Part shown: in pieces, positions 1 to 64,000 of the stretch
How the letters are laid out: each line of letters starts with the position of its first letter
Numbering within the stretch: position 1 is the stretch's first letter
Assembly (NCBI GenBank): GCA_004292955.1
Contig: RDXX01000015.1
Location: forward strand, 124,001-188,000
Reading direction: 5' to 3'
Length of the DNA: 64,000 bases
Origin: Oscillatoriales cyanobacterium
GTDB lineage: Bacteria; Cyanobacteriota; Cyanobacteriia; Cyanobacteriales; Microcoleaceae
Notes under the pieces: model-generated
Told to the model about the DNA's origin: nothing
Databases searched by the model: none
Seen by the model: the letters and a program-made list of their open reading frames with translations, nothing else
Made by a program: the position numbers and the translations under genes

Positions 1-1
1 C

Positions 2-1537
2 GCTGGGACGATCGCAGGTACAAAATTCAACGACATCAACAGCAATGCTCGCCTCGATCCGGGGGAACCGCCCCTAGCTAACTGGCAGATTTACCTCGAC
101 CTCAACCGCAACAATCGGCTAGACGGTGGCGAACCTTCTACTATTACAAACCTTCAAGGGAATTACGCTTTTGTCAATATTCCTGCAAATACATATTTGG
201 TGAGAGAAGTCCAGCAACCGGGTTTTCGCCAAACTACCCCCGACCCGGGCCCGGTTAACGTTACTTCCAATGTGACCACCACAGATATTAACTTTGGCAA
301 TGTGTTTTTTGTCGGCAGCATCAGCGGTCTCAAATACAATGACCTCAATGCCAACAGTGTCCGAGACGCGACAGATCCGCCTCTGGTTAACTGGCAAATT
401 TACCTCGACCTCAACGCCAACAACAGGTTAGATCCGGGGGAACCCAATACCATCACAAACCCCCAAGGCAACTACACTTTTGCCAATGTTTCCCCGGGCC
501 GGTATTTGGTGAGGGAAGTTCAGCAACCGGGATGGATACAGACTACGCCAAATCCAGGGTCGATCGACATTACGGGCAATACCAACGCTGTCGGGGTCAA
601 TTTCGGCAACAATTTCCCCACCGGCAGCATCAGCGGCTTTAAGTTCAACGACCTCAACGCTAACGGTGTCAACGAACCGACGGAACCGAGAGTTGCCAAC
701 TGGCCGATTTACCTCGACACCAACAACAACAATGTCCGAGATCCCAACGAACCTTCGACTTTAACAAACCCCCAAGGTAATTTCTCTTTTATCAATTTGC
801 CCCAAGGCATTTATTCGGTGAGAGAAGTCCCGCAGCCCGGTTTCCGACAAACTACGCCAAATCCGACTCCGATCGCCGTGGGTAACGGCACAAATGCCAC
901 CAATCTCAGCTTTGGTAACGTGTTGGTGACTGGTACGATTAGCGGTGTGAAATTTAACGATTTTAATGCCAACGGCCGCCTAGACCCCGGGGAACCGCCG
1001 ATCGCCAATACCCAAATTTACATTGACCTCAATAACAACAGCCGTTTAGATCCGGGCGAAGCCAGTAACTTTAGCGACAGTCAGGGCAATTACAGTTTCC
1101 GCAATGTTCCGGTAGGTAGTTACATCATTAGGGAAGTTCCGCCGCCCGGTTTCATTCAAACAACTCCGCCTGCGCTGGTGGTTGTCTCGGCAGATGTTCG
1201 GGCTAGCAGCATCGATTTGCTGACTGGAGATCCTGAAAGTCGTAGCGTAGCGGGGCGTAAGCCATCGGCTAAATCCTTGAAAGGCGACCCGCTGACGGAT
1301 GCTAGCTATGGGGGCGAACCTGTAGGCAATATGGGGGCGGATACCTCGCTGGCGATCGCGGGTCGCGATAGTTATCAAATTAGCGATCTTTTGCTCGATC
1401 GACCTGCCGCGAATGTAGGCAATATTCCTAACTTTGGGCAACAAAATGTCATTTGGGAGCCTAGTCCACAAATCGCCGGATTTGTCAAGACCAATGAATT
1501 AATTAATTGGGATCTGGAAACTCGTTCGGGTAGGTGA
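2..1537 (+). CDS. SdrD B-like repeat protein, 5' end outside window
   Basis: The reading frame is open from the first bases of the window, so the gene starts upstream and only its last 511 codons are visible. Four copies of a roughly 110-residue SdrD B-like (collagen-binding B/Cna-B-like) unit are seen, each opening with a motif like ISGxKFNDLNANG, then an acidic LDPGEP loop, then YxVREVxQPGF. Such beta-sandwich units, with Asp/Asn-rich calcium-type loops, occur in cell-surface and adhesive proteins. The last 130 residues are non-repetitive and include an SSIDLLTGD segment that recurs in the next gene (SSLDLVTGG), so the two are paralogues. A short Arg/Lys/Ser-rich stretch near 1240-1285 looks like an inserted repeat. 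The location (surface or secreted) is inferred. Confidence 0.85.
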   Translation, partial: AGTIAGTKFNDINSNARLDPGEPPLANWQIYLDLNRNNRLDGGEPSTITNLQGNYAFVNIPANTYLVREVQQPGFRQTTPDPGPVNVTSNVTTTDINFGNVFFVGSISGLKYNDLNANSVRDATDPPLVNWQIYLDLNANNRLDPGEPNTITNPQGNYTFANVSPGRYLVREVQQPGWIQTTPNPGSIDITGNTNAVGVNFGNNFPTGSISGFKFNDLNANGVNEPTEPRVANWPIYLDTNNNNVRDPNEPSTLTNPQGNFSFINLPQGIYSVREVPQPGFRQTTPNPTPIAVGNGTNATNLSFGNVLVTGTISGVKFNDFNANGRLDPGEPPIANTQIYIDLNNNSRLDPGEASNFSDSQGNYSFRNVPVGSYIIREVPPPGFIQTTPPALVVVSADVRASSIDLLTGDPESRSVAGRKPSAKSLKGDPLTDASYGGEPVGNMGADTSLAIAGRDSYQISDLLLDRPAANVGNIPNFGQQNVIWEPSPQIAGFVKTNELINWDLETRSGR

Positions 1538-1780
1538 TTTAGTTTTGAATAAAGCTCGATCGCCCGGAATGCCAAACTGCAAATAAAAATCAGGAACAGA
1601 TTAAAGGGCGATCGCGTGATACCCTATTCTTGGCAGCGTCCAAGACTCAAGCGTAAGTTCCGGGAACCCCGAAGCTGGCTTGTTGTATATTGGGTGAAAT
1701 ATTTCAGAGGCTGTTGATACAAAGTAAATGATTTTCTAGAAACTTCTTGAATAATTAGGTAAAAGCTGGTAGTGTAGATT

Positions 1781-2173
1781 GAGAAAAAAAATGCTTTAGC
1801 GACTAAAACAGCTAAGAGCATGGTCACTTTGAGTCATTATCGTTTCCAGGAAATGTTGAAGCATCAAGCTGTTAAATATGGCAGTTTTGTAGTAGGCATA
1901 ACGGAAGAATACATATCAAAAACCCGTTCAAAGTGTGGACATAAATTCAAATGGCGCTTTCAATATCTTGTTGAAAGCTTTGAGAGATACCTCCTTGACA
2001 GGAGAGCTTGCAGCTTTTTCTGTCTTGCCATACACGGTAGTATCAGGCTTAGTCCTGGATTTGCCGGGTTAAATGTATCTGTAGCATTGAGCGTAAGTCA
2101 GAAACTATCAGACAGTTCCCCTAACCCCGATCGGCATATTTTCAGGGAAAGCAAATCATATCCAGTCCGGTAG
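1781..2173 (+). pseudogene. tnpB (IS200/IS605-type) C-terminal remnant
   Basis: After a stop codon at 1775-1777 the frame encodes AKSMVTLSHYRFQEML, then VVGITEEYISKTRSKCGH, which matches the RuvC-III and zinc-finger part of TnpB/OrfB transposon nucleases (typical form LSHYRF...EAYTSKTCSxCG). Only about 60 residues are convincing. The second CxxC pair and the DRDxNGA segment are degraded after about position 1960, and no N-terminal half or tnpA is present. It is therefore a fragment left by an old insertion between the two SdrD-repeat genes. The frame stays open to 2173 but the tail is not recognisable. Confidence 0.6.
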
Positions 2174-2531
2174 CTCGATCGGTCTAAAGCTTGTTGTGAA
2201 GAGCTTGTTGTGAAGAGGCAATCCCAGAGCCTGCGATCGTCTGTTTACAGCAAACCATGACAAACCTGAACGATGCCGCCCGACTTGCGATCGGCTGGAG
2301 CACTCAATCAAGGCCTTTTTAGAGCTCAAACCAGCAAGTATGTACGGAGAGAGAAGGCGTGCAAATCTTAAAGATGTTGCCCTCAAATTGCCAGGGCTCT
2401 TCAAAACCTGATATACTGGCCAGCGACAAAGCTTGAGGCATTGTTGTGTGAGATGGGGAACATTACCTCAAGCACAGACGTATGTAAAATCGAGTGGCAA
2501 TTGTCAGCGACTAGCAAAAACTACTCAGCTA
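2174..2531. other. intergenic region without recognisable gene
   Basis: This stretch lies between the tnpB remnant and the promoter of the next gene. It contains a short direct duplication near 2188-2215 (AGCTTGTTGTGAAGA repeated). An open plus-strand stretch of about 40 codons ends near 2410, but has no recognisable motif. I see no supported gene or RNA. Confidence 0.4.
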
Positions 2532-2561
2532 TTGACAAACCCATACAGTAGTCTGTAATTT
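2532..2561 (+). promoter_or_regulatory. candidate sigma-70 promoter of the SdrD-repeat gene
   Basis: TTGACA at 2532-2537 is followed after 18 bases by TAATTT at 2556-2561, about 30 bases before the ATG at 2592. A GGAGAG ribosome-binding site lies just before that ATG. The -35 box is perfect and the -10 box is weak. Inferred from spacing only. Confidence 0.4.
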
Positions 2562-2591
2562 ACGTGGATTTAGGTGTGAAGGAGAGAAATC

Positions 2592-5111
2592 ATGGCAAAT
2601 TTAACTAGCGAAGAGCGGATTGCCCAGCAATTACAGGTTGGGAATACAGGCCCGGCAATTTTAGGTATCAAGTTCAATGACTTGAACGCGGATGGGATCA
2701 GACAGGCAAATGAACCAGGTCTGGCAAACATTCCCATTCTCCTCGAACCTGCGATCGGCAGCAACGGCCGATTAGATACAGGCGATATCTCCGTCCTTAC
2801 AGACGCTAACGGAGGGTTCTCGTTCATAAATCTGGTTCCCGGCAACTACGTAGTCACAGAAACAACAGTACCGGCTGGTTTCCGTACCACGACTCCGAAT
2901 CCCCTCGCTGTCACTGTTGGAAACACAAACACCAACGTTTTCTTTGGCAACACCCAGCTTGTGGGCAGCCGGATTGTTGGATGCAAATACTTAGACATAG
3001 ATGCCGACGGCTTTCGAGACGGGAATGAACCGGGGATTAAAAATGTCAGGATATATCTTGATGGCAGCAACGGCAGCGTCCCCAACGGCCGATTAGATGC
3101 AGGGGAACTTAACACATTATCAGACAAAAATGGTTCGTGGTCGTTTAATGTAACACCTGGAACATACAGAGTTCGGGAAGAACGAGTCAACGGTATCAAC
3201 GGAGAACCCCTAGAAAGAGATTTCCCCCAAAGCACCCCACCCAACAACATCCCTGTACTGGACGTAACGGTAGCCCCCGGTCAAACCTTTGCCTGCGCTC
3301 AAGTTGGCGACACTCCCCTCTATCAAATTGAAATTAACAAATTTCGGGACAATGACCGCAGTGGCACGCGAAATGTGGTCAATGGAGTTTTTGAACCCCC
3401 CATTGCTAACGTACCCTTCATTTTAGATTTGAACGGGAACGGTCGCTGGGATCAAGCCTCAGAACCCATCGCTATCACCGATGTAAACGGAGTTGCTACC
3501 TTCAGGGATTTGAGAGCTGCCAATTACTCTGTCTTGGAAATTTTTCCAGCGACACTGCCCGGTGGTGGCGCCCCAGGCAACCTCAATGCTCCAGTGGCAA
3601 CTACTCCTAACCCCGCTCTGGTTTCGGCACCAGGCCCGCAAGCACGGTTCCAGGGTACGATCAGCAGAGAGCAACCGATCTTGGTAACAGATTCAACCTA
3701 TACACTGAAACCAAACGACCCTAAATTCGTAGATACCAACCGCGACGGCGTTCAACAGGCTGGGGAAAGATCGATCGCGGCCACAGGCGAGCGGCCGATT
3801 TTTGCCAACACCCCTTTACCTTTCCCAGCGACTAACCCCTCACCAGCAGTTATCTTTACTCCTGTGGGAGCTAATACTGGGAATGGAAGTAATTCTGGTG
3901 TGGGAAACACTCTACCTAACATCACTGTATTCAAATACAATGACCTGAACGGAAACGGTCGCTTCGAGCCTATTCAGGGTGAAGCACCAATTAGCGGTGT
4001 CACTGTCTTCCTAGACACCAACAATAATGGCACTCCTGAGGCCGGAGAACAACAAATACAGACGAATGCTCAAGGAAGAGGAGCATTTACCAACTTGCAA
4101 CTGGGCAATTACACGGTGCGGGAAGTCGTACCGGCTGGTTTCTCGGCTTCGACAACTGCTGGTGTTCCGGTAACTCTAGGCACTCAGGACGCTAACGTTA
4201 CTTTTGCCAATACACCGAATAGCAACATCACTGGTTGCAAATTCGAGGACTTTAACTTGAATGGCTATCGAGACGGAAACGAACCGGCGATTAGCGGCGT
4301 TACTGTTTTTCTCGATACCAATAACAACGGCGCCCTGGATGCAGGGGAAGCAACTACCACTAGCGATCAGTTTGGTACTTTTGCTTTCAGAAATTTGCGT
4401 CCCGGTACTTACAACCTGCGAGAAGTACCTCCTCCTGGTTTCTTCCAGACGACTCAACCGCTCAATATCGTTTTGGGCCCCAATCAAACCTTTACTTGCG
4501 CTTTGATTGGTAACTCTCGCCGCTATGATTTGTTAGTTCCCAAATTCCGAGACGACAACCGCAACGGCGTACAAGACGGAACCGAACCTCGTCTGGCTAA
4601 TGTTCCATTTACTTTGGATTTGAACCGGAACAATCGTTACGATGCCGCCACTGAGCCTTTGGTGAGAACGAACGCACAAGGGATTGCTCTATTCCCGAAT
4701 TTGTTCCCGGCTACTTACTCGGTTTTGGAAGTTTTCGACGATCCGAACGTGCCCAACCCGTTCCCGATCCGGACAGGGCCTAATCCTGTTACCTTTAACG
4801 TGCCGGGACCCAATACTACGCCTTCGGCGCCAGTAGCGACTCCAGCAAGAACTGCTTCTAGCTTGGATCTAGTGACCGGCGGTACGGATATGGATGCTAC
4901 AGTTAGCAACGATCCTTTGACTAACGGTGGCAGTGCCGATGCTACAGTGACAGCCAGCAGTATCGCTGAATTCGTCGCATCGAGTGGAGTTGTTACCAAC
5001 TTTGACGATCTTGAGGCCTTGAAAACAGCGAGTTCGCTGACTTTTGCAACTACACAAGATAAGTCTGAGGATTGGCTGTTGGCTGCTCCTGCTCCAATCC
5101 AAGTGTTCTAA
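2592..5111 (+). CDS. SdrD B-like repeat protein (839 aa)
   Basis: The protein carries six SdrD B-like units at about residues 22-120, 125-240, 245-345, 434-540, 546-640 and 645-715. Each has a (K/C)(F/Y)xDxNxxG opening, an Asp/Asn-rich metal-binding-type loop (for example LDTNNNGALDAGE) and a closing VREV/VLEV strand. The N-terminus (MANLTSEERIAQQL) has no signal peptide or transmembrane segment and no LPxTG anchor is present. If it is exported, a non-classical or type I route would be needed. A good GGAGAG ribosome-binding site and an upstream promoter support the start. Residues 346-430 and the last 120 are low-complexity linkers. It is a paralogue of the protein at the left edge and probably a surface or matrix component; that role is inferred from the family. 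Confidence 0.85.
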   Translation: MANLTSEERIAQQLQVGNTGPAILGIKFNDLNADGIRQANEPGLANIPILLEPAIGSNGRLDTGDISVLTDANGGFSFINLVPGNYVVTETTVPAGFRTTTPNPLAVTVGNTNTNVFFGNTQLVGSRIVGCKYLDIDADGFRDGNEPGIKNVRIYLDGSNGSVPNGRLDAGELNTLSDKNGSWSFNVTPGTYRVREERVNGINGEPLERDFPQSTPPNNIPVLDVTVAPGQTFACAQVGDTPLYQIEINKFRDNDRSGTRNVVNGVFEPPIANVPFILDLNGNGRWDQASEPIAITDVNGVATFRDLRAANYSVLEIFPATLPGGGAPGNLNAPVATTPNPALVSAPGPQARFQGTISREQPILVTDSTYTLKPNDPKFVDTNRDGVQQAGERSIAATGERPIFANTPLPFPATNPSPAVIFTPVGANTGNGSNSGVGNTLPNITVFKYNDLNGNGRFEPIQGEAPISGVTVFLDTNNNGTPEAGEQQIQTNAQGRGAFTNLQLGNYTVREVVPAGFSASTTAGVPVTLGTQDANVTFANTPNSNITGCKFEDFNLNGYRDGNEPAISGVTVFLDTNNNGALDAGEATTTSDQFGTFAFRNLRPGTYNLREVPPPGFFQTTQPLNIVLGPNQTFTCALIGNSRRYDLLVPKFRDDNRNGVQDGTEPRLANVPFTLDLNRNNRYDAATEPLVRTNAQGIALFPNLFPATYSVLEVFDDPNVPNPFPIRTGPNPVTFNVPGPNTTPSAPVATPARTASSLDLVTGGTDMDATVSNDPLTNGGSADATVTASSIAEFVASSGVVTNFDDLEALKTASSLTFATTQDKSEDWLLAAPAPIQVF

Positions 5112-5162
5112 TCTGAAGTTGGGTTTCTAGTTTGAAACTCAACTATTAGTAATTAGCTAGTT

Positions 5163-5208
5163 TAAACTGCACGTCAAACATTGTTTTGGGGTGCAGTTTA
5201 CTTTTTTG
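5163..5208 (+). terminator. Rho-independent terminator after the SdrD-repeat gene
   Basis: A perfect 10-bp stem (TAAACTGCAC at 5163-5172, GTGCAGTTTA at 5191-5200) is followed by CTTTTTT. It lies 50 bases after the stop codon at 5111. A weaker hairpin at 5118-5143 precedes it. Confidence 0.7.
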
Positions 5209-5231
5209 CCGATCGCACAAACTGTCTTTAG

Positions 5232-5368
5232 TATAGCAATCCTAAATGATTAATACAGATATGTAGGGGCGGTGCCAAGAGTGCCCGCCCTCTGAGATTG
5301 GGCAACCACGGGGAGTAGGGGTCGGATTGCCCCTACAAGAATTACACAAATGATTTAGGATTGCTATA
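5232..5368. mobile_element. MITE-like element with 20-bp terminal inverted repeats
   Basis: TATAGCAATCCTAAATGATT at 5232-5251 faces its reverse complement at 5349-5368 with a single mismatch. The 97-bp interior is non-coding and holds the nearly self-complementary pair TAGGGGCGG...GCCCCTA. The length of about 137 bp, the terminal repeats and the lack of an ORF fit a non-autonomous transposable element. Confidence 0.65.
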
Positions 5369-5476
5369 GTAGACTGCGATCGGCAAAAAGAACGATTCCC
5401 CGCCGCCACAAAACCTTTATTTATATCACAGGTAAAATTTTGCATCCCAACGGCGGATCTGTAGTTAATGGTTAGG

Positions 5477-5550
5477 AAGGACTAAATTCCTTACTACAAA
5501 CCTTGTTTTTAAGAAGGACTAAATTCCTTACTACAAACCTTGTTTTTAAG
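5477..5550. repeat. two tandem copies of a 37-bp repeat
   Basis: An AAGGACTAAATTCCTTACTA unit with its 17-base tail is present at 5477-5513 and 5514-5550 without change. It is followed by the palindrome GAGGACTTTAGTCCTC near 5558-5575. This is a recent duplication in intergenic DNA; no function is visible. Confidence 0.75.
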
Positions 5551-5605
5551 TTTGTACTGAGGACTTTAGTCCTCATATTTCTTTTTTCCTGCTTTTTAAA
5601 ATAGT

Positions 5606-5631
5606 AATCCCGCCATCTTGGTGGCGGGATT
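5606..5631 (-). terminator. terminator hairpin of the hemerythrin-domain gene
   Basis: AATCCCGCCA at 5606-5615 pairs with TGGCGGGATT at 5622-5631. On the minus strand it is followed by ACTATTTT. It lies 60 bases beyond the stop codon of the gene starting at 6722. Confidence 0.6.
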
Positions 5632-5693
5632 GATAGGTTGCAGTTGAGCTGTTTTCTAGCTTTAGCTAGAATTGAAATTAGCTCGCTGCTCAA

Positions 5694-6722
5694 TTAGCTA
5701 ATGCCAGCCATTTCTTGCTGAATTGTACTCTTGGCTTCTTTGAATTGAGTAGCCATTTGTTCCATTTGTGCTTCGCTCAGGTTGCGGCGAATTTGAGGGA
5801 ACATATCGTTTTCTTCTTCCTTAACGTGATCCTGAACCGCTTTTTTTAGCTGTTGGATTTGAGCTTTGAAATCAGAAGAACTGGGGTTGAGAGCCTTGAT
5901 TTGGGCGAGCATTTGCTTCATTGCTGCTTGCTCGTCGTACAGTTCTTGGGTATCGCTGTAGTAGCTGCGAACTGCGGGATAGACAATTTGTTCTTCGGCT
6001 TCTGCATGAACGCTTAAGTCTTTGTAAAGTTGACCGAAGAATTCTTGCAGTTTTTGAGGATTGTCGGTTTTTTCGATTTCCATGAATATGGTATCGACTT
6101 TGCGGTGATCCATGGAGATGATTTCGGTGATGTTCATCTCCTCTTTGGTGCGGGTAACTGCACCGCCGATGATGCCGGTCATCGCAGCCATTGCGTCTTG
6201 GACGCGGGCCCAAACGCCTTGATCGGGGTCTTTTCCGGTGAGTTCGCGCACTCCTAAAATTTCGAGAACTCCTTTGAGTTGTTCTTGGTGGGCGCGGTTT
6301 TCAAAGTTAACTGTGTTGAGGGGAGTAATGGCGGCTTCGATGTCGGCGCCAACTACTTGAGCGGCTTTGTGAATTAACAAGCCGGCCATTGTTTGTTTGT
6401 GTTTGAGCAGTTCGTGCTGACCGACTTTTTCAAACATTGTGAGTTCAGAACCTTCCATGAGTTTCTGAATTTCTTCGATCATTTTTGTGGTGGTTTCTTT
6501 GGGTTCGGATTGAATCCCGTATTGGACGATCGTGGTTTCCAATACGCCCATGTTTTTGCGATCGTCCTCCAGCATATCCCGGAAGCGATCGCACAGTTCG
6601 GAGTCGTTGCAGGAATTGATGAACAATTGCTCGTTGGCGATCAGCAGGTTTTGCAGTGCTTTCATGTCTGCTAATTTCATCGCGATCGCTTGGCGCTTGG
6701 TATCTTCAAGGGTAGCTACCAT
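5694..6722 (-). CDS. hemerythrin HHE domain protein (342 aa)
   Basis: The C-terminal half (about residues 200-320) shows the hemerythrin-like metal pattern: MDHRKVD, then HAEAEEQIVYP, then DHVKEEENDMFP. These supply the His and Glu/Asp ligands of a non-haem di-iron site. The N-terminal half (about 1-190) is helical, with a further LLKHKQTMAGLL stretch, and resembles the helical bundle often joined to HHE domains in cyanobacteria. It has no signal peptide and is probably cytosolic. Hemerythrin-like proteins bind O2 or act in iron or nitrosative-stress responses; which applies here is not shown. A GAGGAG ribosome-binding site 9 bases before the ATG supports the start. Confidence 0.8.
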   Translation of the reverse strand: MVATLEDTKRQAIAMKLADMKALQNLLIANEQLFINSCNDSELCDRFRDMLEDDRKNMGVLETTIVQYGIQSEPKETTTKMIEEIQKLMEGSELTMFEKVGQHELLKHKQTMAGLLIHKAAQVVGADIEAAITPLNTVNFENRAHQEQLKGVLEILGVRELTGKDPDQGVWARVQDAMAAMTGIIGGAVTRTKEEMNITEIISMDHRKVDTIFMEIEKTDNPQKLQEFFGQLYKDLSVHAEAEEQIVYPAVRSYYSDTQELYDEQAAMKQMLAQIKALNPSSSDFKAQIQQLKKAVQDHVKEEENDMFPQIRRNLSEAQMEQMATQFKEAKSTIQQEMAGIS

Positions 6723-7041
6723 CTGTCGTTTCTCCTCTCGATGTCTTTAGTGTTCTTACATCTTTTAATTTATGGAAATATTCTGATTACTCCCTCTTTC
6801 TCCCGACTGATTCATTAATATCCCGCGCAACCTATTGACTTTTAAACCAAGAAATGGTAAGTAATTAAGGCTAAGGTCGTTTTAAAAAAAGCAAAAATTA
6901 CTTCCTGAATGACCACAACCCACAGACAACAGCCCACTGACAACTGACAACTGACTTTTGTATCAATTAATCCCGATCGCACATCAGTAAAGCGCTACTA
7001 TAGTTGAAGCCGAAGTTAACTGAAGTTTAAGAATAACTAGC
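6723..7041. other. divergent intergenic region
   Basis: This is the region between the divergently transcribed hemerythrin and M16 peptidase genes, so it should hold both promoters. A short heptad-like repeat (GACAACTGACAACTGAC) is seen near 6938-6955. I could not assign clear -35/-10 boxes. Confidence 0.4.
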
Positions 7042-8307
7042 TTGTCTCAACTGCTCACTGCTTTAGAGTTCCCAGCCAAGGTCTGGAAGCTGCACAATGG
7101 GTTAACGGTCATTCACCAGCGGATTTCGGCCACACCGGTGGTTGCGCTAGACGTGTGGGTGAGGGCTGGCGCTACGAAGGAGCCGGATTCTTGGTCGGGA
7201 ATGGCTCATTTTCTAGAACACATGATATTTAAAGGGACGGATGCGATCGCCCCTGGAGAATTTGACCAAGTAATCGAAAATCGCGGCGGTGTCGCCAACG
7301 CAGCTACAAGTCACGACTACGCCCATTTTTATGTCAACGCTGGGGCAGATTATTTAGCAGAAACGGCGCAGCCACTGGCAGAATTGCTGTTGCGTGCTGG
7401 GATTCCCGATGCGGAATTCGATCGCGAACGAGATGTGGTGCTCGAAGAAATCCGACAATCTCAAGACGATCCCGATTGGCTGGGTTTCCAAGCAATGATG
7501 GAAACAGTCTACCAGCGACATCCCTACAGGCGATCGGTACTCGGTACGGAAGAGTTGCTGATGTCGCGAACTCCCCACGAAATGCGCTGTTTTCATCGAT
7601 CGCACTATCAGCCGGAAAATATGACTGTGGTGATAGTCGGGGGAATTGAGGAAGAAGAAGCCAGAGATATCACAGGGAAAGCATTCGATCGGTTTTCTGA
7701 CAGGTGGGATTGTCCTAAATTTGTCGCCGAAGCCGAACCGCCGTTAGTAGAAATTCGCCGTCAGGAACTCTGTCTTCCTCGATTGGAACAAGCGCGACTG
7801 ATGATGGCGTGGAGTGGGCCGGGAGTTGATCACTTGCAAAGTGCTTGCGGCTTGGATTTGATCTCTGTGTTGCTCGCAGATGGGCGGAGTTCGCGTTTAG
7901 TCCGGGAACTGCGGGAAGAATTACAATTGGTACACGCGATCGAAAGCTCTTTCTCGCTACAACGGGAATCGAGTTTGTTTACGATTAGTGCTGTCTTGGA
8001 AGCCGAGGATCTAGAAGAGGTGGAATCTCGAATTTGCGATCGGCTTTGGGAATTGCAATCTGAGCTGGTTTCGGAGGCAGAACTGATGCGCTGCAAGCGT
8101 TTGCTGTGCAACGACTTTGCTTTCTCCCTCGAAACGCCGGGACAGTTAGCTGGTCTTTACGGATATTACAGTACGATCGCCACTGCCGAATTAGCGCTCA
8201 GCTATCCTACCAGGATTCAGTCATTTAAGCCATCAGACCTCCAGCGCCTAGCTCAACAATATCTCTCACCCCAACGCTACGCGGCTGTGGCGATCAAACC
8301 AGTCTGA
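7042..8307 (+). CDS. M16 family zinc peptidase, catalytic subunit (421 aa)
   Basis: The inverted zinc motif HxxEH is present as HFLEH (residues 56-60), and the third ligand Glu lies 76 residues on, in VVLEEIRQ (Glu136). This is the spacing of the pitrilysin/processing-peptidase family. The length fits an M16B half-enzyme that works as a dimer. There is no signal peptide. The frame opens after a TAA at 7033, so the start is the TTG at 7042 or lies downstream; no strong ribosome-binding site is visible. The next gene on the same strand is a second M16 protein with a damaged zinc motif but an intact Arg/Tyr motif, so the two probably form a heterodimeric peptidase. The substrate is unknown. Confidence 0.88.
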   Translation: MSQLLTALEFPAKVWKLHNGLTVIHQRISATPVVALDVWVRAGATKEPDSWSGMAHFLEHMIFKGTDAIAPGEFDQVIENRGGVANAATSHDYAHFYVNAGADYLAETAQPLAELLLRAGIPDAEFDRERDVVLEEIRQSQDDPDWLGFQAMMETVYQRHPYRRSVLGTEELLMSRTPHEMRCFHRSHYQPENMTVVIVGGIEEEEARDITGKAFDRFSDRWDCPKFVAEAEPPLVEIRRQELCLPRLEQARLMMAWSGPGVDHLQSACGLDLISVLLADGRSSRLVRELREELQLVHAIESSFSLQRESSLFTISAVLEAEDLEEVESRICDRLWELQSELVSEAELMRCKRLLCNDFAFSLETPGQLAGLYGYYSTIATAELALSYPTRIQSFKPSDLQRLAQQYLSPQRYAAVAIKPV

Positions 8308-8491
8308 TGGTAAAGGGACAGAATATGAATATCTTTGATACCGGATAAATCTTGGTTTGTCCGGTGTTTTCTCTGTTTGGCCCGCACCCTACGGATAGAT
8401 TTTGTTACATTTAGTATGATCGTGCATCAAGCTCTGCTCGGTCTGACAGCATACAAAATGCAAATGGAAAATAGCAAAATGGCGATCGATT

Positions 8492-8523
8492 CAGTTGACA
8501 GTTGACAGTTGACAGTTGACAGC
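8492..8523. repeat. TTGACAG heptad array
   Basis: Four to five tandem copies of TTGACAG are present. The same heptad recurs at 38661-38692, 42573-42606 and elsewhere in the window, as expected for cyanobacterial STRR sequences. Confidence 0.75.
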
Positions 8524-8610
8524 ACTTGACGAAGGAAGAAGATTGGAGTAATGAATAGTCTGATTTTAATTTCTCCCAATCAAGGTTCCGGCTTTCAACC
8601 AATTATTTCT

Positions 8611-8676
8611 GGTAATTACCAATTACCCATTACCAATTACCCATTACCGATTCCCCATTACCGATTCCCAATTACT
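8611..8676. repeat. ATTACCA / ATTCCCA heptad array before an M16 gene
   Basis: The tract consists of 7-base steps alternating AATTACC, CATTACC and GATTCCC, and ends 10 bases before the ATG at 8687. No Shine-Dalgarno sequence lies between array and start. Confidence 0.7.
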
Positions 8677-8686
8677 AACTAAATTA

Positions 8687-9958
8687 ATGATGAAAAATGA
8701 AATTCAGCGCACGGTTTTAGACAACGGTATGGTTGTCTTAGCATCAGAAAATCCAGCAGCAGATATTATTGCAGCTAGGATATTCCTGCGCGCCGGTAGC
8801 CGCTGCGTACAGCCGGAACAAGCAGGATTGTGTCACTTGCTGTCGGCGGTAATGACTAAGGGAACCGATCGCCTGTCTTCGCTAGAAATTGCCGAACGTG
8901 TAGAATCGGTAGGAGCGAGATTGAGTACCGACTCGACTACAGACTATTTTTTAGTGAGTTTGAAGACGGTTGTTGCCGATTTTCAGGACATTTTGGAGTT
9001 GGCTGCGGAATTGATGCGATCGCCCACTTTCCCGGAAGCTGAAGTCGAACTCGAACGCCGCATTGCGATATCGGCAATTCGATCGCAACAAGAACAACCA
9101 TTTGCGATCGCCTTCGAGCAATTGCGACACGCCATGTATCAGGAACATCCCTATGCTTTCTCCACCTTGGGCACGGAAGCTACGATGTCAAAGCTCACCA
9201 GAAACGAGCTCGAACAGTTCCACAAAACCTATTTCCGTCCCGATAATGTGGTTATTTCGGTAGCCGGCAGAATATCTACCGAAGATGCGATCGCCCTGAT
9301 CGATCGTACATTTGGTGACTGGAAAGCGCCTTTAACACCCCTCCCAACTTTAACCGTTCCCCCCCTCAAAGCCTCCCCGCAATCCGTGGCTAAGGCGCAA
9401 GATACCCAGCAATCAGTGATTATGCTGGGCTACCTCGCGCCCTCGGTCAAAAATCCCGACTATGCAGCGATTAAGTTACTGAATACCTATTTGGGTAACG
9501 GTTTGTCGAGTCGGTTGTTTGTGGAATTGCGGGAAAAGCGGGGCTTAGCTTACGATGTTTCGGCACTCTACGCGACGCGCCTGGACACGGCTCAGTTTGT
9601 AGCGTACATGGGTACAGCACCCGAAAATACGGTGACTGCTTTTGAAGGATTGCGTACAGAAGTCGATCGACTCGCCAACACCCAACTAAGCGAAGAAGAA
9701 TTGCAAGCTTGCAAGAATAAAATGCTCGGTCAATATGCTTTAGGAAAACAAACCAATTCGCAAATTGCCCAAGTTTTAGGTTGGTACGAAATCCTGGAAT
9801 TGGGAATTAAATTTGACGAGCAGTTTCAAGCAGAAATTGCGGCAGTTACTGCTGCTGAAGCTAGGGAAGCTGCTCACAAATACTTCGTCGAACCGTATAT
9901 TTCTTTGGTGGGCCCGGAGGCGGCGATTACAGAGTTGGGCGTGGCTGCTGTTTGTTAA
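8687..9958 (+). CDS. M16 family protein, non-catalytic partner (423 aa)
   Basis: The fold-specific pattern of M16 proteins is clear (LDNGMVVL, TKGT, the later RGLAYDV motif). In the zinc site, however, only the first His remains: the residues aligned with HxxEH read HLLSA (50-54), so the Glu and second His are lost. The C-terminal Arg-Tyr pair (ELREKRGLAYDV, about residues 280-291) that binds substrate is intact. This is the usual split of labour in heterodimeric M16B peptidases, and the catalytic partner lies 380 bp upstream. ATG codons at 8687 and 8690 are adjacent; neither has a ribosome-binding site, and a heptad repeat array lies directly before them. Confidence 0.85.
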   Translation: MMKNEIQRTVLDNGMVVLASENPAADIIAARIFLRAGSRCVQPEQAGLCHLLSAVMTKGTDRLSSLEIAERVESVGARLSTDSTTDYFLVSLKTVVADFQDILELAAELMRSPTFPEAEVELERRIAISAIRSQQEQPFAIAFEQLRHAMYQEHPYAFSTLGTEATMSKLTRNELEQFHKTYFRPDNVVISVAGRISTEDAIALIDRTFGDWKAPLTPLPTLTVPPLKASPQSVAKAQDTQQSVIMLGYLAPSVKNPDYAAIKLLNTYLGNGLSSRLFVELREKRGLAYDVSALYATRLDTAQFVAYMGTAPENTVTAFEGLRTEVDRLANTQLSEEELQACKNKMLGQYALGKQTNSQIAQVLGWYEILELGIKFDEQFQAEIAAVTAAEAREAAHKYFVEPYISLVGPEAAITELGVAAVC

Positions 9959-10054
9959 GGAGGAAATGGGCGATCGAACTTGTGAAAAGTTCGATCGATC
10001 TAACCAGTTTGTCCATCTGATAGACTAAAGGAATTGATTGGGCTAAGTTGAGCT

Positions 10055-10681
10055 ATGACCATTGCGATCGACCAACCAATACAACAGAAACCACTCAGCT
10101 TTGACGAGTTTATCGCCCGTTATGGTGGCGATAATCGCTATGAGCTGATCGATGGAGAGGTATTCGACTTGGAACCCACAGGCCCCCATGAGGAGGTTGC
10201 AGCCTTCATTACCACAAAAATATGTGTCCAGATCGACGGAACAGGCTTACCTTGGTTTGTCCTTCAGCGGGGACTATTGCGCCCTTCAAATATTGGTATG
10301 ACAGCATTTCGACCTGATGTTGCAGTTGTCGATCGCGATGAACTTACTAAAGAACTGCTTTGGTCTGGTGAGTCGATTCTAACACTGGGCAGTTCGATTA
10401 AATTTGTGGCGGAAGTTGTTAGTAGTAACTGGCAAAATGACTATTCTCGTAAAGTCGAAGACTACGCAGTTTTAGGTATTCCTGAATATTGGATTGCGGA
10501 CTACGCAGGATTAGGTGGTACTCAACACATTGGAAAGCCTAAAAAACCCACCCTTTCTATCTGCACTTTAGTGAATGGGGAATATCAAATTCAACAGATT
10601 CGGGGCAATCAGACCATCGTCTCTCTAACTTTCCCAGACTTAAAACTGACTGCTGAACAGGTTTTGATGGCTGGCAGGTAA
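10055..10681 (+). CDS. Uma2 family endonuclease (208 aa)
   Basis: The protein matches the Uma2 (DUF820) restriction-endonuclease-like family, abundant in cyanobacteria. It has the N-terminal SFDEFIARYGGDNRYELIDGEV segment split here as SFDEF...RYELIDGEV, then FRPDVAVVD and KFVAEVVS. The latter two supply the Asp and Glu of a PD-(D/E)xK core. Length is usual for the family. The biological role of these predicted nucleases is not established and no DNA-modification or transposase gene is adjacent. It lies alone between the M16 pair and a convergent DUF1272 gene. Confidence 0.85.
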   Translation: MTIAIDQPIQQKPLSFDEFIARYGGDNRYELIDGEVFDLEPTGPHEEVAAFITTKICVQIDGTGLPWFVLQRGLLRPSNIGMTAFRPDVAVVDRDELTKELLWSGESILTLGSSIKFVAEVVSSNWQNDYSRKVEDYAVLGIPEYWIADYAGLGGTQHIGKPKKPTLSICTLVNGEYQIQQIRGNQTIVSLTFPDLKLTAEQVLMAGR

Positions 10682-10695
10682 AATCATTAAATGCC

Positions 10696-11007
10696 TTACC
10701 GCTTTTCCGGAGCTAAGCTGCCAATTACCGCCACAAGCTTTGCATAAGCCTCTAGATCCACTGGCCTGTATTTGACTTTGGCGATCGCCGGATCGTTGCT
10801 AAGATAGTTGTTGTCTCTCCAGTTTTTTGATGGCCTGATTGGTCTCAGAACAAAGCCACCACCACAATTCGGACAAATATTTTTACCCAAAATGCTCTCC
10901 ACACAGGTAGCGCAAAAAGTGCATTCATAGGTACAGATGCGTGCATCAAGCGAGTCTGGTGGCAACGCCTTGTTGCAATGCTCACAGGTTGGTCTGAGTT
11001 CGAGCAT
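10696..11007 (-). CDS. DUF1272 domain protein, cysteine-rich (103 aa)
   Basis: The N-terminal 60 residues hold four CxxC-type pairs (CEHC, CTYECTFC, CATC, CPNCGGG), typical of DUF1272 zinc-ribbon-like proteins, with the family start MLELRPTCEHC. The remaining 40 residues contain no known motif. A zinc-binding role is inferred from the cysteines; the cellular function is unknown. It is followed upstream by another minus-strand small gene, 36 bp away, possibly in the same transcript. Confidence 0.8.
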   Translation of the reverse strand: MLELRPTCEHCNKALPPDSLDARICTYECTFCATCVESILGKNICPNCGGGFVLRPIRPSKNWRDNNYLSNDPAIAKVKYRPVDLEAYAKLVAVIGSLAPEKR

Positions 11008-11042
11008 ATTTTCTCCTATTTGTGACGGCTTTATAACTCTTT

Positions 11043-11423
11043 CTAGGAATATGTAACCGATGTTTCGCGTTGCGGTGTCATAGATGAAAAGGTTCCTTCA
11101 CTATAAACGCAGAACAGGGGTGGACGGCGATCGTTTGGTTTCCAGCCGTTAGCAATACCATGCAAGATAGCTGTCCGAGCAAATTTGCTAGTGACGATCC
11201 AGGCTGCTTTGTGCAAATGGAACACATTACCGCCATCGGTTAAATGGAAACCGTTGATTGGCAACCACGGATAACGCATGATAACAATTAACTGCTCGCC
11301 AGATGAAACACTCCCTTGCAAAGTCAAGTAGTCGTCGTCAAAAGAAGGGCGGAAATGCCAACGGAATTCTTGCCCTTCAACATTGATGGTGCGGAAACCT
11401 TTTTTCTTCTTAGGGTAAGTCAT
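11043..11423 (-). CDS. hypothetical protein (126 aa)
   Basis: I do not recognise this family. The protein is soluble, starts with a basic patch (MTYPKKKKGFRT) and contains several aromatic/His segments (FRWHFRP, NVFHLHKAAW). It is divergent from the broken XRE-type regulator and shares with it a 22-bp palindrome at 11459-11480, so it may be controlled by that regulator. The gene order (small unknown gene next to an XRE antitoxin-like gene) is compatible with a toxin-antitoxin locus, but no toxin motif is seen. Confidence 0.6.
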   Translation of the reverse strand: MTYPKKKKGFRTINVEGQEFRWHFRPSFDDDYLTLQGSVSSGEQLIVIMRYPWLPINGFHLTDGGNVFHLHKAAWIVTSKFARTAILHGIANGWKPNDRRPPLFCVYSEGTFSSMTPQRETSVTYS

Positions 11424-11458
11424 AGCAACTGTTACCTCGAATGACGATCTTCGCCATA

Positions 11459-11480
11459 ATTATATCAGATATGATATAAT
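11459..11480. promoter_or_regulatory. palindromic operator overlapping a TATAAT box
   Basis: TATATCA-GATA-TGATATA is a perfect inverted repeat (11461-11478) that extends by two more paired bases on each side. A TATAAT -10 box at 11475-11480 lies inside it, 28 bases before the ATG at 11508. This is the usual arrangement for autorepression by an XRE-type antitoxin. Confidence 0.55.
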
Positions 11481-11507
11481 ATGACACGGATATAGAGGAC
11501 TAATGTT

Positions 11508-11822
11508 ATGGATCAAGCGAAAAAGAAGCGTCTAGAAGATCGAGGCTGGAAAATCGGATCTGCCTCGGAATTCTTAGAACTTTCACCAGAGGAATCGACC
11601 TTAATTGAGATTAAGTTAGCCCTCAGTCTTAATCTCAATTAAGGTCGGCAAAAATTGATGACACAGGCAGAGTTAGCCGATAAAATCAACTCCAGTCAAC
11701 CTCGTATTGCCAAGGCTGAAAATGGCGAAGATTCGGTTTCTATTGAACTGTTAATACGCGCAATCCTGGCAACAGGTGCAACGCCTCAAGATATAGGGAA
11801 AATTATTGCTCAAGCAGGATAG
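11508..11822 (+). pseudogene. XRE-family (HTH) antitoxin-like gene with in-frame stop
   Basis: One frame runs from ATG 11508 to TAG 11822 and is interrupted only by TAA at 11640-11642. The first part (MDQAKKKRLEDRGW..., SPEESTLIEIKLALS) and the second part (QKLMTQAELADKIN, SSQPRIAKAENG, SIELLIRAILATG) together match the common cyanobacterial XRE/HTH protein of about 104 residues. The stop lies in the second arm of a perfect 20-bp inverted repeat (11596-11615 and 11628-11647), which replaces the expected SxxLRERR-type residues. Translation could restart at TTG 11655 or ATG 11658 to give a 54-55-residue HTH protein. So it may be dead, or be two short proteins. Confidence 0.7.
11596..11647. repeat. 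perfect 20-bp inverted repeat inside the HTH gene
   Basis: The arm CGACCTTAATTGAGATTAAG occupies 11596-11615, and its exact reverse complement lies at 11628-11647, with a 12-base loop. The left arm encodes conserved sequence, so the right arm appears to be the later, inverted copy. It introduces the TAA stop. Confidence 0.9.
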
Positions 11823-12061
11823 AAATGATGGCGCAGGTTTCGAGCATATAATTGACTATCGGTAATATCAGGTCGTGAGTTGATGACTCCTTCACTTTGC
11901 CAGTAAGCAACAAGTTCTGCTCCAGTTTTAGGTGGGTTACTCAGAACTTCTCTGATCGATAAAACACGTAGTATGTACTCAGATAAAGGTAGGTTTAGTC
12001 GTAAGGCTTCAGTAGATAGTTGACTTTCTAACTCCGGCGGTAACTCTAATTGAATGCTCAT
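11810..12061 (-). CDS. small antitoxin-like protein (83 aa)
   Basis: The protein reads MSIQLELPPELESQLSTEA, then a helical LPLSEYILRVL segment, and ends near GAELVAYWQ...GVINSRPDI with ARNLRHH. This is the pattern of small cyanobacterial proteins annotated as ribbon-helix-helix-like or orphan antitoxins; there is no toxin gene beside it. The ATG at 12061 was chosen because GAGGAA lies 8 bases upstream, whereas the ATG at 12076 has no such site. Its 3' end overlaps the 3' end of the convergent HTH pseudogene by 13 bp. Confidence 0.65.
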   Translation of the reverse strand: MSIQLELPPELESQLSTEALRLNLPLSEYILRVLSIREVLSNPPKTGAELVAYWQSEGVINSRPDITDSQLYARNLRHHFYPA

Positions 12062-12231
12062 GTCTGCGTTCCTCATCGATCGAGATTCTCAATTGATCGT
12101 AGCTGATTTCATTATTATCCAAAATAATCCGACACAACACCACAACCAAAAAAAATTAGCCAGACTTAAATTGAACCTTTTCGGTTCCCGATCGGTCAAA
12201 ATGAAGCAGACGCCCGATCGGTCTAACTTAT

Positions 12232-14052
12232 ATGTACTTCCTAAAGCAGTTTCAGATTAAAAAAGGGCTGACTCCCTGGTTAAGCGGACTCCTCGCTGCC
12301 TCCCTACTCGCCGGAGTCGGCTACACAGCTTACAGCCAACTCGCAGTCAAATCGCGCCGTGAAAGCAGACGCAAGGAAAAAACCGTTGCTGTAGAAAGGG
12401 TGAATTTGCCGATCGCCATTTCCGCAAATGGCACAATAGTACCCGAAAGGAGTGTTAACGTCAGCCCCAAAACTTCAGGAGTGCTCAAAACTTTACTGGT
12501 TAAAGAAGGAGACACTGTTAAAACAGGGCAGATTCTCGCCCAAATGGATGACTCCAACCTGCAAGGACAATTGACTCAAAATCGCGGACAACTCGCCTCA
12601 GCCGAAGCCAATTTACAAAAATTACTCAATGGTAATCGAGTCGAAGATATTGCAGTAGCAAAGGCTCAATTAGCTGAACAACAAGCCAGTTTGGAAAAAT
12701 TACTTAACGGTAATCGCACTCAGGATATTGCCGCCGCCCAAGCCCAAGTAAATGAACAACAAGCAAACCTGCAAAAATTGCTCAATGGGAATCGCAGTCA
12801 AGATATTGCAGCAGCAAAGGCCCAATTAGCAGAACAACAAGCAACTCTTCAAAAATTGCTCAAGGGCAATCGCCCTGAAGATATTGCCCAAGCAAGCGCG
12901 AAACTTAGGGATGCTGAATATGCCAAAAAACAAGCAGAAGAAGACTTTCAAAGAAATCAGGAACTCTACACATCGGGGGCCATTTCTCTTCAAATTGTGA
13001 ATACTTCTCGCACCGCGCGCGATCGAGCTCAAACTCAAGTCAGACAAGCTCAACAAGCTGTAGCTTTGTTGCAAGCTGGTTCGCGCCCGGAAGACATCGC
13101 TGCTGCGCGGGCCGCAGTTGAACAAAAACAGCAAGCTTTGGCGCTAATTCAAGCTGGTGCTCGCCCGGAAGATATTGCGGCTTCCGCAGCAGCAGTCGAG
13201 CAAAAACGGCAAGTTTTGGCAGGAGTGCGATCGGGGGCGCGATCCGAAGACATCGCCGCTTCCGAAGCCGCAGTGGAGCAAAAACAGCAAGCTTTGGCAC
13301 TAATTCAAGGTGGTGCTCGGCCGGAAGAAATTGCGATCGCCCGGGCTCAAGTTCTCTCGGCTAAAGGTAGTCTCCAAACAGTCCAAGCGTTGATTAATGA
13401 TACGAAAATTCGCGCTCCTTTCAGCGGTACTGTCACCCGCAAATATGCCGATCCAGGAGCTTTTGTGACACCGACAACAGCAGGTAGTGCGGTGACATCG
13501 GCAACTTCTTCTTCGATTTTGTCTTTAGCTTCAAAAAATCAGGTTGTGGCGAATGTGGCAGAAAGTAATATTGCTCAAATCCGCCTCGGCTTAAATGCGT
13601 CTATTCAAGCTGATGCTTATACGGGAAAGACTTTTACTGGGAAAGTTAATCAAATTTCACCTCAGTCAATTGTCCAGCAAAATGTTACCAGTTTTGAGGT
13701 AAAAGCTTCAATTCTTGATGATGCTAAAAAACTATTGCGATCGGGAATGAATGTGAATGTGGAGTTTAAGGCGGGTGAGTTGAAGGATGTTTTAGTTGTA
13801 CCGACTGCGGCGATTGTTCGTCAAAAAAAGGAAACGGGAGTGTTTGTGACTGGTGGTGAAGATGGGAAGCCTTTGTTTGTGCCGATTAAGACGGGGATGA
13901 CGGTTGATGATAAGACGGAAGTGCGATCGGGCTTGAAGGGAAATGAAAAGGTTTTTATTAGTTTCCCCCCTGGCTTGCGGCCTAAATCTCAAACTCCATC
14001 ATCGGGTGGAATTCCAGGTTTGCAGCCGGGTGGTGGAAGTCGTTTGCGTTAG
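12232..14052 (+). CDS. HlyD/MacA-type periplasmic adaptor (606 aa)
   Basis: An N-terminal membrane anchor (about residues 16-38) is followed by a biotinyl-lipoyl-like half-motif (VSPKTSGVLKTLLVKEGDTVKTGQ), a long helical hairpin (about 115-385), the second lipoyl half (TKIRAPFSGTVTRKYADPGAFV) and a beta-barrel domain ending in VVPTAAI. The hairpin is built of 26-residue modules: four with the core LLNGNRxxDIA on the outgoing arm (about 130-233) and four with the core GARPEDIA on the return arm (about 278-381). The tip (ELYTSGAIS...) has the pattern expected for a TolC-type contact. It forms a tripartite efflux pump with the MacB-like permease downstream. No ribosome-binding site is obvious at the ATG. 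Confidence 0.9.
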   Translation: MYFLKQFQIKKGLTPWLSGLLAASLLAGVGYTAYSQLAVKSRRESRRKEKTVAVERVNLPIAISANGTIVPERSVNVSPKTSGVLKTLLVKEGDTVKTGQILAQMDDSNLQGQLTQNRGQLASAEANLQKLLNGNRVEDIAVAKAQLAEQQASLEKLLNGNRTQDIAAAQAQVNEQQANLQKLLNGNRSQDIAAAKAQLAEQQATLQKLLKGNRPEDIAQASAKLRDAEYAKKQAEEDFQRNQELYTSGAISLQIVNTSRTARDRAQTQVRQAQQAVALLQAGSRPEDIAAARAAVEQKQQALALIQAGARPEDIAASAAAVEQKRQVLAGVRSGARSEDIAASEAAVEQKQQALALIQGGARPEEIAIARAQVLSAKGSLQTVQALINDTKIRAPFSGTVTRKYADPGAFVTPTTAGSAVTSATSSSILSLASKNQVVANVAESNIAQIRLGLNASIQADAYTGKTFTGKVNQISPQSIVQQNVTSFEVKASILDDAKKLLRSGMNVNVEFKAGELKDVLVVPTAAIVRQKKETGVFVTGGEDGKPLFVPIKTGMTVDDKTEVRSGLKGNEKVFISFPPGLRPKSQTPSSGGIPGLQPGGGSRLR

Positions 14053-14056
14053 ATCG

Positions 14057-14274
14057 GATATTTTGCACTATTTGGAATAATCTTTTCTGGGCGGGCTAGA
14101 AGCCCACCCCACAAGCAGAAAATTGATCTATTGTGGAACAGGCATCTTGCCTGTTCATAAAAAGAGATATTTTGCACTATTTGCAATAATCTTTTCTGGG
14201 CGGGCTAGAAGCCCACCCCACAAGCAGAAAATTGATCTATTGTGGAACAGGCATCTTGCCTGTTCATGAAAAAG
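14057..14274. repeat. tandem duplication of a 109-bp intergenic segment
   Basis: Positions 14057-14165 and 14166-14274 are nearly identical. Each copy holds two inverted pairs, GGGCGGGCT...AGCCCACCC and GGAACAGGCA...TGCCTGTTC. The tract separates the adaptor gene from its permease gene. No ORF is supported within it. Confidence 0.8.
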
Positions 14275-14310
14275 TACAAGATTTGAGTAGTAGAAATTTG
14301 CCCGCTCAAT

Positions 14311-14349
14311 AACAAATAACAAATAACAAATAACAAATAACAAATAACC
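14311..14349. repeat. AACAAAT heptad array before the permease gene
   Basis: Five tandem copies of AACAAAT run to within 7 bases of the ATG at 14356. No Shine-Dalgarno sequence lies between the array and the start codon. Confidence 0.85.
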
Positions 14350-14355
14350 GATAAC

Positions 14356-15621
14356 ATGAAATTAAAGACTCCCCCAGTTATTAACAAAATCTCGAACGTT
14401 CAAATTATGTTCATGGCGACTGAGGCGCTGTGGAATAATAAGTTGCGTACCAGTTTGACGATGCTGGGCGTAATTATTGGCATATCTTCGGTGATTGCGA
14501 TTACTTCCGTGGGCCAGGGTGTACAAAAGTCTACTGAGGAACAGTTGAAGGCTTTGGGTACTAATGTGCTGTTGGTTTTATCGGGTGCTTCGCGATCGGG
14601 CGGTGTTAGTCAGGGTAGTGGTTCTGCTTCTACTGTGACATGGGATGACGCTAGGGCGATCGGCAAACAAGCACCGGCAGTTAAGGCGATTTCGGCGTTT
14701 TTGCAGCGCCAAGTGCAAGTTGTTTATGGCGGACAAAATTCATCTACTTTTATATTAGGAACTGATTTAAATTACCCCGATGTGAAGAACATTCAACCTC
14801 AAGCAGGACGGTTTTTTAATGAGGATGAATTGAATGCTGCTGAACCAGTTGTTGTCCTTGGTTCTAAGGTGCGAGACGAGCTTTTTGGAGTTGGTGCTAA
14901 TGCCCTATCAGCCGATGTTCGCATTCAGGGAGGGCGCTACAAGGTAATAGGAGTGATGGAACCCAAGGGTTCGGTAGGGGGTACGGATCAGGACGATCGC
15001 GTGTATATTCCCCTGAAAAATATGTCAGCTCGAATTGTGGGTAGAAATTCTTTGGCTGGAATTGCCATCTCTGGTTTTTGGTTACAAACTACGGGGGAAT
15101 CGGATTTAGCTGATGCTCAATTTCAAGTAGAAAATATCATGCGTTTGCGCCACAATATCTATCCGCCACAACCGGATGATTTTCGAGTGATTAATCAAGT
15201 TGATATTGTGAATACTTTCAGCAATGTGGTAGGTTTGTTTACAGTGATGGTAGTGGCAATCGCCGGAATTTCCCTGGTAGTTGGCGGCATCGGGATTGCT
15301 AATATTATGTTGGTGTCAGTTGTGGAGCGCACTAAGGAAATCGGGATTCGCAAAGCTGTAGGTGCTACCAATGCAGCTATTTTGATTCAATTCATGGCTG
15401 AATCGATTTTAGTTTCGACTGTGGGCGGTACGGCTGGTATTGGGTTGGGAATTGCGATCGCCTTTGGGGCCGCGACAGCATTTAGTTTTCCGTTTGTAAT
15501 TTCAGTATGGTCGATCGCAGCCGGTTTTGGACTATCCTTTACAGTAGGCTTATTGGCTGGAGTATTGCCGGCACGGAATGCCGCTCGCTTAGATCCGATC
15601 GCAGCTTTGCGGAATGATTGA
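14356..15621 (+). CDS. MacB-type ABC transporter permease (421 aa)
   Basis: The MacB/FtsX pattern is clear. There is one transmembrane helix near residues 36-58 (LTMLGVIIGISSVIAITSVG), a large MacB periplasmic core (about 60-275) and three helices at the C-terminus, the first containing GGIGIANIMLVSV. The conserved loop ERTKEIGIRKAVGA and the terminal PARNAARLDPIAALR are typical. It should work with the adaptor encoded upstream to move a substrate across the cell envelope. The usual cytoplasmic ATP-binding protein is not fused to it and is not next to it, so that subunit must be encoded elsewhere. Substrate unknown. Confidence 0.9.
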   Translation: MKLKTPPVINKISNVQIMFMATEALWNNKLRTSLTMLGVIIGISSVIAITSVGQGVQKSTEEQLKALGTNVLLVLSGASRSGGVSQGSGSASTVTWDDARAIGKQAPAVKAISAFLQRQVQVVYGGQNSSTFILGTDLNYPDVKNIQPQAGRFFNEDELNAAEPVVVLGSKVRDELFGVGANALSADVRIQGGRYKVIGVMEPKGSVGGTDQDDRVYIPLKNMSARIVGRNSLAGIAISGFWLQTTGESDLADAQFQVENIMRLRHNIYPPQPDDFRVINQVDIVNTFSNVVGLFTVMVVAIAGISLVVGGIGIANIMLVSVVERTKEIGIRKAVGATNAAILIQFMAESILVSTVGGTAGIGLGIAIAFGAATAFSFPFVISVWSIAAGFGLSFTVGLLAGVLPARNAARLDPIAALRND

Positions 15622-15677
15622 AGTTAGTGGCGATGGTCTGTCATTGTGCTATTATTTCTACTACAATAATCCTCATT

Positions 15678-15944
15678 ATGAAACCTGAGCGCATTGTTTC
15701 TGCTAAAGTTATTGACGATAATACCTTGATGGTTAAGTTTGCTAATCTTGAAATCAAAAAATATGACATCTCTAAGTTATTAGAGAATCCGATGTTTGCG
15801 ACGTTACGTAATCCTGGGTTTTTCAGAAACTTTAAAATTGAGCCTGGTGGTTATGCACTGGTTTGGAATGAAGATATCGATCTCAGTGAATATGAAATTT
15901 GGCAGAATGGAATTACTTGCACGGATGCGGAAATTGAGTGGTAA
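15678..15944 (+). CDS. DUF2442 domain protein (88 aa)
   Basis: From ATG 15678 the protein reads MKPERIVSAKVIDDNTL, continues with LEIKKYDISKLLE and ends GGYALVWNEDIDLSEYEIWQNG split by short variable stretches. This is the small DUF2442 fold, often a companion of DUF4160 proteins in toxin-antitoxin-like pairs. No DUF4160 gene is adjacent. A longer reading from 15618 adds 20 residues that do not fit the family and overlaps the permease gene, so the internal ATG was chosen. Confidence 0.7.
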   Translation: MKPERIVSAKVIDDNTLMVKFANLEIKKYDISKLLENPMFATLRNPGFFRNFKIEPGGYALVWNEDIDLSEYEIWQNGITCTDAEIEW

Positions 15945-16055
15945 GTAGGTAGGCGGGATTAAACCGAACAATGTAACAGTATGTAAACAGGCTTAAGTCA
16001 GCCAGTAGAAAGCATTTGGACACTTTACAATCGTTTACATAGTTGTGTTTTAAAT

Positions 16056-16883
16056 ATGAACAACCAACCTAAATTAGACAAATACAAGCAAGAAATCGCA
16101 GATTTGTACACCCGCAGAAGTCAAAATTATGACAATAGCGATTGGCATTTGCAGATTGCTCAGCGTCTCGTTGAATACGGGCGAGTCAGTCGCGGACAGC
16201 AGGTTTTAGACATTGCAACGGGAACGGGTCATGTGGCGATCGCAGCCGCTCAAATTGTCGGTACTGAAGGTCTAGTTATTGGCGTAGATATTTCGCATGG
16301 AATGCTCGATGTAGCCAGAAAAAAAGCTCTCGAATTAAAGCTTAATAATACAGAATTTTTGCTAAGGGATGCCGAAAATATCGACTTACCACGTAATGTT
16401 TGCGATCGCATTTTTTGCTCTTCAGCCTTCATTTGGATGTCTAATCTGCACGCAGCCCTCACTCACTGGCATCGATTTCTCAAACCAGGAGGAATAATTG
16501 GCTTTCATGCCTTTGCCGACACCGCTTTTGTAGGCGGAGTTGTGACGCAGAAAGTAGCCGAAAAATACGGCATTTCCTTCAATATGAGCAAACCCACAGG
16601 CACTGTTGAAAAATGCCGAAACCTGCTCGAAAAAGCAGGATTTAAACAGATAGAAATTAAAATCGAACAAGATGGCAGCTATATCAGTTTAGAAAAAGCA
16701 AAAGCAATGTGGGCCGGAAATTCTCATCCCGCCCCTGGACAATATCCGCCGCCGTTATCAACACTTTCAACCGAGCAATTAGCACAAGCCAAGGCCGAAT
16801 TTGAAGCAGAAATAGAAGCATTGCAAACCCAGCAAGGAATTTGGAACGATATCACCACTTTTTACGTATTCGGTCAAAAATAG
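16056..16883 (+). CDS. class I SAM-dependent methyltransferase, UbiE-like (275 aa)
   Basis: SAM-binding motif I is VLDIATGTGHVAIAA (about residues 49-63), followed by the acidic VIGVDIS strand and the later LRDAENIDLP and FLKPGGIIGFH motifs of the Methyltransf_11/UbiE group. The enzyme probably methylates a small molecule; the acceptor cannot be read from the sequence. It is soluble and of usual length. It stands between a DUF2442 gene and a convergent DNA methyltransferase gene with an 11-base gap, and is unlikely to be functionally linked to the latter. Confidence 0.8.
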   Translation: MNNQPKLDKYKQEIADLYTRRSQNYDNSDWHLQIAQRLVEYGRVSRGQQVLDIATGTGHVAIAAAQIVGTEGLVIGVDISHGMLDVARKKALELKLNNTEFLLRDAENIDLPRNVCDRIFCSSAFIWMSNLHAALTHWHRFLKPGGIIGFHAFADTAFVGGVVTQKVAEKYGISFNMSKPTGTVEKCRNLLEKAGFKQIEIKIEQDGSYISLEKAKAMWAGNSHPAPGQYPPPLSTLSTEQLAQAKAEFEAEIEALQTQQGIWNDITTFYVFGQK

Positions 16884-16894
16884 CAGAACTATAC

Positions 16895-18358
16895 TCATCC
16901 GCGTGCATCTGCGGTTACAAACTCCGAATCTGCCAGCAGTGCCAGATTCAGACAATTTAAGACACTCGATTTGATCGGACGCTTTTCATCCCAAAATACG
17001 ATCGCAGAATAAAACTTAATTGCAGCCGATGAATTCAAAAGCTCAAAAGTTTGACGTGCAACTCCCTCATCATCAAAACTTAGGAAGTAAACAGTATCAT
17101 CAAAAACTACAGGTTTATTAGCGATTTCGCCGATTAACCTAAACTCCAATTTTTTATAAAGCCCGCCGATCGCAATTTTCCAAGGTTTGAAGGTATAATC
17201 GCCCACTCCAAAAATCGCAAATCTAGGGTTATTTTCATAAATTTTGCTTTTTCGATTATCTAGATATTGCCCGCGAGACTCCAGATATCGCCCCGTTTTA
17301 GGGGCAATTTTTTGGATATTTTCCGTTGATTCCCCGATATTTTTTTGAGTAATTAGCATATAGCGATCGGTAGCATTAATTCGATTTTGAGCAACACCAG
17401 ATCCTTTAATCATGGGAAACAGATAAGTTTCCTCAATATCAGCAACTTCTCCCAATTTATTTACAAAATAATTGTCAATTTTCTTAAATTCCATTACACT
17501 AGAACAGTCATGCTTTACACCCGATCGCCATTTTGTCCCTGAATCCACCGCATATAAATTACTCAATTTACTGAAAGCATCGATATCCTTAACCAAGAGA
17601 TTATTATGATATCCAATTCGGTGACAGTCCGAAGTTTCTAAACTGCTAAATACATCACAGAAGTAGTTTCGCGAATAACTGTCAAATTTGCAAACTAACA
17701 AACAAGCATCAACATTTGCATCAAAATATTTTTTGGCATCTATTGTGTAAGTTGCACAGTCAGCGAGATAGAGTTTTTGAGAGTGAATGTAATTCAATAA
17801 CTTTCTAGCAGTAGAAGTCTTGCAAAGCATGGCCAGATAAGCATCGCGCTTTTGCAGCCATTGCACCGCCTGAATCAGCATCCATTCTGAGATATCAAAG
17901 TTACTCTTACCTGTGAGAGCATCTAAGCCTTTGTGATTTTGAAAGTTGTTTTTTTTAGGTAAATTTTCGCTACCAAAAGTTCCTTGTTGTGAGTTTGTCA
18001 CCCAAGGAAAATTGCCGAGTACAAGCAGTCTATTTGTGTATTGATCAACTAACGATTTCCAATTAAATCGAAAGAAATCTCCATGAAAAATATCGCATCT
18101 CTCATCCTGAAATAATTGCTTATTTAGTCTGATTTCTGTTAAGTAATTTTGATTTATTTCAACCCCGATAATCTTCGCTGCGGATGGAAACGAACGTGCA
18201 GCAGCTTCAATAAAATTACCGACTCCGCACGTCGGCTCAATGATAGTGTTTGGATTGACATTAAGTTCTACTAATTTTCGACATACCATCTCGGCTAATG
18301 CCGGCGGTGTCTGAAAATCGCCGTATTCTAGTCTTGTTTTGCGATCGTTGGAACTCAT
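16895..18358 (-). CDS. N6-adenine DNA methyltransferase, TaqI/Eco57I-like (487 aa)
   Basis: SAM-binding motif I is IIEPTCGVGNFIEAA (about residues 39-53). The catalytic motif is a variant of NPPY/F reading GNFPWVTNS (about 114-122). The family feature RLEYGDFQTPPALAEMV occurs at the N-terminus, where cofactor-binding motif X lies. The C-terminal 250 residues should be the target-recognition part. The ATG overlaps the TGA of an upstream open remnant (ATGA), which suggests translational coupling to a lost partner such as a restriction enzyme. The enzyme probably belongs to a restriction-modification system or its remains. The recognition sequence is unknown. Confidence 0.8.
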   Translation of the reverse strand: MSSNDRKTRLEYGDFQTPPALAEMVCRKLVELNVNPNTIIEPTCGVGNFIEAAARSFPSAAKIIGVEINQNYLTEIRLNKQLFQDERCDIFHGDFFRFNWKSLVDQYTNRLLVLGNFPWVTNSQQGTFGSENLPKKNNFQNHKGLDALTGKSNFDISEWMLIQAVQWLQKRDAYLAMLCKTSTARKLLNYIHSQKLYLADCATYTIDAKKYFDANVDACLLVCKFDSYSRNYFCDVFSSLETSDCHRIGYHNNLLVKDIDAFSKLSNLYAVDSGTKWRSGVKHDCSSVMEFKKIDNYFVNKLGEVADIEETYLFPMIKGSGVAQNRINATDRYMLITQKNIGESTENIQKIAPKTGRYLESRGQYLDNRKSKIYENNPRFAIFGVGDYTFKPWKIAIGGLYKKLEFRLIGEIANKPVVFDDTVYFLSFDDEGVARQTFELLNSSAAIKFYSAIVFWDEKRPIKSSVLNCLNLALLADSEFVTADARG

Positions 18359-18498
18359 CGGTTAGATTTATAAACTGCGATAACGCCTTCCTGTTGTCCA
18401 GCGCGCTCAATGACTCTTCCATACTGAAGTCGCCACTGCAACGCATTAGAAATAGTCAAAAATCCTTGCAATGGTGGATTTCTCAGTATTTCGTCGTC
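18355..18498 (-). pseudogene. 47-codon remnant of a gene coupled to the DNA methyltransferase
   Basis: Between the HEPN-like gene and the methyltransferase the minus strand has an open frame whose product looks like a genuine protein end: LRNPPLQGFLTISNALQWR, then LQYGRVIERAGQQEGV. Its stop codon shares ATGA with the methyltransferase start. The frame is closed upstream by a stop at 18499-18501 and overlaps the last codons of the preceding gene. I infer it is the C-terminus of a protein whose body was deleted or replaced, most likely the restriction partner. I do not recognise the family. Confidence 0.45.
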
Positions 18499-19181
18499 TC
18501 ATCTACCTTAAGATAATCAAACAAGTCTTCTCTAACATTAGGAAAAAGCTCGGAAGTTAGTAGGGTGAAAAGAACTTTCCTTGCTAAATTGTATTCCTTT
18601 TGCTGGATTTTTAGATAATCAGTGTCGGTGTCATCTTTCACAATGTGAACATGAACACGATTTCTAATCTGACGGAGATATGGAAGGTTCTTAAAGAATT
18701 CGTCATTTCCCAATGCAACAAGCTTTTTTGACTCGACGCGCTGGCACATTTTATCAAAACTCATTTCTTGGTAAATTTCTGGCTTAACCTTTTCAAAGAT
18801 TTCCATATTAATTTTTTTCTTCTTCCCATCAGAATCTTCAAACTCCTGCCCTGATAACTTGCGATAGGATTTCCATGAAGTAGTTGCAGCTTTACCGCGT
18901 GCGCGAAGTAGGTAAAAAAATAGAGCCTCAATAATTGAACACGCTACTATGATGAACGTTTTCGCGTTTTGATTCCAAAGAACGGAAGTAAGATTTAAGT
19001 CTTCGCCACAGCGATGTATAAATTCGAGGTGTTGAAGCGAGTAAGCAATATTCTTTTGCAGCCCTCTACACTCTTTCTCTTCATAGTGTGGTATTGGAAC
19101 CATGAATTGTTTAAGATAATTTTCCAAATCCGATACTGACTTTGGAAGCCATTTATTTCCCTGTTTCTTCAGTGTAAGCAT
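18483..19181 (-). CDS. hypothetical HEPN-like protein (232 aa)
   Basis: I do not recognise the exact family. The protein is helical and soluble. It contains AKTFIIVACSIIEALFFYL (about residues 73-91) and later LRQIRNRVHVHI (about 172-183), where Arg and His are spaced as in the RxxxxxH motif of HEPN RNases and HEPN-like domains. A basic, charged insert (DGKKKKIN) lies between. Its position just upstream of a DNA methyltransferase and its remnant suggests a defence-locus gene, but that is inference. The start at 19181 is the longest ATG; no better start is indicated. Confidence 0.55.
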   Translation of the reverse strand: MLTLKKQGNKWLPKSVSDLENYLKQFMVPIPHYEEKECRGLQKNIAYSLQHLEFIHRCGEDLNLTSVLWNQNAKTFIIVACSIIEALFFYLLRARGKAATTSWKSYRKLSGQEFEDSDGKKKKINMEIFEKVKPEIYQEMSFDKMCQRVESKKLVALGNDEFFKNLPYLRQIRNRVHVHIVKDDTDTDYLKIQQKEYNLARKVLFTLLTSELFPNVREDLFDYLKVDETTKY

Positions 19182-19341
19182 TGTTTTCGTTAAGCATTTT
19201 TCATTTGAGCTACTATCCCTATTCTAGATGTCTTATTGACAACTTTCCGATGCAGGCGATCTCTGCTACTGCTCGTGCACTGCGCTGACATGGCCTACGA
19301 CAATTTGCCAGACTGCGGGTCCATGGGTGTTGTTGTACCAC

Positions 19342-19590
19342 TTATGCTGTAACCATTTCGGGTTTGATATTAGGTGATGCTGGCTCGAAGTACAAAACCA
19401 TGATTTGCTCTGGATTCAGTCCGACAGATTCATAAGTGCGTCCGTTGCGATCGCAAAATTCAACCTCAAACGCTGCACCATCAGCCAACAGTTCAACCAC
19501 TGTCCCAACTTGTCCGCGCCAGAGATTGTATTCAGGAATATCAACGGTCAAGGCAACAACATCTAGTAATTTAATTGTATTATTTACCAC
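19342..19590 (-). CDS. DUF4926 domain protein (82 aa)
   Basis: The sequence follows the DUF4926 pattern: IKLLDVVALTVDIPEYNL, then RGQVGTVVELL and FEVEFCDRNGRTY, with a typical beta-rich KOW-like build. The start is a GTG at 19590 preceded by a strong GGGAGGT ribosome-binding site. The upstream neighbour on the same strand is a DUF6883 gene 18 bp away; the two families are frequent neighbours and may form a toxin/immunity-type pair. That role is not demonstrated. Confidence 0.8.
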   Translation of the reverse strand: MVNNTIKLLDVVALTVDIPEYNLWRGQVGTVVELLADGAAFEVEFCDRNGRTYESVGLNPEQIMVLYFEPASPNIKPEMVTA

Positions 19591-19608
19591 TTTTATTACC
19601 TCCCGGCA

Positions 19609-19941
19609 CTACAAAGGATAGCAGGTTGTTAATCTCGGAATTTCCGAATCATGCTCAATAATCCAGCCACTCCGAAGGGTTGCACTTCTATTTTGCCATT
19701 CAATCGTGAAATCTAGGGTGTACCGTTGCCCGAACCCATCCCGCCTCCCTAACTGAGCTTCATGACTTTGAATTACTTCAAGCAAAATTTGGCGCAATTC
19801 CTCCGCATTGTCAGGCATCATCCCCAGAATTGACGAAAACAGCCGCGCTTTGTGTTTACCATCATCGTGTTCTGGATTTAGGCAGTAGTCACGAAGTTTA
19901 CGAATATCAACAACTGCATTTCCTGCATTTGGAATGAGCAT
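19609..19941 (-). CDS. DUF6883 domain protein (110 aa)
   Basis: From ATG 19941 the protein begins MLIPNAGNAVVDIRKLRDYC, then LNPEHDDGKHKARLF and ILGMMPDNAEELRQ. This is the DUF6883 pattern. A longer reading from 20004 adds a hydrophobic stretch not found in the family, so the internal ATG is preferred. It is encoded just upstream of a DUF4926 gene in the same orientation and should be co-transcribed with it. Function unknown; DUF6883 is often seen as a C-terminal toxin-like domain or with small partners. Confidence 0.75.
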   Translation of the reverse strand: MLIPNAGNAVVDIRKLRDYCLNPEHDDGKHKARLFSSILGMMPDNAEELRQILLEVIQSHEAQLGRRDGFGQRYTLDFTIEWQNRSATLRSGWIIEHDSEIPRLTTCYPL

Positions 19942-20046
19942 AGAAAATAGGAACCAGTTAATGAAAAAAACAGAGGGCGAGTTTTGCATAAAACTTGACT
20001 GCAAAAGTCAAATTTTATACTCTAAACCCGCCCTCGCAAAACTCGC

Positions 20047-20550
20047 TTAATAAGCGTCTTGCAATTCGTAAAAATCAGGCGAAATATAATCTTTCCGCAG
20101 CGGCCAGCCCACCCAATCTTCGTTCATCAAAATCCGTTTCAGATTCGGATGTCCTTCGTAGACGATGCCGTACATATCGTAGGATTCCCGCTCTTGGAAA
20201 TCTGCTGCTTTCCAAATCCAGTAAACTGATGGAACTCTCGGATCTTCGCGGGGAATAAATACTTTGACGCGGACTTCTTCGGGGTGCGAAGCGTTGTCCG
20301 TCAATTTAGCCAAGTGGTAGACGCTGACTAAATCTTGTCCAGGGCCTTGGTCGTAGGCGCACTGGTACTGCATATAATTGAACCCGTAGGCGTACAGTGC
20401 TGTTGACATCGGAATTAGGAATTCTCGATCGACCTTTAAGATCTCCACACCCAAATTATCAGCAGCTAAAGCCTCGTGATCGAAGCCATTCTGAGTCAAC
20501 CACTGAGAAACCTTCCCAGCTTCAACAATCGCAGATTCTGTCTCAGCCAC
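20047..20550 (-). CDS. ndhJ: NAD(P)H dehydrogenase-1 subunit J
   Basis: The protein is the 30-kDa-type subunit of the NDH-1 peripheral arm (NuoC family), with the signature [20 protein letters not shown] near its C-terminus and [14 protein letters not shown] at the end. In cyanobacteria NDH-1 takes electrons from ferredoxin for respiration and cyclic electron flow at the thylakoid membrane. The start is the GTG at 20550 (VAETES), since AGGAGG lies 8 bases upstream; an ATG at 20577 would lie before that site. It overlaps ndhK by 8 bp, in the standard ndhC-ndhK-ndhJ order. Confidence 0.95.
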
Positions 20551-21268
20551 GTTGTACCTCCTGTTTTTGTCCTGCAAGCAGGGCGGGCGGTACGGGCATT
20601 CCCATTGCTTCCGTCAACTCCTTCGGTGGGGCTATCCGCCCGGGAATTGACAAATATTTGCCATCCAAAATGTCGTCTACTACTTTCATTTTGTGGGGTC
20701 TGGTGTAGTAGCGGTGAGTCGGTAACAAGTTAGCCCTTTCTTGCATTGAGTCGTTGGCGATTTTTTTCCGCAGTTTGATAATTGCGTCAATAATCGCTTC
20801 GGGACGCGGGGGACAGCCGGGGATGTACACATCTACGGGGATAAGTTTGTCAACGCCTCTGACTGCTGTGGGGGAGTCTACGCTGAACATTCCACCGGTG
20901 ATCGTGCACGCGCCCATGGCGATCACGTACTTGGGTTCGGGCATTTGTTCGTACAGCCGCACCAAGATGGGGGCGTACTTCATGGTAATTGTACCTGCGG
21001 TGATTAACAGGTCAGCTTGTCTGGGGCTCGATCGCGGTACTAAGCCGAATCTGTCGAAGTCAAAGCGCGAACCAATCAAAGCTGCAAATTCGATGAAGCA
21101 GCAAGCCGTGCCGTAAAGCAACGGCCACAGGCTGGAAAGTCTCGCCCAGTTATAGATGTCATCAACCGTGGTTAGGATGACGTTCTCTGATAATTCGGAT
21201 GTGACTTGCGGCCGCTCTGCCGGATTGACAATTAGGGATTTTTGTGATGTATCAGAACTTAAGACCAT
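20543..21268 (-). CDS. ndhK: NAD(P)H dehydrogenase-1 subunit K
   Basis: This is the PSST/NuoB-type subunit that carries the terminal [4Fe-4S] cluster N2. Cluster ligands are visible in YGTACCFIE, in GACTITGG and in [10 protein letters not shown]. It transfers electrons to plastoquinone in the NDH-1 complex. The start was set at ATG 21268 (MVLSSDTSQ) because AAAGGAG lies just upstream and this matches family length (241 aa). A longer open frame up to 21379 runs into ndhC and is not the gene. It overlaps ndhC by 10 bp and ndhJ by 8 bp, so the three genes are translationally coupled. Confidence 0.96.
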
Positions 21269-21621
21269 TCTAAGGCTCCTTTGCGCCATGCATATACAAG
21301 AGCAATAACGAGGATCGTGATGAAAAACAAGGCTTCGATGAAAGCCAAGAGTCCTAGCTGGTTGAAAGCAACCGCCCAAGGGTAGAGGAATACGGTCTCT
21401 ACGTCGAAGATGACGAAGACCAGGGCGAACATATAATATCGGATGTTGAACTGAATCCAGGCTCCGCCGATCGGCTCAACGCCAGATTCGTAGGTAGTGC
21501 GTCGGTCGTAGGGACGACTTTTGGGCCGCAGTACCTTAGACGCCGTGAGGGCGAGGATAGGCACTAGGCTCGAAATTAACAGGAAGCCTAAAAAATACTC
21601 GTAGCCGCTAAGTGCAAACAC
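21259..21621 (-). CDS. ndhC: NAD(P)H dehydrogenase-1 subunit C
   Basis: This 120-residue membrane subunit (NuoA family) has three transmembrane helices. The conserved loop after helix one reads [20 protein letters not shown], and helix two holds [15 protein letters not shown]. It forms part of the quinone chamber region of NDH-1. It is the first gene of the ndhC-ndhK-ndhJ operon on the minus strand, so the promoter should lie above 21621. Confidence 0.96.
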
Positions 21622-21654
21622 GGTGAATAATTACTGCCTCTGTGAAAGGGTTAT

Positions 21655-22550
21655 TTGACATACTCCCCAACCTAAAGGCATGGGGATTGTGGATTTAAAC
21701 AGCAAAAGCAAGCACGGCTTGTCTGATATTGCCTAGCACGATAGTTGATGCCCCAACTTATTTGAGATTTTTTGGATTTATACAGTTGAGACCGGATTTT
21801 TACATCTCGCGAATCAACAATACATAAATACATAACTTATCATAAAAGCCGTCTGATCGGGACACGGGGCTTTAGGCCCAATTTTTCGGTAACAGAAATT
21901 ACTGGTCGATCGAGATTAATTGTCCATCTTCTGCAATAATTTTTAATGTATATTTTAATAAAACCGCAATCTCAGGATTGGGTAAACGATATTCTAACTG
22001 CCTGTGGAAGACGGGCGGCTGCCTGTGGACGCTGAGTAAGACCATCATCGACGCTTTGTGTCGAACACCCTTGTGGTGTCCCTAACGTGGTATCGGCGGT
22101 TGAGACGGGAAACCTCGAAGACGAATAAGACCGTCCTAATCTGAGTGTTGGTTGGCAGCCCCAACTATAACGAAGCTTAGTTGAGGTACTTCACCAACAA
22201 AATGGGTCTGAAGCCCCGTCCTTCTAGGACGGCTTCGCGTTAGAAGATCTAGAAAGGCAAGTAAGAACAACCATCTACGTGTTGAAACAATATCAAAAGG
22301 TGTAACTCCTGATTTAGCTCGCCTCGACTCGATCGTAGCGAGAGTTAAACAAGCAATAGTGAATTGTTGAGCGTACCTAACTGGCGGGCGTGATGGACTC
22401 TGAAAGTATAAAAAGATCAAAGTAAGCGCAATTGCAATACTTCTGGTGTTAGTAGTTGTTTTGAGCGTGTAGAGGCGATTTGTCAGCGCCTTTAAGACTC
22501 AAATTGTGGTCTTAAGAATCTCCGTGGCTAAAGCCCGGAGAGTGTCAACT
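21655..22550. mobile_element. decayed IS200/IS605-like tract, no intact ORF
   Basis: The 950-bp gap between ndhC and rub contains three hairpins of the kind found at IS200/IS605-family ends: CCCCAACCTAAAGGCATGGGG at 21665-21685 split by one mismatch, CCGTCCTTCTAGGACGG near 22218-22236, and CTCCGTGGCTAAAGCCCGGAG near 22525-22545 followed by AGTGTCAA. Between about 22005 and 22200 the DNA is rich in short inverted repeats (AACACCCTTGTGGTGT) and has stops in all frames, as in the 3' region of tnpB-type elements where the guide RNA is made. No tnpA or tnpB frame survives. The assignment is an inference from hairpin style. Confidence 0.4.
21899..22027 (-). pseudogene. C-terminal fragment of an unidentified gene
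   Basis: On the minus strand the frame ending at TAA (21899-21901) reads LEYRLPNPEIAVLLKYTLKI, then IAEDGQLISIDQ. It has normal amphipathic protein character and no stop for about 40 codons, but no start codon of its own. It looks like the end of a gene interrupted by the neighbouring repeat or insertion sequence. I do not recognise the family. Confidence 0.35.
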
Positions 22551-22570
22551 GACCTACTCTTTTTGGAACT

Positions 22571-22906
22571 ATGAGCGATCGAGCCACTGAGACTAAGACC
22601 CTCGATCGGCACGAGTGCCGCGCCTGCGGCTACGTCTACGATCCGAAAAAAGGGAATCCTAAAAATGACATTGCCCCTGGCACAGCTTTTGAAGATTTGC
22701 CCGCTACTTGGGTTTGTCCCGTTTGCGCGGGCCGCAAGTCGGTCTTTCAAAATCTGGGTCAGATGGAAGGAGTATCGGGATTTAAAGCAAATCAGCGCTA
22801 CGGTGTCGGCGTCAACGGCATGACCGAAGGTCAAAAAAGTTTGCTGATTTTTGGCGGCTTGGTCGTTGGTTTCTTGTTGTTACTTAGTATGTATGGTTTG
22901 CAGTAA
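22571..22906 (+). CDS. rub: rubredoxin with C-terminal membrane anchor
   Basis: The 111-residue protein has the two rubredoxin iron-binding pairs, CRACGYVYDP (residues 17-26) and CPVCAGRKS, around one Fe(Cys)4 site. A C-terminal transmembrane helix (SLLIFGGLVVGFLLLLSMYG) follows. Membrane-anchored rubredoxin (RubA) of cyanobacteria is needed for photosystem assembly, especially of PSII reaction-centre complexes. It is the first gene of the rub-ycf48-psbEFLJ cluster, which is conserved in cyanobacteria, and its stop overlaps the start of ycf48. Confidence 0.95.
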   Translation: MSDRATETKTLDRHECRACGYVYDPKKGNPKNDIAPGTAFEDLPATWVCPVCAGRKSVFQNLGQMEGVSGFKANQRYGVGVNGMTEGQKSLLIFGGLVVGFLLLLSMYGLQ

Positions 22907-23906
22907 AACGATTGTGAGATTTTGGCAACGAATTGTAATGTTATTGGCGGCTGCACTCATCTGTACGAGTTGCAGCACGATCGGTTCTGTGAGTTACAAC
23001 CCTTGGCAAGTGATTTCCTTGCCAACAGAAGCTAATTTACAGGATATTGCCTTTACGGGAAATGCCCAGCACGGCTGGGTTGTTGGTTCTGAGGCGACTC
23101 TGTTTGAAACGATCGACGGCGGGACTAACTGGAAGCCAGTAGCACTGGATATAGACGAGCCGAGATCGCGTTTTGCGTCGGTGAGTTTTTCCGGTTCCGA
23201 AGGCTGGATTGTCGGTCAGCCTTCGGTTTTGCTCCACACAGAAGATGAGGGCAAGTCTTGGACGCGGATTGCTTTAAGCTCTCAGTTACCAGGTTCTCCG
23301 AGTACGATCGCCGCTATTGGCCCAAATACGGCTGATATGACGACGGATGTCGGGGCGATTTACCGGACTTCTGACGGTGGCAAAAATTGGAAAGCGATCG
23401 TGCAAGATTCTTTTGGGGTAGTTCGCAATATCAACCGCTCGGAAGACGGGCAGTATGTTGCGGTATCCTCGAAAGGTAATTTCTACTCCGTGTGGAGACC
23501 AGGACAACAAGCTTGGGAACCCCACAACCGCAATAGTTCTCGCCGCTTGCAAAACATGGGCTTTACCAAGGACGGGCGTTTGTGGATGCTCGCCCGCGGC
23601 GGTCAGATTCAGTTTAGCGATCCGTCCAATCCTGAAGGTTGGGGAAAACCGTTTTTTCCCGATCGCAAAGCGAGTTGGGGTTTGCTAGACATGGCTTACC
23701 GGACTGATAATGAAGTTTGGGTAGCCGGCGGCGGCGGCAATTTGCTGTGCAGTTTGGATGGCGGGAAAACTTGGCAAAAAGACCGCGAAGTTGAGGACGT
23801 TCCTGCTAATTTTTACAGGATTGTCTTTATGGGCCCCGATCGCGGATTCGTGATTGGTGCGAGCGGTACTCTACTTAAATATCAAGGTTCAGCGCAAGCT
23901 GCTTGA
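22893..23906 (+). CDS. ycf48: photosystem II assembly factor Ycf48/HCF136
   Basis: The protein is a seven-bladed beta-propeller of the Ycf48/HCF136 family, with repeated blades such as GWVVGSEATLFETIDGGTNW, GWIVGQPSVLLHTEDEGKSW and VWVAGGGGNLLCSLDGGKTW. The N-terminus has a hydrophobic signal ending in ICTSCS, so it is probably a lumenal lipoprotein. It binds pre-D1 and helps build the PSII reaction centre. The start was placed at ATG 22893, overlapping rub by 14 bp; a start at 22851 would lie deep inside rub and is less likely. Downstream lie the cytochrome b559 genes. Confidence 0.94.
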   Translation: MVCSKTIVRFWQRIVMLLAAALICTSCSTIGSVSYNPWQVISLPTEANLQDIAFTGNAQHGWVVGSEATLFETIDGGTNWKPVALDIDEPRSRFASVSFSGSEGWIVGQPSVLLHTEDEGKSWTRIALSSQLPGSPSTIAAIGPNTADMTTDVGAIYRTSDGGKNWKAIVQDSFGVVRNINRSEDGQYVAVSSKGNFYSVWRPGQQAWEPHNRNSSRRLQNMGFTKDGRLWMLARGGQIQFSDPSNPEGWGKPFFPDRKASWGLLDMAYRTDNEVWVAGGGGNLLCSLDGGKTWQKDREVEDVPANFYRIVFMGPDRGFVIGASGTLLKYQGSAQAA

Positions 23907-23962
23907 TAGTAGAATAGTAATAGAGATTGTCTGTCGATTTGTTGTTGAAAGGAGGATTCTAA

Positions 23963-24211
23963 ATGGCCGGTACAACTGGAGAACGTCCGTTTGGGGACAT
24001 TATTACAAGCATCCGTTATTGGGTAATTCACAGCCTCACCATTCCAGCTTTGTTTATTGCTGGATGGCTGTTTGTGCAAACTGGTTTGGCTTACGATGCT
24101 TTCGGAACTCCTCGCCCTAACCAGTATTTCACAGAGCAGCGCGAAGAAGTTCCGATTATCTCGGATCGCTTTGAAGCTAAGAAACAAGTAGATCAGTTCA
24201 TTGGCAAGTAA
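23963..24211 (+). CDS. psbE: cytochrome b559 alpha subunit
   Basis: The 82-residue protein matches Psb[21 protein letters not shown], then [16 protein letters not shown] with the haem-ligand His in the transmembrane helix, then a lumenal tail with RPNQYFTE. With PsbF it binds the b559 haem at the edge of photosystem II. A strong AAAGGAGG ribosome-binding site precedes the ATG. Confidence 0.98.
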
Positions 24212-24231
24212 TTTTACAAGGATTTGGAAAA

Positions 24232-24369
24232 ATGACGAGCAGAACGCCAAACAATGAGCCAATTTCGTATCCGATTTTTACGGTACGCTGGTTGGCCGTT
24301 CATACTTTAGGTGTCCCAACGATTTTCTTTTTGGGCGCGATCGCAGCAATGCAATTTATTCAACGATAG
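24232..24369 (+). CDS. psbF: cytochrome b559 beta subunit
   Basis: This 45-residue protein begins [16 protein letters not shown] and contains [20 protein letters not shown], where the His is the second haem ligand of cytochrome b559. It forms one transmembrane helix in photosystem II. It starts 20 bases after psbE, preceded by AAGGAT. Confidence 0.97.
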
Positions 24370-24378
24370 GAGTTTATA

Positions 24379-24501
24379 ATGCCTGAACGCGCCCCTAATC
24401 CCAACGAGCAGCCAGTCGAGTTAAACCGGACTTCTCTTTATTTGGGTTTATTGCTGATTTTTGTGTTGGGGATTTTGTTCTCCAGTTATTTCTTTAACTA
24501 A
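24379..24501 (+). CDS. psbL: photosystem II protein L
   Basis: This 40-residue protein reads [20 protein letters not shown] and then [20 protein letters not shown], matching PsbL over its full length. It is a single-helix subunit at the PSII dimer interface, near the QA site. AGGAG lies just after the psbF stop and serves as its ribosome-binding site. Confidence 0.97.
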
Positions 24502-24570
24502 CTGGTGGTTCAGTTCAATCTCTGTGATTCAATCCAATTTGTTTAGCTGTGAATTAGTGAGGTGATCGCT

Positions 24571-24693
24571 ATGTTTAGTGAAAGTGGCAGAATTCCTTTG
24601 TGGCTGGTAGCTACTGTCGCAGGTCTCGGTGCTCTGAGCATTTTGAGCCTTTTCTTCTACGGTGCTTATGCCGGTTTGGGTTCTTCGATGTAA
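24571..24693 (+). CDS. psbJ: photosystem II protein J
   Basis: This 40-residue protein reads [20 protein letters not shown] and then [20 protein letters not shown], matching PsbJ over its full length. It is a single-helix PSII subunit close to cytochrome b559 and the plastoquinone channel. It is the last gene of the psbEFLJ operon. GAGGTGAT lies just upstream of the ATG. Confidence 0.97.
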
Positions 24694-24718
24694 GGACAAT
24701 ATTGCGTATTTTACGCCT

Positions 24719-24747
24719 AAAACCTCCCTTGAAAAAGGGGGGTTTTA
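24719..24747 (+). terminator. terminator of the psbEFLJ operon
   Basis: AAAACCTCCCTT at 24719-24730 pairs with AAGGGGGGTTTT (24736-24747), 26 bases after the psbJ stop. The T-run is part of the descending stem. Confidence 0.75.
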
Positions 24748-24785
24748 ATTAATTCAGTCTTAGACGCAACCGTCACACTAAATAA

Positions 24786-24978
24786 AGGTACGTAGTTGCG
24801 CTCTTTGCGCTCTTATCGCAATCCTCGCAGGATTTTCATGAGTACCTGTAGGGACTTAGGTCAAGCCGTGTCCCTGATTGATTTAGGCGAAATCACATTT
24901 ATGTTCGCCGCCCGTGATAATGATTTAGGATGGCTATATATATTAAGATCGGAGCGCAAAGAGCGCAACTACGTACCT
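24786..24978. mobile_element. 193-bp MITE-like element with 27-bp perfect terminal repeats
   Basis: The left end begins AGGTACGTAGTTGCGCTC at 24786 and is perfectly repeated in inverse orientation over 27 bp, ending at 24978. The interior contains ATGATTTAGGATGGCTATA, close to the terminal repeat of the element at 5232-5368. A 63-codon open frame inside has no coding character. The same AGGTACGTxGTTG end recurs at 32684-32754 and 56999-57111. Confidence 0.7.
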
Positions 24979-25329
24979 AAGAATTAGCCTCGATCGAGGT
25001 CGATCAAACAATCCGAACAATTGTTTTGTAGCAAAAGTTTTGATAAATGATATAAATCGAGGATAAATGTTAGATAAACAGTTCATTGTTTAGGAAATTT
25101 ATAATATTTTGCTGGGAATCGCTAGTAGGACTAAAGTCCGAACGATCGAACCTTTTTAATTTTAGGTAATTGACAGGACACGGTATAAATCTAAAATCTA
25201 AAATCTAAAATCTAAAATCTAACATCGACGGTCGATCGCCCAAAGTATGGGACAGATCCTGAAAATAGCCAAAAGTTGCGAGTAGAATGATTCAAGAGCC
25301 GATCGCTCGATCGTAGTCCATAGCGAAAT
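24979..25329. other. intergenic region with AAATCTA heptad array
   Basis: The gap before the penicillin-binding protein gene holds a tandem AAATCTA heptad array at 25187-25220 and a GGACTAAAGTCC palindrome near 25127-25138. No ORF or RNA gene is supported. Confidence 0.55.
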
Positions 25330-27582
25330 ATGACCCCACCGCAGCCGCCCCGCAAACCTCAAACCGTCTTGGGTGCGATTACCCAAGCAGTCCAGACAAT
25401 TGCCAAGGTTAATTTTAACCAGCTAGCCCTGAAACCAAATGCCAAAGTACCCGAACTGTGGGTACAGGATGCAGGTGCGGCTAAAGCTGAGGTTTATCCG
25501 CTATTGGGCGATCGATATCTGTTAGGTCGATCGTCCAAAGCTTCAGATATTGTAGTTCGCAATCCCGTTGTCAGTCACGTACACCTATCCCTGTCGCGGG
25601 ATACTCGACGGCGAACACCTTTTGTAATTAAAGACGAAGACTCTACCAACGGCATTTACAGAGGGAAAAGACGAATTAAAAGTATGTCCCTCCGTCACGG
25701 AGACGTGTTCACATTAGGGCCGCCGGAACTCGCCGCCGCCGTCAGAGTTCAGTACGTAGATCCGCCACCTTGGTATTTAGAATTTTTGCGTTACAGCTTT
25801 TACGGTGTTAGCGGAATCACCACTCTGATAGCTATTTTGGTTGGTGTTGAATCGACCAAGTTTCAAGTGCGGCCTCTACCGAGAAGTATCAACGGCCCTG
25901 TGATTGTTTACGCCCGCGACGGACAAACTCCGCTGCGTCCCCCTCAGAATAACGCTCACTTAGAATTGAAGCAATTGCAGGATTTTTCGCCTTATTTATC
26001 CAAGGCGGTACTTGCTTCGGAAGACAGCCGCTACAATTGGCATTTGGGCGTAGATCCGATCGGCGTTTTGCGGGCGCTGTTGACCAATGTGCGCGGGGGA
26101 GGAATTCGCGAAGGCGGTAGCACTCTGACGCAGCAGTTAGCGCGGAGTTTGTTTCGAGATTATGTAGGTACTCAAGATTCGGGCGGACGCAAATTCCGGG
26201 AAGCAGTAGTTGCTTTGAAACTAGAGAGTTATTACAGCAAAGATGAGCTGTTGCTGACTTATTTAAATCGCGTGTTTTTGGGAATTGACCTCTACGGTTT
26301 TGAGGATGCGTCTCGATTTTATTTTGCCAAGTCGGCGAAGGATTTGACTTTATCGGAGGCGGCGACTTTGGCGGGGATTTTGCCTGGGCCAAACAGTTTT
26401 AATCCGATTCAAAATTATCAGTTGGCGGTGCAGTATCGCGATCGAGTAATCGAACGGATGCGAGCAATGGGGACGGTTTCTCAGGAAGAAGCCGATCGCG
26501 CGAGGCGATCGCGAATTGACATCAATCCCAAAGCCCGCCAATACCTGCAAAGTACGATCGCGCCTTATTTCTACAATTATGTATTTGACGAATTGGAGTT
26601 TTTGTTGGGGGAGCAGTTAGCCAGAGAAGGCAATTTTATTGTAGAAACAGGCTTAAATCCAGGTCTGCAAAAAGTAGCTGAATCTTCCCTCAAAAATGCC
26701 GTAGAAAATGCCGGAGCGAATGCAGGTTTTTCTCAAGGAGCTGTAGTAACTCTCAATTCTACAACCGGGGAAGTCTTAGCATTAGTTGGGGGTGTAGATT
26801 ACTTGCAAAGTCAGTTTAATCGGGCTACCCAAGCATTGAGACAGCCCGGTTCTACATTTAAGATTTTCACCTATGCCGCCGCCCTAGAACGCGGAATCCC
26901 ACCCAGTAAGACTTATTCTTGCGAGCCGCTTTCTTGGGGAGGACAAAGTTACAATGGCTGCGCCAGAACCAGCGGTAGCACTGATATGTATCGGGGTTTA
27001 GCACAGTCGGAAAATCCCATTGCTTTGAGAGTCGCGCAAGATGTCGGTTTAGACAATGTAGTGGGCATGGCCAGACGTTTGGGGATTACATCTCCCCTGC
27101 GTTCTTCCCCCGGTTTAGTGTTAGGTGAAAGTGAAGTTAACGTATTGCAATTAACGGGTGCGTTCGGGGTTTTGGCGAACCGGGGTTTGGGGAATCGCCC
27201 CCACGTAATCAAGCGAATTATTGACAGCAGCGACTGCAAAGATCGAAATGATTTTAAAAGTTGTCGGGTGATTTATGACTATCAAAAAGATGGCGTTGCC
27301 AATCGACAGTTAGTTTCTGAAGGCGTCGCGGATACGATGACTGATATGCTGCAAGGAGTTGTTCGGGGAGGTACGGGTAGCAGTGCTGCTTTGGGCTTGG
27401 GAGAAGCTGGAAAAACAGGCACGACTAATGATAATAAAGATTTGTGGTTTGTCGGTTATATTCCCAGCCAGCAACTGGTGACAGGAGTTTGGTTGGGAAA
27501 TGATGATAATTCTCCGACTGGCGGAGGTAGTGCAAATGCGGCTCAGTTGTGGGGGGAATATATGCGGCAGGTGGCGCGTTGA
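25330..27582 (+). CDS. class A penicillin-binding protein with N-terminal FHA domain (750 aa)
   Basis: Residues about 45-140 form an FHA phosphothreonine-recognition domain (LLGRSSKASDIVV, VSHVHLSLS, STNGIYRGKRR). One transmembrane helix follows at about 158-176. The glycosyltransferase-51 domain (about 200-370) has the catalytic Glu231 in VLASEDSRYNWHLG and the EGGSTLTQQLARS motif. The transpeptidase domain (about 470-745) has STFK (508-511), SEN (560-562) and KTG (695-697). The enzyme polymerises and cross-links peptidoglycan in the periplasm. The cytoplasmic FHA domain suggests control by Ser/Thr kinases, two of which are encoded in this window. It is a complete fusion; the FHA-PBP link is known in cyanobacteria. 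Confidence 0.93.
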   Translation: MTPPQPPRKPQTVLGAITQAVQTIAKVNFNQLALKPNAKVPELWVQDAGAAKAEVYPLLGDRYLLGRSSKASDIVVRNPVVSHVHLSLSRDTRRRTPFVIKDEDSTNGIYRGKRRIKSMSLRHGDVFTLGPPELAAAVRVQYVDPPPWYLEFLRYSFYGVSGITTLIAILVGVESTKFQVRPLPRSINGPVIVYARDGQTPLRPPQNNAHLELKQLQDFSPYLSKAVLASEDSRYNWHLGVDPIGVLRALLTNVRGGGIREGGSTLTQQLARSLFRDYVGTQDSGGRKFREAVVALKLESYYSKDELLLTYLNRVFLGIDLYGFEDASRFYFAKSAKDLTLSEAATLAGILPGPNSFNPIQNYQLAVQYRDRVIERMRAMGTVSQEEADRARRSRIDINPKARQYLQSTIAPYFYNYVFDELEFLLGEQLAREGNFIVETGLNPGLQKVAESSLKNAVENAGANAGFSQGAVVTLNSTTGEVLALVGGVDYLQSQFNRATQALRQPGSTFKIFTYAAALERGIPPSKTYSCEPLSWGGQSYNGCARTSGSTDMYRGLAQSENPIALRVAQDVGLDNVVGMARRLGITSPLRSSPGLVLGESEVNVLQLTGAFGVLANRGLGNRPHVIKRIIDSSDCKDRNDFKSCRVIYDYQKDGVANRQLVSEGVADTMTDMLQGVVRGGTGSSAALGLGEAGKTGTTNDNKDLWFVGYIPSQQLVTGVWLGNDDNSPTGGGSANAAQLWGEYMRQVAR

Positions 27583-27599
27583 ACATAGGTTTGTAGAAA

Positions 27600-27745
27600 A
27601 GACACGGCGGTTAAAACCGCGTCTACACAGACAAAACCCGCCTCCGCGGGTTGAAGACAAAGATTGTTAAATTTAATTTGTTTTGTTCAGTCTGCGGAGG
27701 CAGAAATCGTTTGTGTAGGTGCGGTTTCAACCACCGTCTGATGTG
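27600..27745. repeat. inverted-repeat element overlapping the 3' end of the CobA-type gene
   Basis: CGGCGGTTAAAACCGCGTCT at 27604 and the following CACAGACAAAACCCGCCTCC are mirrored by CTGCGGAGGCAG (27693) and GTTTGTGTAGGTGCGGTTTC (27709). The two arms enclose about 30 AT-rich bases. Copies of the same sequence form the array at 46855-47170. The right arm lies inside the convergent coding region. Confidence 0.7.
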
Positions 27746-28490
27746 GCCGACAGCCAGACAATATAGAGTGCAAATTAACGACATTTCCGATTACGGCGAT
27801 CGCAGGTGCGGAAAATCCAGTCGCCTCAACTTGCTCTACAATTGTACTCAAAGTGCCAATCAATTCCTCTTGTTCCGGCCGCGTTCCCCAGCGCACTAAG
27901 GCTACGGGCGTTTCTGCGCTCAATTCGGCTGCTGTTAACTGGCCGATGATATAAGGCAAATTGTGGATTCCCATGTATACTACAATAGTTTCGGAGCCGC
28001 GGGCGATCGCCTGCCAATTAACCTCCGGCCGATATTTTCCGGCTGATTCGTGGCCGGTGACAAAAGTGACTGACGAACTGTACGATCGATGTGTCAGAGG
28101 AATTCCCGCATAAGCCGGGGCCGCAATTCCCGAAGTGACACCGGGTACAACTTCTACCGAGACTCCAGCTTTTACCAAATCTTCCATTTCTTCGCCGCCG
28201 CGCCCAAAAATAAACGGATCGCCGCCTTTGAGACGAACTACGATCGCATTATCTTGAGCTTTGTCTATCATTAACTGAGTAGTTTCGTCCTGCATTAACG
28301 AGTGACGGCCTTTGCGTTTCCCGGCATCAATTCGTTCTGCTTGGGGGTTGATGACTGCCAAAATTTGAGGGCTGACTAAAGCGTCGTAAATCACCACATC
28401 CGCGCACTCTAACAGCGCTTTTCCCTTCAAAGTCATCAAACCCGGATCTCCGGGGCCTGCACCTACTAAATACACTTTACCTAAAGACAT
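27687..28490 (-). CDS. cobA: uroporphyrinogen-III C-methyltransferase
   Basis: The SUMT family pattern is complete: [19 protein letters not shown] at the start, [39 protein letters not shown] and VYMGI. It makes precorrin-2 by two SAM-dependent methylations of uroporphyrinogen III, the entry to siroheme and cobalamin. ATG 28490 was chosen because AAGGAAG lies 10 bases upstream and the family starts here. An in-frame ATG at 28532 overlaps the stop of the upstream chelatase gene (ATGA) and would add 14 residues. The last 15 residues ([15 protein letters not shown]) are encoded by the repeat element at 27687-27745 and are not part of the conserved domain. Confidence 0.9.
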
Positions 28491-28528
28491 TTTTCTTGCT
28501 TCCTTGACCTCTTCTGTGTCTTTGCGAT

Positions 28529-29269
28529 TCATTTTTGAATTAAATCCCGAATTAAGTCTGCTAATTCTACACTGGCGCCTAGAGGATTTGCGAGATGAAG
28601 TTCTGCCGTGGGAAATTGCTGCTGTAGCTGCTCGACATTTTTGGCGATCGCATCTGTAATTCCTCCATTAAATAAGAAGTATGGCACAATTCCTATTTGC
28701 TGATGTCCACCGCGAACCAAACTGTCAATTCGTGCTTCCAAACTCGGCTTTACCGACCAATAAGCAGTCTCTGCACCGAGTTGGCTGGCGATTTCTTCAA
28801 ATGTCGAGTTACCTCCGGGGCGGCGGCTGCCGTGAGATAGTACAATCCATTTTGGGGATAGCAAATTGGGGACAAAAGCTAGCTCTTGCATCTGAGTTTT
28901 GAGCAAGTTTGTTAAGCCTGCTACTTGGGAACCTAAATGCGGGCGCACTTCTATGTTTAACCGGGAACCAAAAGTTTTCTGGGCAATTTCCACCTCTGCG
29001 GGTATGTCGTCGGCGACGTGAACTCCGGGTAATAAAAATACGGGCAGGATTTGCAAATGAGTCAGTCCGAGGGAGAGGGTACGTTCGCCAAAACTGCAAA
29101 TTTGTTCGTGGAGTGGCGCGGGGCCGAGTTCTAGGGTGGCGGTGGCGACTGCGGGGAAGGAGTGGGCCAAATTATCAGACAGCAGTTGAGCCAGGTTTTC
29201 CAAAGCTACTTGCGGTCTGGGGTCGCGGCTGCCGTGAGAAACTAATAGGTAAGTCGATCGCAATTTCAA
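28529..29269 (-). CDS. CbiX/SirB-type sirohydrochlorin chelatase (246 aa)
   Basis: Two CbiX half-domains are visible, each with a SHGSR motif: LLVSHGSRDPRP near residue 8 and IVLSHGSRRPGG near 142. LQILPVFLLPGVHVADDIP and IGIVPYFLFNGGI are the corresponding metal/tetrapyrrole-binding strands. The enzyme inserts Fe2+ or Co2+ into sirohydrochlorin, downstream of the CobA-type methyltransferase encoded next to it. The stop overlaps an alternative start of that gene (ATGA), so the two form an operon for siroheme/cobalamin precursors. Confidence 0.9.
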   Translation of the reverse strand: MKLRSTYLLVSHGSRDPRPQVALENLAQLLSDNLAHSFPAVATATLELGPAPLHEQICSFGERTLSLGLTHLQILPVFLLPGVHVADDIPAEVEIAQKTFGSRLNIEVRPHLGSQVAGLTNLLKTQMQELAFVPNLLSPKWIVLSHGSRRPGGNSTFEEIASQLGAETAYWSVKPSLEARIDSLVRGGHQQIGIVPYFLFNGGITDAIAKNVEQLQQQFPTAELHLANPLGASVELADLIRDLIQK

Positions 29270-29356
29270 TAGGGATTTGATGTTAATGGTCGATCGGGAT
29301 GTTGAATAATTCTAACATCAGGGAGCCGCAACTCCTAAAAAAAACCGAACGCCGAA

Positions 29357-29385
29357 ATCCCCGACTTCTTTAAGAAGTCGGGGAT
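29357..29385 (-). terminator. hairpin terminator of the manganese catalase gene
   Basis: ATCCCCGACTTCTT at 29357-29370 pairs perfectly with AAGAAGTCGGGGAT (29372-29385). On the minus strand GGTTTTTTTT follows after about 10 bases. It lies 22 bases beyond the catalase stop. Since CCGACTTC palindromes are also common dispersed repeats, the function is probable only. Confidence 0.6.
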
Positions 29386-29406
29386 AACAGTTGCCGAATA
29401 TTCTGA

Positions 29407-30090
29407 TTAACCTTGAGGAGTAGGCTCGGCGACGTACTTGAAAGTAGGTTCAGAGTTCAAAGCAGTTGGTTGGTCTTTGCCATCACTAGACAAATTAAAG
29501 AACAAATCTACTGTTGAATCTGGCGCGATATTTCCGAAGAACGGATCGGTAAGTTTGCCCATCGCTTCCAAAGCTTTCATGAACATTTGAGTGTGGGAAA
29601 TTTCCCGAGTCAGCAAGAAGTGCAGCGTCTTTTTCGTTCCCGCATCCGGCGCTAGTTCAATCAATGCTTCGTAGGTTTGGCGAGCTCCTGCTTCCGCACC
29701 GATATTAGCGCGCAAATCGCGGACAACATCGCCGCCTTCGTTGACGTAAGCAGCACTCCAAGCTTGACCTTGGCTATCCAACAAGTGCGGGCCTACACCT
29801 CTGACTGCAAACAAAGTGCTTTTGTAAGCTTCTGTTTGGTCAACGTTTTTGGTGTGAGCTTCGATCAGTTTGCCAACCATTTCTAAGTGGCTGAATTCTT
29901 CGATCGCAATATCTTGGAGCATATCCTTAATCTCTGCATTTTCACAGTGAAAGGACTGCACCCAGTATTGCAAAGCTGCTGTCAGTTCTCCGGTTGCTCC
30001 GCCAAACTGTTCTAGCAGCAGTTGGGCAAAACGGGGGTTGGCTTCGTCTACTGTTACCGCAGACATTAGTGGCTTTTTGTGAAAAAACAT
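29407..30090 (-). CDS. manganese-containing catalase (227 aa)
   Basis: The di-manganese ligand set of non-haem catalases is present: Glu in LLLEQFGGATGEL, Glu and His in IAIEEFSHLEMVG, Glu in GAEAGARQTYEAL and His in EISHTQMFMKAL. The protein disproportionates hydrogen peroxide in the cytosol. The start ATG 30090 (MFFHKKPLMS) is preceded by GAGAGG; a longer frame up to 30321 runs through heptad repeats and is not coding. Length fits the short cyanobacterial Mn-catalase group. It is a single gene with its own hairpin terminator. Confidence 0.93.
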   Translation of the reverse strand: MFFHKKPLMSAVTVDEANPRFAQLLLEQFGGATGELTAALQYWVQSFHCENAEIKDMLQDIAIEEFSHLEMVGKLIEAHTKNVDQTEAYKSTLFAVRGVGPHLLDSQGQAWSAAYVNEGGDVVRDLRANIGAEAGARQTYEALIELAPDAGTKKTLHFLLTREISHTQMFMKALEAMGKLTDPFFGNIAPDSTVDLFFNLSSDGKDQPTALNSEPTFKYVAEPTPQG

Positions 30091-30253
30091 CGATCGATAC
30101 CTCTCTTTAGTTCGGTTGTTACAGTCGTCAGATTTCCGACTGTATCTGTGTTTACCTTCAGCATCCATTGTGCGACAAGCGATCGCACTGAACCTCGCTC
30201 GTTGGATACATCTAGCGGGAGCCATTGCTCTGCTTTCAGGTAGAGTTAAGTTA

Positions 30254-30438
30254 TTGGGCATCGGGAATTGGGCATCGGGAATTGGCCAAACAGGGCAGTG
30301 GCCAAACAGGTCATTGGGCATTAGTCATTAGTCATTAGTGCTGTCCCTGCTCGCGAACGCTATTAGTCATTAGTTATTGGTTATTAATTATTGCGAAATA
30401 TTCAAAAATAACAAATAACAAATAACAAATAACAAATA
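30254..30438. repeat. mixed heptad repeat arrays
   Basis: The tract contains several 7-base series: GGGCATC/GGGAATT near 30257-30285, AGTCATT near 30313-30335 and again at 30363-30380, and AACAAAT at 30407-30438, the last of which ends 8 bases from the kinase stop codon. No gene is present. Confidence 0.75.
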
Positions 30439-30445
30439 TCAATAG

Positions 30446-31957
30446 TCAATTGTTGTTGCATTCGGTTAGCTTTGCTGACAAGGCATCGAGGTGTCGCAGC
30501 CACTGAATGCCACCAACCCAACTGCGAGATGGCAGGTGTCCGATTGGTGCTTGCTGAGTAAATTTAAGTTGTCCTGAAGCAGTAGCAGAATTGTAGGTTT
30601 GCCAGTTTACCCGATCGCAAAATCTGACATAATCTCCCTTGACGCTTTCATAGATTTCCTTTTGGACGCTGAAGCCAAACCGACCTTGACTGTAGTGCAG
30701 CCACAGGCGATCGACTATTTGCAAATCTTCGCATGGTAACTTGTAAATTTGGCTGATTTCTAGCTGAATTCCCGGTGTCAGCGATAGAGATTGACACATC
30801 ACGGCCCAAGTTTCGCGATCGGCTTCTTTCCACTTTTTAGTTGACAAACAATCCCGCAGTTTGGTATAATCCACTCCCGCTGCTGAAATCATGGTAGAAT
30901 CGAGATTTGAAATCCTTGATAAGGACAAAGTTTCTGCGGAATTGGCGGTAGTTTTGGTCGGTGAAATCGGAGGCTCAGAAGTTGGCAGGGCTTTGAAATA
31001 AGGCGAGTTGTCGGTATTAATGAGAGTTTGGGCGATCGGCTTTTTCGGCACAACCAAATTTTGCTGGCGAATATCTAAAACTGCATTGATATCTTGCAAA
31101 ACTTCCGCCGCAAAACTGTAGCGCTGACAAAGATGAGTTTGTAGCAATTTATCTAAAATCTCACCTAACTCGGCGCTAATACTCGTGCCTTTGGGGAGAA
31201 ACTCGCGCCACCACCAGCGCTCGGTTTTACAGTCGTACATATCCAACGGCGGAACTTGCGTCATCAGGCGAATGCAAGTAACACCTAAACTGTAAAGGTC
31301 GCTAGCAGGAAATACTTTACCGCGCATTTGTTCGGGAGCTATATAATCTTGACTCCCGATCAGCGTTGCTGAACGGAGTATAGCTGAATCAGTCAGCAGT
31401 TTGGCAATGCCGAAATCGATCAATACGAGTTTGTTGTCCGACTGGCGGCGGATAATATTTTCAGGTTTGATGTCGCGGTGAATGACGCGCTTGTCGTGGA
31501 TGAATTGCAGCACGGGTAATAAGTCTTGCAGCAGTTGCCAAATTTGATTTTCATCGCAGACACTTTGGTCTAATTCTTCTTTGAGAGTCGGCCCGTCTAT
31601 AAACTCTTGAACTAAATAAATATGACCTTCTTGTTCAAATGCAGCTAATAAAGTGGGAATTTGCGCGTGTTTTCCCAGTTCGTCTAAACGGACTGCTTCT
31701 TGGTGGAATAATTCAAGGGCTTTGTTGAAAATTACTGGATCGCGATCGCGAAAATAAAATTGCTTGAGGGCACAGCGCGGTTGCGAGGGGATGTCTTCAT
31801 CAATGGCGAGGAAAGTTTTGCCAAATCCACCTCTTCCTAAGAGTTTAATCGGGCGATACCGCTGTCTCAACAATAGGTTAAAGCCGCAGTTCAAGCAAAG
31901 TTTTTCTGTGAGTGAATTTTCGGGATTTTGACATTCTGGGTTAATACAGTAGCTCAT
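30446..31957 (-). CDS. Ser/Thr protein kinase with zinc ribbon and C-terminal GUN4 domain (503 aa)
   Basis: The N-terminus has a four-cysteine tag (CINPECQNPEN...CLNCGF). A protein kinase domain follows (about residues 34-290) with LLGRGGFGKTF, VIHRDIKPENII and LIDFGIAK. Residues about 365-485 are a GUN4 domain (YTKLRDCLSTKKWKEAD, GYVR-type DYVRFCDRV). GUN4 binds protoporphyrin IX and Mg-protoporphyrin and stimulates Mg-chelatase. So the protein may couple tetrapyrrole level to phosphorylation; this is inferred from domain roles. It is soluble, with no transmembrane helix. The gene is monocistronic and divergent from tRNA-His. Confidence 0.92.
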   Translation of the reverse strand: MSYCINPECQNPENSLTEKLCLNCGFNLLLRQRYRPIKLLGRGGFGKTFLAIDEDIPSQPRCALKQFYFRDRDPVIFNKALELFHQEAVRLDELGKHAQIPTLLAAFEQEGHIYLVQEFIDGPTLKEELDQSVCDENQIWQLLQDLLPVLQFIHDKRVIHRDIKPENIIRRQSDNKLVLIDFGIAKLLTDSAILRSATLIGSQDYIAPEQMRGKVFPASDLYSLGVTCIRLMTQVPPLDMYDCKTERWWWREFLPKGTSISAELGEILDKLLQTHLCQRYSFAAEVLQDINAVLDIRQQNLVVPKKPIAQTLINTDNSPYFKALPTSEPPISPTKTTANSAETLSLSRISNLDSTMISAAGVDYTKLRDCLSTKKWKEADRETWAVMCQSLSLTPGIQLEISQIYKLPCEDLQIVDRLWLHYSQGRFGFSVQKEIYESVKGDYVRFCDRVNWQTYNSATASGQLKFTQQAPIGHLPSRSWVGGIQWLRHLDALSAKLTECNNN

Positions 31958-32581
31958 AGGGATTTGAGATTTTATATTTGAGATTTTGGATTGTGAAGAA
32001 GTTTTTTAAATGCACCGCTTTCATAGTCTCCTTGCTTCGCGGGGCGAAGGAAGAGAGATAAGAGAAGAAAATTAGTTGACAATAGACGCACACATGGATA
32101 TAAGGCTATTCTATTCCGCTGGGCCCGATCGCGATGTTATACAATGTGCACGGCGCCCCAAGCTGACACAGATCCGGGCGCGCGACAGCTTGCTGCGCGG
32201 GCGTTTCATTTACATTCCGAGACGCAACTGGCACATTAACCAAAGGTATGCGGTTGCGCTGTCTTCACTCTTGGCGCCACAATCTACCTCAAAAAATCTT
32301 TAACTATTGTCACACTTGCGTCGAGGACTTATCTCATCTCCAGTAATGAAAGTTCGCAAAAGCGGACTTCAGTCCGCATAATGCGGACTGAAGTCCGCAC
32401 TACGAACCAATTTTATTGTGCGATCGCCCAAATCGAAAATTGTGCTAAACTCGGGCTGTGCGCTGAATTTCAGGCACAATTGATGCCGATCGGTTTAGGG
32501 AGGCTGAAAAATATTTTGAAATTTTTTTGCTTTACCCCTAGACTTGTGCTGAGATGTTATGTTATAGTTAAAAACGTTATG
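31958..32581. other. intergenic region upstream of tRNA-His
   Basis: No ORF is convincing. It contains two inverted copies of a 16-bp palindrome-like unit, GCGGACTTCAGTCCGC at 32362-32377 and GCGGACTGAAGTCCGC at 32383-32398. A GGTATGCGGTTGCGCTGTC segment near 32246 is related to the MITE ends at 24786 and 32684. The tRNA promoter should lie near 32540-32575. Confidence 0.5.
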
Positions 32582-32654
32582 GCGAGTGTAGCCAAGTGGT
32601 TAAGGCAGTGGTTTGTGGTACCACCATTCGTGGGTTCAATTCCCATCATTCGCC
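32582..32654 (+). tRNA. tRNA-His (anticodon GTG)
   Basis: A complete cloverleaf can be drawn: acceptor GCGAGTG/CATTCGC, D-arm with AGTGGTTAAGG, anticodon stem GTGGT/ACCAC enclosing TTGTGGT (anticodon GTG), and T-arm GTGGGTTCAATTCCCAT. The G at 32581 and C at 32654 give the G-1:C73 pair specific to histidine tRNA. CCA is not encoded. CTTTTGATTTTATT follows and may end transcription. Confidence 0.95.
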
Positions 32655-32683
32655 CTTTTGATTTTATTGTGCAGAATTAACAA

Positions 32684-32754
32684 AGGTACGTTGTTGGGCT
32701 TCAGCCCTCTTTAGGCGTATATATAAAGAGGGCTCGCATCCCAACAACGTACCT
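32684..32754. repeat. 71-bp hairpin repeat (AGGTACGTTGTTGGG family)
   Basis: AGGTACGTTGTTGGG at 32684-32698 and its exact inverse at 32740-32754 enclose a second inverted pair, GCCCTCTTTA and TAAAGAGGGC, so the whole segment can fold into one long hairpin. Its ends match the MITE at 24786-24978 and the tandem copies at 56999-57111. Confidence 0.75.
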
Positions 32755-32883
32755 AATTCTCTGATGACTGTAAAACCACCTTGGGTTTCGCCTGTATAGA
32801 CGCGGTTTCTAACCGCCCAGTCTTCCAATATGCTAATCTTAAATCCAATCTCAAATCTAAAATCCAAAATCTAAAATCAAAAT

Positions 32884-35800
32884 ATGCCATCTTTAGTAGC
32901 AGAAGATTGGGGATATAAATTTAGTGGCGATCGCACAATTAGTAAATTTATTGGTCAAGTTGAAGGAGAAGCGGCTTTAGCGAAATATTGCGATTGGGAA
33001 TGCAGAGATCGGGCGGAAGTTGTGATGTCGGAAATAGCCGGTAAATCCCCCAGTCTTTTCTACGTGCGCCGCCAAAAGGTAAATGAGAGATTTTCTGAAG
33101 AGGAAATCTGGGAATTGATTCTTGCTACGGATGGAGATGATTTTGAATTACCCGAATTGCTGCAAAAAGCCGTGAAGCGAAGCTATCCCGAAGGGAATCG
33201 CACTTTACGATTACTCGCAACTGTACGCATAGAAGATGGAATCGGCGGGTTGAAACTGCTGGATGCTGGTTTGGTGGCGCTTCCTAGAGGTAGAAAAGAT
33301 GGCTATGCTTTGCCGGTACAGTTGCGACTTTTGCCAAAAAGTAGATCGCCAATTCCTGCAAAGTCGATCGCCCGCGTCCAACAAATGCCATTTTGGGACG
33401 AGAGACACATACCGACAACTGAACAATTAAAAGTTTGGCACACTTTCTTAAATGTCGAAAAACGCATCGCCGAAGCGCGTCAATTTTGTGTACCTTTCCG
33501 CGCGCATAACTATGGTTCCGGCTTCAAAATCGTTACTTTTGAAATCGATCGCAATTCGGCAACTCTTGACGGCTACGAGGAGAATCCCTTACAAGTCGGC
33601 GACTTTCGCGAAAGGCTGAAACAAGCCAGAAATGAAGACATTATTTTGTTTGATTCGCCGCCGGGAAGCAGAAGCAGCCGCGATGGCGAGACTTTGGGTA
33701 GCATTGCGGAAATTGAATTTGAACGTGGTATGTTACGGATTAAGTTGGATGTTGATTTGGGCGATCGCATGGCGGGCGGTAGATATCAACTTCCCAAACA
33801 AGGATTTTTGTATTTCGAGGCGGCGGGCGATATCAGTCAGATCGATCGCAAAAAGAAAGCTTTAAAGATGCTGGCGGATGGCCGCGCTCAAAATCCCTAT
33901 TTAAGCGAGTTTTTATTTGACTCTTCCGAGGCGAGAATTCCCGACAAGCTGGTAAAATTGGATCGGGAAAATTTATTAAATCGCAATGCTAACGACGATC
34001 AACTCGCTGCCGTAGAAATGGTGCTTTCGGCGCGGGATTTAATTTTGATTCAAGGGCCGCCAGGAACCGGGAAAACGACGGTGATTGCGGAAATTTGCTA
34101 TCAAATTGCGCGTCAGGGCGGGAAAACTTTGATTGCTTCTCAGGCAAATTTAGCCGTTGATAATGCTTTGAGTCGGTTGGTTCACAATCCGGCAATTCGG
34201 GCTTTGCGAAAGGGAAAAGCCCATAAGGTACAGGAGGAAGGCCAGCCGTTTTTAGAGGAAAATGCGATCGGCACTTGGCTGCAAAATACGGCGACTGATT
34301 GCGAACAAAAACTGTCGCAGCGTCAGATTAATGTCACATCTTTACAGCGGTTGCTGGCAGATTTCGACAGATTTAATGCCTACTCGGCCGCCGAGAGAGC
34401 TTTTTTTAAGGAACAAAAATACCTGCACGACGGGAAGGCGGAGGTTGAGGAAAAGTTGACCGCGCAATCAGCAGCGTATCAATTAAGTTTAACTGCTAAA
34501 AGCGAGATTGCGTCTTTGGTTGATGGGCTGGCAAATTTACTGGCGGCGCCGGAGATTAACTGGGAATCTTCAGAAGTTTCCGAGTTTATGCCGAAACTAA
34601 AACCTTATTCTGAAGGCAATGTTTTAGTCGAAAACTTTATGGCAAATGTGCGGCTTTGCGTCAACCATACTATTCAAATAGGATTGGATCGCCCTAGTTG
34701 CGGTGCGTTTGGGATTGCGGTTTGGTTGCGGGAAACTGTAGCAGCACAATTATCCGAATTTGAGACGGCGGGCGATCGCGCCCAGGAAGTTTGTCACGCG
34801 ATGTCAGGAGTTGCGGAGTCGCTGCGGGCGTCGCGGCAGTTGTCGGATGCGGTGAATCAACTCGAGTTGGGCGACAAGCAAAATCAGACACACCGCCACA
34901 ATCTCGAACAGAAAATCAGTAATTTGGAACTGCGAAAAGCGGAAATTGCCGCCGTGGTTGTCGCCGTTGCAGAGTGGATTGAGACGGCGGATACGCGACT
35001 TTATACTGTTGTGAAAGCTTGCTGGGAAACGGGCGCAATGCTGACGGATGATATGGTAGAATTGCCCGCAGGACTTTTGAAAATTGCCCGATCGCTCAAA
35101 TTGCCGATCGTCCCGCCGAAGTGTAAAGTCAGTTTGCCCGATTTGGAAAGACTGCAAAAGGCGATCGCCCATGAAGCCAGCGCGGGTTTTAAGGACATTC
35201 AAGGGCAGCAGTTCCGGTTTAGCGAGTTTTTGCACCTAAATTTGATTCAAATGCCGATCGTGCTCGCTGCGGGCGATCGAGCGCAATGGCAACAACTAGC
35301 CAAAGACTTCGCCAGCTATTCCCAAGTCAGTCAAAGCCAGCGCAAATTCATCCTCGAAAAAGCTGACACTTTCTTAGCTAACATCCAACAATTTTACAGT
35401 CAATCATTGCAGCCAAATCAAATTCAAGAAACCTTCGATCGGCTAGTCAAAGAATTGCTGCATACTATTCTCGGAAACGCCCGCCAGTGCATAGTTCCTC
35501 TGAAAACCGAAACCGAACAACAACTAATTAAGCAGCAACAGTTATTAGATAAAATCGGTCAAACCGTCAGCCAGCAGCAAATATCCGCCGCCCAAGTTCA
35601 AGTAGAAGCCGCGCAGCAAGAAGCGAACTTAAAAATTAGCGAAGTTACGAATCAATTGCAAGCAATTGTAGAACAGTCAAAGGTTCCAGACAAGTTGCGG
35701 ATTCTCGCCCAACAATATCTCGCGCAAAAGTCGAATATTTGGGAACAACCGCAGCAGTTTTTCAAGCAAGTTGAAACTTGGAAAACCAGTGTGATTCAGC

Positions 35801-37212
35801 TTAAAAAATCCCTGGCTGACTTAGATCCATTCGGGATTTTGGAAGTTGTCAAAACTACTCTTGACGAGCAATTATCCCCACTGCAAATTGCCGCTACAAC
35901 TGCACAGGAGGAACTCGCGACACTTCAAACAGAATTGAACGAAATTACGACTCAACTGCAACAACAGCAGCCCACAGCAGAATTAATCGTAGAGAGAAGT
36001 TGGTGGGAATCAGCATGGCAAAATATCCCGACTAAATACCAAATAGAAGTTCCCAGTACCGGATTATTCAGCGTAGATTTTTTAAGCAAAATCAAGCGTT
36101 TATTCAAGCATTGGCAGCGGGAATTAGAACGAGAAGAAACTGCCCTCAATCGTTCTCAAAACTTCGTCACAGATTGGATTGAAAAACTCCGCAATCCGTC
36201 AGAAAAAGACCGTCAAGATTTAAAGCAAATTTATATTGACAACGCGAACGTCATCGGCATTACCTGCGTGCAAGCTGCCAGCTTTGATTTTAGCAAAAAC
36301 TTTCCCAGCTTTGATGCAGTCATCATTGACGAAGTTAGTAAATGCACTCCGCCAGAGTTATTAATCCCCGCCTTGAAGGGCAGAAAATTAGTATTAGTGG
36401 GCGATCACAGGCAATTGCCGCCGATGTTTAATCAAAGTACGATCGACGACATCGCCGAAGACATCGGTTGTACCGGAGACGAACTTAGCTTTATCAAAGA
36501 ATCGCTGTTTAAAATATTGTTTGAAAAAGCTGACGACGGTATTAAAAAAATGCTGACAACTCAGTACCGAATGCACCCGCAAATCATGGGCGCAATCAAT
36601 CAGTTTTACCAGCAAAAGCTCAACTGCGGGATTTTGGAAGCAGACACGAGACGCGCGCACCATCTCGCAGGTGACACCATCAAAGAAAACAATCACATCC
36701 TGTGGGTGAAAACGCCGGTGGGACAAGGGTTTGAGGAGGGGAAACAGGGTACTTCGCGGTTGAATGTCAAGGAAATAGATGCGATCGAGCTTTTGTGCGA
36801 ACAGATGGAAACCGCTTGGCGGCCTAAAATGGTAGAGGGTGAACCGCCGAAGGAAATCGGGATTATCACTTTTTACGGTGCTCAATTGAACGCAATTAAA
36901 GATAGAATCGCCGCCGAAAGATTCCCATCTTTGAGTATCCGCACAGGTACGGTTGACATCTTTCAAGGAATGGAAAGACCTGTGATTATTGTCAGCACTG
37001 TGTGCAATAATATTAGAGGCGATATTGGATTTGCTAAGGAACCGGAACGGGTGAATGTGGCTTTTTCTCGCGCTCAAGAATTGTTAATAGTTGTCGGCTG
37101 TCACGATTTATTTACGCAACAAACAGGTACTGTCGGAAAAATGTATCAGGAAGTTTCAAAAACGGTGCGTCACTGCGGAGGTTTTGTAGATGTTGCTAGC
37201 ATCCTCAGCTAA
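32884..37212 (+). CDS. very large SF1 (Upf1/Dna2-like) helicase (1442 aa)
   Basis: Helicase motifs are complete but widely split: Walker A GPPGTGKTT near residue 391, then Walker B VIIDEVSKC near 1146, LVLVGDHRQLPPMF near 1172, TTQYRMHPQIMGAIN near 1225, GTVDIFQGMERPVIIVST near 1355 and VNVAFSRAQELLIVVG near 1388. These are the AAA_11/AAA_12 signatures. About 700 residues rich in Gln, Glu and Ala, probably coiled coil, sit between motifs Ia and II. The N-terminal 370 residues are a separate unrecognised region. No nuclease motif was seen. The ATG follows directly on an AAATCTA heptad array without a ribosome-binding site. It overlaps the next gene by 23 bp, so the two products should work together on DNA or RNA. 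Confidence 0.85.
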   Translation: MPSLVAEDWGYKFSGDRTISKFIGQVEGEAALAKYCDWECRDRAEVVMSEIAGKSPSLFYVRRQKVNERFSEEEIWELILATDGDDFELPELLQKAVKRSYPEGNRTLRLLATVRIEDGIGGLKLLDAGLVALPRGRKDGYALPVQLRLLPKSRSPIPAKSIARVQQMPFWDERHIPTTEQLKVWHTFLNVEKRIAEARQFCVPFRAHNYGSGFKIVTFEIDRNSATLDGYEENPLQVGDFRERLKQARNEDIILFDSPPGSRSSRDGETLGSIAEIEFERGMLRIKLDVDLGDRMAGGRYQLPKQGFLYFEAAGDISQIDRKKKALKMLADGRAQNPYLSEFLFDSSEARIPDKLVKLDRENLLNRNANDDQLAAVEMVLSARDLILIQGPPGTGKTTVIAEICYQIARQGGKTLIASQANLAVDNALSRLVHNPAIRALRKGKAHKVQEEGQPFLEENAIGTWLQNTATDCEQKLSQRQINVTSLQRLLADFDRFNAYSAAERAFFKEQKYLHDGKAEVEEKLTAQSAAYQLSLTAKSEIASLVDGLANLLAAPEINWESSEVSEFMPKLKPYSEGNVLVENFMANVRLCVNHTIQIGLDRPSCGAFGIAVWLRETVAAQLSEFETAGDRAQEVCHAMSGVAESLRASRQLSDAVNQLELGDKQNQTHRHNLEQKISNLELRKAEIAAVVVAVAEWIETADTRLYTVVKACWETGAMLTDDMVELPAGLLKIARSLKLPIVPPKCKVSLPDLERLQKAIAHEASAGFKDIQGQQFRFSEFLHLNLIQMPIVLAAGDRAQWQQLAKDFASYSQVSQSQRKFILEKADTFLANIQQFYSQSLQPNQIQETFDRLVKELLHTILGNARQCIVPLKTETEQQLIKQQQLLDKIGQTVSQQQISAAQVQVEAAQQEANLKISEVTNQLQAIVEQSKVPDKLRILAQQYLAQKSNIWEQPQQFFKQVETWKTSVIQLKKSLADLDPFGILEVVKTTLDEQLSPLQIAATTAQEELATLQTELNEITTQLQQQQPTAELIVERSWWESAWQNIPTKYQIEVPSTGLFSVDFLSKIKRLFKHWQRELEREETALNRSQNFVTDWIEKLRNPSEKDRQDLKQIYIDNANVIGITCVQAASFDFSKNFPSFDAVIIDEVSKCTPPELLIPALKGRKLVLVGDHRQLPPMFNQSTIDDIAEDIGCTGDELSFIKESLFKILFEKADDGIKKMLTTQYRMHPQIMGAINQFYQQKLNCGILEADTRRAHHLAGDTIKENNHILWVKTPVGQGFEEGKQGTSRLNVKEIDAIELLCEQMETAWRPKMVEGEPPKEIGIITFYGAQLNAIKDRIAAERFPSLSIRTGTVDIFQGMERPVIIVSTVCNNIRGDIGFAKEPERVNVAFSRAQELLIVVGCHDLFTQQTGTVGKMYQEVSKTVRHCGGFVDVASILS

Positions 37213-38125
37213 ACAAATTGATGCGAATTTAAGTTCGCTAGCGGCACAAATTGAGCAACAAAACCCTGATTTGTCGGTGTTGGTGGCGCGTGAATTCCGC
37301 TTTGCAATTCGCCAAACTCCGCTGGAGGTGACGATTAGCGAACCTCGCGAGTTTAATGTATTGGAAGAGTTCATTTTGCGGGCGGGTGTGGAGTTCGATC
37401 CTGCGCCAACTTTGCAGGAGTTGGCGGATTTGTTGGGGTTGGATCGGGTTTTTGTGAAGACTGCGGCGACGAATTTGGTTAATTTGGAGATTTTGGAGGT
37501 GGCGGAAAATGGTAAAATTGCGATCGCGAATCCCGCCCTTACGGGGGCTACGCCAACGAAGACGATCGCACCTCTAGGCGAAGATTTTTTTGATAAAGGT
37601 GCAGTTAGTCGATCGCAAATCCAATCAATTTACGCCATTTCCGATCCATTAAACCAAACTCTCACCTTCAAGTTCGACGCTGTAGCAGCAGAATCAATCA
37701 ACTTACCAGATTTAGCAGACTTCGTATCCCTCGAACATAAAATTAGCGACCTTGCGGATTTAAGCATAACAGAAATCCAGCCGCTGATCCAAGCTTCCGG
37801 CCTCGGGATTCACGTCCCCGAAAACGGCAAAATCGTCTCTCAGTGCGATGTCATCGGCGACGATTTGGATATTTGGCAAATTGTATCAGTTTTTGTGTTG
37901 CAGGATGCGATCGAAAATAAAACTACCATCCAACTCCGACAGGGAAAGCACATATTAGAAACAGCCTCAAACTTGCTAAACGAACTCGAATCCCAACAAA
38001 AACTTTCCTTAAACGACTTGTGTAAATTATCCGAAGAAGATGTTATTTTGGAAGAACCAGAAATAATCGCTACTCCAAAAACTCGGAAATCGGCAGCTAA
38101 GAAGAAAGGCAAGGAAACGATATGA
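37190..38125 (+). CDS. helicase partner protein, unknown function (311 aa)
   Basis: I do not recognise this family. The start overlaps the helicase 3' end by 23 bp, which means tight translational coupling. Residues about 55-110 (FNVLEEFILRAGVEF, TLQELADLLGLDRVFVKTAATNL) look like a winged-helix/MarR-like fold, suggesting nucleic-acid or protein binding. The C-terminus is Lys-rich (KTRKSAAKKKGK). Residues near 118-127 (ALTGATPTKT) are encoded by a short dispersed repeat inserted at 37543-37566. There are no transmembrane helices or obvious catalytic motifs. A substrate-recognition or regulatory role for the helicase is inferred. Confidence 0.65.
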   Translation: MLLASSAKQIDANLSSLAAQIEQQNPDLSVLVAREFRFAIRQTPLEVTISEPREFNVLEEFILRAGVEFDPAPTLQELADLLGLDRVFVKTAATNLVNLEILEVAENGKIAIANPALTGATPTKTIAPLGEDFFDKGAVSRSQIQSIYAISDPLNQTLTFKFDAVAAESINLPDLADFVSLEHKISDLADLSITEIQPLIQASGLGIHVPENGKIVSQCDVIGDDLDIWQIVSVFVLQDAIENKTTIQLRQGKHILETASNLLNELESQQKLSLNDLCKLSEEDVILEEPEIIATPKTRKSAAKKKGKETI

Positions 38126-38178
38126 TCGGGACTAAAAAAGACTTTATATCAATTCCGGCTGCGCCGGAATGACAAGCG

Positions 38179-38242
38179 AGGAGACGGCAGTGCCGTGTCC
38201 CTACGCCCGATTAATTGTAGGGAAACGGCACTGCCGTCTCCT
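38179..38242. repeat. 64-bp hairpin repeat between helicase partner and xisI
   Basis: The 26-base arm starting AGGAGACGGCAGTGCCGT at 38179-38204 is repeated inversely at 38217-38242 with one mismatch, around a 12-base loop. It lies directly upstream of a coding remnant and may have disrupted that gene. Confidence 0.75.
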
Positions 38243-38249
38243 GATTTTG

Positions 38250-38333
38250 GGTAATATTAATTCCGATGCAACCCTAATTGATATTAGTCCTGATCAACCA
38301 ACAAATGAGGTAATTGTGCAATGGACAAACTAG
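38250..38333 (+). pseudogene. 3' remnant of an xisH-like partner of xisI
   Basis: The frame ending in TAG at 38331-38333 reads SDATLIDISPDQPTNEVIVQW and overlaps the xisI start by 13 bp. XisH proteins end in a similar hydrophobic-acidic stretch followed by VIxW and overlap xisI in the same way. Upstream the frame runs into the hairpin repeat, and no body of the gene is present. The assignment is inferred from position and the VQW ending only. Confidence 0.4.
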
Positions 38334-38656
38334 CTCAATATCGTCAATACGTTCAGACATTAATCACCCGTTATGCTGAAGATGATGTTTCCGATGATGA
38401 AGTCGAAGTGCAACTTATCTGCGACACAGAACGAGATCATTATCAGTGGATGAATGTCGGCTGGGAACACCTTAACCGAATTTATCGAAGCATCATTCAC
38501 ATTGACATCAAAGATGGAAAAATCTGGCTTCAGCAAAATTTAACCGACCAAAATCCAGCGGAGGAATTAGTTGCAATGGGAGTGCCAAGAGAGGATATTG
38601 TTTTGGGATTGCAACCCCCATACAAACGACCGTATACTGACTACGGTGTAGCGTAA
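38321..38656 (+). CDS. XisI family protein (111 aa)
   Basis: The protein fits the XisI family (fdxN element excision controlling factor): MDKLAQYRQYVQTLITRYAE, later DTERDHYQWMNVGWE and a DIKDGKIWLQQNLTD segment, ending in YKRPYTDYGVA. XisI usually pairs with XisH, a nuclease-fold protein; here only a short piece of the upstream partner remains. In Anabaena the pair controls excision of a DNA element, but the many copies in cyanobacteria probably have another role. The protein is small and soluble. Confidence 0.85.
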   Translation: MDKLAQYRQYVQTLITRYAEDDVSDDEVEVQLICDTERDHYQWMNVGWEHLNRIYRSIIHIDIKDGKIWLQQNLTDQNPAEELVAMGVPREDIVLGLQPPYKRPYTDYGVA

Positions 38657-38660
38657 ATAG

Positions 38661-38902
38661 TTGACAGTTGACAGTTGACAGTTGACAGTTGACCCCTTCG
38701 ACTACGCTCAGGGCACAGCAGTTGACAGTCTATTCTTATGGTGCGCCAGTCTTAAGATTACTAAAAAAACTTAGGGTTTCCCTACTGACCGAATAGCAGG
38801 GGTTTGAAGCACCAGCATGAAGGCAGATTGTGATAAGAACGGAGTTTAAATCTCCATTCTTATCAATTCGCTGTCAACTGTCAACTGTCAACTGTCAACT
38901 GT
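38661..38902. repeat. inverted pair of TTGACAG heptad arrays
   Basis: A TTGACAG array at 38661-38692 on the plus strand faces CTGTCAA copies at 38871-38902, so the two can pair over about 30 bases. Between them lies a GATAAGAACGGAG/CTCCATTCTTATC hairpin (38832-38864). The second array ends exactly at the stop codon of the SLH gene (38903). Confidence 0.7.
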
Positions 38903-40159
38903 TTATTGAGCCTTAACGCATTTCAGCATCCGCAAAGTAGCCGCGGCTGCGTAATTGCGCTTTGCAGAATCATCGGGAGCAAAACGAGTTCCAACTTCGT
39001 TAACAGCGGAAGCAACAGAACAATAAGCAGACATTTGAGTAATAATCGCAGCAGCCCAATGATTTTGAGTGTCTGAAAAAGTTTTAGGCGGTTCTTTTCC
39101 AACTAAATTTGGCTGCATTCCCCGCGCCGACAAACCAAATTCTGATGCTCTCCGCAGCACCGCCATCAATTCAGCGCGAGTCACTGACTGCATGGGTTTA
39201 AAAGTTCCATCTTGATAGCCACTAACTATTTTATTGTCCCGCGCAAATTGCACTTTTCCGGCACTCCAGCGCGTGCTATCAACGTCGCTATAAGGACGAG
39301 TAGAAACATTGTTAGGAAATGTGATGTTAGCACCTTGGATTCCTTTCAATGATTCCAATACTAAAGATACCAATTGCTCTCGCGTAACGGCAAGCTGCGG
39401 CCGAAATGTATTATCTTGAGCAAAGCCGGCGACAAACCCAAGGCCCACAGCTTCTTTAATTTCGGAAGCGTAGATATCGCTAGCAATATCTCCGAATGTA
39501 GAAGAGCCAGTATTGCCTCCGGTATTTCCTCCGGTATTTCCGCCAGTATTACCTCCGGTATTTCCGCCAGTATTTCCGCCAGTATTTCCGCCAGTATTTC
39601 CGATTTGTCCCGGTGCGGCTTGACTGCTAGTGAAATAAAAGTGACCTAATACTTTCCCTTGATAAGTTCTTTTACTAAAGCGCCAAGCGGGATCGAGAGT
39701 GATTTTCATAAAGCCGTTAGTATTGCCGTTGGTGCGGCCGATAATTATCGGTTGAGCGTTAGGATCGCTGGGAATTCCCATTAATACCACATTGCCATCA
39801 ACATTTTGCAATATTAGGCTGTATTTTAATGCTAAATCGGTGCCGGCCATGCGAATGGAAAAGCCGTTGCTGTCTGTGGCGCGGCCGCAAATGCCGGTGA
39901 AGTCAAAAGTAGCTAATAACGGATCGACTGTCACGGGATTAGAACCGCTTTCGCTCCAGCACTTCCGTCTGTCTGTGACTTGTTCTACAATAAGCAATTG
40001 GTAGCCGGTCAAACCGCCCGGTTGGGCGATCGCAATTACTCGATCTTGGTTAATTTCGGTTTCGTCAAAAGTATATGCTTTCGCCGGAGCGATCGCCCCG
40101 AGTGTTAAAATTGCTGAACCGACAAAGGCGGCCGCTGCTCGTACCAGTGAATGTTTCAT
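38903..40159 (-). CDS. SLH-domain surface protein with DUF3747-like N-terminal domain (418 aa)
   Basis: A Sec signal peptide (AAAAFVGSAILTLGAIAPAKA, about residues 8-28) precedes a DUF3747-like domain (FDETEINQDRVIAIAQPGG..., about 30-185). Then comes a linker of about eight NTGG units, encoded by a 12-bp minisatellite at 39505-39604. The C-terminal 190 residues hold S-layer homology motifs (SDVDSTRWSAGKVQFARDN, GYQDGTFKPMQSVTRAEL, ARFAPDD-like RFAPDDSAKR). The protein is probably exported and bound to the cell wall. The minisatellite could vary in copy number without loss of frame. Its ATG lies 440 bp from prs, with a promoter expected above 40159. Confidence 0.85.
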   Translation of the reverse strand: MKHSLVRAAAAFVGSAILTLGAIAPAKAYTFDETEINQDRVIAIAQPGGLTGYQLLIVEQVTDRRKCWSESGSNPVTVDPLLATFDFTGICGRATDSNGFSIRMAGTDLALKYSLILQNVDGNVVLMGIPSDPNAQPIIIGRTNGNTNGFMKITLDPAWRFSKRTYQGKVLGHFYFTSSQAAPGQIGNTGGNTGGNTGGNTGGNTGGNTGGNTGGNTGSSTFGDIASDIYASEIKEAVGLGFVAGFAQDNTFRPQLAVTREQLVSLVLESLKGIQGANITFPNNVSTRPYSDVDSTRWSAGKVQFARDNKIVSGYQDGTFKPMQSVTRAELMAVLRRASEFGLSARGMQPNLVGKEPPKTFSDTQNHWAAAIITQMSAYCSVASAVNEVGTRFAPDDSAKRNYAAAATLRMLKCVKAQ

Positions 40160-40538
40160 AGTTTTTCCCTATTTACCCCTTATTTTGGTCAGACATCTCT
40201 AGAAGATGAAAAGGTCGCGGTCTTAAGACAACAAGATAGAATTTTACCATTTGTTGTTCCAGCGATCTCAAGTGCGATCGACTCCGGTTAGATCGGATGA
40301 TATCGTTTCCGGTTGCATCGGAATGATTTAACCGCAGAGGGCGCAGAGGGCACAGAGAGAGAATAGAGAGATTAATACAGGACGATGCTACCGGATTTGA
40401 TATGATACTGCAATGCGATCGTTAATGCGGTGTTACGATCGCGAGCTCTTAAGCTCGCACTATAGGAAACATATTATTATTCGGATGCCTGTGGAAACGA
40501 TATTTATTGCCAGAAAGAGCGCAACATACAAAAAAAAC
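40160..40538. other. intergenic region between SLH gene and prs terminator
   Basis: The gap contains GAGGGCGCAGAGGGCACAGAG near 40338, an 8-base degenerate repeat of the type GCAGAGAG also seen at 45500-45545. GCGAGCTCTTAAGCTCGC at 40441-40458 is a perfect palindrome. No gene is supported. Confidence 0.5.
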
Positions 40539-40565
40539 GGTGCGTTAACAAGCCTGTAACGCACC
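40539..40565 (-). terminator. terminator of prs
   Basis: GGTGCGTTA at 40539-40547 pairs with TAACGCACC (40557-40565). On the minus strand it is followed by GTTTTTTTT. It lies 34 bases beyond the prs stop codon. Confidence 0.85.
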
Positions 40566-40598
40566 CTAAAACAAATATTGAAAACGTGCTTTCTCTAG

Positions 40599-41591
40599 CT
40601 AGCGGAACATACTGCTAACAGAACTATCTTCGTGAATCCGCCAAATAGTTTCGCCCAGCAAATTCGCTACCGAAAGCACCGTCAACTGCTTGAATCGGTT
40701 CTCTTCAGGTACGGGAATTGTATTTGTAACAATTACCTCTTCCAAAACTCCGCTAGACAAACGCTCGATCGCCGGAGGTGAAAAAACCGCATGAGTAGCA
40801 CAAGCATATACCTGTCTCGCACCCTGGCGGCGCAACAATCTCGCGCCTTCGGTAATCGTCCCCGCAGTATCGATCATGTCGTCCACCAACACGGCAGTTT
40901 TGCCTTTGACATCCCCGATGACGTTCATCACTTCAGCGACGTTGTGAGCTTGGCGGCGCTTGTCAATAATTGCTAGGGGAGCATCGCCAAGCTTTTTCGC
41001 AAAAGATCTCGCCCTGGCGACTCCGCCCACATCCGGCGAAACGACGACAATATCTGTCAACTTCTTGCTCGCGAGATAATCCAACAGCACTGGCGAACCG
41101 TAAACATGATCGAAAGGAATGTCAAAATAACCTTGAATCTGAGCTGAGTGCAAATCCATCCCTAAAATGCGATTTGCTCCAGCTTCAGTAATCAAATTAG
41201 CTACCAACTTTGCAGTAATTGACTCTCTGCCGGCTGTTTTGCGATCGGCTCTAGCATAGCCGTAGTAAGGAATCACAGCAGTAACTTGTCTTGCTGAAGC
41301 GCGGCGACAAGCATCGATCATAATTAATAATTCCATGAGTCGATCGTTCACCGGACAGCAAGTAGGCTGAATCAAGTAAACATCGCAACCCCGAATCGAT
41401 TCTTGAATTTGAACGTAGAGTTCCCCATCAGCGAACCGCTTGCGAACCATCGGCCCCAAATCGATCCCCAAATAGCGAGCCACCTCTTGGGCGAGGGGAA
41501 CATTAGCAGAACCGGAGAACAGCCGCAGACGGTCGTGAGCGGAAACCGGCGGCTCGGGAAACGGAAGCGGTAAAGTAGCAGAACGGATCAC
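40599..41591 (-). CDS. prs: ribose-phosphate pyrophosphokinase
   Basis: The 330-residue protein matches class I PRPP synthase: RLFSGSANVPLAQEVARYLG, the ATP/Mg2+ region with ADRKTAGRESITAKLVANL, VVSPDVGGVARARSFAKKL, and the PRPP-binding loop AVLVDDMIDTAGTI. It makes phosphoribosyl pyrophosphate for purine, pyrimidine, His and Trp synthesis. It is a single gene ending in a strong terminator. The first 17 residues before HDRLRLFSG are variable in the family, so the exact start is less sure. Confidence 0.96.
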   Translation of the reverse strand: MIRSATLPLPFPEPPVSAHDRLRLFSGSANVPLAQEVARYLGIDLGPMVRKRFADGELYVQIQESIRGCDVYLIQPTCCPVNDRLMELLIMIDACRRASARQVTAVIPYYGYARADRKTAGRESITAKLVANLITEAGANRILGMDLHSAQIQGYFDIPFDHVYGSPVLLDYLASKKLTDIVVVSPDVGGVARARSFAKKLGDAPLAIIDKRRQAHNVAEVMNVIGDVKGKTAVLVDDMIDTAGTITEGARLLRRQGARQVYACATHAVFSPPAIERLSSGVLEEVIVTNTIPVPEENRFKQLTVLSVANLLGETIWRIHEDSSVSSMFR

Positions 41592-41786
41592 AGCAGGCCT
41601 CTTGCAAGACGTTTATTTAACCGCCATCTTACCATCGGAAATTAGAAATGTTCAGCCAATATTTGGAGAGATTTAACTTTCGGGGCGGCCGCAAGTGTTA
41701 ACTTAGGCGAACTGAATAGAAGTTGCACAAATATGTCGGATAAACAGGGTTTATGGCTGGCTGTGTGCAGGCAGAAGCGCGATCGC
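41592..41786. other. intergenic region upstream of prs
   Basis: This is where the prs promoter should lie. No ORF, RNA or clear repeat was seen. A MITE follows at 41797. Confidence 0.35.
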
Positions 41787-41914
41787 ACTTCTGTCTCAAT
41801 ACGGTTCACTTAAGGTTTGTTTGTCATTGCTGTCCTCGCGACGCAAACGAGCGCGTCTGTTTGTCACATTCTTTTTCCCCGTGGACTATCAGTGAACCGT
41901 ATTGACTTCTGTCT
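41787..41914. mobile_element. 108-bp MITE (IS4-like ends) with 10-bp target duplication
   Basis: Perfect 14-bp terminal inverted repeats, CAATACGGTTCACT at 41797-41810 and AGTGAACCGTATTG at 41891-41904, bound a non-coding 108-bp element. ACTTCTGTCT is found directly before (41787-41796) and directly after (41905-41914), as a target-site duplication. The ends resemble those of IS4-family elements, which duplicate about 9-12 bp. The intact repeats suggest a fairly recent insertion. Confidence 0.8.
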
Positions 41915-42120
41915 GTGCGTCTCAAAATTGTGCCGACAGTCTATTTGGGGCCCAGACTTGAAGTGCAGCCGCTCAAAATTCGGTCAAAGGCCGAAAGCCA
42001 CCGGCTTCAAGGTGATAAAAATGCCACCAACAGGCAATAAACTTGCAAAATACTGTAAAAAAAGTTAAGAATCGGAAGCATACTCCTGATTTTTGATATA
42101 GCAAAGCAAGGTAAAAATCG

Positions 42121-42579
42121 ATGAGCTTAAGAGAACGGATTGACGCAGAAATCAAAGCAGCGATGAAGTCCAAGGACAAAGTTCGCTTGGAAACTGTTCG
42201 TGGCATCAAGAAAGTTATTCTGGAAAAAGAAGTCAGCCTCCGTCCCTCGGGGCAAGAGACGCTGACAGAAGCTCAAGAATTGGAAATTTTGATGCAGATA
42301 GCGAAACAGCGCCGGGATTCGATCGACCAATACCGCAAAGGTGGCCGCGAGGACTTAGTGGCACAAGAGGAGGCGGAGTTGGCAATTCTGGAAGAGTATT
42401 TGCCGGCGCAGATGTCTGACGAAGAGGTAAGTCAAGTGGTTGACGAGGTGATTGCTTCGGTGGGCGCTACTTCTGCCAAAGATATGGGCAAGGTGATGGG
42501 CAAGGCTATGCAGCAGCTTAAAGGCAAAGCAGACGGTAACAGAATTCAAGAGATGGTAAAAGCAAAGCTTAACAGTTGA
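42121..42579 (+). CDS. GatB/YqeY domain protein (152 aa)
   Basis: The protein matches the YqeY family: SLRERIDAEIKAAMKSKDKV at the start, LETVRGIKKVILEKE, KQRRDSIDQYRKGGREDLV, EEAELAILEEYLPAQMS and DMGKVMGKAMQQLKGKADG. The fold is that of the GatB tail domain, which binds tRNA in amidotransferases; the free-standing protein has no settled role. The last residues and TGA stop come from the AACAGTTGACAG heptad array that begins at 42573, so the natural C-terminus may have been trimmed or replaced by the repeat. Confidence 0.9.
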   Translation: MSLRERIDAEIKAAMKSKDKVRLETVRGIKKVILEKEVSLRPSGQETLTEAQELEILMQIAKQRRDSIDQYRKGGREDLVAQEEAELAILEEYLPAQMSDEEVSQVVDEVIASVGATSAKDMGKVMGKAMQQLKGKADGNRIQEMVKAKLNS

Positions 42580-42692
42580 CAGTTGACAGTGGACAGTTGA
42601 CAGTTGGTAGAAGTCATTAGTCAACAGTCAGCAGTCAGCAGTCAGCAGTCAACAGTCAACAGTCAACAGTCAACAGTCAGCGGTCAGCGGTC
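42573..42692. repeat. TTGACAG and CAGTCAA/CAGTCAG heptad arrays
   Basis: A TTGACAG array (42573-42606) overlaps the YqeY stop codon. It is followed by CAGTCAG and CAGTCAA heptads from 42625 to about 42692. The remainder up to 42962 is non-coding and should hold the promoter of the kinase gene. Confidence 0.85.
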
Positions 42693-42962
42693 ATTAGGAA
42701 GAATGTAGCAGCCTGCTAATTTTTCGCCTTTGCGATCGCCCAAAAAAACCGCAACTATGGGGCAAACCCCTCCGGGGGAACCCCTGATTTTCGATCGCCC
42801 GCTTGCGCCTAATTTCTCAAAGTTGCTCAAAAAGAAGTAAAATGCTAACTTTCATCGGGACTGGGAACTACAGACAGTGAAGTACGATCTTGAGCATTAA
42901 AGATTTAACATTCTAAGTCTGCCAGCGATCGTCTATTTTTTAACAATTTCTACTTAAAACTT

Positions 42963-44645
42963 ATGCAGCCACCTATTTCTATTGGAACTCTCCTACAAAA
43001 CCGCTACCGCTTGGTGAATATTTTAGGTCAAGGGGGATTTGGCCGGACTTATTTAGTAGAAGACGAGGGGCGGTTTAAAGAACGCTGCGCCCTCAAGGAA
43101 TTGATTCCGATGCAAAGCGGGCCTTACGTTTTGGAAAAATCGAAGGAATTGTTTCAAAGAGAGGCGGCAATACTTTACCAAATTGCCCACCCGCAAATTC
43201 CCCAGTTTCGGGCAATATTTGAAGAGAATCAACGTTTGTTTTTAGTGCAGGATTACGTGGAAGGGATGACTTACCGCGAACTGTTGCTCGATCGAACTAA
43301 CACAGGCGGCACCTTCAGCGAAGCCGAAGTTTTAGTCTTTATCCGACAAATGCTGCCGGTACTGGCTCATATTCACGCCCGGGGCATCATCCACCGCGAC
43401 ATCTCGCCAGAAAATATCATCCTCCGTGAAAACGATAAGTTGCCGGTACTGATTGACTTTGGAGTGGTGAAAGAACTCGCTACCAAAGTTCAGTCTCCCG
43501 AAGGAACAGCCCACGCGACAACTGTGGGTAAAATTGGCTACGCGCCGATGGAACAATTGCAAAGCGGGCGCGCAACGGCCAGCAGTGACCTGTATGCTTT
43601 AGCTGTAACGGCGATCGTCCTGCTGACGGGCAAAGAACCGCAGGAATTGCTGGATCAAACAACGCTACAGTGGAATTGGCAGCAGCAAGTACAGGTGAGC
43701 GCTGGTTTGGCTGTGGTGCTGAATCGGATGTTAAATCGCTCTCCGGGCGATCGATATCAATCTGTCAGCGAAGTCGCTCAAGCACTCGACACCCAAACTA
43801 ATTCTAACCCTCAATCTAACGCGCCAACTGCACCACCAGCATCAGCAGTCGTCCAGTCAAATCCTTCGCTAATCGCAACGGTAGCCGTGGGGAGACCACT
43901 CGAATCCGAGCCGGTGGTGCCCCTAAGTCCCGGCCCGCAAAACCAGCCAGATCCGCTAATTGAGCCTGCTGGTGGCTCTTTGTGGGATAATCCGGTTGCT
44001 GCGATCGGACTGCTAACAGGCTTAGTCATCTTGACAGGCTTCGGTTCCTGGGCATTAGTAGGCTCATTTCTCAACAGCAAACCGAAGCCCACAGCCACTC
44101 CGACAGCGCCATCAGTCATAACTCCGACGCCGAGACTAACTCCGCTTCCAACCCCGGAACCTTTGCCAACTCCAACCCCGGAACCTTTACCAAGCCCAAC
44201 TCCAGAACCTTCGCCAAGCCCAACTCCAGAACCTTCGCCGGAAATCACACCAGAACCTTCGCCGGAAATCACCCCAGAACCTTCGCCGGAAATCACACCA
44301 TCGCTACCACCTGAACCAACGCCAGCGCCAGAACCGACGCCAACACCAGAACCGACTCCCGCGCCGACTCCCGCGCCCAAACCGACACCCGCGCCAACTC
44401 CCGCGCCGAAACCCACACCCGCGCCGACTCCCGCACCCAAACCGACTCCCGCACCGACTCCCGCACCCAAACCGACTCCCGCACCAACTCCTGCACCAAC
44501 TCCTGCGCCGTCACCAACTCCTGCGCCGTCACCAACTCCTGCGCCGTCACCAACTCCTGCGCCGTCACCAACTCCTGCGCCGGAACCCGCACCGACTCCT
44601 GCGCCTTCACCGGAACCCGCACCGACTCCTGCGCCTTCACCCTAG
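42963..44645 (+). CDS. membrane Ser/Thr protein kinase with Pro-rich tail (560 aa)
   Basis: The kinase domain spans about residues 14-275 with [29 protein letters not shown] (Ser in place of the usual Lys at HRDxKPxN), LIDFGVVKE and [11 protein letters not shown] transmembrane helix lies at about 343-366 ([20 protein letters not shown]). The last 190 residues are almost only Pro, Thr, Ala, Glu and Ser in [11 protein letters not shown]-type repeats outside the membrane, with no folded sensor domain after them. The tail may span the peptidoglycan. The HRDISPEN change is common in cyanobacterial Pkn2-type kinases, so activity is not excluded. Confidence 0.9.
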
Positions 44646-44702
44646 TTCTGGCAAAATTCCTCTAGACTTAAGTTGAAGCCAATTACTTACTAGCTTTTGC
44701 CA

Positions 44703-45410
44703 ATGAACTCGCTGCTGATTGCTGGAACTGATACTGACGCGGGCAAAACTGTTTTGACCAGTGCTCTGGCTGCTTATTGGCAAATGTATTTTCCCGATCG
44801 CAGTTTGGGAATTATGAAGCTGTTGCAAACCGGCACGGGCGATCGAGAACTCTACACCCGTTTATTTAGCCTCGACCAATCCCCCGAAGAACTCAATCCG
44901 CTGCACTTTAGCGCGCCTCTAGCACCACCGATTTCTGCCGAACGCGAGGGGAGAGCGATCGAACTCGAAAAGGTCTGGACGGCGCTGCAAAGCCTCACTG
45001 AGCGCAAGAATTTTGTGCTGGTGGAGGCTTTGGGAGGGCTGGGTTCCCCTGTAACGCGGGAACTGACGGTGGCGGATATTGCCCGAGATTGGCGGCTGAG
45101 GGGCGTTTTGGTGGTACCTGTGAGGTTAGGTGCGATCGGGCAAGCTGTAGCGAATGTTGCCCTCGCCAGACACACGGGCTTTCAGCTTAGAGGCATTGTC
45201 CTTAATTGCCCTCAAGCTTGTTCCGAACAAGAAATTGCCGATTTTGCGCCGATCGATTTAATCGAGTCTCTGACTCAAATTCCAGTGTTGGGTACTTTGC
45301 CACATTTAGACGATCCAAATGACTTGACAAAATTAGCAGCATCAGCATCAGAATTAGATTTAGAGCGGTTGTTACATGGAGTTAATTTGGTTTCTCAGAC
45401 TGCTAAATAA
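44703..45410 (+). CDS. bioD: dethiobiotin synthase
   Basis: The P-loop is LLIAGTDTDAGKTVLTSALA (about residues 4-23). EALGGLGSPVTRE corresponds to the EGAGGLxxP motif, and LRGIVLNCP to the GxVLN strand. The enzyme uses ATP and CO2 to close the ureido ring of dethiobiotin in biotin synthesis. Compared with the classic family, the Gly-Ala of EGAGG is Ala-Leu here. ATG 44703 was chosen; a TTG two codons upstream is possible. It follows the kinase gene by 57 bp; no other biotin genes are in the window. Confidence 0.85.
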   Translation: MNSLLIAGTDTDAGKTVLTSALAAYWQMYFPDRSLGIMKLLQTGTGDRELYTRLFSLDQSPEELNPLHFSAPLAPPISAEREGRAIELEKVWTALQSLTERKNFVLVEALGGLGSPVTRELTVADIARDWRLRGVLVVPVRLGAIGQAVANVALARHTGFQLRGIVLNCPQACSEQEIADFAPIDLIESLTQIPVLGTLPHLDDPNDLTKLAASASELDLERLLHGVNLVSQTAK

Positions 45411-45600
45411 CCCCATTCTCAACACCTCTGTTGCTCAATCTTCTCTTTCTCTGTGTACTCTGCGCCCTCTGTGGTAAAACATCTTAGATTTTATTTTAAC
45501 CGCAGAGAGCGCAAACCGCAGAGAGCGCAGAGAGCGCAGAGAAGGAAAAGAGAGTTTTACAAATTATTTAACTGGTTCCCAGGTAAAGAGTAAAACGAGT

Positions 45601-45638
45601 AAACAACTAACAAATAACAACTAACAAATAACAACTAA
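45601..45638. repeat. AACAACTAACAAAT heptad array before an M20 gene
   Basis: Alternating AACAACT and AACAAAT heptads run up to one base before the ATG at 45640. Upstream, 45465-45545 contains inverted CCTCTGTGGT / ACCGCAGAG elements. No Shine-Dalgarno sequence is present. Confidence 0.85.
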
Positions 45639-45639
45639 T

Positions 45640-46851
45640 ATGGTTTCTACTGTACCGAATTTAACCGATTTCGATTTATCTCAGTTGCGGCTGGAGATTA
45701 GAAGTTTGCAGCCTCAGCTAGTCGAATGGCGCCGCCGCTTGCACCAAAAACCGGAGTTGGGTTTTGATGAGAATTTAACAGCCCAGTTTATCTCCCAAAA
45801 GTTGCAGGAATGGGGAATTGAGCATCAAACTAATATTGCTAAAACGGGTGTTGTCGCAACTATTGACAGCGGGAAGCCGGGGCGAGTTTTGGCAATTCGA
45901 GCGGATATGGATGCTTTGCCGATTCAAGAGGAAAATGAGGTGGATTATCGATCGCAGCATGATGGTATTATGCACGCTTGCGGTCACGACGGTCATACTG
46001 CGATCGCCCTTGGGACAGTTTGTTATCTCGCCAAACACAAACACAGCTTTTCGGGTAAGGTAAAATTCATCTTTCAGCCCGCCGAAGAAGGCCCGGGTGG
46101 CGCCAAACCGATGATTGAAGCCGGAGTTTTGCAGAATCCTGACGTTGAGGCGATCGTCGGCTTGCATTTGTGGAATAATCTACCATTAGGCACTGTAGGC
46201 GTCCGCAGCGGCGCGCTGATGGCGGCTGTAGAAGTTTTTGACTGCACGATTTTTGGCAAGGGCGGGCACGGTGGAATGCCACACCAGACTGTAGATGCGA
46301 TCGTCGTTACAGCCCAAATTGTCAGCGCCCTACAGGCAATTGTCGCACGGAACGTTAACCCGATCGACTCAGCGGTAGTCACAGTCGGCAAATTCCACGC
46401 AGGGCACACCCACAACGTCATCGCCAACACCGCCCAAATCGGCGGCACAGTGCGCTATTTCAATCCCATATATCAAGGTTATTTTCACAGGCGAATCGAG
46501 CAAGTAATTGCCGGAATTTGTCAGAGTCACGGCGCCAATTACCAACTAGATTATTCTTCGATTTATCCACCAGTTATCAACGATTCAAGCATGGCTGACT
46601 TAGTACGCAGCGTGGCTGAATCCGTTGTGGAAACTCCTGCGGGAATAGTCCCAGAATGTCAAACAATGGGCGGGGAGGATATGTCATTCTTTTTGCAAGA
46701 AATCCCCGGCTGCTATTTCTTTTTAGGTTCCGCAAATCCCGAGAAAAACTTGGCTTACCCGCACCACCACCCGCGTTTTGATTTTGATGAAACTGCGTTG
46801 GGGATGGGTGTAGAAATGTTTGTGAGGTGCGTAGAAAAATTCTGTGGTTAG
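45640..46851 (+). CDS. M20 family amidohydrolase (403 aa)
   Basis: The metal-binding pattern of the M20D/hippuricase group is complete: VLAIRADMDALPIQEE, GIMHACGHDGHTAIALG, FQPAEEGPGGAKPMIEAG and a C-terminal MGGEDMSFFLQEIPG. The dimerisation domain starts with GKGGHGGMPHQTVDAI. Such enzymes cut N-acyl amino acids, hippurate or IAA-amino acid conjugates; the natural substrate is not visible. It is cytosolic, of usual length. The start ATG lies one base after a heptad array. Confidence 0.92.
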   Translation: MVSTVPNLTDFDLSQLRLEIRSLQPQLVEWRRRLHQKPELGFDENLTAQFISQKLQEWGIEHQTNIAKTGVVATIDSGKPGRVLAIRADMDALPIQEENEVDYRSQHDGIMHACGHDGHTAIALGTVCYLAKHKHSFSGKVKFIFQPAEEGPGGAKPMIEAGVLQNPDVEAIVGLHLWNNLPLGTVGVRSGALMAAVEVFDCTIFGKGGHGGMPHQTVDAIVVTAQIVSALQAIVARNVNPIDSAVVTVGKFHAGHTHNVIANTAQIGGTVRYFNPIYQGYFHRRIEQVIAGICQSHGANYQLDYSSIYPPVINDSSMADLVRSVAESVVETPAGIVPECQTMGGEDMSFFLQEIPGCYFFLGSANPEKNLAYPHHHPRFDFDETALGMGVEMFVRCVEKFCG

Positions 46852-46854
46852 AGT

Positions 46855-47170
46855 AGAGTCGGCGGTTGAAACCGCGTCTATACAAACAAAACCTGCCTCC
46901 GCAGGTTGAAGAATGAAAGGTTAAAATTATGTTATTCAGCAATTAGACTCGGCGGTTGAAACCGCGTCTATACAAATAAAACCTGCCTCCGCAGGTTGAA
47001 GAATGAAAGGTTGAAATTATGTTATTCAGCAATTAGACTCGGCGGTTGAAACCGCGTCTATACAAATAAAACCTGCCTCCGCAGGTTGAAGAATGAAAGG
47101 TTAAAATTATGTTATTCAGTCCGCGAAGGCGGACTTTGTTTGTGTAGACGCGGTTTCAACCGCCGACTCT
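46855..47170. repeat. three 90-bp tandem repeats bounded by an inverted copy
   Basis: GGCGGTTGAAACCGCGTCTA recurs at 46861, 46951 and 47041, each with ACCTGCCTCCGCAGGT downstream, at a period of 90 bp. At 47140-47170 GTGTAGACGCGGTTTCAACC closes the array in inverse orientation. The element is the same family as that at 27600-27745. It separates the convergent M20 and aldo/keto reductase genes. Confidence 0.85.
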
Positions 47171-47181
47171 AACGAACCGGG

Positions 47182-48162
47182 TTATCTCGTTTGAAAGATA
47201 TTCTGCACCATTTTCTTATCCACACTCGCCGCCGCCTTATCCAATTCTGCAATCTCCCCCGAATTCAACTCCCAGCCCAAAGCACCAATATTATCCATCG
47301 CCTGCGCCGCCGATTTAGCCCCCGGAATCGGAATAGTTTCTTTGCAGATGCACCAGTTGATTGCTACCTGCGAAACAGTCTTGTTTCTGAACGCCGCTAT
47401 TTCTCGCAAACAGCCCAAAAGCGATCGCATTCCCGGTAATAACTGCTTGCACGCCAAACCTCTAATACCCTTAGGAAGAGCGCCATTTTCCGAATATTTA
47501 CCAGTCAGCAACCCCAAAGCTAAAGGACTGTAAGCAATCAATTTTATCCCCAATTCATCGCAAACATCTTTCAATCCAAGTTCTGTTACTGGATAAGTAG
47601 AAAGTAGCGAATATTGCACTTGTAAAGTCACAATAGGAACTTGGCGCGAACTAAATCTTTGATGCACCCATTTCAACCGTTTCGGCCCGTAATTAGATAA
47701 ACCCACTCCCTTGACCAATCCTTGCTCGTAAAGGTCAGCCAAACCGTCCAAAAGAGCTCCCTCTTGCCAAGGTGCATAATTGGCTGTAGACCAGTGCATT
47801 TGCACCAAATCTACATTCTTTCCGAGCCGCGAAGCAGAGGCTTTTCCAGCAGATATCATGGATTGTCGCGTCAGTCTCCAAGGATAAGCAGCTAGTTTTG
47901 TCGCTATACAAATATTGTCTTGATTTGCACCTTGATATTGTTGGGAAAACTGCCCTAAAAGTTGCTCGCTGCGTCCGTTTAATTTCCCGGTTCCGTAGGA
48001 ATCACCTGTATCAAACAAGGTGACTCCATTGTTAACGCAAAGATTGAACGCGGCTTGCAATTCCTCGTCCATACTTTCATCGTAACCCCAGAGTAATCTG
48101 TTACCCCAAGCCCAAGTGCCACAGCCCATTTTTGGTAATACAATTTTTTGATTAGTTGACAT
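47182..48162 (-). CDS. aldo/keto reductase (326 aa)
   Basis: The AKR catalytic set can be followed: Asp and Tyr in LFDTGDSYGTG (about residues 50-60), Lys in IATKLAAYPW (about 88) and His in VQMHWS (about 122). The cofactor-binding C-terminal part reads IPIPGAKSAAQAMDN. The barrel enzyme reduces carbonyl compounds with NADPH in the cytosol; the substrate is not predictable. The stop lies 12 bases from the repeat array at 46855-47170. ATG 48162 begins MSTNQKIVLPKMGCGTW. Confidence 0.9.
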   Translation of the reverse strand: MSTNQKIVLPKMGCGTWAWGNRLLWGYDESMDEELQAAFNLCVNNGVTLFDTGDSYGTGKLNGRSEQLLGQFSQQYQGANQDNICIATKLAAYPWRLTRQSMISAGKASASRLGKNVDLVQMHWSTANYAPWQEGALLDGLADLYEQGLVKGVGLSNYGPKRLKWVHQRFSSRQVPIVTLQVQYSLLSTYPVTELGLKDVCDELGIKLIAYSPLALGLLTGKYSENGALPKGIRGLACKQLLPGMRSLLGCLREIAAFRNKTVSQVAINWCICKETIPIPGAKSAAQAMDNIGALGWELNSGEIAELDKAAASVDKKMVQNIFQTR

Positions 48163-48370
48163 TTTTATTGATGATTAATGATTGATATTAGGGTAAGGTA
48201 TACTGAACAAGTGACCGGGGATGCTCGCACTCGTTCGTCGTTACCAAAGTATCTCACCAGCCCCTCACACGCGAGCGGGGACGGCACTAGGAAGAGACTG
48301 AGGAATGATATTAATGATATTATTTTCGCTTACATCCAAACAATAATTTTCCGCTCTTAAGTGCGAGCGT

Positions 48371-48458
48371 CCCCGCTCGCGTAACCTTCACTCCCCGCTC
48401 GCGTAACCTTCGCTCCCCGCTCGCGTAACCTTCACTCCCCGCTCGCGCAACCTTCGCT
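48371..48458. repeat. four tandem 22-bp GC-rich repeats
   Basis: CCCCGCTCGCGTAACCTTC units start at 48371, 48393, 48415 and 48437 with a period of exactly 22 bp. TCGCTCGCGAGCG follows. They lie in the 345-bp gap between the aldo/keto reductase and GHL10 genes; the rest of that gap shows no gene. Confidence 0.85.
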
Positions 48459-48507
48459 CGCGAGCGCTGGAATATCCCGATGTAACCGGATTTGATATGA
48501 GGACTTT

Positions 48508-49824
48508 TTACTTTTTAGATGTGGTTGGTGAGGGCGAAGGTGGGCTGTTTTTTGTAGGTTGATTGGGCTTAGCTTTGGGGTCTGGTTTGGCTGGGGGCGG
48601 CGGAGGAAAAGTTGCCGCGCGTCTCGGTATTTGTAGCGCTGTGCGGAATGCAGAAGACGGGAAGAAGGCGCTAAATTGAGAAAGTCGATCGCCCATTGGT
48701 TCGGGTGCATCTTCCCACAAGCTTTCGTAGTAGAAGAAAGCGGCACCTAAGCCGTATTGTTGGACTGCTTGCACCTGGGATTTAATTTGCCCTATCGCTA
48801 CTGGACGATTTCTTAAACCTGTCATAATCCCAACTCCAGTCGGAATTTTTTGCTGTGCTTCTCGCATTTCTGGACGGTTAATCTTGTCCACAAATGATTC
48901 TAGATTGGGACGGTACACTTGCACGATCAGTTCGTCGGCAATATCCAAACGCACCCAAGCCAGCCAATCTTGGAGGTGATGTTTGTAAGCAAATTCGTAG
49001 TAATTGGGAGAAATCGAGAAAATTGCCTTGGGTTTTGCTGCTTTGACGGCTTGATTTAGTTGGGACATAAAAGCGGTGATTTTATTAGCTCGCCACTTCA
49101 CCCATGCTGCGTCTTGAGAGTCGCTTGGAGGTGCTTTTTTGGTTTCTTTGGTATACAAAGCCACTGTGTATTCGTCATAGCCAAATTCTGAGGGCAAACT
49201 CATATGGTCGTCGAATTGGATGCCGTCGGCGTTGTATTGGGTGGTGATTTCTAGTACGAGTTCGGTAATAAATTTCTGGACTTCGGGATGAAAGGGATTG
49301 AGCCAAACTACTTCGCCACCTGCACCGTTTGATGTTTGAGTGCCGTCTTGTTTTTGTGTCAGCCAATCGGGATTGTTTAAGGCTAATTCTGAGGTGGGAG
49401 GAGTCATAAAACCAAACTCAAACCAAGGAATTACTAGCAGCCCTTGACGGTGAGCTTGAGCGACTAAATCTCCGATCATATCTTGTCCGTCTAACCCTCT
49501 ATAAACAAAGGGTTGAATGTCTCTTTGCTGGGCGACTGGGCTGGGATACATTGCATAGCCAGAGTTCCAGACTACGGGATAGATTGTGTTAAAATTTAAT
49601 CGCTTTAATTGGCTGACAGCCTCGGCTACTTTGCGCCTATCTCTGAGGATGTCTTTGTCGTTTGTCGTCATCCAAACTCCGCGAATTTCTTGGCGGGGTT
49701 GCTGGGCGATCGCGCCGATCGCATTATTGACCAACAATACTATAATGAATGAGAGGGCAAACAGCAGTGGGAACAAACGTTTAATCGATCGCGACCAACT
49801 GCGAGGAATGATCCGTAATGTCAT
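48508..49824 (-). CDS. family 10 glycoside-hydrolase-like (GHL10) secreted protein (438 aa)
   Basis: An N-terminal hydrophobic segment (about residues 17-40) serves as signal or anchor. The GHL10/DUF187 barrel follows, with EIRGVWMTTNDKDILRD, LNFNTIYPVVWNSGY, VIPWFEFGFM, VVWLNPFHPEVQKFI and GIQFDDHMSLP, which carries the likely catalytic acids. The C-terminus is Pro/Ser-rich. The protein probably cleaves a cell-envelope glycan in the periplasm or outside. ATG 49824 (MTLRII) was chosen over an ATG 11 codons upstream (49857); the choice is uncertain. Confidence 0.85.
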   Translation of the reverse strand: MTLRIIPRSWSRSIKRLFPLLFALSFIIVLLVNNAIGAIAQQPRQEIRGVWMTTNDKDILRDRRKVAEAVSQLKRLNFNTIYPVVWNSGYAMYPSPVAQQRDIQPFVYRGLDGQDMIGDLVAQAHRQGLLVIPWFEFGFMTPPTSELALNNPDWLTQKQDGTQTSNGAGGEVVWLNPFHPEVQKFITELVLEITTQYNADGIQFDDHMSLPSEFGYDEYTVALYTKETKKAPPSDSQDAAWVKWRANKITAFMSQLNQAVKAAKPKAIFSISPNYYEFAYKHHLQDWLAWVRLDIADELIVQVYRPNLESFVDKINRPEMREAQQKIPTGVGIMTGLRNRPVAIGQIKSQVQAVQQYGLGAAFFYYESLWEDAPEPMGDRLSQFSAFFPSSAFRTALQIPRRAATFPPPPPAKPDPKAKPNQPTKNSPPSPSPTTSKK

Positions 49825-50103
49825 AATTTTGAATGGTGAGTTAGCTTTCAAACACACCCCGGCATAATTTGGCGATCAAATTTGCTCGCTCTACAGTCTA
49901 CAGCCATTTGCGCTGAATGTGCGATCGTACAATCGCTGAAAATCTGCGATGTAGGCGGGGGGTAAGTGAGAGCATTTTGTCAAAAGTGCTGGCCAATCTT
50001 AATTACACACCGCCAGCTCTCCTGACCGGACAGTCCTGTCTGCGGAAGTGCAAGTGCTGTACAATATCGGGGAAAGGAATATTTCGATCGAACATCTGTA
50101 ATT

Positions 50104-51543
50104 GTGAAAGATTTAGTCTTAATTGGCGGCGGTCACAGTCATGCTATTGTATTGAAAATGTTCGGCATCAAACCGCTGCCCTCCGTGCGGTTGACTCTGA
50201 TTAGCGATGTCCTGTACGCGCCCTATTCGGGGATGTTGCCGGGACACGTTGCCGGGTTTTACGATTATGATGAATGTCATATCGATTTGCGATCGCTGGC
50301 CGAATTTGCCGGGTGTCAAATATTGGTCGATCGGGCGATCGCGATCGACTTTAACAAAAATTTAGTAATTTGTCAAACCAGCCCTCCAATTAACTTTGAC
50401 GTGCTGTCTGTGGATATCGGCAGCACTCCCGCGACTATATCAGTTCCAGGTGCGGCAGAATACGCAATTCCAGCTAAACCCGTACCGGAGTTTTTAGCTA
50501 GCTGGAATCAGTTAATCTCTGCAACGCAAAACTATCCAAAAAAACCTGTACGAATCGCGATTGTTGGTGGCGGCGCGGGCGGCGTAGAATTAGCATTGAA
50601 TATGCAATCTCGTCTGGCGAAGGAAGAAGGAAGAAGGAAGAAGGAAGAAGGAAGAGGGAAGTCGGAAGAGGGAAGAAGGAAGAGGGAAGTCGGAAGAGGG
50701 AAGAAGGAAGAAGGAAGAGGGAAGAGGGAAGAGGAAAGAAGGAAGAAGGAAGAAGGAAGAGGGAAGAAGGAAGAGGGAAGAGGGAAGTTCGGCAGCGGAT
50801 TTTGTAACGGATGGATTTTAAAGGAGAGAGGAAAGTTTAAGCAGGAAGAAGGATTAGAAATTCATTTGTTTCATAGCGGTGCTGAATTGATGCCTGCACA
50901 TAACAAACGGGTTCGCCGCCGCCTGAAAGAAATTCTGATTAGTCGCGGCATTCAACTGCATCTAATGGAAAAAGTTAGTGCTATAGAAAAGCAAGAAATG
51001 ATGGAAATAACATCCGATTCTCAATGCCCAATGCCCAATGCCCAATGCCCAATGCCCAATGCCCAATGCCCAATGCCCATTTACCAAATATACTGTGAAT
51101 CTGGTTTGAAGATTGAGTGCGATCGCATTTTTTGGGTGACACAAGCATCCGCCGCCAATTGGATCGGAGAATCGGGTTTAGCAACTGACTCAAACGGCTT
51201 TATGCAAGTCAACGATTGCCTGCAATCAGTCTCTCACTCCAACGTATTTGGGGCTGGAGACATCGCGGCGATGGTTAATTATCCCCGTCCCAAAGCAGGG
51301 GTGTTTGCTGTGCGTCAGGGCAAACGGCTGTTTGAAAATTTGCAGCAGTTTTTATTGCAAAAACCGCTGAAACCCTTTGCACCACAGGAAAAATATTTAG
51401 GCTTAATCGGTACTGGGAATAAAAGGGCGATCGCATCTCGCGGATCGTGGATGTGGGAATCAGCGCTACTCTGGTACTGGAAAGATTGGATCGATCGCCA
51501 ATTCATGCAAAAATTCAGTAATCTACCCAAAAAACAGCAATAG
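50104..51543 (+). CDS. FAD-dependent pyridine nucleotide oxidoreductase (SelD-N-like, 479 aa)
   Basis: The protein starts KDLVLIGGGHSHAIVLKMFG (FAD-binding), followed by YSGMLPGHVAGFY and the second nucleotide site IAIVGGGAGGVELALN (about residues 158-173). NVFGAGDIA near the end is the FAD pyrophosphate motif. It resembles the oxidoreductase half that many cyanobacteria fuse to selenide,water dikinase, including the ending ALLWYWKDWIDRQFM, but no SelD domain follows. Two heptad arrays (50620-50788 and 51022-51079) are read in frame and add about 56 residues of Glu/Gly/Arg/Lys and about 19 of the PMPNAQC type. Both fall in likely surface loops. Start is GTG 50104. Confidence 0.8.
   Translation: MKDLVLIGGGHSHAIVLKMFGIKPLPSVRLTLISDVLYAPYSGMLPGHVAGFYDYDECHIDLRSLAEFAGCQILVDRAIAIDFNKNLVICQTSPPINFDVLSVDIGSTPATISVPGAAEYAIPAKPVPEFLASWNQLISATQNYPKKPVRIAIVGGGAGGVELALNMQSRLAKEEGRRKKEEGRGKSEEGRRKREVGRGKKEEGRGKREEERRKKEEGRGKKEEGRGKFGSGFCNGWILKERGKFKQEEGLEIHLFHSGAELMPAHNKRVRRRLKEILISRGIQLHLMEKVSAIEKQEMMEITSDSQCPMPNAQCPMPNAQCPMPIYQIYCESGLKIECDRIFWVTQASAANWIGESGLATDSNGFMQVNDCLQSVSHSNVFGAGDIAAMVNYPRPKAGVFAVRQGKRLFENLQQFLLQKPLKPFAPQEKYLGLIGTGNKRAIASRGSWMWESALLWYWKDWIDRQFMQKFSNLPKKQQ
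50620..50788. repeat. GGAAGAA/GGAAGAG heptad array inside a coding region
   Basis: About 24 tandem heptads of the GGAAGAA type lie within the oxidoreductase gene. Because 7 and 3 have no common factor, all three frames are read; all lack stop codons, giving KEEGRRK-like repeats. Confidence 0.9.
51022..51079. repeat. CCAATGC heptad array inside a coding region
   Basis: About eight tandem CCAATGC units encode PMPNAQC repeats in the oxidoreductase. The same heptad (as GGGCATT) is found in intergenic arrays near 30300. Confidence 0.9.
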
Positions 51544-52122
51544 TAAATCAAAATACATTCAACTATAATCTTCTCTTTTATTCTCTTACTCTGCGTACTC
51601 TGCGCTCTCTGCGGCTAATAAAAAAAGTTCATTTAGTTGACAGTTGACCGCTTGACAGTTGACAGGTAAACACAACTACCGTCAGAGGAGCGAGTGATTT
51701 CGTGGTTTGACTGCTCTTCTATCCAATCAGTACACCACGAAAGCCAGCATTTTGTCAAGACACCTGCTACAGATACATATCAAATCTGCATGGGATTTCC
51801 GATATTATGGCAGCGGGCGCTTTGAAAGTGCGATCGACTGAAGGAGGCACCCTTGGCACCCAGGAGACAAACCCCCCGTGTAGGCGCGCGATCGACTTTT
51901 TTAAGTTTATTGGCACTTTCGCGGAACATTACAGCTCAAACAAAATCAAAACTACTATAGATTAGAATTGGGAATCTGGAATCGGGAATCGGGAATTGGG
52001 AATCGGGAATTGGGCATCGGGCATCGGGCATCGGGAATTGGGAATTGATAATTGCTCCCATGATAACTGATAACTGAGAACGGACAACTGACAATGGACA
52101 ACTATCAACTGTCAACTGACTA
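51544..52122. other. intergenic region with heptad arrays up to a start codon
   Basis: No gene is supported. GGGAATC, GGGAATT and GGGCATC heptads fill 51966-52047. GATAACT, GACAACT and TCAACTG heptads fill 52059-52121 and end directly at the ATG at 52123. A GCAGAGAG-type degenerate repeat is seen near 51590-51615. Confidence 0.7.
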
Positions 52123-55100
52123 ATGACCTATTTTCGCTCTGCTTTAATTTTGACATTAGGTTTTTGGCTGCTACCGATAGCAGTGCGATCGCAATCTGTC
52201 GTTCCAGCGAATGACGGCACTAATACTGTTGTCAATCAGGAGCAAAATCGCTTAAACATTAGCGGCGGACAACTGTCGGGAAACGGCGCCAATCTGTTTC
52301 ACAGCTTCAGCCAATTTAATCTCAGCGAAGGTCAAATCGCTAATTTTCTAACTAATCCAAATATTCAAAATATTTTAGGGCGGATTTCCAGCAGCAATAT
52401 TTCCGTCATTAACGGTCTGATTTCTGTAAGCGGCGGCAACTCAAATTTATTCCTGATGAATCCGGCGGGAATTGTCTTCGGTCAAAATGCTAGATTAAAC
52501 GTGCCTGGTTCTTTTTTCGCCACAACTGCTACAGGTATCGGTTTCGGCGATCGCTGGTTTAATTCGGCAGGAATTAATGATTATAAAGCTTTACTGGGAA
52601 ATCCCAATCAATTTAATTTTAATAACTCACAAGTCGGTGCAATTGTAAATGCAGGAAGTTTGGCAGTTGGCAAGGGTCAAAATTTAACTTTGCTGGGCGG
52701 TACAGTAATTAATAGTGGGCAATTATCGGCGCCGGCCGGTCAAATTACGGTGGCTGCTGTTCCGGGACAAAATGCAGTCCGCATCAGTCAAACGGGTAAC
52801 TTATTGAGTTTAGAAATTACTCCATCTTTGCCGTCAGAAAAATCTGCGATCGCCCCTGCTGCTACTTTACCTCAGTTGCTGACGGGCCCAGGAGTAGCGT
52901 CAGCCACAGGTTTAACAACCAACGCACAAGGTCAATTGGTACTGACGGGCGGCCAAACAGTGCCGATAAATGCCGGAAGTGCGATCGTCTCGGGTACTGT
53001 AAATGTATTTGCCCCTGCTGGCCAGACTGGCGGCACGGTAAATATTTTAGGCGAAAAAGTCGGATTGTTCGGCGCAAATATTAATGCTTCCGGGACTAAC
53101 GGCGGAGGTGTTGTGCGCGTCGGAGGCGGTTTCCAGGGGCTCGAACCAGTGTTAAATGCCCAGGTAACTTATGTTAGTCCTGATTCTACGATCGCCACAA
53201 ACGCGATCGACCGCGGCAACGGTGGCACAGCCGTAATTTGGTCAGACAATACCACTGGCTTCTTCGGCAATATTACTGCTCACGGCGGCACTGCCGCAGG
53301 TAACGGTGGCAGAGTCGAAGTTTCTGGCAAAAATGCTCTAACTTTCCAAGGACAGGTCGATACCCGCGCGCCTAACGGGGCGATCGGCAATTTGTTGCTC
53401 GATCCGGCAAATATTACCATCGTCAGCGGTAACGGCATTCCCAGCGCGCGATCGACCGGCGGGGAACTCCAAGCCACAGGATCGCCCGCTGAAACATCGA
53501 TCTCAGACGCGCAGTTGGAACAGATGGCTGCCGGCAGCAACGTAGTTTTAGACACTCCGGGCTACATCACCGTCCAAGACTTGCCCGACAACCAACTTTC
53601 ACTGCAAGCGAGAACCGGAGACAGCGTAACATTTAGAGCGGGCGGAGTGTTTTTTGTCAACGATCCCAAGGATTTAATCGAAACTCAAGGCGGCAACATC
53701 AACATTTTTGCCAGCAGCATCTCTCTGGGGCGGCTGAATGCGAACGGTGGCAACATTGCTCTCACTGCTAGCGGCATTGACTTCAGGGGCGGCAACAATT
53801 CTGTCAGCAGTGCGGGGGGAACAATTAGCTTGCAACCCAACGACGGCAGACAAATTCGGATTGGCGGCAGCGGGGATAATTTAGGGATTTTGGACTTAAC
53901 GGCAACGGATATCGCTGCTTTGGCAGGGGATTTTGGCTCGATCGCGATCGGGCGTCCCAACAGCAGCTCGATCGCGATCGTCACACCCATTACCTTCAAC
54001 AGTTCGCTGACACTTCAAGGCAACTCTATCGCGATCGACAATCCCCTAAGAACGACTGGCAGCGCTAGTTTGACTCTCGATGCGTCCCAAACTGCGATCG
54101 GCGCAAACATTTCGACATCCGGCGCCGATCTCACTTTGACAGGCAACTTCTCCCTAAATGCTGATGTAGCTTTGAGCACTCAAGCTAGGGGCAACATTCT
54201 GTTCTCCGGCAGCCTAGACGGAACTCGCGCCCTTAGACTTGACGCTCAGAGAGTGCTGTTCGGCGGTACAGTCGGTCAAGCTGCGCCCCTAGCTAGTTTG
54301 ACTGTCAACGGCCGGAGTACCGAGCTATCCGGTGCGATCGCGACTGCGGGCAACATCACTTTCAACAGTGCCGTCACAGTCGATCGCACCGCCACCCTCG
54401 CCGCCAGTACCGGCAATATCACTTTTGCCAATACCCTCGACAGCACCCCGGGCGGCGCAAATAATTTGACCCTGCGCGCTGGTGGCAACATTACTTTTGG
54501 GGGTTCCGTCGGTCAAACTCAGAGCTTGGGCCAGCTCTCGGCTGACGCTCCTAGCATCACGGCGACTTCGAGAATTACCGCGCGCAATTTGACCCTAAAC
54601 GCCCGAGATCCCGCTACCCTCGGAGGGGACAACGGGGCGGGTTTACCAGCCGATATCAACGCAGGAAACCTACTCTTAGAGGGCAATTTAAGGACGGATG
54701 GCGGCAGCATCAACCTGCAAGCAACTCGCGAGGTGAGGACTGGCAATATTACCTCCAACGGCGGGAGCATTCGAGTTGAGGGAAATACTGTTACTGCCGG
54801 TACGATCGACTCCTCATCAGCAACGGGAACAGGCGGCGCGATCGCACTCAAAAGCAATGCCGGCCCTTTAACTGCCGGCTCTTTGAACGCTTCGGGAGCG
54901 ATCGGCGGCAATATTGACCTCACCTCCCAAGCCGGAATTTCCGCTCTCGATCTCACCTCCCGAGGCACTCAGAGAAACGGTGGCACCGTCTCCCTCAGCG
55001 CGACAGGTAACATTCTGTTGGGTTTTATCGATGCTAGAGGCGGCAAACAAGACGGCACAGGTGGCAACGTTGATGTGACAACCCTTGGTTTATTTCGATC

Positions 55101-56985
55101 GAACAATGTTTTCACCGACGATATATCTGGCAATCTTTCCAGCAGTATTTCTACCGCCGGAAGTGCCAGAGGCGGCGCGATCGCAATTCGGCACGGCGGC
55201 GGTAGCAATCGACCATTTGTAGTTGGCGGCGCGATCGACAATGGAACCAAGGGAAGCATTAATTCTGGCGAGGGAAACACCATTTTCCCCAGTCTTGCTT
55301 TTGGGGAAACTTACACCCAAGGAAGTTTACCAAATCTGATTTCCCTAATCGCACCAACTCCCGCAGCAACTCCCGCACCAACTCCAACTCCCGCACCAAC
55401 TCCAACTCCCGCACCAACTCCCGCATCAACTCCCGCACCAACTCCAACTCCAGTGTCCGTAAATCCTGAGCCTGGGCGATCGCTTCCGGCATCTTTGCAA
55501 GTAGAATTGCGATCGCCAAATCGAGACAAGCATTCTCCAATTAGCCCGGATATTTTCACTCCTTCTCGCAGATACGATCCGGCAGGCTCGGGAGTGTTAG
55601 CATTTGAGAGAACCTTCACTCGCGAGTACGAAAAACATCTAAAACTGCCCGCCAGAACGCCGATAACTAATATGTCGGTAATTTACGAAACTCTTCGCAA
55701 AAACGAACAAATTACCCGCGTAAAATCGGCAATCATTTATATGAATTGGGTCAGCGGAACCAACGGGGCAGCGAAAGAAAATAGTTCGGTGCTGGTGGCA
55801 AGTCGGAATTTATCTAATGTATTTCCTGCAATCAAAAACCTCACATCCGAGTCTCCTAGCTCCTTAGAAAAAAAGTTAGGAAAGAGCCTCCAACCAGCCG
55901 GCAAAGAAATTTCCGATGTTCCTAACGGGGAGCAGTTAGAATTAGTATTAGTCACAGCTAACGCTCAACCAATACGCATTTTAGTTCCCGCAATAACGCG
56001 CTGGCAGGTATTGCAACTAGCAGAATCCCTGCAAGCCGAAATAACTAATCCCAGAAGAAGAAACAGCATCAGTTATTTGGATGCAGCCCAAAAACTTTAT
56101 CGGTTGTTAATTGCGCCCATAGTCACAGAATTGGCAGCTTTAAAGATTGACAATTTAATTGTAATTCCGGCAGCAGGTTTGCGAAGCTTGCCCTTTGCTG
56201 CCCTTCACGATGGCAAACAATTTTTAGTAGAAAAATACAGCATTAGCGTCATCCCGAGTCTGAGTTTGACGGATACCCGCTACCAGAATATTGCTGACGA
56301 TGAAGTTTTGGCGATGGGCGCGTCGGTATTTCAAGATAAAGCGCCATTACCGGCGGTACCGGTGGAGTTAGAGGCGATCGCGCCGCCGACGCGCGGAAAA
56401 TCATTTTTGAATCAAGATTTTACCCTCAGAAACTTGCAAGCTCAGCGGACAAATCATCCGTTTGGTATCATTCATTTAGCAACTCACAGCGAATTCCAGC
56501 CCGGGCAACCGACTAATTCTTACATTCAATTGTGGGATACTAAGTTGCTCATCACTGAAATGCCGAAGTTGGGGTGGAATGAACCGCCAGTGAATCTCTT
56601 AGTTTTAAGCGCGTGCAGTACCGCTTTGGGCGACGAAGAGGCAGAGTTGGGGTTTGCCGGTTTGGCGGTAGCTAGCGGTGCGCGATCGGCTTTAGCGAGT
56701 TTGTGGGAAGTCAGCGACGAGGGAACTTTGGGGCTGATGACAGGGTTTTACCGGCAGTTGCGCGCCCCCAGACGCGAGGGGAATGTGACGATTAAAGCCG
56801 AGGCTTTGCGGCAAGCGCAATTGGAGATGCTGCGGGGGCGCGTGCGGATTCAAGACGGGCTGCTGCGAGTCGAAGGGCTTGCTTTACCTCTAATTTTGCC
56901 TCCGGAAATTGCCGCGCGGGGCGATCGAATCCTTTCCCATCCCTATTATTGGGCCGCCTTCACCATGATTGGCAATCCCTGGTAA
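52123..56985 (+). CDS. secreted CHAT-domain protease with TpsA-type haemagglutinin domain (1620 aa)
   Basis: A signal peptide (about residues 1-23) precedes a filamentous-haemagglutinin/TPS domain (about 30-180: [36 protein letters not shown]), the export signal for two-partner secretion. A long beta-helix region follows to about 1050, then a PTPAPTP linker (about 1075-1110). The C-terminal CHAT domain (about 1280-1620) has the caspase-like His1455 in [10 protein letters not shown] and Cys1498 in [13 protein letters not shown], then [19 protein letters not shown]. It is a surface or secreted cysteine protease candidate. No TpsB transporter gene is in the window. The ATG directly follows a heptad array without a ribosome-binding site. 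Confidence 0.92.
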
Positions 56986-56998
56986 TTGGCGATTAGTG

Positions 56999-57111
56999 AG
57001 GTACGTAGTTGGGCTTTAGCCCTCTTAGGTACGTAGTTGGGCTTTAGCCCTCTTAGGTACGTAGTTGGGCTTTAGCCCTCTTAGGTACGTAGTTGGGGCT
57101 TTAGCCCTCTT
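56999..57111. repeat. four tandem 28-bp AGGTACGTAGTTGGG repeats
   Basis: AGGTACGTAGTTGGGCTTTA units begin at 56999, 57027, 57055 and 57083; the last has one extra G. Each contains the small palindrome GGGCTTTAGCCC. They match the left arm of the hairpin at 32684-32754. The rest of the 332-bp gap to 57317 shows no gene. Confidence 0.9.
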
Positions 57112-57317
57112 ATAGTGATTATAAAGCAAGCGAAGTCGCATCAAAAACTCCATTTACAAGTCATACCTCATCTTTCTGAGAAATGCTATAGTCTCGCAGG
57201 CAGAAACCAGTTTTTTTACAAAAACACTGGTTTATCGCCTTTAACAAGGGTAAAAAACCCGGTTTCTTTAGTCGGATTACATAATCCCTCTCCCCCTCTC
57301 CCCCTCTCCTCTGACTT

Positions 57318-60300
57318 CTAATCACCCCCGATCGAACTCAAATTATTTCGCAAAGTTTGTTCCTGCCGCTTAACCGCCGCCAACAATTCTGCATTTTGCA
57401 AAATCACCCCCACTTGATTGTTAAAAATTTTCATATAGTTTTGATCGCTTTGGTCGAAACTTGCCCGAAAACGCTCCGGCACATTTTCCTTAGATAATTC
57501 AATCGATTTATCCTCGCCATCCGATTTAATTTTATTAATTAACTGCGTCACAGCAATCAACTCCCCGTCTGGATTCCAAACAGGCATACAAAGCAAACTG
57601 CAAGTCCGATATCCGGTTTTTTCGTCCGTCTTTTTAGAAGTTTCAGAACCCGGATAATCATAAAGATCGAACGGTATATTTAGAGGAACCCCCATCTGGG
57701 CCACTTGTCCCACATAACCTTGCCCGATCGCCACACGCAACTCCAATAAATTACCATCTGGCAAAATAATTTTTGTCCACAATTGATTAGCATCTCTATC
57801 AATTACCCAAAAACTGCTCCGATCGGCATTCATCAACTCTTTAGCAGATTCCATCACACGTTGCAGAATCGAATCAATTTCTAAGCTGCTTTGACTCACA
57901 GAACGAGTAGCCGCCATCAACGCAGCCGCAACTCTTTGTCCTCGGGCTGTTTTGTGAAAGGTACGGAAACTTTCTAAAATCATTTGAATCAAATTCGCAT
58001 CTTCGGCAAACCGCTCTTCATCCAGTTTTGTAAACCCTTCCAAATCAATTTTTTCTGACAAAGACAAGCTGGAGCGATCGATTTTTTTGATTTTATTAAT
58101 TAGCTGAATTACAGCTACTAAATTACCCTCGTCATTTAACAAAGGAAGTGTTAACATAGTATAAGTTCGATAGCCATTTTTGATATCTAATGCTTTTGCC
58201 GTTTCCGAACGCGGATCGTCATAAAAATCAAACGGAATATTAATACTTTGTTTCGTAGACGCCACATGACCGACAATTCCTTTATCTGCCGGAACGCGAA
58301 TTTCTAGCGATCGATCGCCCTCAGCATCGGCTTCAGCAATAATCGACCAAAACTCATTTTTTTCTTCGTCTAACAGAAAAATGCTAGTGCGATCGGCATT
58401 CAAAGACTTACCCATTTTCAAAGTAATCGATCGCAAAGTAGCATCAAGAATATCATCAAAACCCTGACCATCCATCACCTGATTTAGCATTGCCAGAGTT
58501 TGGCTGACCACATTTTGCGGGTGGTCTTCCGCCTGCTGTTTCATCGCTGCAAATTGTCTCGCATTGTGCAGTGCCACCCCGACTTGAGTGTTAAAAATTT
58601 GCATATATTTTTGACTGTTAGCATCGAAGCTGTCTTGAAAGCATTCCGGTGCTTCCGGCCAAGTTTCCGGGTCATATTCTGGGAAATCTCCCGGTCTTCT
58701 TTTGTTAATTAATTGAGTGACAGCCACTAATTCACCGTCAGGACTGCAAACAGGCATACACAGCAAACTGCAAGTACGATATTTTGTTTTTTGGTCAGTT
58801 TGTTTCGCGGTTATTGATTCGGGATGTTCGTACAAATCGAAGGGAATATTTACAGGTTTGCCACTATCAGCAACTTGACCCGCAAAACCTTGTCCGACTT
58901 CGATCCGGAGTTCGCGAACCGAGCCATCTTCAAAGCGGATTTTTGTCCACAGTTGCCCTGTTTCGCGTTCTAACAGCCAAAGAGTGCTGCGATCGGCATT
59001 CATCAATCTTTTAGCAGCTTCCATCACTTTAGTGATAATTTCTTCCGAATCCAAGCTGCTTTGAGAAACCGATCGCGTTGCTTCCGTCAGAGCTTCCGAA
59101 GCTTGCAATCTTTGAGTTAACTTATAACAAGATTGACACCTTTCCAACAACCGCTGAATAGCTGGAACATACTCTCCAATCAAAGTGCGATCGACTTCTG
59201 TAAACCCTTCTATATCGACTTTCTCAGAAAAAGTTCCTGCCGGATCGTGCTGTTGTTTTAACTTGTTGACCAACTGCACAAAAGCAAATATATCTCCCTT
59301 TTCATTTAACATAGGTGAGGTTAAATTGCTGTAAAGTCTGTAACCAGTCTTTTTATCTTGCTCTTCCACGACATCGGAATACCAATTTTCCGATAAATCG
59401 CTGGGAATGCTGACAGCTTTTTTATAAATAGTCACTCTGCCTGCTGTTGGATTGTTTGCCATAATTTGAATCTTTGTCGAACTGCTGTTTGTAGTTCTGG
59501 CAATAATCGACCAAAGTTCATTTTTATCTTTATCTATAAAAAATATGGTAATGCGATCGACACTCATCAATTCCCCTAGTTTAATAGTAATCGAACCCAA
59601 AATTTCATAGAGTACATCCTCAAAATCTCTGCCTTCCATACTGTTGAGCATAGATAGGACTTTGTGTTCTTGATGGGCAACTAATTGTTTAAAGTTTGGT
59701 TGGAGAGCAGCCAAAGCTTTTTTCGTCCAATTTCGATTAAATACAGAGGCATAAATTTTATTATAAATGCTTAAAATCCCCCCTCTTTTCACAACCAAAC
59801 CAGACAATCGCAGTTCCATTTGTTCGAGGCTTTCATCAGCCGGAATTTTGGCTTCGCTACACGAATCAGAAGCAATTAAAATTTGCTGGTAAATTTTAAG
59901 CAAAGTCTCAGTACGCTGTCCGCTTCTGAGAATGCGATCGCGAATTGTTTTCAAATGTGGCGGTTCGTCTTGAACTTCCCAATTATCAATAATTTGCGTC
60001 TGGACTAAATTCTCCACCCAATCTGCGATTAAAGATTTATCCTGAGGAATTTTTGCCGGGAAATTTTCGGCTTGTTGCCAAATATAGTTGCAAATCTTTT
60101 GAGTTAAAAACGGCTGTCCTCCCGTCCAAATCAGTACATTTTCTACAACAGACTCAGGATAGCTAACTTTCCCTGCTAAACCTTGTACCAAAGGTTGAGC
60201 TTCGTGCAGTTTAAAGCCATACAATTCGACAGCGCGACCGAGATTAAAAGGCGTACAGTATTTATCTTGAATCAAGTCCGAAGGAGTCGCAACCCCCAGC

Positions 60301-60827
60301 AAAGCAAAAGTCAGGCGATCGAATTCATGGCAAGCACGAATGAAGGCAAAAAAGTCATCTGCCCGAAAATTTAAACTCAAAATACTGTCTATTTCATCAA
60401 CAAAAATTACAATCTTACCCTGAACATTTTCCAGTAAAACTTGTTCAATAAACTCGCTTAGGCGCTGTACGGGCGGCAAGAATTCTCGCTCCCGCACCCA
60501 CGATCTCAAATTCAAATCTAGCTTAAAACTGGTAACTAAACGTCTAATAACCCCCGCATACCACTGATCGGGATTGATATCTTGAGAACCGATTTTAGTT
60601 AGATCGATCGCCGCACAAGCAATACCTTCTGCTTGCAATTTGTGCATAGTTCGCACGCGCAAGCTAGTTTTACCCATCTGGCGAGAATTCAGCACATAAC
60701 AAAACTCGCCATTTGTTAAGCCTTGATAAAGTTCAGAATCCGCTTGTCGCACTACATAAGTGGAAACATCTAGAGGCAAATGTCCACCAACTTTATAAGT
60801 ATAGGCTGAGCTTTTTTCTTGATACAT
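57318..60827 (-). CDS. AAA-like ATPase with four GAF domains (1169 aa)
   Basis: Residues about 10-350 are an AAA-like (AAA_35) domain: [14 protein letters not shown], Walker A variant [13 protein letters not shown], Walker [13 protein letters not shown] and [13 protein letters not shown]. Four GAF domains follow at about 410-560, 600-760, 790-950 and 985-1140. They form two types: A/C with FEDVLYEIL or FDDILDATL and RTSIFLLD, and B/D with [14 protein letters not shown] or [12 protein letters not shown] and [11 protein letters not shown]. The alternation suggests tandem duplication of a GAF pair. The protein is a soluble sensor-like STAND/AAA protein with no output kinase or cyclase domain. 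Ligands are unknown; there is no conserved bilin Cys context that I can claim. Confidence 0.9.
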
Positions 60828-60879
60828 AACCTGTTTTCAATGAGTAGAATACACAGCCGATCGCCATTTGAGAGCCTAA

Positions 60880-61491
60880 TTACCCTTCAATTTGTCCAGA
60901 TTGACTTAAAAGACGCTGCAATGCTTCAAAAGCACGGCGCGCCAAATTGAGTTCAACAGTAACTTTTTCTCGCTGAAAAATCACGCGATCGCGAATTTCC
61001 AGCGCCGCCACCAAAACTTCATAATCCTCCCCATTCATCAAACCGTGAGCGAGGAATGTTTGAGCCAAAATAGGCGGTTCTTGGATTTCAAAATTAATCG
61101 AGTGGTGTTCAGCTACCATCCGCATCACTGATTCAGTAATAGATCCGATCGAACAGGTAGCGAGTTCAAAATTACCTTTTTCGATCATTTCTGATGCTCT
61201 TACCATGTAAACCTGAATATCGTATAGATCGTGCTGGCGATAGTCATAGGAAGGTTGCATCATCTCTTCTTCGGAAGTCTTTTGACTTTTTGACTCAGGA
61301 GGACGCGGTTTTAATGCTGCAAGGACAGATTCTTGAGCCGTACAAATAATCAAGTCTATTTCTGGATTTTGAATAAATTTTTGCCAGTCATAATCCCTCG
61401 ACTTTACTAACACTTGATAACCTTGCTGGCGATATTTATCGGCAATCTCTGCAATTTCTGTTACTTCTAATTTTTGTATCGTTGCTATCAT
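60880..61491 (-). CDS. hypothetical protein coupled to rusA (203 aa)
   Basis: I do not recognise this family. It is soluble. Residues about 1-65 (EIADKYRQQGYQVLVKSRDY, LIICTAQESVLAAL) look like a small alpha/beta domain, possibly restriction-endonuclease-like. After a charged linker (about 66-80), a helical half follows (IQVYMVRASEMIEKGNFELA, LAQTFLAHGLMN), which resembles HEPN-type helical bundles. Its ATG overlaps the stop of the RusA gene upstream (ATGA), so the two are translated together and may act on the same DNA or protein partner. Confidence 0.6.
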   Translation of the reverse strand: MIATIQKLEVTEIAEIADKYRQQGYQVLVKSRDYDWQKFIQNPEIDLIICTAQESVLAALKPRPPESKSQKTSEEEMMQPSYDYRQHDLYDIQVYMVRASEMIEKGNFELATCSIGSITESVMRMVAEHHSINFEIQEPPILAQTFLAHGLMNGEDYEVLVAALEIRDRVIFQREKVTVELNLARRAFEALQRLLSQSGQIEG

Positions 61492-61895
61492 TGATTTAGC
61501 TCCATCGGCTCAGTTGGTATGTCAATTTTAACATAGATAAATTCTAGGGCAGCAGTCAAAGCTTCAGCTATCAAAGGAGATATTGCAGTGAAATCTTCTA
61601 ATTCCTTAAGTTTGCGCCGTTTTACTGTGAGGTCGGTAACTTGTCTGTCATCAACGTAAACTAAAATCTTCATCGCATCTACAATCGGCTTGATAATGTT
61701 ATCTAAATCAGATATTTGAGTAATGCAATAGTGAGTGATGATGACTTGAACTGGTTCGCTAGTTGCTGGGATGCCTATTGGCATAGCTTCGGCGGCTATT
61801 TGACCGACTTTGGCTTTCCACTTTTGAAGTTTTGCTCGGTTATTTGTTTGTAGAGAAACTGGCGAACCAGTGACGATAAATTCAAAGGGAATCAA
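61488..61895 (-). CDS. rusA: RusA family crossover junction endodeoxyribonuclease (135 aa)
   Basis: The RusA active-site pattern is visible: ISDLDNIIKPIVDAM (about residues 62-76) with two Asp and the Lys, then VYVDDRQVTDL (about 79-89) with further Asp residues. RusA resolves Holliday junctions as a dimer and is mostly of phage origin. Length is close to the E. coli enzyme. No phage genes lie nearby. It overlaps a gene of unknown function by 4 bp (ATGA). Confidence 0.8.
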   Translation of the reverse strand: MIPFEFIVTGSPVSLQTNNRAKLQKWKAKVGQIAAEAMPIGIPATSEPVQVIITHYCITQISDLDNIIKPIVDAMKILVYVDDRQVTDLTVKRRKLKELEDFTAISPLIAEALTAALEFIYVKIDIPTEPMELNQ

Positions 61896-61953
61896 GATTT
61901 TTCACTCCTCTTGGTGATAATATTTTAATCGATCGCCCGAAATAACTCCCAGT

Positions 61954-62730
61954 TCACCGCAATCCCCTTTCCTGCAAAAGCGCCTCAGCCCAACCAGCAT
62001 CCTCTTCCTTCAGTCGCGGCACAGGTTGCTGAGCATAGTCGATCGACAAATCAAATCCCGCTCTGTCATACACACCGCTGAACAAAGCTTGCAAATCCAC
62101 CTGAAATTCTGTATCTCCCGGCTGCAATGGCAAGAAAAATGGTGGAATTTCTTCTCGTACCGTAAAAGCATACAATTGAGCTTTTGGACGGCGATTTGCC
62201 CTGCTAATTAAAATGCGATAATCCGTGTTAGTCCCGCCAGTTACAGGCATTTGTCTCCCGGCCCTGAGCAAGTCAATTTCTACTAAATGAGAGGCACTTC
62301 TTAACACTTCTTGTCGCTTGTTTTCATAGGCCTCTCGACCTTTCCCAGTGCGTTTGTTTTTCGGCGAAAGAATTTCTATGACTGTGATTACCCGATTTGT
62401 ACCTACCTCTCGGAGTTCTAAATAGCCTTCCCTAGCTTCTTCCAATATTGGTACCGTAACTGTCATCGGTTCAGAATGGGGCAGCGTTGCAGTCATAACA
62501 GATGGGCTGGCGGTGGACGGGCGATCGAATACTGTCACGTCAGGAATTGCCAACAAATCGCTATCTTCGGCCTCGCTCAAATAAATCCGCTTTTCAATTG
62601 CCGCCCGGTATTTCGGGCGCAGCGCAGGCCCGATCGCATCGGCGATCGCCGTAATTAAGCGGTGATGAACTTCCGGCCAAAATTCAGGATTTTCTAAGTA
62701 AGGGTCTACCCCTGGAAATGGAGACGGCAT
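61954..62730 (-). CDS. DUF4058 family protein (258 aa)
   Basis: The DUF4058 signature is complete: MPSPFPGVDPYLENPEFWPE, VHHRLITAIADAIGPALRP and VTVIEILSPKNKRTGKGREAY, with LLRAG in the middle. The VIEILSPKNK segment resembles the E-x-K part of PD-(D/E)xK nucleases, but the activity is not established. A GGGAGGT ribosome-binding site precedes the ATG. DUF4058 genes are multi-copy in cyanobacteria; the role is unknown. Confidence 0.9.
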   Translation of the reverse strand: MPSPFPGVDPYLENPEFWPEVHHRLITAIADAIGPALRPKYRAAIEKRIYLSEAEDSDLLAIPDVTVFDRPSTASPSVMTATLPHSEPMTVTVPILEEAREGYLELREVGTNRVITVIEILSPKNKRTGKGREAYENKRQEVLRSASHLVEIDLLRAGRQMPVTGGTNTDYRILISRANRRPKAQLYAFTVREEIPPFFLPLQPGDTEFQVDLQALFSGVYDRAGFDLSIDYAQQPVPRLKEEDAGWAEALLQERGLR

Positions 62731-62770
62731 TTTATTACCTCCCGCAAGAGTTTTGTAAGTTAGATGAATC

Positions 62771-64000
62771 TTAAATACATTTTAGTCGATCGCCAAAATA
62801 CTGACGGTACAACTCAAAGCGCACAGTTACCTCATTTCCCCGCAACTGCACCAGCCCCAAACTGTGCAACTTAAACGCCAGCACAGATTCTAACTCTACA
62901 GGTTCATTAGCTGCTACTACCCTACTAAAAGCCACTGCTAACTCCTGATGTTCTTGCAAATTCCACAAATGACGGCGCAAATGATCGCCGTAAATTCCCG
63001 CTTCAGTAGGAGCAAGTTCTAAAAGTTCATCTAAACTTTCCTCTAAATCTTTTTGTTCTTTGGCAGAACCTGAAAATCGGCGATTGAAAAGAGCAAATTC
63101 TTGAGCAATGTGATATAAAGCTACGCGCACCAAATACGGATGACCGCCCACAATATTCATCAATTTTTCCACCATATTTATTTGCCAATTCAGCCCGTGC
63201 CTTCTCGCTAAATCAGCCACTTGTTCGGCGCTAAACTCGGACAATTCTATTGGCAAACCCACATTGAAAGGCGATTGATTCACGTTCAGCGGAATGTAAA
63301 CTTCTGTTGAATGCACCACTACCAAACGCAGTTTTGCCCACAGTTCGCTGTCGCTGTCGCCATATCCGGCTTCTTCATACCAGGCCCTTAGCAGCCCAAA
63401 AAAATCATCGGCAATTGTAGGATACTGAAAAACGCGATCGACCTCATCCAATCCCAACACCAGCGGTGCATTGTTTCCCGACAACAAACAATCTTCAAAA
63501 TAAGCCGTACAATTATCTTTACTGCCGTAAGTATCAGTCCAATAATCGTCAATCTGGTGAGGCAACCGCAGCTTGCGCGTAATTTTGTTGCAGAACCACC
63601 TCAGCAGTGAATTGAGATTGGCAAATGACGCAGCATCTGCGTGTTGAAAACTCAGAGGAACAGTGCGATAGCCTTGTTCTTTTGCCTGATAAAGAATCCT
63701 CGCCATTAACGAAGTTTTGCCCATTTGTCTCGGTGCTTTTATCCTAATTAAAGTTCCCGGCTGCAAAAGTTCCTTGTAACACTGAGCTTCCCAGGGAACG
63801 CGATCGACATAAAAAGCCGAATCCAGCCTGACTTGTCCTTGGGGAATCTGCGGCTCTGCGGCGGGTGATGGAGGATTTGAAAGCGGCAGAGTCCGAGAAA
63901 TGGTTACAGTCTGAGTCGCAGTTTTAAGGAATGAATGCTCTGGCGCCAGCAGGTTTAAATTAACTATAAATCCTGCGGATATGTCATCTTCTGTATCTGT
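62771..64000 (-). CDS. AAA-like (AAA_35) ATPase, 5' end outside window
   Basis: The frame is open from 62771 to the right edge, so the gene starts beyond 64000; a start inside at MQPGTLIRIKAPRQ is not likely because the conserved segment FYVDRVPWEAQCYKELLQPG lies upstream of it. Walker A is [15 protein letters not shown], Walker B LVLGLDEVDRVFQ, and the C-terminal half has NIVGGHPYLVRVALYH. The visible part (409 codons) matches the AAA-like domain of the protein at 57318-60827. Upstream, a Pro-rich linker (SNPPSPAAEPQIPQGQ) follows an unidentified N-terminal part. Partner domains outside the window cannot be judged. Confidence 0.85.
   Translation of the reverse strand, partial: TDTEDDISAGFIVNLNLLAPEHSFLKTATQTVTISRTLPLSNPPSPAAEPQIPQGQVRLDSAFYVDRVPWEAQCYKELLQPGTLIRIKAPRQMGKTSLMARILYQAKEQGYRTVPLSFQHADAASFANLNSLLRWFCNKITRKLRLPHQIDDYWTDTYGSKDNCTAYFEDCLLSGNNAPLVLGLDEVDRVFQYPTIADDFFGLLRAWYEEAGYGDSDSELWAKLRLVVVHSTEVYIPLNVNQSPFNVGLPIELSEFSAEQVADLARRHGLNWQINMVEKLMNIVGGHPYLVRVALYHIAQEFALFNRRFSGSAKEQKDLEESLDELLELAPTEAGIYGDHLRRHLWNLQEHQELAVAFSRVVAANEPVELESVLAFKLHSLGLVQLRGNEVTVRFELYRQYFGDRLKCI

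What the first reader, a model, noticed from the sequence alone, without database searches (positions are those of the whole stretch)
11508..11822. HTH antitoxin-like gene cut by an in-frame stop that arose in a perfect 20-bp inverted copy
The reading frame is continuous over 315 bp except for one TAA. That stop lies in the right arm of an exact 20-bp inverted repeat with a 12-base loop, whose left arm encodes the conserved LIEIKLALS region. This looks like a template-switch (quasi-palindrome) event that replaced about six codons in frame. The gene's palindromic operator and TATAAT box are intact. Either a truncated HTH protein is made by restart at 11655/11658, or the antitoxin is dead and its toxin is gone.
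Basis: partly seen in the sequence, partly recalled or inferred. Interest (0 to 1): 0.7.

Follow-up and report, generated by a model that had tools for sequence, protein, structure and literature searches.

The report
Antitoxin gene broken by hairpin mutation
In a cyanobacterium close to Microcoleus, a leftover antitoxin gene whose toxin partner has been deleted was probably broken when the DNA copying machinery briefly copied the wrong arm of an imperfect hairpin; it is a clear example of a known kind of mutation in a decaying gene pair.

Summary
In detail: the frame 11508-11822 has one in-frame TAA (11640-11642) inside the right arm of a perfect 20-bp inverted repeat. Relatives show what happened. 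Of 80 homologues covering codons 30-51 none has a stop there. Six close relatives share the same three letters, within five bases, where the window differs, and all three window letters complement the left arm. One relative keeps an 11-bp imperfect form. This fits a quasipalindrome template switch, changing three codons, not six. In relatives the gene is second in a toxin-antitoxin operon (Gp49 toxin, then HTH antitoxin) behind a conserved palindrome. The window keeps the palindrome and only seven codons plus stop of the toxin. None of seven copies at this locus has an intact toxin; three keep a complete antitoxin frame. Among 74 loci with upstream DNA, the six broken antitoxins all lack an intact toxin. 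Best reading: toxin lost first, then the antitoxin died. Restart at 11658 would lack the start of the HTH domain. An assembly error cannot be excluded without reads. A new case of a known kind.

The parts
11459..11480 (.). palindromic operator ATTATATCA-GATA-TGATATAAT, ending in TATAAT
   Evidence: exact palindrome; core TATATCAGATATGATATA with up to 3 mismatches on the + strand in 56 of 80 homologous loci. By comparison with L025 its last T belongs to the toxin remnant (by eye)
11480..11503 (+). remnant of the partner toxin gene: last seven sense codons (YDTDIED) and stop
   Evidence: window homology to relatives begins at 11480; alignment; full toxin in L023 1008-1349
11508..11822 (+). HTH antitoxin gene (HigA/XRE-like), probable pseudogene with stop at codon 45
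   Evidence: 88% protein identity to the L022 antitoxin with 1 TAA; HTH_3
11596..11615 (+). left arm of the inverted repeat, presumed template (encodes TLIEIK)
11628..11647 (+). right arm; the bases at 11639, 11640 and 11643 differ from all six compared relatives and complement the left arm
11640..11642 (+). in-frame TAA in the right arm
   Evidence: no stop in codons 30-51 in any of 80 homologues
11810..12076 (-). convergent 88-aa gene; its relative in G004 (L018) lies directly before a PIN-domain gene on the same strand, which is absent here
   Evidence: homology break at 11826

Best explanation
This is a decayed type II toxin-antitoxin operon. In relatives it has a palindromic operator, a Gp49/HigB-like toxin gene and then a HigA-like HTH antitoxin gene. 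In the window lineage a deletion removed the toxin up to its last seven codons and joined the operator to the antitoxin gene (shown by comparison). With the toxin gone the antitoxin was no longer essential (inferred). Its reading frame held an imperfect inverted repeat. During replication the nascent strand folded back on the 11-bp paired part, copied a few bases from the other arm and returned at a short match (GTCG), so that three neighbouring bases changed at once, the palindrome became perfect and a stop arose (the pattern is shown; the molecular event is inferred). The gene is now a pseudogene (inferred, likely).
For: Perfect 20-bp repeat, none of 12 bp or more in 5 shuffles. At the three sites the six compared relatives agree with each other and differ from the window; these are 3 of 12 window-only differences in 315 bp, packed in 5 bp, and each complements the left arm. 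0 of 20,000 simulations with 10 random substitutions reached 20 bp, maximum 15. L092 (UBA11344) keeps an 11-bp form with the unaltered extension (by eye). No stop in codons 30-51 in 80 of 80 homologues. L023 toxin: Gp49, E 9.3e-11; L022 and L023 antitoxins: HTH_3; L022 antitoxin: HigA 6af3 in the PDB, E 0.00073. Operator core in 56 of 80 loci. Toxin intact in 0 of 7 copies at this locus; antitoxin frame complete in 3 of 7. Of 74 loci with upstream DNA: both intact 38, antitoxin intact without intact toxin 30, neither intact 6, broken antitoxin with intact toxin 0. The nine other window-only differences are 6 amino-acid changing and 3 silent (sites, codons read by eye).
Against: No reads, RNA or protein data: an assembly or amplification artefact at the hairpin is not excluded. 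The order (toxin first) is inferred from other loci, not seen in this lineage. Two further window-only differences lie in the left arm (11599, 11601) and must be older than the switch; one is silent, and Nostoc MG11 has the same letters. 30 of 74 loci keep a complete antitoxin without an intact toxin, and pairwise ratios for such orphans are low (median 0.18), so loss of the toxin does not by itself make the antitoxin useless. The survey was drawn by the antitoxin's C-terminal 55 aa, so loci with a lost antitoxin are undercounted, and related loci are not independent. The window's own pairwise ratio to L022 is 0.25 with the three codons masked, which does not show relaxed selection.
Confidence: 0.83

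Rival explanations
1. The perfect repeat arose by independent point mutations and its perfection is chance.
For: An 11-bp inner repeat exists in a relative (L092), so only a few changes are needed.
Against: 0 of 20,000 simulations with 10 random substitutions reach 20 bp; three changes in 5 bp, all towards the other arm.
Confidence: 0.04
2. The inverted copy is an assembly, amplification or library artefact at a hairpin.
For: Such chemistry can copy hairpin arms (general knowledge); no reads seen; the change is in none of the 8 congener genomes that hold a match to the gene.
Against: The place is inside a 302,891-base contig of a genome rated 99.93% complete and 0.05% contaminated; such artefacts usually affect few reads, not the consensus (general knowledge).
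Confidence: 0.08
3. The downstream part is translated by re-initiation at 11655/11658 and works as a short DNA-binding protein.
For: ATG 11658 lies 15 bases after the stop and an AAGG lies upstream; HTH_3 still matches residues 2-45 of the 55-aa form; the operator is intact.
Against: The HTH match starts at profile position 10 of 55, so the beginning of the domain is missing; 73 of 80 loci have a full-length antitoxin frame by the criteria; none of 80 has a stop in codons 30-51.
Confidence: 0.05
4. The hairpin is a functional RNA or terminator element.
For: Strong predicted hairpin: -34.4 kcal/mol for 111 nt, z -4.52.
Against: No T-run follows on either strand (by eye); in 80 homologues the longest perfect repeat of the same stretch is 4-8 bp.
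Confidence: 0.02

Closest known systems
Quasipalindrome-associated template-switch mutation (E. coli thyA hotspot and lacZ reporters; yeast coding genes)
   Same: An imperfect inverted repeat becomes perfect and neighbouring bases change together to match the other arm (PMC7202029 and PMC8604942, abstracts and passages)
   Different: A natural cyanobacterial case, seen only by comparison of strains, that made a nonsense codon in an orphan antitoxin
HigBA / Tad-Ata-type toxin-antitoxin operon (Gp49-like toxin first, HTH antitoxin second; the names are recalled)
   Same: Gene order, Gp49 and HTH_3 matches in relatives, palindrome before the toxin
   Different: In the window the toxin is deleted and the antitoxin interrupted; no activity known
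Orphan (solitary) antitoxins
   Same: Antitoxin gene without toxin, operator retained, as in L025, L032, L078, L079, L083
   Different: Here the antitoxin itself is broken

Membership tests
Quasipalindrome-associated template-switch mutation | imperfect inverted repeat in the unmutated form | tested here: met
   11-bp inner repeat in L092 (by eye); 8 bp in L018 and 6 bp in L022, L023, L024, L025 and L008
Quasipalindrome-associated template-switch mutation | clustered changes that make the arms more complementary | tested here: met
   three changes in 5 bp; 20 bp now against 11 bp in the control form of the gene
Quasipalindrome-associated template-switch mutation | arises in one event during replication | not testable with these tools
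   inferred from clustering
HigBA / Gp49-HTH toxin-antitoxin operon | Gp49/RelE-superfamily toxin gene directly upstream | tested here: not met
   only seven codons and stop are left in the window; an intact toxin in 38 of 74 relatives' loci
HigBA / Gp49-HTH toxin-antitoxin operon | complete HTH antitoxin | tested here: not met
   TAA at codon 45
HigBA / Gp49-HTH toxin-antitoxin operon | palindrome before the operon | tested here: met
   11459-11480; core in 56 of 80 loci. That it is bound by the antitoxin is inferred
HigBA / Gp49-HTH toxin-antitoxin operon | toxicity and neutralisation | not testable with these tools
   no experiment

The most novel reading that the evidence does not exclude
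In cyanobacteria this operon repeatedly loses its toxin while operator and antitoxin stay, so that the antitoxin lives on as a self-standing regulator or anti-addiction gene; the window catches the next and last step, death of the orphan antitoxin by a single template switch.
Probability: 0.3. Interest if true: 0.4.

Novelty: new member of a known kind. Interest (0 to 1): 0.27.

Why it matters
It is a clean natural example of a hairpin template switch that made a stop codon, with unaltered forms in relatives, and it sits at a locus where toxin loss can be compared in seven strains. It helps to tell real pseudogenes from sequencing errors and gives a small test case for the order in which toxin-antitoxin pairs decay. 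The mutation class is established, and solitary antitoxins are known in general (the latter recalled).

Tried and rejected
Considered a terminator or RNA element (no T-run by eye, not conserved), gene conversion from the genome's other copy (the C24 copy is 55% identical at protein level and reads differently there), and a conserved two-part gene (no stop in 0 of 80 excepted, that is none of 80 has one in codons 30-51). The upstream 126-aa ORF (11043-11423, minus) is not a recognisable toxin: no Pfam match reaches its cut-off, no NCBIfam match, no relative in the 147 other genomes of a sample of the order. Selection: pairwise ratios to the nearest neighbour have medians 0.10 (38 antitoxins with intact toxin), 0.18 (29 of 31 orphans that gave a value) and 0.15 (5 with upstream DNA cut); neighbours were not matched by class, so I do not lean on it. 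The PDB search with the L023 toxin found nothing at E 0.01. The 80-base stretch with the changed arm matched 5 of 148 sampled genomes of the order, at 100% only in the window's own. Viral contigs, phages, plasmids and metagenomes were not searched (the metagenome cap was 0). Papers: abstracts and passages of PMC7202029 and PMC8604942; all others as search listings only.

Full report
Observation. The window lies in a 7.29-Mb genome, on contig C30; the best match of the gene's downstream part in named genomes is Microcoleus sp. FACHB-DQ6. The 20-bp inverted repeat at 11596-11615/11628-11647 with a 12-base loop is exact. It is the longest in the window at loops up to 60; five of five dinucleotide shuffles have no repeat of 12 bp or more. 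The frame 11508-11822 has one stop, TAA at 11640-11642, codon 45.

What relatives show. A DNA search of 29 genomes of the genus (the window's own included) found matches in 13; in the other 12 of these, 8 genomes match in the antitoxin gene and the rest only in flanking DNA. A scan of named genomes with the 55-aa downstream part kept the best 80 of 111 relatives. Against six close copies (L022, L023, L024, L025, L008, L018; alignment) the window has 12 letters that none of them has in 315 bases; L092, not among the six, shares the window's letter at 11729. Three of the 12, at 11639, 11640 and 11643, lie within five bases, and each complements the left arm. Codons 44-46 read K-E-R in these six relatives and N-stop-G here. 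Over the 20 bases of the right arm L022, L024, L008 and L092 differ from the window at these three bases only; L018 and L025 have one more difference and L023 two more (by eye). Two more window-only differences lie in the left arm (11599, 11601), so the left arm must have had its present letters before it served as template; Nostoc sp. MG11 (L026) has the same letters there. L092 (UBA11344) has the 11-bp inner repeat with the unaltered extension (by eye).

Chance. Of the 83 loci given to, 80 cover codons 30-51; none has a stop in that stretch, and their longest perfect repeat is 4-8 bp. In 20,000 simulations with 10 random substitutions, started from a control form of the gene that has the 11-bp repeat, no repeat exceeded 15 bp. 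One template switch explains three changes. GTCG at the outer end of the right arm, present also in L022, L024, L008, L018 and L092 but not in L025 and L023, gives a place to return to the normal template. The strand and the enzyme cannot be told. The change was seen in no other genome: it is absent from the 8 congener genomes with a match to the gene, and the 80-base stretch is matched at 100% only in the window's own genome among 148 sampled from the order.

What the gene was. In L023 the gene follows a 113-aa gene with a Gp49 domain (E 9.3e-11). The antitoxins of L022 and L023 match HTH_3, and that of L022 matches HigA of the PDB (6af3, E 0.00073). NCBIfam matches of toxin and antitoxin are all below the curated cut-offs, so the label 'HigBA/Tad-Ata-like' rests on Pfam, the PDB match, gene order and recalled knowledge. 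A core palindrome TATATCAGATATGATATA with up to three mismatches lies on the + strand in 56 of 80 loci, 46 of the 56 hits starting at locus positions 950-999, just before the usual toxin start; base-shuffled loci give 0.2 hits per set of 80. In the window it is at 11459-11480. Window homology to relatives starts at 11480 with the last seven codons and stop of the toxin. The palindrome is thus the operon's own, brought next to the antitoxin by loss of the toxin. The TATAAT is only a sequence match; no transcription start is known.

Decay at this locus. Seven copies share flanking DNA (window, G004, G005, G012, G013, G027, G028; for G005 on the downstream side only, its contig ends upstream). 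I take the flanking genes for an M16 peptidase and an efflux membrane-fusion protein from recall; no family search was run on them. None of the seven has an intact toxin: G012 keeps codons 32-113 on one contig while operator and toxin start lie on another, G013 codons 95-113 with the operator, G027 codons 20-45, G028 codons 82-113, G004 codons 94-113, G005 none found. Antitoxin frames are complete in G012, G013 and G027 (the last with four extra codons at its end); G028 has a stop, G004 and G005 are cut. G019 has an intact pair in other surroundings. G008 has an antitoxin match without a toxin match. The window genome's other copy, on C24, has a complete antitoxin frame and a toxin split over two frames.

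Wider survey. Of the 80 loci, 6 were set aside because upstream DNA is missing (5 with intact and 1 with broken antitoxin). Of the other 74, 38 have both genes intact, 30 an intact antitoxin without an intact toxin (21 partial or interrupted, 9 not found), 6 neither, and none a broken antitoxin with an intact toxin. This fits loss of the toxin first, which the logic of such pairs predicts. 'Intact' means a match over nearly the whole length without stop. The sample was drawn by antitoxin similarity, so loci with a broken antitoxin are undercounted, and related strains are not independent. The 30 orphans with a complete frame, and their low pairwise ratios, also speak for a use of the antitoxin without its toxin, which is my most novel reading.

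Function now. Re-initiation at 11658 would give 54 aa without the first part of the HTH domain. The perfect hairpin is strong in RNA (-34.4 kcal/mol, z -4.52) but is not followed by a T-run.

Known or new. Template-switch mutations at quasipalindromes are established in E. coli (PMC7202029, abstract and passages) and in yeast coding genes, where they give neighbouring amino-acid changes (PMC8604942, abstract and passages). This is a further natural example, in a cyanobacterium. One search with 'toxin-antitoxin', 'cyanobacteria' and 'Microcoleus' listed eight papers; none of their titles or abstract starts concerns this locus, which is no proof of absence.

Noticed in passing
window 11810-12076 (-): 88-aa gene without a family match at cut-off; in G004 (L018) its relative precedes a PIN-domain gene. 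No PIN gene lies next to it here, so two convergent orphan antitoxin-like genes may lie side by side.
   Followed up: partly
window 10696-11423 (-): A DUF1272 gene and a 126-aa ORF sit between the Uma2 gene and the antitoxin. The 126-aa ORF has no relative in 147 other sampled genomes of the order, and window 11020-11455 matches none of 28 congeners at E 0.001 (the only matches are to the operator).
   Followed up: partly
window 10681-11826: Variable spot: in G007 and G006 the Uma2 gene is followed within about 80 bases by the homology block of the 88-aa gene; G004 carries other toxin-antitoxin genes here.
   Followed up: partly
L025, L032, L078, L079, L083: The operator core starts 94-112 bases before a complete antitoxin frame, with little or no toxin left: recurrent toxin loss with operator and antitoxin kept.
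   Followed up: partly
window 38179-38242 and 32362-32398: Other perfect inverted repeats: 18 bp with 28-base loop, and 17 bp with 3-base loop.
   Followed up: no
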